NCBI GenBank assembly: GCA_003229115.1
Contig: QIHT01000178.1
Span: forward strand, 1 to 32,109
Direction of reading: 5' to 3'
DNA length: 32,109 nucleotides
Origin: Gammaproteobacteria bacterium
Lineage (GTDB): Bacteria > Pseudomonadota > Gammaproteobacteria > SZUA-229
Shown here: piece by piece, positions 1 through 32,109 of the stretch
Position numbering within the stretch: the stretch's first letter is position 1
Layout of the letters: each line of letters begins with the position of its first letter
The notes under the pieces: generated by a model
Told to the model about the DNA's origin: nothing
The model's input: only the letters and a program-made list of their open reading frames with translations
The model's database searches: none
Translations under genes and position numbers: made by a program

Positions 1-289
1 GTATGCGCGCTCCATCAATTTCCGCACTGATATGAACGGCTCCACTGGGCTTAAATTTGCCCACCTTTGCACTATCATGCTCAAACCTCCATATCGCTTC
101 GGGCGAAGGTTTCGGTGAGACCAGCTGTTTTGAGGTCTCTGGTTCCGTTAAATCGGGTGGCAACTCAAGGCGCGTATAGTAATCGGCATCCAGATATTCC
201 TGGCGACGCTCGTTACCATCGGAACCACAACCGCTAATACCCAGCACGGCGACTAAACTCAATAAATAAACTTTGTTACGCATTAACAT
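1..289 (-). CDS. bamC: BamC-like outer membrane assembly lipoprotein (3' part cut off by window edge)
   Basis: Only the first 96 or so codons are present. The product starts with a short hydrophobic signal ending in a lipobox (ISGC), so the mature protein would be a lipoprotein anchored by its cysteine. It then has a YLDADYY...LELPPDL stretch, which resembles the conserved N-terminal part of BamC (NlpB), an accessory lipoprotein of the BAM complex that inserts outer-membrane proteins. The start at 289 is preferred over the in-frame ATG at 283 because GGAG lies 7 bases upstream of 289. The start codon overlaps the restored dapA stop by one base (TGATG), which implies translational coupling. 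The dapA-bamC order is the one known in E. coli. The family call rests on the N-terminus and context only. Confidence 0.75.
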   Translation of the reverse strand, partial: MLMRNKVYLLSLVAVLGISGCGSDGNERRQEYLDADYYTRLELPPDLTEPETSKQLVSPKPSPEAIWRFEHDSAKVGKFKPSGAVHISAEIDGARI

Positions 290-1157
290 CAAATAACTCC
301 AGCTTGTTGCATCGCTTCTCGCAAGGGCGAATGGTATTGTTTTGTGAGCGGTGTCAACGGCAGTCGAATACCCGGCCCATTTCAGCCAAAGCCCACTTCA
401 CCGGGATAGGATTGGCTTCGAGAAATAACTGGCTATGTAAACCCGTCAATGGCGCATTTGCAGCTTCAGCTTTTTCACGCTCGCCGGCCAGAGCTGCTAC
501 ACACATCTCCGCCATGGCTTTCGGTGCGACATTTGAAGTCACTGAAATCACGCCGTGACCACCGCACAACATGAACTCGGTTCCGGTTTCATCATCACCA
601 CTGAAAAACTCGAATACTTCATCCGCTATCTGTGACTGCATCGCCTGCAAACGGTTCAAATCACCGGTCGCATCTTTGATGCCAACAATATTTGGCACAA
701 CGGCCAGTCTTGCCACGGTTTCTGGCAACATGTCACACACCGTCCGCCCGGGCACGTTGTATAAAATTTGCGGGATATCGACCGTTTCAGCAATTTTCCT
801 GTAATGCAGATACAGTCCTTGCTGGGTGGGTTTATTGTAATAAGGCGTGACCAGCAAACAGGCATCAGCTCCACCGTCACGGGCACATTGAGTCAGGTCG
901 ATAGCTTCAGTGGTTGAATTGGCCCCGGTGCCGGCAATCACTGGAATTCGGCCTTTTGCCATTTCTACGGTTCGGCGCATGACCTCACAGTGTTCGGGCA
1001 TATCAAGCGTGGCCGATTCGCCGGTGGTTCCCATGGAAACGATGGCCGAGGTGCCATTTTCGACGTGAAAATCCACCAACCTCTGCAGGCTGTCGTAATC
1101 CACGCTATCATCGGCTGACATTGGCGTAACCAATGCCACCATGCTTCCACGAAACAT
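289..1157 (-). CDS. dapA: 4-hydroxy-tetrahydrodipicolinate synthase DapA, with a frameshift near the 3' end
   Basis: DapA condenses pyruvate with aspartate semialdehyde, the first committed step to diaminopimelate and lysine, in the cytoplasm. Family residues sit at the E. coli positions: GTTGES with T44/T45, Y133 in YNVPGRT, R138, and Schiff-base K161 in GIKDATG. The start at 1157 (MFRGS) has GGGAG just upstream; a longer in-frame start at 1229 adds 24 residues not found in the family. The frame breaks after G261, near 375-378: the read-through frame stops at 354, giving 267 residues ending in GRVFDCR. A different frame from 375 to 291 encodes the expected tail (GIRLPLTPL...AMQQAGVI) and ends at 289-291, overlapping the bamC start. 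The family is usually about 292 residues, so about 10 bases, or at least one, appear to be missing. It could be a sequencing error or a real mutation. Confidence 0.93.
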
Positions 1158-1360
1158 AATTCTCCCGGTAAGATCCAGCTCGAAATCTGTGAAGACACCC
1201 CGGATCAGGGGCCACAAAATAAGGCGCACAGTTAATCAATTTTTATGCCTAATTTCAACGGCTAGACCGTGGTATTTGTCGATAGATACCGGGGGAAACC
1301 ATTCATCGGATCGCACTGTCCAACCAGTGCAATACTCCAGTTAGAGGCTATACTCGGTTA

Positions 1361-1747
1361 ATGGCAACACTAAATCCCCCAAATTTCGATAAATCCGGTA
1401 CAGAACGTCGTACTTACAGCCGAATCCCCTTCAGTGCTGAAGTTGTCATGCAAAGCGGGCATGAGGAATGGAGCTGCAATCTGGTCGACATTTCACTAAA
1501 AGGCATGCTCGTAGAACCCCCCTCAGAACTTGATATCGATATCAGCAAACCTTGTGCAGTTGCACTGTTCCTGGGTGACGAAGCCTCGATTCACGCCCGC
1601 GTAAAAATTGCACATAGCGATAATGGGCACTGGGGCCTGGAATGGTTACATATTGATATTGATAGCCTCAAACATCTGCGTCGTCTACTGGAACTGAACC
1701 TGAATGACCCGAACCTGTTAAACAGAGAACTGGCTGAACTGGGTTAA
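1361..1747 (+). CDS. PilZ domain protein, probable c-di-GMP receptor
   Basis: A 128-residue single-domain protein. The N-terminal RRTYSR (R17 and R21 form the RxxxR motif) and D43-I-S-L-K-G48 (DxSxxG) are the two c-di-GMP binding signatures of PilZ domains, so it very likely binds cyclic di-GMP. No signal peptide or membrane segment is visible, so it should be cytoplasmic. Its output partner cannot be told from sequence. It lies between dapA (divergent) and gcvR, interrupting the dapA/gcvR pair that is adjacent in E. coli. There is no strong Shine-Dalgarno sequence at the ATG; GAGG lies 14 bases or so upstream, and a TATACT hexamer (1349-1354) lies so close that a nearly leaderless transcript is possible. 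Confidence 0.85.
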   Translation: MATLNPPNFDKSGTERRTYSRIPFSAEVVMQSGHEEWSCNLVDISLKGMLVEPPSELDIDISKPCAVALFLGDEASIHARVKIAHSDNGHWGLEWLHIDIDSLKHLRRLLELNLNDPNLLNRELAELG

Positions 1748-1762
1748 AGTTAAAGCAACTCC

Positions 1763-1826
1763 GGCCATCTATTCCGAAGTGGCCAGGCAATTAATTTAGG
1801 TCAAATTCCCCTGATGTATCAATCAG
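1763..1826 (+). repeat. Imperfect direct repeat, copy 1
   Basis: A 64-base stretch just after the PilZ stop that recurs at 2004-2068 with roughly 80% identity and a one-base length difference. The best-conserved blocks are AATTAATTTAGGT and CTGATGTAT. Palindrome A1 begins one base after this copy. The rest of the 341-base gap (1748-2088) holds that palindrome, about 100 bases with no recognisable feature, and copy 2. Confidence 0.8.
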
Positions 1827-1827
1827 T

Positions 1828-1905
1828 TTCGTAGGGCGGGCATTGCCCGCCAGCTCACAGAGTAACATTGATGGGATAAACGGTGGGCAATGCCCACCCT
1901 ACGAA
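1828..1905. repeat. Palindromic repeat, family A (copy A1)
   Basis: Two GC-rich arms in inverted orientation. The left arm runs TTCGTAGGGCGGGCATTGCC and the right arm ends CCACCCTACGAA. Each arm is itself nearly palindromic (GGCGGGC..GCCCGCC and GGTGGGCA..TGCCCACC), giving a REP/BIME-like pair of hairpins. A second copy lies at 26459-26523. This type of extragenic palindrome is common in proteobacterial chromosomes. Confidence 0.85.
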
Positions 1906-2003
1906 GCTTAAAGAGATTGCCACCCAGTGTTTATGCCGAGTTATCCGAGGCTCATAATGGCAAAAGAACAACTTTTTTCTTAAGTTAAGTACCATTAGAA
2001 TCA

Positions 2004-2068
2004 GGCCGCTCTATTCAGAAGTGGTCAACGAATTAATTTAGGTTAAACTGTACTGATGTATAAATCAG
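2004..2068 (+). repeat. Imperfect direct repeat, copy 2, in the gcvR upstream region
   Basis: The second copy of the 64-base repeat at 1763-1826, ending 20 bases before the gcvR start codon. It includes a TATAAA hexamer (about 2059-2064), so it may carry the gcvR promoter; copy 1 has TATCAA at the same place. No convincing -35 was seen. Confidence 0.75.
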
Positions 2069-2088
2069 CATCAGGGTCGTAAGTCATC

Positions 2089-2616
2089 ATGCCAAAAAAA
2101 CTAGTCATCACCGCTTTAGGCGCTGATCGCCCTGGCATTGTTAATGAACTAAGCGATGCACTCTGTTCGAACAAGTTAAATATCGAAGACAGCCGTATGA
2201 GTGTGCTCGGCGGTGAATTTGCCATCCTGTTACTGGTCAGCGGTACCAGCCAGGCAGCTGAGGCTTTTGTTGCGAGTCAGCCGGACATAGAAAACTCGCT
2301 GAAAATGAAACTAACCATCAAGCTCACCGAAACAAAAGCAGAATCACAACAGCTGATACCTTACGATGTCGATGTCGTCGCCATCGACAACCCCGGCATT
2401 GTTCATAACCTGGCCAGTTTCTTTTCAAGCCGCCAGATTAATATTGTCGATCTGGAAACTGATCGTTATGCCGCCGCTCATACAGGTACGACCATGTTCT
2501 CGCTACACATGACCATTGGTGTGCCAACAGATACCGCCATCGCCAGTCTACGTGATGAGTTCATGACAATCTGTGACGAACTCAATCTGGATGCAACACT
2601 GTCATCAACGGTTTAA
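2089..2616 (+). CDS. gcvR: GcvR-like glycine cleavage system regulator (two ACT domains)
   Basis: A 175-residue cytoplasmic protein with two ACT domains, at about residues 4-70 and 90-165. The N-terminal ITALGADRPGIV and the second DNPGIVHNLASFF are ACT starts. In E. coli GcvR acts with GcvA to repress the glycine cleavage operon and responds to glycine; it lacks a DNA-binding domain, as here. The gene is divergent from dapA and followed 25 bases later by prxQ, as in the E. coli gcvR-bcp pair, which supports the assignment. GcvA itself is not in this window, so the regulatory role is inferred from family and synteny. Confidence 0.85.
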   Translation: MPKKLVITALGADRPGIVNELSDALCSNKLNIEDSRMSVLGGEFAILLLVSGTSQAAEAFVASQPDIENSLKMKLTIKLTETKAESQQLIPYDVDVVAIDNPGIVHNLASFFSSRQINIVDLETDRYAAAHTGTTMFSLHMTIGVPTDTAIASLRDEFMTICDELNLDATLSSTV

Positions 2617-2641
2617 GCCTTATTTTTTCGAGACAAATAAC

Positions 2642-3103
2642 ATGGTCACCCTGGGTAAAAAAGTAAAAAATTTTAAAGCAGCAGCTACTGGCGATAAAAC
2701 CATCAGCCTGAATGATTACAAAGGTAAAAAACTGGTGCTTTATTTTTATCCCAAAGACAGCACATCAGGTTGCACTACCGAAGGCCAGAACTTTCGTGAC
2801 GCTAAAGCTCGTTTCACAAAACAGAACACTGTCATTATTGGCGTTTCTCGTGACAGCCTGAAATCTCACGAAAATTTTTGTGAAAAACAGAAATTCAATT
2901 TTGATTTATTATCCGATAGCGATGAGGCATTGTGCACACAGTTTGACGTCATCAAAATGAAAAACATGTACGGAAAAAAAGTGCTGGGTGTTGAACGCAG
3001 CACATTCCTGATTGATGAAAAAGGCGTACTCCGGCAGGAGTGGCGCAAAGTTAAAGTCGAAGGCCATGTAGAAGAAGTTCTGGCTGCAACAAAATCTATT
3101 TAA
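2642..3103 (+). CDS. bcp: Thioredoxin-dependent peroxiredoxin, PrxQ/Bcp family
   Basis: A 153-residue cytoplasmic peroxidase reducing H2O2 and organic hydroperoxides. The peroxidatic cysteine is C44 (STSGCTTEG), after the thioredoxin-fold strand LVLYFYPKD. The E. coli Bcp resolving cysteine at C+5 is absent (Q49). C80 (NFCEK) lies 36 residues after C44, the spacing known for PrxQ enzymes whose resolving cysteine sits in helix alpha-3, so C44-C80 is the likely disulfide. The start at 2642 is preferred over the upstream in-frame start at 2573 because that overlaps gcvR and adds a tail foreign to the family; a purine-rich GAGA lies upstream. It is probably co-transcribed with gcvR. Confidence 0.9.
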   Translation: MVTLGKKVKNFKAAATGDKTISLNDYKGKKLVLYFYPKDSTSGCTTEGQNFRDAKARFTKQNTVIIGVSRDSLKSHENFCEKQKFNFDLLSDSDEALCTQFDVIKMKNMYGKKVLGVERSTFLIDEKGVLRQEWRKVKVEGHVEEVLAATKSI

Positions 3104-3155
3104 AGACTATTTCTCTGCTGCATGTGGAACAGGTTTAAGTAAAAAGACAAAAAAC

Positions 3156-3260
3156 TTGCCGCGAAGGACGCAAAGGGCGCAAAAAAAGATAAGATCTTTG
3201 GTTAAACACAAATAGATATTGTTTTTGCTTTTTTCGCGTCCTTTGCGTTCTTCGCGGCAT
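3156..3260. repeat. Palindromic repeat, family B (copy B1)
   Basis: Inverted arms TTGCCGCGAAGGACGCAAAG (from 3156) and its near-complement ending TTCTTCGCGGCA (to 3259), separated by an AT-rich loop of about 40 bases. It fills the gap between the convergent prxQ and YheT genes, where it may act as a bidirectional terminator. Related copies are at 4317, 8004 and 11727. Confidence 0.85.
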
Positions 3261-3303
3261 AATTTGTTTTAGGTTTTTTTCATAACTTCATTGTTTGTTT
3301 TAG

Positions 3304-4281
3304 CTAATCAATAAAGCCTGACAAATACTCCGGGATACGTTTCTGCAACCAGAAGACAGGCTTGCGTACACTCCCGGCAACAAAACCCACATGGCCGCCA
3401 TATTGACTAAGTTCGAGCTCAACCGACTCGGACAAATCAGATTCATCAGGCACAATATCAGGCAACATGAAAGGGTCATCCAGTGCGTGAATCATCAAAG
3501 CAGGTTTTTTAATTTCTTTTAAATACTGGCGCGCACTACTACGAGCATAATAATCATCGACTCCTGCAAAACCATGCAGAGGTGCTGTGGCTAAATCATC
3601 GAACTGCCAAAATGTTTTTAATTGTCTTATGCCTGTTTTATTTAATCCAATCAATTGCTCAAAATCAAAACGCACCGCCTTATCAAGCATTTTTTGCTTC
3701 AGTAGACCAACAAGATATCGTTGGTAAAATCGTGAAAAACCCTGATTTAAACGTTGCGCACATAAATCCAGTTGCACTGGCGCACAAACGCTCACCACCG
3801 CCTTCAGTGGTGAGGCGCTGGCATATTCGGCCTGTAACTTGAGTAACATGTTACCGCCCAGGGAATAACCGACAGCAGCTAAAGGCGTGTCCGGATATTT
3901 TCTTTTTAAAGCATCTATCATGAAACGCGCATCACCCGTTTCACCACTGTGGTAAGAGCGAGGCAACCGGTTGGGGCGCCCTGAACAACCACGAAAATGC
4001 ATTAACACCGCCTGCCAGCCTTGCTCATGCAGCGCCTGCATAATACCGCTCGCATAATGTGAATCTACCGAACCTTCGAGACCGTGAAAAACAACCACGA
4101 TGGGCTTTTCATTAACAGGTTCATTAGTCCATGAGCAATCAAGGAAATCACCATCATCAAGTTCAAGCGTTTGTTGAAAATAGTTTTTGTTGCTTCGATT
4201 TTTTAACAGAAGAGGTAGAACGGTTTGCAGGTGAGGACTAGCAAGGCCAAATGCCGGGCGGAACTGACTTTGAGTAATCAT
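3304..4281 (-). CDS. yheT: YheT-family alpha/beta hydrolase
   Basis: A 325-residue alpha/beta hydrolase of the YheT/ABHD1-3 group. The N-terminal F-x-P-A-FGLASPHLQT motif is the family hallmark, followed by the oxyanion strand VVVFHGLEG (about 62-70), the FRGCSGRPN segment, and the nucleophile elbow GYSLGGN with S140. The acid is the aspartate in HALDDPFMLP and the base is the histidine in YGGHVGF. No signal peptide is visible. The family acts on esters, but the natural substrate of the bacterial proteins is not established. It converges on prxQ with palindrome B1 between them. B2 lies upstream. Confidence 0.88.
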   Translation of the reverse strand: MITQSQFRPAFGLASPHLQTVLPLLLKNRSNKNYFQQTLELDDGDFLDCSWTNEPVNEKPIVVVFHGLEGSVDSHYASGIMQALHEQGWQAVLMHFRGCSGRPNRLPRSYHSGETGDARFMIDALKRKYPDTPLAAVGYSLGGNMLLKLQAEYASASPLKAVVSVCAPVQLDLCAQRLNQGFSRFYQRYLVGLLKQKMLDKAVRFDFEQLIGLNKTGIRQLKTFWQFDDLATAPLHGFAGVDDYYARSSARQYLKEIKKPALMIHALDDPFMLPDIVPDESDLSESVELELSQYGGHVGFVAGSVRKPVFWLQKRIPEYLSGFID

Positions 4282-4316
4282 GTGATTGCATAGTAACAGT
4301 AAAAGCTAGAGCATTA

Positions 4317-4401
4317 TTTGCCGCGAAAAACGCAAAGAGCGCAAAAAAGGCGATTGTTTTTTAAAACACTACTTTGCGCCTGTTGCATTTTTCGCGGCAA
4401 A
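4317..4401. repeat. Palindromic repeat, family B (copy B2)
   Basis: Arms TTTGCCGCGAAAAACGCAAA (from 4317) and ...TTTTTCGCGGCAAA (to 4401) with a loop of about 20 bases. Both arms carry AAAAA where B1 carries AAGGA or AAGAA. It lies between two minus-strand genes, just upstream of YheT and downstream of the DUF4412-like gene. Confidence 0.85.
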
Positions 4402-4422
4402 AAAAGTTATTTATTTTTATTT

Positions 4423-5259
4423 CTACCGTCCCTGCTGCTGCATCATTTCCTGATAGCGTTTCATTTGTTCCATCGCTTCCGGTGGCATGCTGCCTGATTG
4501 CTGCATCTGTTTCATCATCTGCTGCATATCAGGCATCTGGCCCTGGCTATTGTTCATGCCCTGACCCATACCCTGCTTCGCGCGGTTCATCTGCTCTGCC
4601 ATGGTGGTGGTTTTGTATCCTTTAGGTAAAACAAAAGCATTCGCCGGTAAGCTGGCATTGGTCTTGATGCTTTTAATTTCACTGGTTACTTTACCGTTAG
4701 CGTCCAGCATCCTCATTGGAACACCCACTTTTTCACCCTGGGAAGCAAAATCCATATTTGCGCGCGTACAAACATCCAGCATAGCTGCATAGCCACCAAT
4801 CGCGGCACGCTGTTTTTCTGCCATGGTTTTCATTGATTCAAACAATTTGTCGATGCCGGTGGTTTCCATCGCGGCTTTCGAGCCAAACAATGTTCCACAC
4901 ACTTTGCCTTCAGCTTTAAGTGTGAATTTTTTGGTTGAGTAACCAGCTATCATCGGACCGCTACCGTTGGAAACGAGTTCGATTTTTATCTTTGGTACAG
5001 GTTTTCCGCCCAGTGAAGGCATATCGCCACTCATATCCAGTATTTGTCTCTTCTCCGGAATGACAGCGAACATGGTCTGTTTTTTGTAATCGATTAACAT
5101 ATAGCCCTGACGCTCGCCCATGTCGATCCTCGATTTACTACCCTCCATCATGACCTGGGTTTGTCCAGCATTCTCGCTGGCGACTTCAATTAATGTCGCC
5201 GCAATCGCAGTATTACCCAACAGACAAAAAACCAGGGGGAGTGTTTTTTTCAGAAGCAT
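4423..5259 (-). CDS. Secreted DUF4412-like protein of unknown function
   Basis: A 278-residue protein with a clear Sec signal peptide (LLKKTLPLVFCLLGNTAIA, cleavage near residue 20), so probably periplasmic. The core resembles DUF4412-type proteins: beta-rich, with a repeated pattern of short strands and an LP..FVLPKGYK segment near residue 205. Two cysteines, C121 and C164, could form a disulfide. From about residue 218 the chain becomes a low-complexity Met/Gln-rich tail (QGMGQGM, QQMMKQMQQ) predicted to be helical or disordered. AAGGA lies 10 bases before the start. It is divergent from the porin operon, sharing a 200-base upstream region that includes an FNR-type box. I cannot assign a function; methionine-rich tails sometimes bind copper, but that is speculation. 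Confidence 0.7.
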   Translation of the reverse strand: MLLKKTLPLVFCLLGNTAIAATLIEVASENAGQTQVMMEGSKSRIDMGERQGYMLIDYKKQTMFAVIPEKRQILDMSGDMPSLGGKPVPKIKIELVSNGSGPMIAGYSTKKFTLKAEGKVCGTLFGSKAAMETTGIDKLFESMKTMAEKQRAAIGGYAAMLDVCTRANMDFASQGEKVGVPMRMLDANGKVTSEIKSIKTNASLPANAFVLPKGYKTTTMAEQMNRAKQGMGQGMNNSQGQMPDMQQMMKQMQQSGSMPPEAMEQMKRYQEMMQQQGR

Positions 5260-5363
5260 TATTTTGTTTCCTTGGGTATGTGTGCCGGTGGAGCTACAGG
5301 GTGGCGCAATAATACACGTTCGCCAGCTTTTCTCATAACTCGCCCAGTGAATATAAAAAACCC

Positions 5364-5377
5364 TTGATCTGCATCAA
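5364..5377. promoter_or_regulatory. Perfect FNR/Anr-type box
   Basis: TTGATctgcATCAA matches the FNR/Anr/Dnr consensus TTGATnnnnATCAA exactly. Its centre (5370.5) lies about 60 bases before the start predicted from the TATAAT at 5417, the usual place for a class I FNR activator site. It lies about 105 bases upstream of the divergent DUF4412-like gene, so either side could be the target. Confidence 0.7.
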
Positions 5378-5384
5378 ACCCATA

Positions 5385-5422
5385 TGAGAATCATCTGCAT
5401 TCAGAAAAATCGTCTGTATAAT
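5385..5422 (+). promoter_or_regulatory. Promoter of the porin operon with Fur-like site
   Basis: A perfect -10 TATAAT is at 5417-5422; the -35 region (TCTGCA, 5394-5399, 17-base spacer) is poor, as expected for an activated promoter. The 15-mer TGAGAATCATCTGCA at 5385-5399 matches 11 of 15 positions of the Fur core TGATAATCATTATCA, including the typical GAGAATCAT half. It overlaps the -35, so bound Fur would block RNA polymerase. Confidence 0.55.
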
Positions 5423-5462
5423 GCCCCCATTATTTAGACTTTACTTATATTTGGAGACATTA

Positions 5463-6611
5463 ATGAAGTGGCATTCAGCAATGCAAGTACTTGTTTATAC
5501 AGGAATTTTATCCACAGTATCGTTATCAGCACAGGCCGTAACCGATGAAGAATTTAACGAATTGAAAGCACGATTCGAAGCCCTGGCCGATGCCGTTGAA
5601 GAATTCGACAGACCGGTTGAAAACCGCGCCACCATCGGTGCTTACGGTGAAATGCATTACAACAATCTCGAAGACCCGGCAGGCAATACCAGCAAGGACT
5701 TAAGTTTTCACCGATTCATTTTGTTCGTGGGTTACGAGTTCAGCGACAAAATCCGGTTTTTCTCAGAAATTGAACTGGAGAACTCGCTGGTCGAAGATAC
5801 AGCTGATGGCTCTGGCCCGGGTGAAATTGAACTGGAACAAGCCTATATTGAGTTTGATCTGACAGAAAATATGGAAGCTAAAGGTGGCTTGTTCCTGATT
5901 CCTGTCGGTCTCATCAATGAGACACACGAACCTCCTCGCTTCTATGGCGTCGAGCGCAACATCGTAGAAAAAGAAATTATTCCCGCCACCTGGTGGGAAG
6001 GTGGTGCGGTTCTGTCAGGCCGAATGGGTACTACAGGATTCAGCTACGACCTGGCGGTCACTTCTGGCCTGGATAGCGGTGTCGAGATTCGTGACGGCCG
6101 CCAGAAAGTCGCTAAAGCCAATGCCAATGACCTCGCTTACACTAGCCGACTAAAATACACCGGAACGGCTGGAGTGGAATTATCAGGTACACTGCAATAC
6201 CAGTCTGATATGACACAGGGCCTCGATCCTACCATTGGCAGTGCTACCTTGCTTGAAGTACATGTTATCTACGATATTGGTCCTGTTAACCTGCGCGCAC
6301 TTTATGCTGGCTGGGATATTGATGTCAGCAATGCGGCAACGGCTATCAATAAAACAAAAAACAAACAAGATGGCTACTACCTGGAAAGCTCATGGAAATT
6401 TGTTAAAAGTGCCGGCGTATACGCTCGCTATAATGTCTGGGACAATGGTGGTTTTGGTGATACCGAAAAAATCAAAACCGAGATTGGTATAAGTTACTGG
6501 CCTCATGAAGATGTGGTACTCAAATTTGATATCCAGTCAGAAGACTATGGTGATACTGTCAAGGCAAGTGAAGCCGATGGTTTCAATCTGGGCATTGGTT
6601 ACCAGTTCTAA
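5463..6611 (+). CDS. Outer-membrane porin (OprO/OprP-like beta-barrel)
   Basis: A 382-residue protein with a signal peptide (cleavage near SAQA, about residue 25), a short helical stretch (DEEFNELKARFEALADAVEEF) and then alternating beta-strands to a C-terminal phenylalanine (GIGYQF), the outer-membrane barrel insertion signal. Segments such as FHRFILFVGYEFSDKIRFFSEIELE and the WWEGG loop match the phosphate-selective porin O/P type found in many gammaproteobacteria. The solute is unknown. The start at 5463 has GGAG 8 bases upstream; an upstream in-frame start at 5421 falls on the -10 hexamer. It is the first gene of an operon with the FMN-binding and PepSY genes, so it may feed a substrate such as an iron chelate to them (inference). 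Confidence 0.85.
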   Translation: MKWHSAMQVLVYTGILSTVSLSAQAVTDEEFNELKARFEALADAVEEFDRPVENRATIGAYGEMHYNNLEDPAGNTSKDLSFHRFILFVGYEFSDKIRFFSEIELENSLVEDTADGSGPGEIELEQAYIEFDLTENMEAKGGLFLIPVGLINETHEPPRFYGVERNIVEKEIIPATWWEGGAVLSGRMGTTGFSYDLAVTSGLDSGVEIRDGRQKVAKANANDLAYTSRLKYTGTAGVELSGTLQYQSDMTQGLDPTIGSATLLEVHVIYDIGPVNLRALYAGWDIDVSNAATAINKTKNKQDGYYLESSWKFVKSAGVYARYNVWDNGGFGDTEKIKTEIGISYWPHEDVVLKFDIQSEDYGDTVKASEADGFNLGIGYQF

Positions 6612-6654
6612 TTTGTGAAAAATATTCAGCACCACCTTCTGTTGTTTGCAATTG

Positions 6655-6681
6655 CGGGGGGAAATTTGCCCCCTCTTTTTC
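6655..6681 (+). terminator. Hairpin with T-run after the porin gene, possible attenuator
   Basis: GGGGG (6657-6661) pairs with CCCCC (6669-6673) over a seven-base loop and is followed by TCTTTTT. It resembles an intrinsic terminator and sits between the porin and the next gene on the same strand. Partial read-through would give high porin and lower FMN/PepSY expression. Confidence 0.6.
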
Positions 6682-6703
6682 GCTAACGAACAGGTATGCC
6701 ACT

Positions 6704-7225
6704 ATGAAATACATACTGACATTACTTTTACTCCTGTTTATTAATAGTGCACAGGCAGGCGGCGTCTACCAAACACAGGAAAGCTTCCTCGCCGAAGTGT
6801 TTTCGAAAGACATACCAAAACCCGAGGTGATTTGGCCTGACAAAACACTGAAGAAAAAGATTGCAGCCATTCTTGGCCACAAATACAAAAGCCTTCGTAT
6901 TCGTTACTGGAAAAAAAATAACAGAACCGCCTGGGTACTTGAGGAGATCGGCAAAGATAAACCGATCACTACTGGTTTTGTGATCAACAATCAAAAAATC
7001 GAGAGCGTACGTGTATTAATATTCCGTGAAAGTCGCGGCTGGGAAGTACGCCATACTTTTTTCACCGAACAGTTTGATGACGCCATTCTTGAAGATGATA
7101 TGGAACTTAGCAGAAACATTAATAATATCTCTGGCGCAACACTATCCGTGCGCGCCGTAAAAAAACTGGCGCGTCTTGCGTTGTTACTGGACATGCATGT
7201 CAGCGTTAAACAGGGAAAATCATGA
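6704..7225 (+). CDS. Secreted FMN-binding domain protein
   Basis: A 173-residue protein with a signal peptide (LLLLLFINSAQA, cleavage near residue 18), hence periplasmic. The C-terminal SGATLSVRAV carries the flavinylation signature S-G-A-T of FMN_bind proteins (NqrC/RnfG type). T146 should be linked covalently to FMN by ApbE, which is not in this window. The RESRGWEVRH strand and preceding NNISG are typical. Such domains shuttle electrons outside the cytoplasmic membrane. Its stop overlaps the PepSY start by four bases (ATGA), implying a coupled pair. The domain is distinctive; the electron donor and acceptor are inferred. Confidence 0.85.
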   Translation: MKYILTLLLLLFINSAQAGGVYQTQESFLAEVFSKDIPKPEVIWPDKTLKKKIAAILGHKYKSLRIRYWKKNNRTAWVLEEIGKDKPITTGFVINNQKIESVRVLIFRESRGWEVRHTFFTEQFDDAILEDDMELSRNINNISGATLSVRAVKKLARLALLLDMHVSVKQGKS

Positions 7226-7998
7226 CGAGAAAAAAAACCGGATTTTCAGCTTTTCTCTGGCATAGACGTGCCGGGCTGATCGCTCTTGTTCTGATTATCA
7301 TTCTGGCCATTACCGGCATACTACTTAACCACACAGAATCGCTTCAACTGGATGAAACCTACGTAGAATCATCCGCCCTGCTCAACTGGTACGGCCTCGA
7401 GCCTGAAGGCGAAATTATCAGCTACGCAGTTAAAAAACACATCATATCCATCTGGGACAGGGAAGTATTTTTTGATAACCGGCCCCTCACCCATACAACA
7501 GAAACCCTGCACGGCGTGGTCTGGGCAGAACAGTTAATTATCGCCGCCTTTGACACCGAGATTTTCCTGTTAACCCACGAAGGTGAACTGGTTGAACGTG
7601 TACCTACCAGCCAGAGCTTTTCAGGCATTCAAAGGCTGGGGCTGAAATACAAACGCCCTGTCATCGAAACCCGCGACCCTTTGTATTACATAGCAGACGA
7701 ACACATTCTGGACTGGGATGTCATCATCAATGAAGGCGTTGAATGGTCTGTTAAAACCAGACTGAGTGAATCACAAAGAAGCGAATTAAGACACGCGTTT
7801 CGCGGTAACGGCTTAAGCATGGAACGCGTTGTACTGGATTTACACAGTGGCCGCATTTTCGGGCACTACGGTATCTACCTGATGGATGCCGCTGCAATTG
7901 CCATGCTCTGGTTATCATTAAGTGGTTTGTGGGTATGGTGGCGACGGCGTGTTAAACAAAAACAGAAACGCCATTACCAAAAACATCACAGATCTTAA
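7222..7998 (+). CDS. PepSY-associated membrane protein
   Basis: A 258-residue inner-membrane protein with two transmembrane helices, at about residues 17-37 (GLIALVLIIILAITGILL) and 220-240 (YLMDAAAIAMLWLSLSGLWV). A large periplasmic part lies between them. The N-terminal WHRRAGL and C-terminal HSGRIFGHYG are typical of the PepSY_TM group, whose members occur with ferric-siderophore reductases and extracytoplasmic flavoproteins; these histidines may ligate haem. AGGGA precedes the start. With the upstream FMN-binding protein it probably forms a transmembrane electron conduit delivering electrons to the periplasm (inference from family and coupling). Confidence 0.8.
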   Translation: MTRKKTGFSAFLWHRRAGLIALVLIIILAITGILLNHTESLQLDETYVESSALLNWYGLEPEGEIISYAVKKHIISIWDREVFFDNRPLTHTTETLHGVVWAEQLIIAAFDTEIFLLTHEGELVERVPTSQSFSGIQRLGLKYKRPVIETRDPLYYIADEHILDWDVIINEGVEWSVKTRLSESQRSELRHAFRGNGLSMERVVLDLHSGRIFGHYGIYLMDAAAIAMLWLSLSGLWVWWRRRVKQKQKRHYQKHHRS

Positions 7999-8003
7999 AA
8001 ATA

Positions 8004-8085
8004 TTTTTTGCCGCAAAGGACGCAAAGTGCGCGAAAAGGTAATACTAAAAACAGGTTTTTTTGCGTCCTTCGCGTATTTTGCAGC
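8004..8085. repeat. Palindromic repeat, family B (copy B3)
   Basis: Arms TTGCCGCAAAGGACGCAAAG (from 8009) and TTTTTTTGCGTCCTTCGCG (about 8056-8074), with a short loop. It is the most diverged copy of the family. It directly follows the PepSY gene and is the first of several palindromes in the 387-base gap before perM, which contains no gene. Confidence 0.75.
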
Positions 8086-8105
8086 TCAAGCTTTTTTATT
8101 AGTTC

Positions 8106-8217
8106 GTAGGTTGGGTTAGCCCTTCGGCAAGCTCGGGATAAACTCCGTCTAACCCAACATCATTCCATATTCAATAATGTTGGGTTACGGCAAAAAAAAA
8201 CGCCTAACCCAACCTAC
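8106..8217. repeat. Palindromic repeat, family D (copy D1)
   Basis: Begins GTAGGTTGGGTTAG and ends CTAACCCAACCTAC, with a second inner pair (TAACCCAACATCATT and AATAATGTTGGGTTA), so two hairpins are nested in one element. A shorter copy (D2) follows after about 60 bases. Confidence 0.85.
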
Positions 8218-8277
8218 GGGAGCGTGGTCAGTTCTTTGCCACTTTTCACTCGCCACTCGCCACTTGCATTGAGTTTG

Positions 8278-8364
8278 TAGGTTGGGTTAGCGAAGCGTAA
8301 CCCAACAACATTCCATATTCGATAATGTTGGGTTACGGCAAAAAAACGCCTAACCCAACCTACA
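8278..8364. repeat. Palindromic repeat, family D (copy D2)
   Basis: Same ends as D1 (GTAGGTTGGGTTAG...CTAACCCAACCTAC) and nearly identical 3' two-thirds, but the first loop is shortened to CGAAGCG. It is a tandem partner of D1. The 60 bases between them contain CTCGCCACTCGCCACTTG, a short repeat that also appears in the perM tail. Confidence 0.85.
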
Positions 8365-8374
8365 GGGATTAATC

Positions 8375-8405
8375 GTGGCGAGGAACTAACTATTAACCTC
8401 GCCAC
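8375..8405. terminator. Hairpin across the perM stop codon
   Basis: GTGGCGAGG (8375-8383) is an exact inverted match to CCTCGCCAC (8397-8405), with a 13-base loop that contains the perM stop codon. The 9-bp stem could end or protect the perM transcript. There is no T-run, so factor-independent termination is uncertain. Confidence 0.45.
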
Positions 8406-9474
8406 TCGTCCCTTGTCCCTCGCCACTGGTTTGCATGGAGGGCCATGCATTAATTACGGCCTGCACCAGCGTCGCCAGCGGAATGGCAAAAAACACACCC
8501 CAAACCCCCCACAAGCCACCGAACACCAGCACTGCAATAATAATGGCTGCCGGATGCATATCGACGACTTCAGAGAACAGTAGTGGTACAACAATATTGC
8601 CATCTATAACCTGCACTACCAGGTAGGCAACCATTATATAAACAAAATCACTGCTCGCTCCAAACTGGAACCAGGCGATGAGTGCAACCGGTATGGTGAC
8701 TGCAACAGCGCCCACATACGGAACAATAACGGACAGACCAACAAATAAACTCAGTGTCGCGGCGTAGTTTAAGCCCATAAAAGCAAACGGAATATAAGTT
8801 GCGACACCAACAATCAGAATTTCTATCATTTTTCCGCGTATGTATTCACCAATTTTTATATCAACGTCTTTCCACACCTTGTAGGCGAGACCACGCTCAT
8901 CGGGAAGGAAACGTCGCAACCAGGATAGTATGAGTGTTTTATCTTTCAGCAGGAAAAATACCAGCAGTGGCACCACGACCAGAAATACCATCAGCGTAAA
9001 TACATCAACCACCGAATTAAGTGAAACCGATACCAGCTTTTGCCCAAGAGTAACCAGCTCGTTATTAAAACTGGCTACCATTTCCGACAGGTCGCCCGCA
9101 CTAAGAAAAGGGTACTTTTCAGGTAAAGCCTCAATCAAATGCTGCACTTCACTGAGAATATCAGGAAGGTTGCGGATTAACTGCGACAGTTGCCCCGACA
9201 CCAGCGGCACCAAACCAAATAGCAACAGCGTAACCAGGGTAATAAAAAACGTGAAGCTGATTACAACAGAAAATATTCGCGGCATACCCAGGCGGGAGAT
9301 TCTTTTCACCAGGCCTTCCAGCATATAGGCAATAACAATGGCCGCCAGCACCGGCGCCAGGATATTACCCCAGGAAAGAACAACCACAGCGCCTAAAATA
9401 ATAAATAACGCAAGAATAATAACCTGTGGATCAGAAAAATTTTTTTCGTACCAGGCTTTGAACACCTCAATCAT
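8386..9474 (-). CDS. perM: AI-2E/PerM family permease
   Basis: A 362-residue inner-membrane protein with about eight hydrophobic segments and the layout of the AI-2E transporter (UPF0118/PerM) family: paired N-terminal helices, a helix (about 65-90), a soluble stretch with the LPEKYPF region (about 105-150), then a helix pair followed by LLKDKTLILSWLRRFLP and C-terminal helices with IDGNIVVPLLFSEVVDMHP, the most conserved family segment. Substrates differ among members (AI-2, Na+/H+ antiport, unknown), so none is assigned. Its start overlaps the upstream gene's stop by four bases. The last 14 residues (TSGEGQGTSGEVNS) are encoded by a short repeat shared with the spacer. Confidence 0.88.
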   Translation of the reverse strand: MIEVFKAWYEKNFSDPQVIILALFIILGAVVVLSWGNILAPVLAAIVIAYMLEGLVKRISRLGMPRIFSVVISFTFFITLVTLLLFGLVPLVSGQLSQLIRNLPDILSEVQHLIEALPEKYPFLSAGDLSEMVASFNNELVTLGQKLVSVSLNSVVDVFTLMVFLVVVPLLVFFLLKDKTLILSWLRRFLPDERGLAYKVWKDVDIKIGEYIRGKMIEILIVGVATYIPFAFMGLNYAATLSLFVGLSVIVPYVGAVAVTIPVALIAWFQFGASSDFVYIMVAYLVVQVIDGNIVVPLLFSEVVDMHPAAIIIAVLVFGGLWGVWGVFFAIPLATLVQAVINAWPSMQTSGEGQGTSGEVNS

Positions 9475-9824
9475 TCATTATCCTTAAGTAGTTTTTCAAA
9501 AGATTCTTCAAACAGCTTCTCCATTTCATCAATCACGTCGGTAACATCACGCCCGTTGACCATGTGCTCGGTCATCAGTGATGAGGCTGTAGAAAACACT
9601 GTCATACTTCCTATCATCGGGTAGGTTAATTTCAAACGCTTGACCGCTCCCACAACCGTCTCGACTTCAGGTCTGGGTACATCCAGTGGCACACCGATTT
9701 CTTTCTGCACCAAACCACCTTTGGACTGAAGAAATTCAGCATAGTCGAATAGACTGGCTTTTCTTTCATCATCCAGCGTATCAAACAATTCGGCCAGTTC
9801 GCTGGCAGTGTGATTGCTACTCAT
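9471..9824 (-). CDS. Conserved-looking hypothetical protein, 117 residues
   Basis: A small acidic, mostly helical protein with no signal peptide or membrane segment. The N-terminal half (ELFDTLDDERKASLFDYAEFLQSKG) resembles the helix seen in DUF2281-type and antitoxin-like proteins, but no toxin is adjacent. The C-terminal third (VIDEMEKLFEESFEKLLKD) is amphipathic. It is translationally coupled to perM (ATGA overlap), and the LysR gene ends nine bases upstream, so the three form one operon. A soluble partner or regulator of PerM is possible, but this is only context. No strong Shine-Dalgarno sequence precedes its start. Confidence 0.65.
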   Translation of the reverse strand: MSSNHTASELAELFDTLDDERKASLFDYAEFLQSKGGLVQKEIGVPLDVPRPEVETVVGAVKRLKLTYPMIGSMTVFSTASSLMTEHMVNGRDVTDVIDEMEKLFEESFEKLLKDNE

Positions 9825-9833
9825 AGAAGTTAC

Positions 9834-10745
9834 TTATGTTTTTTTACAAAATTCTTGCGCGAAACTCAGCAGCTCATCAGCTGCACGAGACTTGAAGTTA
9901 TACCGCTGCCGGACAAAAGAAAATGGCCTCTCTAGTTTAGGCGAGAGATTGACCGCTGTCAGCGACTTCAATTTCAGCTCTTTAAGAATCGTTGCTCGTG
10001 ACACGATAGAAATACCCATGCCAGCCTCAACAGCACCCTTAATGGCTTCCGGACTACTCAGCTCAAAGCTGATTTCAAGTAAATCGTGATCACCATGCTG
10101 TTCGATATACTTTGTAATAACTTCCTGTGTTCCTGAACCATGCTCACGACTGATAAAAGGGTGGGCCACCAGCTCTTTCACATGAATTTCTTTCACAGTA
10201 GCCAATGGATGATTGTTGGGCATAATCACAACCAGTTGATCCATCTTGCATTTTTCAACCATCAGATTTTTGTTATTGACATAGCCTTCAACAATACCCA
10301 GATCAACCACGTTATTCTCAACCATAGAGACAATATCTTCGGTATTCGCTTCTCTCAAACTAATCATTACATCCGGATACTTGGCCTTAAACTCGCCAAT
10401 AAGTAACGGTAGCATGTACTCTGCGATGGTGGTGCTGGCACCCAGTGTGACACCACCACTCACTTCTCCCGTCATATCAGTCACGCTTCGCGACATATCA
10501 TCGTATAAATTGAGAATGCGCTCGGCATATTCAAACATGTGGCTGCCAACCTCTGTTAAGGTCACCTTATTATGTGTACGATCGAACAATCGGGTGTTAA
10601 ATTGTTCTTCCAGTTGCCGGATCTGGAAAGTAACTGCAGGCTGAGTCATATGCAATTCTTCAGCTGCTTTGGTAAAGTTAAGCAATCTGGCAACGGTGTG
10701 GAATATTTTTAATCTGCGATCTGCCATTGTTTTGAACGGGCTCAT
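9834..10745 (-). CDS. LysR-family transcriptional regulator (CbbR/YeiE-like)
   Basis: A 303-residue LysR regulator: winged helix-turn-helix at about residues 8-66 (FTKAAEELHMTQPAVTFQIRQLEEQF), linker helix to about 90, and a periplasmic-binding-like effector domain from about 95 (GGVTLGASTTIAEYMLP). The HTH resembles the CbbR/CysB-like and YeiE subgroup common in autotrophic and sulfur-metabolising proteobacteria. The effector is unknown. The start could be 10745 (GAGG but very close) or 10727 (MADRRLK, where many relatives begin). It is the first gene of the operon with the 117-residue protein and perM, and divergent from a DUF4124 gene, so it may autoregulate. Confidence 0.88.
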   Translation of the reverse strand: MSPFKTMADRRLKIFHTVARLLNFTKAAEELHMTQPAVTFQIRQLEEQFNTRLFDRTHNKVTLTEVGSHMFEYAERILNLYDDMSRSVTDMTGEVSGGVTLGASTTIAEYMLPLLIGEFKAKYPDVMISLREANTEDIVSMVENNVVDLGIVEGYVNNKNLMVEKCKMDQLVVIMPNNHPLATVKEIHVKELVAHPFISREHGSGTQEVITKYIEQHGDHDLLEISFELSSPEAIKGAVEAGMGISIVSRATILKELKLKSLTAVNLSPKLERPFSFVRQRYNFKSRAADELLSFAQEFCKKT

Positions 10746-10795
10746 TGCCTCTGTCGATTACCTGATATGGTAACACTCAAATGGAGCTGAAAACC

Positions 10796-11293
10796 ATGAT
10801 AAAACCTATGAATATTTATCACCTCTCTACATATAGAGGATACCTGCTTTCTGTTTTACTTATAACAGCCATCTTTACACCATGGCTAGTTACAGCAGGA
10901 ATCTACAAATGGACCGATGAGAACGGCAATGTGCATTACGGTGGCCAACGCCCGGCAGATGCCACATCTGAGCGAATGAAAATCAAAACCGGCGAAACAC
11001 CTTATGGTGATGAAACTACGGCCAAAGATAAAAAAGACAAAGCTAAGCTGAAACCGGGTGAAAAAAAAGAAGAAAAAAAAGCGCAAGCATCCAAACCGCC
11101 CGAACCACCCAAGATATCCAAAAAAGAGAAAAAACGCCGCTGTGCTGAAGCACGGCAAAATCTGGCAACCATTGAAACTCGAGGCCGGGTGCGTGTAAAA
11201 ACCGAGGATGGCAGCTCTCGTCACCTGACCCCCAAAGAACGTGATAAACGTGTTGCCACAGAACGAAAAGAAGTCAGCAAAAACTGTAAGTAA
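10796..11293 (+). CDS. DUF4124 domain protein, secreted
   Basis: About 165 residues. A signal peptide or N-terminal anchor (YLLSVLLITAIFTPWLVTA) is followed at once by the DUF4124 motif GIYKWTDENGNVHYGGQRP. The rest is highly charged: a Lys/Glu/Pro-rich linker (KKDKAKLKPGEKKEEKKAQ) and a basic C-terminal helix with two cysteines (RRCAEAR and the terminal NCK). The start at 10796 is chosen because GGAG lies nine bases upstream; 10781 is in frame but has no such site. DUF4124 proteins are envelope proteins of unknown function, common in gammaproteobacteria. A second DUF4124 protein is encoded at 26685. Confidence 0.78.
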   Translation: MIKPMNIYHLSTYRGYLLSVLLITAIFTPWLVTAGIYKWTDENGNVHYGGQRPADATSERMKIKTGETPYGDETTAKDKKDKAKLKPGEKKEEKKAQASKPPEPPKISKKEKKRRCAEARQNLATIETRGRVRVKTEDGSSRHLTPKERDKRVATERKEVSKNCK

Positions 11294-11338
11294 CCGACCT
11301 CCCCTGTATTTCCAAGGGCCCGGACTGGATAAATAACC

Positions 11339-11677
11339 ATGCCACTGTTACAGATAAATACCAATATCAGTATTGATAATGCTCGATCTCTGGCCACAGA
11401 TGCCTCGGCACTGGTGGCGAGTATGCTGGGCAAACCCGAAAGTTATGTGATGGTTAATGTCAATCCTGACCAGGCACTCACCTTCGCTGGCACTGATGAA
11501 GGCGCCGCACACCTGAAACTCAAAAGCCTGGGTCTGGCAGAATCTGAAACAGCAAAATACTCGGAGCAACTGTGCGGTTTTATGCAGCAAAAACTGGGGA
11601 TTGATCCGGGGCGTATTTACATTGAATTTGATGGCCCACCGAGGCATATGTGGGGTTGGGATAACAAAACTTTTTAA
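11339..11677 (+). CDS. MIF-family tautomerase-like protein
   Basis: A 112-residue protein of the macrophage migration inhibitory factor / 4-oxalocrotonate tautomerase superfamily. Proline directly after the initiator Met (MPLLQINTNI) is the catalytic base of the family. Length, the SALVASMLGKPESYVMVNV segment (a lysine near the MIF K32 position) and the C-terminal GRIYIEFDGPPRHMWGWDNKTF fit MIF rather than the shorter 4-OT proteins. Bacterial MIF homologues show phenylpyruvate or dopachrome tautomerase activity in vitro, but their cellular role is unknown. It may be co-transcribed with the DUF4124 gene 45 bases upstream. Confidence 0.88.
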   Translation: MPLLQINTNISIDNARSLATDASALVASMLGKPESYVMVNVNPDQALTFAGTDEGAAHLKLKSLGLAESETAKYSEQLCGFMQQKLGIDPGRIYIEFDGPPRHMWGWDNKTF

Positions 11678-11685
11678 GACATGAT

Positions 11686-11840
11686 CCACAGATGAACGCA
11701 GATAAAAACCAGGGCAAAAACAAAATCTTTTGCCGCGAATAACGCAAAGGACGCGAAGGTTAAAAACAAAACAGGTTTTCTTTGCGCCCTTTGCGTTATT
11801 CGCGGCTCAAGGTTTTGCTTTTATCTGCGTTCATCTGTGG
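11686..11840. repeat. Nested palindrome: family E arms around a family B core (copy B4)
   Basis: The outer arms are CCACAGATGAACGCAGATAA (from 11686) and its complement TTATCTGCGTTCATCTGTGG (to 11840). Inside lies a complete family B palindrome (11727-11812), with TGCCGCGAATAACGCAAAGG facing CTTTGCGTTATTCGCGGC. It fills the gap between the convergent MIF and DUF4105 genes and could fold into one long hairpin acting as a bidirectional terminator. Confidence 0.88.
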
Positions 11841-11874
11841 AAAAAAGTTTTTGACTTTTATACAAAAAATCAAT

Positions 11875-13719
11875 CTAAAAATACTGCTGCAACCTGACAA
11901 ACCAGTCCTCGTCATCAAAATTATCATAACGGATTTTCTTGTAGCCCAAACGTAGAGCGGTATTCACCGCCAGATTGTATTGCAACTCCGCAGAAATAGA
12001 ATCCCGGTCTAACTCAAAACCCGCCACCGGTTCATTGCTTTCAAGCAGTAACAATGCCTGGCCAAAACCCAGCGAGATAGACGCACCTAACTGGGCGCCT
12101 GCCAACAGGCTGTAGTCATGCTCATAATCACCCGAGACATTAGCTTCCAGTAACGCCATGGCAAACACGGTGGTATTGGCCCAGCGAGTGCTATAGCCTC
12201 CGCCTCCGCGTGTTACGAAAGCCAGATTCGATGTTTTTTTATCAAGCCGGGTGCGTTCAAGGCGTATATCCAGTTGCCAGGAGGGAGTGGTATACCATCC
12301 ACTCACCGGCGTTAACGACACAATATTGAAAAATCGCAGGCTCTCTAATCGCAGTTTGTTTTCATTGGGAAACCATCGCAACCGAGTGTCCATCACATTT
12401 ATTTCCGAGCCAGTGACATAACCTGTTGGTGAATCCACCAGATCGTGAAACGCCGGTCGCAATACAATGTCCATGTAGGATTCACCATTTTGATCACCAC
12501 CGCCCAGTGCAAAACGTGTTGATTTATGCCCGGTTTCAGGGGGAGATGTTTGCTCGATGGCTTTCATTGTTACCTTTGACAAAATGCTCCTCGCATTCAG
12601 TACGTCTTCTGCTACCGAAGACTCCGCCTGATCTCTGAATTGCAGTAAGGTGTATACCAGTTCATATATTTCCACGAGTTTAGTTTCGTCACTCACCTGC
12701 GCTTCCAGTTCTGCAACAGACATTTCACCATCAGCCAGTTGCAAAACCCAACCTCTTTGCCTGTTCTGTTGACGGGTAAAACCTGCCTGTATCTGGCTAA
12801 CCAAAGAAGCGCGATACTCTTTTTTCAGTATCAACTGTTTATCATCGAGCGCACGAACGGTATCTACCGGTATGGCATACAATGGAAATGCATCACCTGT
12901 TGTCAATTCACCTTCAGGTTTGACCGCGTCCAGCATGCCCAGCAATCGGTAGGAACAGTTTTCCCTGAAAAAGAAATAGTCAAAACGAATGCCGGTCAAC
13001 TCCCAGGTGTGTCTTGCCAGTTGTCGGATTTCATCGGCTGAATAATCCAGTTGGTATTCCCAGATGTCCCGATTTTCTATGTTGCTGTATATCTGCACGG
13101 TTTCAAAATACTGGCGGGTTAGAAAAACCCCCTGATAACCGCCAAACAGTCCGTTATAAACATAAGCAGGCAAACTGTCTTCTGAATCATTAGCCGCTGC
13201 ATAATTAATAGTCTGTGACAACATGATGGAATCAGCACCGTCGAATCGTAGAAACGTATGGCCAAATGTCGATCCCGGATTGCCCAGATACATCGCAGGA
13301 AAAACCAGGGTTAATTTGTCGGTAGCGACACTGTCCATCCACTTATCCAGCTTCGGGCATGAAACATCATATTCTGCTGAAATACCAAGCTGCTGCTTTA
13401 ACCAGTGCCAGCGTGCCGGCAAAAAACATTGCGCGTGACCAACTCCCGAAGGCATCAGGAAGGCTCTAATATCAGCTTCCAGTTCTGCCTGTGGATCTGA
13501 TTTTCCCTGCGCAGACCTGAAAAACAGGTCGTCATCCGCCTGGCTGATAAAGCGTCCAGTGAGGGTTTCTTTCTTGTAATGCAATAACGCCAGCCATGCC
13601 GGTTGCTGCCCCAGTTGCGTCTGCCTCGCCTGTTCAATGTAATCATCTCCTGGCTCAGCATGTACAACCTGCGCACAACAACACAGAAGGAATGTAATGA
13701 TTATAAAAAAAGGGCGCAT
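11875..13719 (-). CDS. DUF4105 (Lnb N-terminal domain-like) envelope protein
   Basis: A 614-residue protein with a signal peptide (cleavage near HAEP, residue 21). The central DUF4105 domain (about 110-270) carries FGHTFLRF with H154 and RENCSYRLL with C255, the His/Cys pair expected of this papain-like fold; the same domain occurs in Lnb, the lipoprotein intramolecular transacylase of Gram-positive bacteria. After a helical part (about 290-390) the chain becomes beta-rich from about 400 and ends in LQQYF, with a C-terminal aromatic residue, consistent with an outer-membrane barrel. The likely role is acyl or peptide chemistry at the envelope; the substrate is unknown. Confidence 0.8.
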   Translation of the reverse strand: MRPFFIIITFLLCCCAQVVHAEPGDDYIEQARQTQLGQQPAWLALLHYKKETLTGRFISQADDDLFFRSAQGKSDPQAELEADIRAFLMPSGVGHAQCFLPARWHWLKQQLGISAEYDVSCPKLDKWMDSVATDKLTLVFPAMYLGNPGSTFGHTFLRFDGADSIMLSQTINYAAANDSEDSLPAYVYNGLFGGYQGVFLTRQYFETVQIYSNIENRDIWEYQLDYSADEIRQLARHTWELTGIRFDYFFFRENCSYRLLGMLDAVKPEGELTTGDAFPLYAIPVDTVRALDDKQLILKKEYRASLVSQIQAGFTRQQNRQRGWVLQLADGEMSVAELEAQVSDETKLVEIYELVYTLLQFRDQAESSVAEDVLNARSILSKVTMKAIEQTSPPETGHKSTRFALGGGDQNGESYMDIVLRPAFHDLVDSPTGYVTGSEINVMDTRLRWFPNENKLRLESLRFFNIVSLTPVSGWYTTPSWQLDIRLERTRLDKKTSNLAFVTRGGGGYSTRWANTTVFAMALLEANVSGDYEHDYSLLAGAQLGASISLGFGQALLLLESNEPVAGFELDRDSISAELQYNLAVNTALRLGYKKIRYDNFDDEDWFVRLQQYF

Positions 13720-13779
13720 AAAGTGTTTTATTTGATTTAATCAGACTGGTGTCAGCAATGGCTAAAAATGCCTTATTTA

Positions 13780-13950
13780 GCCACAGAGGTCACAGAGCAC
13801 ACAGAGAAAACTATTAATTAGTTTTACTCAACGCTCGTAGGAGCGGCTTTAGCCGCGAACGATTGTCGGTTTCAGACGAACTTTCGCGGCTAAAGCCGCT
13901 CCTACGAGTACGTTGATATTGCATAAATAAATACGGTGTGCTCTGTGGCA
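13780..13950. repeat. Nested palindrome: family C arms around a GTAGGAGCGGC hairpin (copy C1)
   Basis: The outer arms are GCCACAGAGGTCACAGAGCA (from 13780) and GTGTGCTCTGTGGC (to 13949); the right arm lacks nine bases. In the loop (13835-13908) sits an independent long hairpin with TCGTAGGAGCGGCTTTAGCC facing GGCTAAAGCCGCTCCTACGA, which resembles Pseudomonas-type REP sequences. The 325-base gap between the divergent DUF4105 and proS genes holds this element plus short flanks where both promoters must lie. Confidence 0.88.
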
Positions 13951-14044
13951 AATTTCAGCTTCAGCCAGATTATCTTCGAGTGTCCACTGTACACTGTGCC
14001 ACTGCCCTGTAAAATGCGCTCCAATATACGCGATTTGAGCCATT

Positions 14045-15757
14045 ATGTACTTATCAAAATTTCAGCTGACTACCCTAAAAGAAACCCCGGCCGACGCCGA
14101 GATTACCAGCCACCGCCTCATGTTGCGCGCCGGTCTGATTCGCCGTCATGCCTCGGGTCTGTACACATGGCTACCACTGGGTATGCGCGTTCTCAGGAAA
14201 GTCGAAAATATTGTTCGAGAAGAAATGGACCAAAGCGGTGGCCTTGAAGTATTGATGCCTGCCGTACAACCAGCAGAACTGTGGCAGGAATCGGAACGCT
14301 GGGAACAATACGGGCCAGAATTATTACGCTTTCACGATCGTCACGGCCGTGAATTTTGCTTTGGTCCAACACATGAAGAAATCATCACTGACCTGGCTCG
14401 CCGTGAACTCAATAGTTACAGGCAACTGCCCGTCACTTATTACCAGATACAAACCAAGTTTCGTGACGAAGTTCGCCCTCGTTTCGGTGTCATGCGCGCA
14501 CGTGAATTCATCATGAAAGATGCCTACTCCTTTCATGTCGGGCAACAATCTTTGCAGGAAACTTACGATGTCATGTATCAAACCTACACCCGCATTTTTA
14601 CCCGACTGGGTTTGAAGTTCCGCGCCGTGATGGCGGACAGCGGTGCCATCGGTGGTAACAGCTCGCACGAATTTCACGTACTGGCCGATTCAGGCGAAGA
14701 CGCCATCGCGGTATCCAATGAAAGCGAATACGCCGCCAACGTCGAAAAGGCAGAAACTATTCCTTCAGAACAGGCACGCCCTGCAGCCTCGACAGAAATG
14801 CAAACCGTTGACACGCCTGGTCAACACAGCATTGAAGAAGTCTCGGCTATTCTCGACACACCAGCATCACAATGTATAAAAACTTTACTGGTTGAAGGCA
14901 GTGAAGAAAACAGCATTGTTGCTTTACTGCTGCGCGGTGACCATGAACTGAATGAAGTCAAAGCTGAACACCTTAACGAAGTTGCGACACCTTTGTGTTT
15001 CGCCAGTGAAGAGCAAATAACAAAAGTTGCTGGCTGTGAGCCCGGATCTCTCGGTCCTGTTGGCTTAAATATGACCATCATTGCTGACCATGCTGCACTG
15101 CAACTTGCCGATTTTGTGTGCGGTGCTAATAAAAATGGTAAGCATTTAACGGGGCTGAACTGGGAACGTGATCTTCCACTACCCATTGCAGCAGACCTGC
15201 GTAATGTCGTCGATGGTGATGCCAGTCCTGATGGCAATGGCACGCTGTCCATTGTTCGCGGCATTGAAGTCGGCCACATCTTCCAGTTGGGCGAAAAGTA
15301 CTCTACCGCCATGAAAGCTAACGTACTCGACGAAAACGGAAAAAGCGTCACCATGACCATGGGATGTTATGGCATTGGTGTTACACGCATCGTTGCCGCC
15401 GCTATTGAACAAAATCATGATGACAACGGCATCATCTGGCCAGACAATATTGCACCCTTCGATATCGCCATCGCACCCATCAATTTCCAGAAATCAGATG
15501 ATGTGCGCGAAGCAGCTATCAAGTTACACGATGAATTGACCGAAGCTGGCTTTGAGGTATTACTCTACGATGAAAAAGCACGCCTGGGCGCCATACTCGC
15601 CGACCTCGACCTGATAGGCATTCCCCACCGCGTTGTGATTGGTGATCGTGGCCTGGCTGATGGCACTGTTGAATATAAGGGGCGCACAGATAAAGACAGT
15701 CAGGATATATCTGTCGGTGACATCTCTTCACAACTTATACAGAAGTTGCAGAACTGA
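14045..15757 (+). CDS. proS: Prolyl-tRNA synthetase
   Basis: A 570-residue class II synthetase that charges tRNA-Pro, of the bacterial type. The N-terminal segment ([25 protein letters not shown]), class II motif 2 ([21 protein letters not shown], about 152-172) and motif 3 ([16 protein letters not shown], about 443-458) are present. The region between about 225 and 405 is the YbaK-like INS domain that hydrolyses mischarged Ala-tRNA-Pro, including the GDHELNEVK segment. The C-terminal anticodon-binding domain begins near [12 protein letters not shown]. Length matches the family (about 570). A lytic transglycosylase gene follows on the same strand after palindrome C2. Confidence 0.97.
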
Positions 15758-15765
15758 TTTTTTTA

Positions 15766-15921
15766 TTTGCCACAGAGGTCACAGAGTTTAGTTTGTCATT
15801 GCGAGCGGTAGCGCGGCAATCTCTCGAATTACGCGTACGGAGAAAGATTGCCGCGCTACCGCTCGCAATGACGGAAAAATCAGAATCAAAACATGTTTTT
15901 CTCTGTAACCTCTGTGGCAAA
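15766..15921. repeat. Nested palindrome: family C arms around a GTCATTGCGAGCG hairpin (copy C2)
   Basis: The outer arms are TTTGCCACAGAGGTCACAGA (from 15766) and CTCTGTAACCTCTGTGGCAA (to 15920), nearly perfect. The loop contains a different complete palindrome (15795-15872): GTCATTGCGAGCGGTAGCGC facing GCGCTACCGCTCGCAATGAC. It lies between proS and the lytic transglycosylase gene. Confidence 0.88.
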
Positions 15922-15985
15922 ATAACATCTGTTTAAAGCCAGCTATGATACTTACAACTAACAGATTGAGTCTGAGCACAAATAC

Positions 15986-16561
15986 ATGAATCGTACTATT
16001 TTTAGTCTTCTGTTTATTTTACTAACACATAGCACACTCGCGCTCGCCACACCCAACCAGCTCGACCCAAAACTACGGCAATTATTAACTGAAGCTATCA
16101 GAGCCTCTGACAGTTTTGAAGATCCTTACGACGCAGAAGTCTGGCTGGTGGATATGTCTAAACGTTTACAGCCATTCCTTGAAGATGAGAAACATCGCCT
16201 TAAACTGTTACGCTTCATCCACCGCGAAGCAACACGCTCAAAACTGGTTCCTGAGCTGGTTCTTGCTGTCATTGAAATCGAGAGTCGCTTTGATCATTTC
16301 GCTATTTCAAAATCAGGCGCACAAGGTTTGATGCAGGTTATGCCCTTCTGGTTAAAAGAAATTGGACACCCCGAAGATAATCTGGTTGATATACAGACCA
16401 ATCTACGTATGGGTTGTACCATTTTGAAATATTACATGGACATGGAAAAAAACAACTTACGTAGCGCTCTGGCTCGATACAATGGTAGCTATGGAGATAT
16501 CAATCACACTTATAGCAACAAGGTATTAGATGCGCTCAGGTTACGTTGGCACAAACGATGA
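15986..16561 (+). CDS. Lytic transglycosylase, SLT domain, secreted
   Basis: A 191-residue protein with a signal peptide (cleavage near ALA, about residue 21). The SLT domain (about 85-185) shows VIEIESRFDHFAISKSGAQG with catalytic E99 in the ES motif, then LMQVMPFW and the C-terminal ARYNGS, so it should cleave murein in the periplasm to 1,6-anhydro products. There is no lipobox, so it is soluble rather than a lipoprotein like MltC or EmtA. It is on the same strand as proS, 228 bases downstream, with a nested palindrome between, so it may have its own promoter. Its stop is 8 bases from the convergent DUF1223 stop. Confidence 0.88.
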   Translation: MNRTIFSLLFILLTHSTLALATPNQLDPKLRQLLTEAIRASDSFEDPYDAEVWLVDMSKRLQPFLEDEKHRLKLLRFIHREATRSKLVPELVLAVIEIESRFDHFAISKSGAQGLMQVMPFWLKEIGHPEDNLVDIQTNLRMGCTILKYYMDMEKNNLRSALARYNGSYGDINHTYSNKVLDALRLRWHKR

Positions 16562-16569
16562 AATTGAAG

Positions 16570-17343
16570 TTACTCCTGCAGCTTAAGTCGAACAGCCTGT
16601 AACACCCCACCCGCACGATAGTCCTGCGCAAAAGCAACCAGAAATAAATTTTCCTGTTTCCAGCTTTCGCCGATAACAACAGCCTGTTTAAAAGAAAAGG
16701 AAGTATCAGACGCATTCTGTATAAAAGGACCATGAATCTGTCGCACAACATAATCGTGGTGTAACAATTCACCCTCATTCTCACCATCACTCACTTCAAC
16801 ACTTAAGTCGTCTTCATAAACCGCAATAAAAAAAGCGATATCTTTTACATTACTTCGCTCTGTATTGATAAGCAGTTCGACATCTAAATTTGAAATATCT
16901 TTTTGTTGCAGAGACAGTTTCAGATCCACATCCGATTCTTTTGAAACAATCTCCCGAACATCGCTGGAAAACCTGTTATAAGTACGGTAGTCGCTACCAC
17001 TAAGCACAAACTGCGGCGTATAAATAGTATTTTGTGAGTTGTACTGTGCAATCTTCCGTTGGCGTTGGTCATGCCGTTCGGAAGCAAATTGATCTCGCCA
17101 TCCAATGTAATCCCAGTAAGTAACATGAAAAGCCAGTGGAATTAATTGCTGACTGGAAATTCCGGAATCTTTTAAATTAGATAACCATTCTTCAGCGGGA
17201 GGACAACTACTGCAGCCTTCCGATGTATACAGTTCAAGTAAAGCCACGCGGTTGGCAGGACTACTGGCAGTGATTACCCGCTGGCCCTCTGCAAAAACGT
17301 TCAGTGGCAGAAATAACAAAAAAATCAGGTGATAGAATCGCAT
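16570..17343 (-). CDS. DUF1223 family secreted thioredoxin-like protein
   Basis: About 257 residues from the chosen start (MRFYHLIFLLFLPLNVFA, signal peptide cut near residue 18). The motif LLELYTSEGCSSCPPAEEWL, with C44 and C47 (CxxC), is the hallmark of DUF1223. The following FHVTYWDYIGWRDQFA and YTPQFVLSG segments also fit. A thioredoxin-like fold and a periplasmic redox role are presumed for the family but unproven. In-frame starts at 17361 and 17499 exist; 17343 gives a normal signal peptide, although no good Shine-Dalgarno sequence is present at any of them. It converges tightly with the transglycosylase gene. Confidence 0.82.
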   Translation of the reverse strand: MRFYHLIFLLFLPLNVFAEGQRVITASSPANRVALLELYTSEGCSSCPPAEEWLSNLKDSGISSQQLIPLAFHVTYWDYIGWRDQFASERHDQRQRKIAQYNSQNTIYTPQFVLSGSDYRTYNRFSSDVREIVSKESDVDLKLSLQQKDISNLDVELLINTERSNVKDIAFFIAVYEDDLSVEVSDGENEGELLHHDYVVRQIHGPFIQNASDTSFSFKQAVVIGESWKQENLFLVAFAQDYRAGGVLQAVRLKLQE

Positions 17344-17428
17344 AATAAAAACTGTGACCATAATGAAGCTGATAAATTCCTTATAACCGTACTTTTCCAG
17401 TTTCGCAATATCTGGCATTTTGCTGTTA

Positions 17429-17460
17429 ACGCCGAGATCGCAGAGGCGCAGAGAACGCAA
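17429..17460. repeat. One-armed remnant of a palindromic repeat
   Basis: CGCCGAGATCGCAGAGGCGC and the adjacent CAGAGAACGC resemble one arm of the family B/C elements, but no matching opposite arm was found nearby. It lies next to C3 in the gap between the DUF1223 and glycerate kinase genes. Confidence 0.4.
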
Positions 17461-17491
17461 AAAATCATACGAATTTATAAGGTCAAAAACT

Positions 17492-17599
17492 TTTACCACA
17501 GAGGCACAGAGTACACAGAGAAAAGCTTTTTATTGTTAGCTGCGCCGCAGGCATAGCTAACAAAATAAACCTCTGTGTACTCTGTGCCTCTGTGGTAAA
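17492..17599. repeat. Nested palindrome, family C (copy C3), perfect 29-base arms
   Basis: The left arm 17492-17520 begins TTTACCACAGAGGCACAGAG and is an exact inverted copy of the right arm 17571-17599. Inside lies a 9-bp stem, TTGTTAGCT (17533-17541) with AGCTAACAA (17555-17563). The perfect arms mark it as the youngest or most constrained member here. It sits just past the 3' end of the glycerate kinase-like gene. Confidence 0.9.
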
Positions 17600-17614
17600 T
17601 AGCTTTTAATGTTT

Positions 17615-18823
17615 TTAATGTTTTTTATACGCAATAATCACATCCATCACGTTAGTTGATGTCGCTCCCGGCTGGAATAAATCCCCTGTAGCCATCAAAA
17701 CAGTACCCGCATTGGCTTTTTTCAGTTCTTCTTGAATGTCGAATCCCATACGTCGGGCACTACCGGCAGTATTACCCGTGACTACAGCGCCGGCGCAAGG
17801 TGTGTTTCCGTCTATACCATCGGTACCTGCACACATGACACAAATATCCCGGCCTTCCAGTTTCTCGCTCATCGCCAATGCCAGAGTTTGGTTTCTTCCA
17901 CCCAGGCCGGGTCTGTCTGGCAAACACACCGTGGTTTCACCTCCCCAGATGTGTACACCAACAGGTGCATCACCAAGCCATTGGCTTATGCTCTTACCTT
18001 GCTGAATCGCATCTCCGTCAACAAACTCATCATGCAGGTAAGCATCAATGTTCATGTGCTCAACCTCATCCTTGATGGCTTGTTTAGCCATCTCGAGCGT
18101 AGCAATAACATGTGACTCAATTGAACTATTGTTCGAACTATCGCCCATCACATCCGGGCATCGTTCATGTAACCATGCATCTTCGTCTACCTCATACGCA
18201 CTTGATACCACTAACAACCCCGAACCAATAATCGACGGATCATCGCCGCGCACGTCTGAAATAAGCAACTGGACACAGTTACTGGTATTTACATGCGCTA
18301 ACAGACCACCACCTTTTATCCGGGAGATTTTTTTTCGCCAGAAATTTATGTCATGAATATTTTTACCTGAAGACAGTAGATAGTTATTGATTTCCTGCAA
18401 ATCTTCCAGTAATAAATTGTCCTGTAGTACTTCGACAAGGCTGGAAGCGCCGCCTGAAATAAGAACCAGCAACCTGTCACCCTCTGCAATCTCCGCCAGA
18501 AAACCTAACAGCGCATCACCAGCATCTAAACTGGATTGCTCGGGCACAGGATGCGCTGATTCAATAATAGAAATATCCTTGTTCTTGCGTAGCAATCTTG
18601 ATGATTCGTTTTTTTTACAAATCAGCAATGAAGTGTTAAACGTATTATTTGAATCCAGTGCGCCCTGTAGCATGGCAGGTGCCGCCTTGCCTATCGCCAG
18701 ACAATGTTTGAAATCAAGTTGCTGGTTTTTAGTACACCACTGATAAACACGATGTCGACCATCAACAGCATCGATAGCGGTATCGAACAAATGGCTTAGC
18801 AGTTCGCGGGAAGTAAGTTCCAT
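17615..18823 (-). CDS. ttuD: Glycerate 2-kinase / hydroxypyruvate reductase-like protein (DUF4147-MOFRL)
   Basis: A 402-residue cytoplasmic enzyme of the GckA/TtuD family. The N-terminal DUF4147 domain (about 8-235) has AIGKAAPAM, SAHPVPEQSSLDAG and LVLISGGASSL; the C-terminal MOFRL domain (about 290-395) has IWGGETTVCLPDRPGLGGRN, CAGTDGIDGNTPCAGAVV and the terminal PGATSTNVMDV. Members phosphorylate D-glycerate to 2-phosphoglycerate and were historically named hydroxypyruvate reductase, so the older name ttuD may mislead about the reaction. No other glycerate or glyoxylate gene is nearby. It is divergent from a small Arg-rich gene. Confidence 0.88.
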   Translation of the reverse strand: MELTSRELLSHLFDTAIDAVDGRHRVYQWCTKNQQLDFKHCLAIGKAAPAMLQGALDSNNTFNTSLLICKKNESSRLLRKNKDISIIESAHPVPEQSSLDAGDALLGFLAEIAEGDRLLVLISGGASSLVEVLQDNLLLEDLQEINNYLLSSGKNIHDINFWRKKISRIKGGGLLAHVNTSNCVQLLISDVRGDDPSIIGSGLLVVSSAYEVDEDAWLHERCPDVMGDSSNNSSIESHVIATLEMAKQAIKDEVEHMNIDAYLHDEFVDGDAIQQGKSISQWLGDAPVGVHIWGGETTVCLPDRPGLGGRNQTLALAMSEKLEGRDICVMCAGTDGIDGNTPCAGAVVTGNTAGSARRMGFDIQEELKKANAGTVLMATGDLFQPGATSTNVMDVIIAYKKH

Positions 18824-18848
18824 AAATTGTGCTGGGTTTTGACTTGAA

Positions 18849-18935
18849 TATTATCACCACTCATTCTATATATAAGCTTATTCGGTGATATTTCATGCCT
18901 CACGATCATCGATACTCTAAACTAAATATCACCAC
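18849..18935. repeat. Three TATCACC motifs in a divergent promoter region
   Basis: ATTATCACCAC (18849-18859) and ATATCACCACC (18926-18936) are direct copies; GGTGATATTT (18884-18893) is the inverted form, exactly complementary to AAATATCACC at 18924-18933. They lie in the 150-base gap between the divergent glycerate kinase and small Arg-rich genes, so they could be operator sites or a weak hairpin. Confidence 0.4.
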
Positions 18936-18973
18936 CAAAATCAACTTATTCCGTTATACAAAGGTGCTAGCTC

Positions 18974-19177
18974 ATGAACACTGAAGATAGTAAAAATAAA
19001 GAAAAATCATCGGCTGACACACCCGAAGAGAAGAGAAAGCTCAAAGACAGACGCGTAAGCCAGGGGCGAAGAGATAAGGTGCGCTTTGATGAAAAAGGCG
19101 GTGACCGACGCTCTGGTGTTGCCAGGCGCACGACAGACATGGGCTTCAGAGATCAGCCAGACGAAGATAGCCAGTAA
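18974..19177 (+). CDS. Small charged Arg-rich hypothetical protein, 67 residues
   Basis: AAGGTG lies seven bases before the ATG, a good ribosome site, which supports a real gene. The product has no signal peptide or hydrophobic segment and is almost entirely charged. It has three spaced arginine clusters (DRRVSQGRRDK, GDRRSGVARR) and an acidic N-terminus and C-terminus. The D-R-R-x-G-x-x-R-R pattern resembles short tails found in proteobacterial signalling proteins, but no domain is recognised. It could bind nucleic acid or act as a small adaptor. It lies upstream of the metal efflux genes with a 65-base gap and may or may not belong to them. Confidence 0.65.
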   Translation: MNTEDSKNKEKSSADTPEEKRKLKDRRVSQGRRDKVRFDEKGGDRRSGVARRTTDMGFRDQPDEDSQ

Positions 19178-19206
19178 ACAGGCGTTCCGCTGCCATACAC
19201 ACCAGA

Positions 19207-19236
19207 TTGTGAAAATACACGAAAATTTGCTAGACT
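19207..19236 (+). promoter_or_regulatory. Possible promoter of the metal efflux operon
   Basis: TTGTGA (19207-19212) and TAGACT (19231-19236) match four of six positions each of the -35 and -10 hexamers, with an 18-base spacer. A perfect 10-base palindrome AGACTAGTCT (19233-19242) overlaps the -10 and ends at the start codon of the first gene, and could be an operator. The support is modest. Confidence 0.35.
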
Positions 19237-19242
19237 AGTCTC

Positions 19243-19566
19243 ATGACACGGCTAAAAACATCAATATTAGCGCTGCTTATGCTATGCATTATCGGCTACA
19301 GTAGCGCATGGGCATTTGAAAGCCATACCATTGAAGCCGATGAAATCAACTATGTCACTGCCCTCAGTGATAAACAAGCTGTTGATCAGCACTCAGCTGA
19401 CAGCAAAATATGTGATCACAGTTGTCATGCTTTTGCACATATGCTGGCACTATGTACGCAGAACACTATTTCGTATGACACTAACAAATCCAGCGAAACT
19501 GTGAGTTTCTCGCAGAATTTAATCTCCCATATTCTTACCCCCGACCGAAAACCTCCCCGCGCATAA
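19243..19566 (+). CDS. Small secreted His/Cys protein, CzcI-like
   Basis: A 107-residue protein with a signal peptide (LLMLCIIGYSSAWA, cleavage near residue 24). The mature part has a metal-ligand cluster C57-D-H59-S-C61-H62-AFA-H66-MLAL-C71 and ends in LTPDRKPPRA. Small exported proteins with such a cluster and a proline-rich end precede czc-type efflux genes in other proteobacteria (CzcI) and are thought to modulate the system in the periplasm. The call rests on position, size and the cluster, not on strong sequence identity. The stop codon overlaps the first arm of the czcC leader fold, so translation of this gene probably affects czcC expression. Confidence 0.6.
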   Translation: MTRLKTSILALLMLCIIGYSSAWAFESHTIEADEINYVTALSDKQAVDQHSADSKICDHSCHAFAHMLALCTQNTISYDTNKSSETVSFSQNLISHILTPDRKPPRA

Positions 19567-19642
19567 TTCCTGAATATTACCGACAGGCGTCGGTTGTGAC
19601 ATAAGCTGTACGCTTATGTTGTGTTGTATTTGTACAGGAATT
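19565..19642 (+). promoter_or_regulatory. Three-stem leader that buries the czcC ribosome binding site
   Basis: A closing stem AATTCCTG (19565-19572) / CAGGAATT (19635-19642), perfect over 8 bp, encloses two hairpins: CCGAC-AGGC-GTCGG (19580-19593) and ACATAAGC-TGTAC-GCTTATGT (19599-19619). The 3' strand of the closing stem contains AGGA, the Shine-Dalgarno of czcC, eight bases before its ATG. The 5' strand begins inside the stop codon of the preceding gene. Confidence 0.65.
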
Positions 19643-19647
19643 AAAAC

Positions 19648-20910
19648 ATGTTTATTAAATTTTGTATCAAGCCCGGCTTGATCACTGCTCTGCTAACCGT
19701 CACCGTTGCTTATGCTGGAACAGTTAAAGCGGAAAAGACCAGATTCAATTTACAGCGCTGGTTAATTGAAAGTGTAGATAACAATCCCTCGGTGCTTGCA
19801 GCCAGTGCTGCTGTCGATGCTTCATCATTCCAGTTGATTGCTGCTGATAAGGCAATCTACAATCCGGAACTGGAGATTGACTCTGAAGATATCGATAATA
19901 TCACCACTACAAGCATTGGCATTAGCCAGACTATTGACTGGGGCAATACTCGCGAAGCAAGAACCGAAATGGCCAGTTCTCAATCAGCCGCAGCGCGGTT
20001 TGGTTTTGAATCAACACGTCGCAATATTGCTGTAGACCTATTAGCAGGCCTTTCTGATTACCACACGAACTCTGCTCTAAAAGATCTTGCCGAACAAGGT
20101 AACAAACTGATGGAGCATTCTGCTGAACTGGCAAAACAACGGTTTGATGCGGGTGACCTGGGAAAAGTTGAAGTTGATCTTGCCAACCTGACTTATGCGC
20201 AGGCACGCTTTAGGTTAGCTGATGCTACTTCAAACCATGCACGCGCAGTGCAAAACCTTATTGCACTAACTGGAAATACCGACCGGAACTGGCCAGTATT
20301 TATTTCAGAGTTACCGGATCCAAAATCTGTAACCCAGGATGCCGATAAAGTCGTTCAACAGCTACCGGTGATGCGAGAAATAACATCCAGAGTGGCCGCT
20401 GCCCAGGCGAGGATAAAAGTGCAAATAGGCAAAAGCTCCGTAAACCCGACTATTGCCATTCGCGCAGGCAAAGAAGAAGACCTTAACCTGGTAGGGCTGA
20501 CTTTTTCCATTCCTTTACAGGTAAGAAACAATTTTAAAGCAGAAGTTGATGCCGCTAATGCAGAAATGATACAGGCAGAACGTGAAGCCATTGACGCTTA
20601 TCGAAAGCTCAAGAGCAAACTTGAAATTGCAATGGTTTCCTATGGCCTAAGTCGTGAAGCATGGCTTGCCTGGGAAAAATCAGGCGCAGGCAGTCTTAGT
20701 GGACAAATTAAATTACTGGAACGCCTGTGGAAAGCTGGCGAACTCAGTACCACCGATTATTTAGTACAACTTAATCAGGCACTGGATACCAAAACCAGCG
20801 CTATCAAACAACGTGGTCAGATGTGGACAAACTGGACCGAATGGCTTGTCGCTTCGGGAAAGATTGAACACTGGTTACCAGCAACAAACAATAAGAGAGA
20901 AAACAAATGA
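19648..20910 (+). CDS. czcC: Outer-membrane channel of heavy-metal efflux pump (CzcC/CusC family)
   Basis: A 420-residue TolC-like outer-membrane factor. A signal peptide (LITALLTVTVAYAGTVKA, cut near residue 28) precedes two OEP repeats of long helices with the SLSQTIDWG-type strand (GISQTIDWGNTREAR, about 92-106) and the second-half segment AGELSTTDYLVQLNQALDTKTSAIKQRG typical of CzcC. It forms the exit duct of a tripartite pump with CzcB and CzcA. The stop overlaps the czcB start by four bases (ATGA). Its ribosome site lies in the leader fold upstream. Confidence 0.9.
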   Translation: MFIKFCIKPGLITALLTVTVAYAGTVKAEKTRFNLQRWLIESVDNNPSVLAASAAVDASSFQLIAADKAIYNPELEIDSEDIDNITTTSIGISQTIDWGNTREARTEMASSQSAAARFGFESTRRNIAVDLLAGLSDYHTNSALKDLAEQGNKLMEHSAELAKQRFDAGDLGKVEVDLANLTYAQARFRLADATSNHARAVQNLIALTGNTDRNWPVFISELPDPKSVTQDADKVVQQLPVMREITSRVAAAQARIKVQIGKSSVNPTIAIRAGKEEDLNLVGLTFSIPLQVRNNFKAEVDAANAEMIQAEREAIDAYRKLKSKLEIAMVSYGLSREAWLAWEKSGAGSLSGQIKLLERLWKAGELSTTDYLVQLNQALDTKTSAIKQRGQMWTNWTEWLVASGKIEHWLPATNNKRENK

Positions 20911-22301
20911 ATATCGTCACATTAAAAATTTTACTCCTGCTGGGTTTTTTAACTTTAGCACCCTATTCAATTGCTGCTGATGACCACGATAAGAATCACG
21001 ATGATCACGGCCACGATGAATCTGGTCATGAACAAAAAGGTCATGAAGAAGAAGTTCATGCAGAGCATGGTCATGAGGAAGCAGATAAACACGAAGAAAG
21101 TAGCCATGAAGAAGGCGGTCATGAACATGCGGAAGGTGGTCATGAAGAAGATGGGCATGAAGAAGGAGATAAACACGAAGAAAGTAGCCATGAGGAAGGC
21201 GGCCATGAACATGCGGAAAGTGGTCATGAAGAAGATGAGCATGAAGAAGGAGAGCACGCTGGTCACGGTGAAGGTGGCCATGAGGAAGAATCAATTAAAC
21301 TGACTGCCGAACAGATGGCTGTTGCCGGCATTGTCAGCGAAGCGATTGTTATGAAAAATATCTCTGAAGAAATTAACGCTCCCGGCGAAGTCGTGTTAAA
21401 CGCCTATAAAACCACTTCTGTTACACCGCGCGTTTCAGCACAGGTTGTCAGACGTTATGCAAAACTGGGTGATGTGGTTACTGCCGGTCAGCCATTGTTG
21501 ACGCTGTCCAGCGTTGAAATGGCTACTGCACAGGGTGATCTTCTGGTGACTCATCGTGAATGGCTGCGAGTAAAAAAACTGGGTAGAAAAATTGTCTCAG
21601 CACAACGTTATACCGAAGCCCGGGTAAAACATGAGCAGGCTAAAGCCCGCACTCTGGCTTATGGCATGACATCAAAACAGGCGAATGAATACATGAAAAT
21701 TGGTGATGCCTCAAAAGCGAACGGTAGCTTTCAGTTAATGGCACCACAGGATGGTACGGTGATTAAAGATGATTTTATTCTGGGCGAATTGATTGATCCG
21801 GGTCGGGTTTTGTTTGTTATCAGCGATGAATCGGTACTTTGGGTAGAAGCAAAATTAACCCCTTCTCAGGTGCAACTGGTTTCGCCGGGTAATTCTGTTT
21901 TGATTATTGCAGAGGGCAAAAAGTTTTCTGGAAAAGTGGTGCAGGTACATCATGCTCTGGATGAAAGCACGCGTACATTAGGTGTGCGAGTTGAATTTTC
22001 CAACCCAGATGATGCGCTTCACCCCGGCGTTTTTGTGCAGGCAAAAATCAGCAGTGATAATAATGCGCCAGCACTGGCGGTGCCGGTAAATGCCGTGTTA
22101 AGAAGCCCGGATGGTGACTGGATGGTGTTTGTCGAAAAACAGCCAGGTGAATTTGAAGCGCTGGAAGTCGAGCTGATACGAACAGTGGGTGGCATCAGTG
22201 TTATTGAAGGTCTGCAAGCCGGTACTCGCGTGGTAACACAAGGTGCTTTTTTTGTGCAATCCGAGTCTGCAAAAAGCGGCTTTGACGCGCACAACCACTA
22301 G
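20907..22301 (+). CDS. czcB: Membrane fusion protein of heavy-metal efflux pump with His/Glu-rich N-terminus (CzcB-like)
   Basis: A 464-residue periplasmic adaptor. After a signal peptide (cut near SIAA, residue 24), residues 25-125 are a His/Asp/Glu/Gly-rich segment with about 30 histidines in HEE and GHE units, suited to binding Zn, Co, Cd or Ni. The adaptor core follows: an IKLTAEQMAVAGIVSEAI strand, a lipoyl/barrel-sandwich half (VTPRVSAQVVRRYAKLGDVVTAGQPLL), a short helical hairpin, the second lipoyl half (GSFQLMAPQDGTVIKDDFILGE), a beta-barrel (VKVQVHH..TLGVRVEF-like) and the membrane-proximal end. Residues 60-115 contain two tandem 28-residue repeats. It is translationally coupled to czcC and 11 bases from czcA. 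Confidence 0.9.
   Translation: MNIVTLKILLLLGFLTLAPYSIAADDHDKNHDDHGHDESGHEQKGHEEEVHAEHGHEEADKHEESSHEEGGHEHAEGGHEEDGHEEGDKHEESSHEEGGHEHAESGHEEDEHEEGEHAGHGEGGHEEESIKLTAEQMAVAGIVSEAIVMKNISEEINAPGEVVLNAYKTTSVTPRVSAQVVRRYAKLGDVVTAGQPLLTLSSVEMATAQGDLLVTHREWLRVKKLGRKIVSAQRYTEARVKHEQAKARTLAYGMTSKQANEYMKIGDASKANGSFQLMAPQDGTVIKDDFILGELIDPGRVLFVISDESVLWVEAKLTPSQVQLVSPGNSVLIIAEGKKFSGKVVQVHHALDESTRTLGVRVEFSNPDDALHPGVFVQAKISSDNNAPALAVPVNAVLRSPDGDWMVFVEKQPGEFEALEVELIRTVGGISVIEGLQAGTRVVTQGAFFVQSESAKSGFDAHNH
21084..21251 (+). repeat. Two tandem 84-base repeats in the histidine-rich part of czcB
   Basis: Copy 1 (21084-21167) and copy 2 (21168-21251) differ at only a few positions; each starts GATAAACACGAAGAAAGTAG and encodes 28 residues beginning DKHEESSHEEGG. 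The period is a multiple of three, so copy number can vary without breaking the frame. Confidence 0.92.
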
Positions 22302-22312
22302 AGGCAAAAATC

Positions 22313-25300
22313 ATGTTAAATAAAATAATTGAAACAGCGGTAAGCAGCCGACTGCTGGTGGTGCTGGCATTGATTACAACCTTGTTTATCGGCTTTCTTG
22401 TTTTGCCGAAATTAAACCTTGATGCTTTTCCAGATGTCACCAATGTACAGGTGACGGTTAATACTGAAGCGCCGGGGCTGGCGGCCGAAGAAGTCGAGCA
22501 ACTTATCACGTTTCCCATTGAGGCGGTAATGTATGCGTTACCGGATGTCGAAGAAGTACGCTCCATTTCCAAAACCGGTTTATCCGGGGTAACCGTGGTG
22601 TTCACCGAAGGCACGGATATTTACTTTGCCAGACAACTGGTGTTTGAACGTTTACAGGCGGCAAAAGAGCAGATACCTAAGGGCGTTGGTACGCCAGGTA
22701 TGGGGCCGAATACATCAGGTCTGGGGCAGGTGTTCCAGTATATGATTCGTTCCGAAGTGCCGGGCGCTTATGACGCACTAACCTTACGCAGCCTGAACGA
22801 CTGGGTGGTAAAACTGTTGTTGATGCCGGTGGACGGTGTCACCGAAGTGCTGTCATTTGGTGGTGAAGTTCGCCAATACCAGGTACAGTTAAAACCGCAA
22901 CGTTTGTTGAGTTATGACCTGACACCGGACGATATCAGCGAAGCCATTGGAAATAATAATCGTAACGCCGGTGGCTGGTATTTAGATCGTGGTGCCGAGC
23001 AACTGGTTATACGCGGCGTCGGTTGGGTTCGTAGCGGTGAAGCAGGAATACGTGATATCGGCAATGTTCCGGTAAAACAAATTGATGGTACGGTGGTGCG
23101 TGTCAGTGATGTTGCCGATGTAGAGTTTGGCGCGGAGATTCGTCAGGGCGCGGTAACCATGACCCTGCGTGATGAAAACGGCAAAGCAAAACCACTGGGT
23201 GAAGTGGTGGTTGGCATCGTCATGAAACGCATGGGCTCAAACACCAAAGTAACCATCGATGGCGTGAAACAACGTTTGCCTATCATTCAACAGGCATTGC
23301 CTGACGGCGTTATTATTGATCCGTTTTATGACCAGTCTGATTTAGTTGATCAGGCTGTGGATACGGTTATCACTGCCTTATTGCAGGCGTTTGTTTTAAT
23401 CATCATTATATTAATGCTGTTTATGATGAATTTACGTGCCACTTTGCTAGTGCTGTTATCGATTCCTATTTCAATCGGTCTGGCACTGATAGCCATGGCG
23501 CAGCTAGGTGTTTCAGCAAATTTGATGTCTTTAGGCGGGTTGGCCATTGCGATTGGTATGCTGGTTGATGGTTCGGTGGTGATGATGGAAAATATTTTTT
23601 CACATCTTAGTCATCCGGACAGACAGCACGAAAACCATGCCAAACAAAAGATAGCGCTGAATGATGATGACCCCTTTGATGCTTCTCATGATTCGCACGG
23701 TATCGAACTGCGAATTCTAGAGGCGGCAAAAGAAGTCGGGCGACCGGTCTTTTTTGCGGTATTGATTGTGGGTATTGTTTTTGCGCCACTGTTTAGTCTG
23801 GAAGGTGTGGAAGGTAAAATGTTTCAGCCCATGGCTATTTCCATATTGCTTGCCATGGTTGGTGCGTTAGTGGTTGCGCTGGTAGTTATCCCTGCGTTGG
23901 CAACTTATATGTTTAAACAGGGCGTGGTTGAAAAACAAAGCCCTATATTAGTGCCGATAGAAGCACGTTACCGGGTATTGCTTAAACAGGCACTGCAAAA
24001 AAAATCGGTGGTAGTCATTTCATCGGTGGTATTGTTTTTTTCCTCATTGGCGTTATTACCTTTTTTAGGAACGGAGTTTGTGCCGGAACTAGAAGAAGGT
24101 ACCATCAATGTGCGAGTAACGCTGGCACCGTCATCCAGTTTAAACACAGCTCTGCTTATTGCCGAGAAGCTGGAAAAACAGCTACTCACTTTTCCTGAAG
24201 TGCTTTATGCATCGAGCCGTATCGGTCGTGCCGAAGTCGGCGGTGACCCGGAGCCAGTATCGAATATCGAAATTTTTATTGGTTTAAAACATGTTAGTGA
24301 ATGGAAAACAGCGGAGAATCGAAAAGCTCTGCAACTCATCATGGAAGAAAAAATGTCACTGGTGCCGGGTTTGTTGTTTAATTTCTCGCAGCCGATTGCA
24401 ACACGCGTTGATGAATTATTGTCCGGTGTAAAAGCTCAGTTGGCAATTAAACTGTTTGGTCCCGAGCTTGATGTACTGGTTGCCAAAGGCAAGGAAATTG
24501 AGGCACTGGTTAAAAATGTCGATGGTACCCGCGGCGTCGCACTGGAACAAACCGAAGGTGAAGCACAACTGGTGATAAGACCTGATCGTGATTTACTGGC
24601 GCGTTTTGGTGTGCCAGTGGATCAGGTGATGAGTCTGGTAAGTGACGCCATTGGCGGGCAGATGGCCGGTCAGGTGATTCGTGGTAACGAACGTTATGAC
24701 ATTTATGTACGCCTTGCAGAACAACATCGTAACAGTATCGAAGCGATACGCAGCTTGATATTACAGGCGGCAGATGGTGCCTGGGTTCGTCTCGGCGATG
24801 TCGCCACCGTGGCAATCGAATCCGGTCCACCGCAAATTCGTCGTGATGACGTGCAACGTCGTGTGGTCATTCAAAGCAATGTCGAAGGTCGTGACATGGG
24901 CGGACTGGTGGCTGAAATAGATCAGCGCATTCGTAGCGAAATCGATTTGCCTACGGGTTACAGTGTGGTGTTTGGTGGTCAGTTTAAAAACCAGCAACGT
25001 GCACAGGCACGGTTGATGGTTGTCGTACCTTTATCTCTGGGTTTGATTTTTCTGATGTTGTACTTCGCCTTTAACTCCGTCGGCCAGGCGCTGTTAATCA
25101 TGCTGAATGTGCCGCTGGCGTTAATCGGTGGCATCGCCGCGCTTTTTGTTTCGGGGCTGTATCTGTCAGTACCCGGTTCGATTGGTTTTATAACCTTACT
25201 GGGGGTGGCCGTGTTAAACGGCGTGGTCATGGTTAGTTCGATAAACCAGCGAATCGAAGGCGGGCAGGCAATCGAAGATGGCGTGTTTGATGGTGCCTTG

Positions 25301-25507
25301 TCGCGTTTGCGACCGGTATTGATGACAGCCATCACTTCCGCACTGGGTTTGATTCCATTATTAATGTCGAGCGGCGTAGGTTCAGAAATCCAGCAGCCAT
25401 TAGCCACTGTTGTGGTAGGCGGATTAATTTCATCAACCCTGTTAACGCTGTTCGTAGTGCCAGTGTTATATGAGCGATTCTCGCGGCATAAATATGCAAA
25501 CGGGTAA
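22313..25507 (+). CDS. czcA: HME-RND heavy-metal efflux transporter (CzcA/CusA family)
   Basis: A 1064-residue inner-membrane RND pump of full length with 12 predicted membrane helices and two large periplasmic loops (about 35-340 and 550-870). The start LNKIIETAVSSRLLVVLALI and PKLNLDAFPDVTNVQVTVNT are HME-RND signatures. In TM4, D419 and E426 (VDGSVVMMEN) match the proton-relay residues, but the first acidic residue of Zn/Co/Cd pumps (D402 of Cupriavidus CzcA) is A413, as in CusA. The CusA copper ligand M672 corresponds to E701 (RVDELLSG), so a divalent metal substrate is more likely. A His/Asp-rich cytoplasmic loop lies at about 430-465. GAGG precedes the start. Metal specificity is unsettled. 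Confidence 0.93.
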   Translation: MLNKIIETAVSSRLLVVLALITTLFIGFLVLPKLNLDAFPDVTNVQVTVNTEAPGLAAEEVEQLITFPIEAVMYALPDVEEVRSISKTGLSGVTVVFTEGTDIYFARQLVFERLQAAKEQIPKGVGTPGMGPNTSGLGQVFQYMIRSEVPGAYDALTLRSLNDWVVKLLLMPVDGVTEVLSFGGEVRQYQVQLKPQRLLSYDLTPDDISEAIGNNNRNAGGWYLDRGAEQLVIRGVGWVRSGEAGIRDIGNVPVKQIDGTVVRVSDVADVEFGAEIRQGAVTMTLRDENGKAKPLGEVVVGIVMKRMGSNTKVTIDGVKQRLPIIQQALPDGVIIDPFYDQSDLVDQAVDTVITALLQAFVLIIIILMLFMMNLRATLLVLLSIPISIGLALIAMAQLGVSANLMSLGGLAIAIGMLVDGSVVMMENIFSHLSHPDRQHENHAKQKIALNDDDPFDASHDSHGIELRILEAAKEVGRPVFFAVLIVGIVFAPLFSLEGVEGKMFQPMAISILLAMVGALVVALVVIPALATYMFKQGVVEKQSPILVPIEARYRVLLKQALQKKSVVVISSVVLFFSSLALLPFLGTEFVPELEEGTINVRVTLAPSSSLNTALLIAEKLEKQLLTFPEVLYASSRIGRAEVGGDPEPVSNIEIFIGLKHVSEWKTAENRKALQLIMEEKMSLVPGLLFNFSQPIATRVDELLSGVKAQLAIKLFGPELDVLVAKGKEIEALVKNVDGTRGVALEQTEGEAQLVIRPDRDLLARFGVPVDQVMSLVSDAIGGQMAGQVIRGNERYDIYVRLAEQHRNSIEAIRSLILQAADGAWVRLGDVATVAIESGPPQIRRDDVQRRVVIQSNVEGRDMGGLVAEIDQRIRSEIDLPTGYSVVFGGQFKNQQRAQARLMVVVPLSLGLIFLMLYFAFNSVGQALLIMLNVPLALIGGIAALFVSGLYLSVPGSIGFITLLGVAVLNGVVMVSSINQRIEGGQAIEDGVFDGALSRLRPVLMTAITSALGLIPLLMSSGVGSEIQQPLATVVVGGLISSTLLTLFVVPVLYERFSRHKYANG

Positions 25508-25532
25508 TTAATCAGGTTTGGCAGGTACCTGG

Positions 25533-25595
25533 AAGGTGACGGAGGGGTTATTTATTGACCAATAATTGGTTACTTTTAAATCCCTCCGTCACCTT
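25533..25595. terminator. Long hairpin after czcA, probable terminator
   Basis: AAGGTGACGGAGGG (25533-25546) is exactly complementary to CCCTCCGTCACCTT (25582-25595); the 35-base AT-rich loop is unusually long. A short T-run follows. It lies 25 bases after the czcA stop and covers an alternative upstream start of the TPR gene (25566), which argues against that start. Confidence 0.65.
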
Positions 25596-25634
25596 TTCCC
25601 ACGGAATAATATAACCGCTCGTCCGTCTTTAAGT

Positions 25635-26420
25635 ATGATGAACGGTTTTCTAAAAAACAGTTTAACGAAATTAACCAGTGCATTATTTTTATGCGTCTGG
25701 ATATTCGTATTACCAGCACACGCCCAGGCAGAACCTTCTATCGAAAAATTAACCGCGTTAATTGATGCAGGCGAGGAAAACGCACAACTTTACATTCAAC
25801 GCGGTGACCTCTATTTCGAGAAAAGAGAGTTTTTTGATGCCGTAGAAGATTATACCAGCGCCATTGAACTGGATCCTGAAGCTGATCAGGCCTATTTTGG
25901 CCGAGGCATGGCACTGGCCAGGCAGGGGTTTATTGATGAAGGGATTGCTGATGTCACCGAATTCATCAAACGCAATCCAGAAAGCTCGCTGGCTTACACT
26001 AAACGCGGTGTACGCTACATATGGAAAAAGGAGTACGACAAGGCTGAAAAAGATTTAACCAAAGCGATTGAACTAGATCCCAATAATTCTGAGGCCCACG
26101 ATGACCTCGGCGTAATTTACGCCAGAAAAAAGGACTACCAGAACGCAATACACCACTTTTCCACCACCATTCGACTTGACCCCAGTTATCAAAAAGGTTA
26201 TCACAACCTGGCGATGACGTTATTTTTAGTCGGAGAAGACGATGAGGCGCTGATGAGAATTGACCAGGCGCTGGCACTTAATTCGAACCACCGAGATGCT
26301 TTGTTACTCAAGAGCCACATCCTTGAAGAACTGGGTCGCCACGAAGAAGCCGCCGCACTTAAAGAAGATGCGGAATTCCTGCCCGAAACGAACTGGAGCG
26401 AAAGCGTTCCTGTTGAGTAA
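25635..26420 (+). CDS. Secreted TPR-repeat protein
   Basis: About 261 residues from the ATG at 25635 (another ATG follows at once). A signal peptide (LTSALFLCVWIFVLPAHAQA, cut near residue 33) is followed by about six tetratricopeptide repeats. Typical repeat ends are AIELDPEADQAYFGRGMAL, AIELDPNNSEAHDDLGVIY and TIRLDPSYQKGYHNLAMTL. TPR domains are protein-binding scaffolds, so this is probably a periplasmic adaptor with an unknown partner. It is separated from czcA by a terminator-like hairpin and so may be outside the efflux operon. There is no clear Shine-Dalgarno sequence. The in-frame start at 25566 falls inside the hairpin and gives no better signal. Confidence 0.82.
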   Translation: MMNGFLKNSLTKLTSALFLCVWIFVLPAHAQAEPSIEKLTALIDAGEENAQLYIQRGDLYFEKREFFDAVEDYTSAIELDPEADQAYFGRGMALARQGFIDEGIADVTEFIKRNPESSLAYTKRGVRYIWKKEYDKAEKDLTKAIELDPNNSEAHDDLGVIYARKKDYQNAIHHFSTTIRLDPSYQKGYHNLAMTLFLVGEDDEALMRIDQALALNSNHRDALLLKSHILEELGRHEEAAALKEDAEFLPETNWSESVPVE

Positions 26421-26458
26421 AAACAGCTACTAACTGACAAAAAGCTTTTTACCGCAGC

Positions 26459-26523
26459 TCGCAGGGCGGGCACTGCCCGCCGACTCGCAAGATGAAGAAA
26501 TGGTGGGCAATGCCCACCCTACT
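26459..26523. repeat. Palindromic repeat, family A (copy A2)
   Basis: GCAGGGCGGGCACTGCCCGC (from 26461) and GGTGGGCAATGCCCACCCTA (to 26521) face each other. It is the same two-hairpin element as at 1828-1905, with a shorter middle. It lies just after the TPR gene. The remaining bases up to 26684 hold a TATAAT (26635-26640) that may serve the next gene, but no good -35. Confidence 0.85.
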
Positions 26524-26684
26524 TGATAACTAGCAGATGCAAGACACCTGCGATGTTAAAGCTCAATAAGCACATACATTTCCTACCATTTTAGAAACAG
26601 TTCCTCTCTGATCCGGCTTTTTCTTTATATCATCTATAATCTGTTAAATTGGCATTATTTAACCACCGGGAAGGACGAAGGAAA

Positions 26685-28040
26685 ATGCTATTCATAAGAT
26701 ACTTTCTTATTTTACTTTTTTTCAGCACATCTGCTAACGCAGAGTTCTTTAAATGCATTGACGATAACGGAAAGACGGTATATTCAGACAACGCTACATG
26801 TAAGCAACCTGAATTACTTACGGTAAAACATCACAATCCTGTCAAAGATAATAGAAAAGAGGCGGAAAATAACACACCATTTGAAGGCATTATAATCACT
26901 AAAGAGAACGTCAGCTATTTCAGGAAATCGCCACGAGCCGTAAAGTTTAAATTTGGCGCAGACACCAAACAATCAGTTGTAGGGCAATATAAAGGCTTTT
27001 ATATTATTGACAGCAACCATATTACTTTCTGGATTGATGAGGCCATCATCGAAAAAACCATCTATGGGAAACTTGACGAAATAAATCTCGAAAGCATTGA
27101 ATTTGCACTATATACAAATACTGATTTTGGCTCGAACAATACAAACCAGATCTACTCAGATACACATGCAATTAATTCAAACCTGAAAAAAGGTGAATCC
27201 ATTACCTTTAAGGACTTTGCTTTAAAAATTGATACCACTAATTACGTAACTCAGGAATTGTCGAAATATAAATTATTAGGGGTTACAAGAAACGATAAAA
27301 AATACTCAAACCCTGTATCAAGCAAACAATTTATTGATATCAGAAAACTACCTGACCAAAAAAGCCTACTTGCACTATTTGGTTCGGTTACTGTAGATGG
27401 TCGCATATCAAAAAATGAATGGCAGGGAACCGTGCCCTATAAGATAAAGATTAAAACCCCAAAACACTCAACCATACCCGCCTTAATATATATAAAAAAC
27501 GACAATCAGTATTTATACTTTGCTTTCAAATACACTCGTCCGAAATATGTGTCCCCTGTCACCTCCTTAAGCATATTGTTTAATGACCGCGACGATATAA
27601 ATCATCAACAGCATTTCGGATATTATGAGGGACAGGACACCATCGTTATTTCACCGGATTTTATGGGTAATAAAAAGACCCGAGTATACGATAATGTACG
27701 ATCCGGTAAATCCCCATGCAAACCACCTCCTCAAGCTATTCGCGAAGGATATTGCGGTTTTGAGGACACCAAATATGGCGGCACCAATGATGGAGTTGCA
27801 GCCTATAGATCTTCGAGGAAAGGTATTGTTGTTTATGAACTAAAACACCCCTTAAAAAGCAAGGATGCTGAAAATGATATCCAGGTTAATCTGGGAGATA
27901 TCCTGGGTATGAGAATATCATTCGACATGGCCAATAAAGGCGTCAGTTTAAATAGTTATCCCAAAGGTTATTCTGAAAGCTCCATACCGAGCCAGGGTGG
28001 CTTTTTGAGAGTAAAACTTGCTACTGAAAACGAACAGTAA
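26685..28040 (+). CDS. Secreted protein with N-terminal DUF4124 and C-terminal CBM9-like domain
   Basis: About 451 residues from the ATG at 26685, which follows GAAGGA; an in-frame start 36 bases upstream has no such site and spoils the signal peptide. The signal (RYFLILLFFSTSANA) is followed by a DUF4124 motif (EFFKCIDDNGKTVYSDNATC). The middle (about 70-235) has no recognised domain. The C-terminal part has GSVTVDGRISKNEWQG and later YLYFAFKYTR, the start and core strand of CBM9/DOMON-like beta-sandwiches, which bind sugars or haem. The gene is visibly richer in A+T than its neighbours (many AAA, AAT and ATA codons), suggesting separate origin. Function unknown. Confidence 0.65.
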   Translation: MLFIRYFLILLFFSTSANAEFFKCIDDNGKTVYSDNATCKQPELLTVKHHNPVKDNRKEAENNTPFEGIIITKENVSYFRKSPRAVKFKFGADTKQSVVGQYKGFYIIDSNHITFWIDEAIIEKTIYGKLDEINLESIEFALYTNTDFGSNNTNQIYSDTHAINSNLKKGESITFKDFALKIDTTNYVTQELSKYKLLGVTRNDKKYSNPVSSKQFIDIRKLPDQKSLLALFGSVTVDGRISKNEWQGTVPYKIKIKTPKHSTIPALIYIKNDNQYLYFAFKYTRPKYVSPVTSLSILFNDRDDINHQQHFGYYEGQDTIVISPDFMGNKKTRVYDNVRSGKSPCKPPPQAIREGYCGFEDTKYGGTNDGVAAYRSSRKGIVVYELKHPLKSKDAENDIQVNLGDILGMRISFDMANKGVSLNSYPKGYSESSIPSQGGFLRVKLATENEQ

Positions 28041-28109
28041 AAAATAATTACAATCTGTCACGCGCTTTTATAGAACAGCTAAAGAACTGTCTGTGATAAT
28101 CTAGAAATA

Positions 28110-28994
28110 ATGAAACAACACAACCATCACCACGATATCAGTTCACAACGTATCGGCGTTGTCTTTTTTCTTAATTTTTTCTTCACCATCATCGAATTTA
28201 TCGGTGGAATCCTGACCAACAGCACTGCCATTATGGCGGATGCCGTGCATGATCTTGGCGATACCCTGTCAATTGGCCTCGCCTGGTTTTTAAACCGACT
28301 CAGTAAAAAACACCCTAACGATGAATTTACCTATGGCTATTACCGGTTTTCATTAATCGGTGCATTGATTAACGGCGTGGTATTAATCTCCGGTTCAGCA
28401 TGGGTGCTTTCAGAAGCCATCCCCAAATTACTGGAGCCACAAATGCCTCATGCCCAGGGCATGTTCTGGCTGGCTATTCTGGGTGTTACCGTTAACGGAT
28501 ATGCTGCCTGGAAAATCAACAAAGGACAAACACTCAATGAAAGAATTTTAAACTGGCACTTACTGGAAGACGTACTGGGCTGGGTCAGCGTACTTATCGT
28601 CAGTATTTTGTTACTATTTTTTGACTGGCCAATACTCGACCCGATATTATCTATTGCGTTTACATTATTTATATTAATAAACGTTGCAAAAACCACCCGT
28701 CAGACCATTAAACTATTTATGCAATCGTCCCCCGATGAGAAAATGCTGAATGAAATACGTAATAAACTAACATCACTTGAAAATGTAAACGCGATTCATC
28801 ATTTACACCTGTGGTCACTGGATGGTGAAAAAAATGTTCTTACCGCACATCTGGAAATCAATCATATGATTTCAGCAGATGACCAGATAAAAACTAAACA
28901 GATAATCAATAAACTACTGTCTGAATTCTCACTGGCACATACAACGATAGAGTTTGAATTACCGGAAGAGGCCTGTAGAGATAAGGAAGAATAG
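28110..28994 (+). CDS. czcD: Cation diffusion facilitator, zinc-type exporter
   Basis: A 294-residue inner-membrane CDF antiporter with six helices. The TM2 site is H47xxxD51 (ADAVHDLGD) and the TM5 site is HLLED, giving the HxxxD/HxxxD arrangement of zinc-transporting CDFs. The N-terminus has a short His cluster (KQHNHHHD) and the C-terminal cytoplasmic domain (about 205-290) has the HHLHLWSLDG strand. It should export Zn2+, and perhaps Cd2+ or Co2+, from cytoplasm to periplasm, feeding the upstream CzcCBA-like pump. No strong Shine-Dalgarno sequence is seen; a GATAAT (about 28095-28100) lies so close that a leaderless message is possible. Confidence 0.9.
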   Translation: MKQHNHHHDISSQRIGVVFFLNFFFTIIEFIGGILTNSTAIMADAVHDLGDTLSIGLAWFLNRLSKKHPNDEFTYGYYRFSLIGALINGVVLISGSAWVLSEAIPKLLEPQMPHAQGMFWLAILGVTVNGYAAWKINKGQTLNERILNWHLLEDVLGWVSVLIVSILLLFFDWPILDPILSIAFTLFILINVAKTTRQTIKLFMQSSPDEKMLNEIRNKLTSLENVNAIHHLHLWSLDGEKNVLTAHLEINHMISADDQIKTKQIINKLLSEFSLAHTTIEFELPEEACRDKEE

Positions 28995-29004
28995 ATAGCA
29001 GTAT

Positions 29005-29057
29005 AAAAGAGGGTGGTGGCAACTGATGATCATTTGAAAATTTCACCTACCTTTTTT
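29005..29057. terminator. Bidirectional terminator between convergent genes
   Basis: AAAAGAGGGTGGTG (29005-29018) faces CACCTACCTTTTTT (29044-29057) with a two-base internal mismatch, and is flanked by A and T runs. It fits an intrinsic terminator usable from both sides, between the CDF gene and the hydrolase gene. Confidence 0.5.
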
Positions 29058-29064
29058 ATTTCTT

Positions 29065-29883
29065 TTATTTATTACTATCAGCCATAACCGACTCAATTGC
29101 TTGCACACACCATTGTGGGTTACGTAGTAGCGGGTGATGATCGCAGTCCGGCAATATGCGGAGTTTCCAGCCGGGATAGTTCTTCATTAATAACCGGATA
29201 CCCGATAAGGGCGCTGTTTTATCCAGTTCGCCATGTAACAAAAGAATGCGACAGTCAGAGTCCAGCTGTTCGGCATCTGCAAAAATGTCATGACGATAAA
29301 TACCATCCCAGACGGAAGATGTGTAAGAGCGCCACGTGTGTTGCGTCAGATCCTGCACTACCTCAGGTGGCATATCACGCAGCACATAGGGAAGCACCCA
29401 ACGTAAAACCCATCGAGTCATAATACAGGCTACCGCAGCAAAGGCGATATTGGTCATAACATAACGATCGGCTGAATGGCTGTTGCGAAAGTAACGTATC
29501 GCCCTCTCCTTGTTACCAAAATAAGGCAGGCTAATAAGAACCAGACGTTTTACAAGATGTGGGTAGCGTGTCGCAAAAGCAAGAGCAAGGATTGCACCAA
29601 ACGAATGCCCAACTATTGTTAGTGATTCATGCTCCTGCAGGACCTGATAAATTTCTTCGATATGACGGTCGACCGTATATTTCGTCCAGGGTTTTGGCGA
29701 CTGTCCGTAACCCAGTAAATCGATAAATATAAGACGATAACCTGCTGCCAGAGGTTGTACTCGCGTTTTCCAGTACCTCGCAGTACCACCAATACCATGC
29801 AAGAAGACAATAGAGTCGTTAGTATCACCCATTGTTTCGCAGTGAAGCATTAGTAGTAATTCCCACTTCCTGAAGCTGGACAT
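29065..29883 (-). CDS. Alpha/beta hydrolase
   Basis: A 272-residue alpha/beta hydrolase with oxyanion motif FLHGIGGT (about 27-34), a DLLGYGQSPKP segment, nucleophile elbow VGHSFGA with S94, likely acid in HGELDKTAP, and base in CDHHPLL near the C-terminus. A cap region (about 125-200) is rich in hydrophobic and aromatic residues. No signal peptide is visible. Fold and triad are clear, but the substrate cannot be predicted. AGGA lies three bases from the ATG, which is close; an internal ATG at 29850 is possible. A YCII protein gene lies upstream on the same strand, with a hairpin between. Confidence 0.85.
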   Translation of the reverse strand: MSSFRKWELLLMLHCETMGDTNDSIVFLHGIGGTARYWKTRVQPLAAGYRLIFIDLLGYGQSPKPWTKYTVDRHIEEIYQVLQEHESLTIVGHSFGAILALAFATRYPHLVKRLVLISLPYFGNKERAIRYFRNSHSADRYVMTNIAFAAVACIMTRWVLRWVLPYVLRDMPPEVVQDLTQHTWRSYTSSVWDGIYRHDIFADAEQLDSDCRILLLHGELDKTAPLSGIRLLMKNYPGWKLRILPDCDHHPLLRNPQWCVQAIESVMADSNK

Positions 29884-29892
29884 ATTTCCTGT

Positions 29893-29945
29893 AAAAGGGG
29901 CTGGTGATATTTACGAATGCTTCTCATTTGTCACCGGCTCCTTTT
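29893..29945. terminator. Hairpin between YCII and hydrolase genes
   Basis: AAAAGGGGCTGGTGA (29893-29907) pairs with TCACCGGCTCCTTTT (29931-29945); the two differences are G-U pairs in plus-strand RNA but mismatches in minus-strand RNA. It lies after the YCII stop and just before the hydrolase ribosome site, so it could end the YCII transcript or sit in the hydrolase leader. Confidence 0.5.
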
Positions 29946-29962
29946 AATGTTCGAGCCTCTAG

Positions 29963-30289
29963 CTAATTTGCTTTACTCGACATTTCAATCATCTCGGAAA
30001 TCTCAAGCGTACCACCGATCTCCAGAAACGGACAGGATTCCGCCACCTTTAACGCCTCATCCATCGAAGGCATTTTGATAATACTAAGACCCGACATCGC
30101 TGTTGTACTTCCGGGAGCTGTCGTGCCGTCAGGTTGTACGGTATGCGTATCCTTGAAAGGAATAGCAGGACTAACAACCGCCTCGCCCAATGATGACAGC
30201 CACTGTTGATATTTGGAGAAATGTTGTTGTCTCTCTTCCGGGTCGGAAGGATGCTCACCCCCCAGGTAAACAAAAATGTATTGCGGCAT
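29963..30289 (-). CDS. YCII-related domain protein
   Basis: A 108-residue cytoplasmic protein of the YCII/DGPF superfamily (dimeric alpha/beta barrel). It has the opening strand PQYIFVYLGGE, a helix with QQHFSKYQQWLSSLGEAV and the closing EALKVAESCPFLEIGGTLEISEM, which match YCII proteins annotated as DGPF-domain or sigma-factor-associated proteins. No partner sigma factor is present here. Function is unknown; members are thought to be small enzymes. GAGGACG lies nine bases upstream of the start. Confidence 0.82.
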   Translation of the reverse strand: MPQYIFVYLGGEHPSDPEERQQHFSKYQQWLSSLGEAVVSPAIPFKDTHTVQPDGTTAPGSTTAMSGLSIIKMPSMDEALKVAESCPFLEIGGTLEISEMIEMSSKAN

Positions 30290-30467
30290 TACTAAACGTC
30301 CTCATGAATGCATTGGTGAAATAATACTGCTTTTATAAACATTAAGTCATATTGTTGTAGAGTTTTTACTCTGACCACAAATTCTTTGCCAATAGATATT
30401 TGCTTTGCTATTTCAATGTTAGGGCTAAATTTGTATAGCAGCATACGCGTACTCGTTTTACTATTTA

Positions 30468-31948
30468 GTCGAACCTGAAATATTAGTTTGAGGCATTTAA
30501 GCCCGTGCCATATTGTATCTATAAAAGATGTTTTTCAACATTATCTTTATTTGTTGTACTTTTTTCAGCCAAAAAATAACCTCCCTCATCCACTTTTTGA
30601 AGTTAAAGGCAGCGGCTGCCATGATCAGGTTGATTTGATCGCCAGTAAAGCCTTTTAGGAAGTTCCTTTTGAGTCGGTGATCGCTCTTTAAGTGGCCGAT
30701 CACCGGCTCAATGGCTGCTCGTCGCCTAAATCGTTTTCTTGCCAGTGCCATGGCTTCCATTGATGCATTTTTTCTTGCAGGCTTTGGTGTCACTATCTGA
30801 GTATCATTCACCTTTGATTTTCCTCGGTAACCTCTGTCACCAATACCAACCGATGGAGCACGACCTGTTAAGCGTTTAACTTGTGCCAGAACGGCTGGCA
30901 CTGTATGACCATCAAAAATATTTTTCTCAAACGCCAGCGCGCCAATAATAATGCCGGAGTCCCGTGTCGTTGTAATGGATGCCTTTGTGCCAAACTCGTA
31001 ACGTTTATGGGCTTTACCTTTGCTCATACAGTAAACATGATGTTCGTGCAGGCTGTACAGTTTATTTTTACTTCCACGCTTTTGTAACAGCATGCGCAGG
31101 TACAATGCCAGACGCTCACTATAAATATGCAATTGTTCCAATGTCATTTTACGCTGTATTTCTCGAAGCAATCGACCACTGATGGTTTTTAAACGCTTTA
31201 CTGCATGTCGTGCGCGTTTGCGATTCTTTGGGTGACCCGCAAATCGGGTACAAAGTTTAAGCCGCTTCACTTCTTTTTCATAGGTACGGGTCAACGTAAT
31301 ATGTTCTGCTCGTGCAATCTTTAAGAGATGATGATGTATTTTTAGGTACTGCTTCGCATCGGTGGGAAAGGTGATGTTTTTTTCTTGTACCGTGGTGTCA
31401 ATACACATTTCATCTTCGGCTATTTTTTCTTGGTGCATCGCAATAGAAACACACAGAATTTTTTCAAAGCCATCACTTCCTATGCGTTTTCTAAACTTGG
31501 TTAAGCTCGTCGGATTGCAGGGAAATTCCCATTGAAATTCTGCTTCACCGGTAAAAGCCTGGTAATAAGGATCTTGCACCCAGCGTTGCACCAGTACTTC
31601 ATCTGACAGGTCTTCCATGTGTTTTAAAATCGATAGCCCAACCATTAAACGAAGGTGTTTTGCGGGCTTTCCTAAATGCGAGTAGAGCGGCGAAAATGCT
31701 TCATCAAAAACAGACCAGTCAATCTGTTTTGCCAGCCGAAGAAGTGGATGCTTTGGGTTAAGCTGGTCGATTAAATCGGCAAACAAAAAATTGCCTTGAG
31801 GGGTATTACGGCTCTTTGGTTTGCTCAATGGTCACCTCTGATTCGTCCAGGTTTTTCTTGTTTTAGGGGCTTTTCTGGACGTTTATTCTAACACAATCAA
31901 ATGATTATTTGTTATAAATCAGTAGGTTATGAATATTTCAGGCTCGAC
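30468..31948 (-). mobile_element. IS5-family insertion sequence
   Basis: A transposase gene lies between near-perfect terminal inverted repeats. The left end TAGTCGAACCTGAAATATT (30466-30484) faces the right end AATATTTCAGGCTCGACTA (31932-31950), with one mismatch in 19. The six bases TATTTA flank both ends if the repeats are taken as 17 bases (30462-30467 and 31949-31954), which would be a target duplication; alternatively TA is the duplicated target. The element is about 1.48 kb and complete. It inserted about 100 bases from a tRNA gene. No second copy is in the window. Confidence 0.8.
30497..31828 (-). CDS. IS5-family DDE transposase
   Basis: A 443-residue transposase. An N-terminal DUF772-like domain (about 25-120: DQLNPKHPLLRLAKQIDW, LSILKHMEDLSDE) precedes the DDE catalytic domain with D144 (IDTTVQEK), D331 (IGDRGYRGK) and E374. 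The IS5-type R-x3-E-x6-K signature is met by R370, E374 and K381 (AAIEPVIGHLK). The start codon is TTG, with AGAGG six bases upstream; no ATG is available near the expected N-terminus. The frame is open throughout, so the element may be active. The last codons run to within about 13 bases of the left terminal repeat. Confidence 0.9.
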   Translation of the reverse strand: MSKPKSRNTPQGNFLFADLIDQLNPKHPLLRLAKQIDWSVFDEAFSPLYSHLGKPAKHLRLMVGLSILKHMEDLSDEVLVQRWVQDPYYQAFTGEAEFQWEFPCNPTSLTKFRKRIGSDGFEKILCVSIAMHQEKIAEDEMCIDTTVQEKNITFPTDAKQYLKIHHHLLKIARAEHITLTRTYEKEVKRLKLCTRFAGHPKNRKRARHAVKRLKTISGRLLREIQRKMTLEQLHIYSERLALYLRMLLQKRGSKNKLYSLHEHHVYCMSKGKAHKRYEFGTKASITTTRDSGIIIGALAFEKNIFDGHTVPAVLAQVKRLTGRAPSVGIGDRGYRGKSKVNDTQIVTPKPARKNASMEAMALARKRFRRRAAIEPVIGHLKSDHRLKRNFLKGFTGDQINLIMAAAAFNFKKWMREVIFWLKKVQQIKIMLKNIFYRYNMARA

Positions 31949-32050
31949 TATTTAATGCGTTTTTTGGCTATTTTCGTGTAAAAAATTTCGACATGCTTTT
32001 TATACATTACGAAATAGTACAATTCGTCAGCCATTTCGTGAAGGAGAAGA

Positions 32051-32109
32051 TGGTGGTTATGGGTGGACTTGAACCACCGACCCCGGCATTATGAATGCCG
32101 TGCTCTAAC
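32051..32109 (-). tRNA. tRNA with anticodon CAU, probably elongator tRNA-Met (5' part beyond window)
   Basis: Read on the minus strand, the last 59 bases give the end of a D-arm (GTTAGAGCA), an anticodon arm CGGCA-TTCATAA-TGCCG with anticodon CAT (32091-32093), a T arm GGTGG-TTCAAGT-CCACC, the acceptor strand CATAACC, and an encoded CCA (32051-32053). The 5' acceptor strand and most of the D-arm lie outside. A69 and U68 in the 3' acceptor strand imply U4-A69 and A5-U68 pairs, as in elongator tRNA-Met; tRNA-Ile2 (lysidine type) normally has C-G pairs there. The T-loop, however, resembles tRNA-Ile2, so the identity is likely but not certain. Confidence 0.88.

Follow-up and report, generated by a model that had tools for sequence, protein, structure and literature searches.

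A covarying stem pairs the stop region of a small CutF-like gene with the czcC Shine-Dalgarno sequence and may form a nascent-peptide translational switch

Czc efflux pumps have been studied mainly as transcriptionally controlled systems. The question raised by the czcCBA locus of contig QIHT01000178.1 from a gammaproteobacterium of lineage SZUA-229 (the whole 32,109-nt stretch analysed is referred to as the window; the leader and the operon lie on its + strand) is whether the RNA in front of czcC hides the ribosome-binding site of this gene and, if so, what opens it. The ORF list, the relatives and the protein features identify a small upstream gene (19243–19566; 107 aa), which is followed after a gap of 81 nt by czcC (19648–20910, ATG at 19648), encoding an outer-membrane efflux protein (OEP, PF02321; Pfam E 2.3e-31). 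The ORF list and Pfam place czcB, encoding an adaptor with a long His-rich N-terminus, at 20907–22301. Since 4 nt (ATGA) are shared by its start and the czcC stop, control of czcC should extend to czcB. The third gene, czcA (22313–25507), was assigned by domain search and pump residues as an RND pump whose nearest solved relatives are ZneA and CusA. A promoter scan found nothing, DNA comparison revealed no second copy in the same genome, and tblastn detected no mobile plasmid copies of the small gene. A hairpin flagged as a terminator by a loose scan (19595–19623; 2 found, 1.0 ± 1.2 expected) lacks a clean T run and was rejected.

In silico folding of the leader predicted a closing stem of nine contiguous pairs, formed by TAATTCCTG (19564–19572) and CAGGAATTA (19635–19643); the stem of the original prediction was therefore recovered, at a length of 9 bp instead of the 8 bp proposed. 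Its other two claims about this helix were borne out. The 5′ arm contains the complete TAA stop codon of the preceding gene (19564–19566), and the 3′ arm holds the czcC Shine-Dalgarno (SD) sequence AGGA (19636–19639, 8 nt 5′ of the ATG), which is paired with a probability of about 0.99 or more. The closing pairs have probabilities of 0.80–0.995 in a 116-nt fold and are maintained in 321- and 518-nt contexts; whole-leader folding gives P 1.0 for pairing of the SD with the stop arm. The energy of the fold (−29.3) compares with −22.0 ± 3.3 for dinucleotide shuffles (z −2.25). A stop/SD duplex as strong or stronger was found in 4 of 58 co-directional gaps taken from 20 sampled stretches of the same genome, the present gap included. 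The window sequence alone is thus insufficient as proof, and, this evidence being modest, a cross-species comparison was used instead. With the 5′ arm covered, a weak local hairpin (−5.1 kcal/mol) between the SD and the start of czcC becomes possible; its strength is within chance, and it was rejected as a second lock.

The interior of the fold is less constant. The two inner hairpins of the original prediction, CCGAC AGGC GTCGG (19580–19593; P 0.28) and ACATAAGC TGTAC GCTTATGT (19599–19619), constitute a 28% alternative in the window, where the best three-way fold (−28.1) is 1.2 kcal/mol weaker than a fold with a one-hairpin interior (−29.3). Equivalents of both hairpins occur in the near clade (L030, L031, L166, L169, L006 and L007), in which the closing stem plus two hairpins appear in >96% of sampled structures. 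In the wider set, one inner hairpin (33 loci) is more frequent than two (19 loci), and the interior varies among relatives in both sequence and helix number. The conserved element is the closing stem, and the three-way shape, as first described, is a feature of the near clade.

Analysis of the protein encoded by the upstream gene revealed a hydrophobic, signal-peptide-like N-terminus ending in AWA, conserved among its relatives, and the C-terminus KPPRA*, with the Pro-Pro codons (P104 and P105; 19552–19557), a putative pause site, placed two codons before the stop. Between them lies the putative metal-binding motif CDHSCHAFAH (codons 57–66; 19411–19440), comprising C57-D-H-S-C61-H62 plus H66, whose residues C57, H59, C61, H62 and H66 are invariant in 11 near relatives. 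A Pro-Pro (PP) pair is present within the last 15 residues of all 80 relatives compared (80/80) and is followed by exactly two residues in 66 of them; in 51 of 67 proteins, PP lies at a distance of 43 from the Cys of the CH..H motif. The window protein has <150 aa, PP in its last 15 residues and a CxxxC metal motif, features by which CutF-like proteins are defined in PMC9973294, and on these characters it is classed as CutF-like, with a putative metal motif. It has no Pfam or NCBIfam match above cut-off. DUF2946 (PF11162) matched neither this protein nor anything in the window genome at E ≤ 0.1, and was weakly matched by 10 of 42 relatives (best 2.8e-5).

A small gene of this kind also stands in front of czcC homologues in the same family. 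Searching with a profile of this gene detected relatives in the class (83 of 369 genomes), the phylum (32 of 398) and the order (20 of 54). The initial parse covered 92 loci; most of them had an OEP-like gene next, and the gap was typically 70–90 nt. The full comparison set comprised 105 loci, mostly from Gammaproteobacteria with some from other Pseudomonadota. Small genes ending in PPRA or PPRG were also seen 55–71 nt before an efflux gene at six loci outside the class (L135, L137, L139, L140, L150 and L151), and the arrangement therefore extends beyond Gammaproteobacteria. At three loci (L069, L070 and L181) the CutF-like gene directly precedes a czcB-like adaptor gene instead of czcC, which indicates that leaders of this type stand before different first genes of RND operons. 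At L105, L143, L178 and L183, small genes of a similar kind, with Cys/His and a PP end, appear to precede other genes, the next gene apparently encoding a secreted protein of 142–145 aa at two of the four loci and a porin-like protein at the other two.

Covariation of the two arms was examined by comparing true with swapped pairs. In the first test (80 loci; 18 nt from the stop codon against the 24 nt before the start) the mean duplex energy was −9.8 for true and −6.4 for swapped pairs (z −12.9; 0/100,000 permutations), and across all 105 loci the true stop and SD arms again bound better than swapped ones (z −13.5; 0/20,000 swaps). These permutation figures ignore tree structure; kinship is addressed by a non-redundant set of 79 loci (<45% identity in the upstream protein), which gave z −11.6, and by a slide control. 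Sliding the windows located the signal essentially only at stop+0..+14 against start−20..0. At least 9 of 10 pairs are formed in 34 of the 105 leaders, compared with 6.7 after swapping (register fitted equally in both), and each position from stop+3 to stop+9 shows three or more Watson-Crick pair types in this set. When whole leaders were folded, the mean probability of SD/stop-arm pairing was 0.66; swapping the arms lowered it to 0.35 (Wilcoxon p 6e-10). Such pairing did not reach P > 0.5 in about 22 of 77 loci, in some of which the SD pairs instead with the codons just 3′ of PP.

The seven nearest leaders show double-sided compensatory changes at 5 of their 13 closing pairs, with 90% of cells paired, a level reached by 0 of 500 shuffles; a slide of one column lowers this value to 50–59%. 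The original prediction had called for covariation in all three stems and had staked the fold on the existence of compensatory changes. These were found, and decisively, in the closing stem (5/13 double changes; z −13.5 for the arms), while the inner hairpins recur in the near clade but not generally. The stop/SD closing stem is real and biologically meaningful.

The position of the anti-SD arm bears on how the stem is opened. Where two residues follow PP, the centre of the anti-SD is found 5 nt into the stop region, at about 14 nt from the second Pro codon. Where four or six follow, it usually lies 8–13 nt from the Pro codon, within the reading frame, and with three its position is mixed among loci. 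This trend, drawn from about a dozen loci, some of them related, hints that the arm tends to follow the Pro-Pro codons rather than the stop, a placement more in line with opening of the stem by a ribosome that is held near PP. In one subgroup (L086, L088, L099 and L027) the small protein ends in PPRLL.. or PPQLL.., and the Leu-Leu codons (CTCCTC-like) after PP apparently serve as an in-frame anti-SD. A footprint model, in which the ribosome covers 12 nt starting at the first position of the A-site codon, showed that the stem is still 91% paired when the A site holds the second Pro, so that a pause exactly there would come too early. Once the A site is occupied by the following Arg codon, or by the stop, the stem is gone; a hold just past PP and termination would therefore both open it.

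A CutF-type translational switch ahead of czcC is the probable explanation of these features. According to this model, the small upstream gene would yield a nascent peptide that is exported, carries a Cys/His metal site and has Pro-Pro at its end. While the end of the small gene is free of ribosomes, the stop region would pair with the czcC SD, and czcC, together with the overlapping czcB, would be closed. If a ribosome is held at this end or slightly beyond it, the 5′ arm would be covered and the SD freed. By analogy with CutF, metal bound to the Cys/His motif emerging in the periplasm might prolong this hold, and the pump would then be made when metal is in excess. We infer from this analogy the pausing, the metal response and its direction; the identity of the metal is read from the pump. 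A fuller version, in which a switch of this type senses periplasmic Zn, Cd or Co and induces CzcCBA across Gammaproteobacteria, with the arm set by Pro-Pro and not by the stop, is advanced tentatively, at somewhat less than an even chance.

The original prediction suggested that the fold could couple czcC to the small His/Cys protein or respond to metal or another ligand; the sequestered SD and the link to the small gene held up, and neither simple termination coupling nor a ligand-binding RNA emerged as the best reading. In plain translational coupling, a ribosome terminating at the upstream stop would melt the stem so that czcC initiates, and the upstream protein would be a periplasmic metal binder that senses nothing during its synthesis. 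The stem does overlap the stop, the footprint model has the entire arm covered by a ribosome that terminates, and conservation of the fold needs no stalling by itself. However, the near-universal PP and the fixed spacing between motif and PP would then be superfluous, the anti-SD lies mostly in the post-PP codons at the few loci with PP 4–6 residues before the stop, and the CutF precedent (PMC9973294) points the other way. Coupling of this kind is accordingly considered unlikely, although it carries some weight, and the nascent-peptide switch is favoured over it: the near-universal C-terminal PP (80/80), together with an arm that tends to stay with the PP codons where these lie further from the stop, makes the latter the best reading.

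The remaining explanations are less credible. Control of the CruR type, in which stalling on the upstream peptide alters Rho-dependent termination between the genes and the stem is secondary, is improbable: CruR is a DUF2946 protein that acts in this way (PMC9426467), and 10 of 42 relatives match DUF2946, but the gap is 81 nt here against 162 in cruR, and, with termination as the target, the SD-specific covariation would be difficult to account for. A riboswitch, with the RNA alone sensing a metal or other ligand, would account for a closed multi-helix fold that hides the SD, yet it is more improbable still, given no Rfam match at E ≤ 1 (19000–20000), an interior conserved neither in sequence nor in helix number, with one inner hairpin in most relatives, and SD covariation confined to the stem arms. 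A role of the stem in processing or stability of the mRNA, or a fold due to chance, can hardly be entertained. Either would suit the window taken alone (z −2.25, with 4 of 58 same-genome gaps pairing as well), but not the SD-centred covariation seen across about 100 genomes.

The closest known system is CutF of Rhodobacter capsulatus, described in PMC9973294 as a copper sensor acting as a nascent exported chain, which controls the following gene through its proline end and a stem-loop. According to the same paper, translation of CutF, its Sec signal, the CxxxC motif and the proline end are all required for Cu-dependent production of CutO; the cutO SD is hidden by the stem-loop, and mutating the anti-SD or opening the stem makes the CutF features dispensable. 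The proline end alone caused no strong stall in E. coli, and OEP (CusC/CzcC) genes are the commonest neighbours downstream of CutF-like genes, with short gaps. The present locus resembles CutF-CutO in its small, putatively exported CxxxC protein with C-terminal prolines, short gap, SD-shielding stem, adjacent metal gene and logic of gene order. It differs in that the next gene of the CutO system encodes a multicopper oxidase (a Tat substrate) and the metal is Cu, whereas a divalent-type OEP/RND efflux operon follows here; the motif also contains extra His (CDHSCH..AH), the anti-SD arm starts on the stop codon, and covariation has been demonstrated. The statement that no such leader had been described is not supported in that form: the CutF/cutO stem-loop is of the same design, and CutF-like genes before OEP/CzcC genes are already reported in PMC9973294. 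What seems new is the covariation of the stem, the association with pumps that lack a copper-type Met triad, and the hint that the anti-SD arm is positioned by PP. A literature search, thin on subscription journals, found no test of the mechanism in a czc/OEP operon.

Other systems share single elements of the design. CruR of Bordetella pertussis (PMC9426467) is likewise an upstream ORF with a Cys metal motif and RAPP near its C-terminus at a fixed spacing, as has been reported for both CruR and CutF. It differs from the present locus in that Cu represses via Rho termination, the gap is 162 nt and a TonB-dependent importer lies downstream, and the window protein falls below the DUF2946 cut-off. 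SecM, VemP and MifM, as summarised in PMC9973294, are exported nascent chains that, when held at their C-terminus, open a stem over the SD of the next gene, but they sense export activity instead of metal and use other arrest sequences. CzcI of Cupriavidus metallidurans is also a small protein encoded upstream of czcCBA; however, PMC9973294 describes it as having no C-terminal proline motif. The NiCo (czcD) riboswitch is a structured leader of a metal-efflux gene, whereas the leader studied here has no Rfam match and its conservation is limited to the stop/SD stem.

The metal was approached through the pump. At the positions of the CusA methionine triad, M573/M623/M672, the window CzcA has R, N and E, and all 21 relatives read have R, N/Y/V and E; the Cu(I)-type triad is absent from the window pump and from these relatives. 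A pump of this kind points to divalent metals (Zn, Co or Cd) rather than Cu, a suggestion that derives from the pump residues. His-rich N-termini are found in the window CzcB and in most of the others read. In the window, this stretch (20907–21300) is very long, near-repetitive and rich in His and Glu (HEEGGHEHAE-like units).

A covarying stem that hides the SD, combined with a predicted exported metal-motif peptide in about 100 genomes, suggests that many Czc pumps are also gated at translation by a ribosome-bound peptide. This would extend a copper mechanism known from one tested operon (CutF) to divalent-metal efflux, and it provides a testable sequence rule: metal motif, about 43 residues, Pro-Pro, arm, SD. 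Elsewhere in the window, a probable CDF (cation-diffusion-facilitator, CzcD-like) gene lies at 28110–28994, 2.6 kb 3′ of czcA, and would fit a divalent-metal locus. A probable IS transposase gene is located at 30497–31828 on the − strand, close to the contig end.
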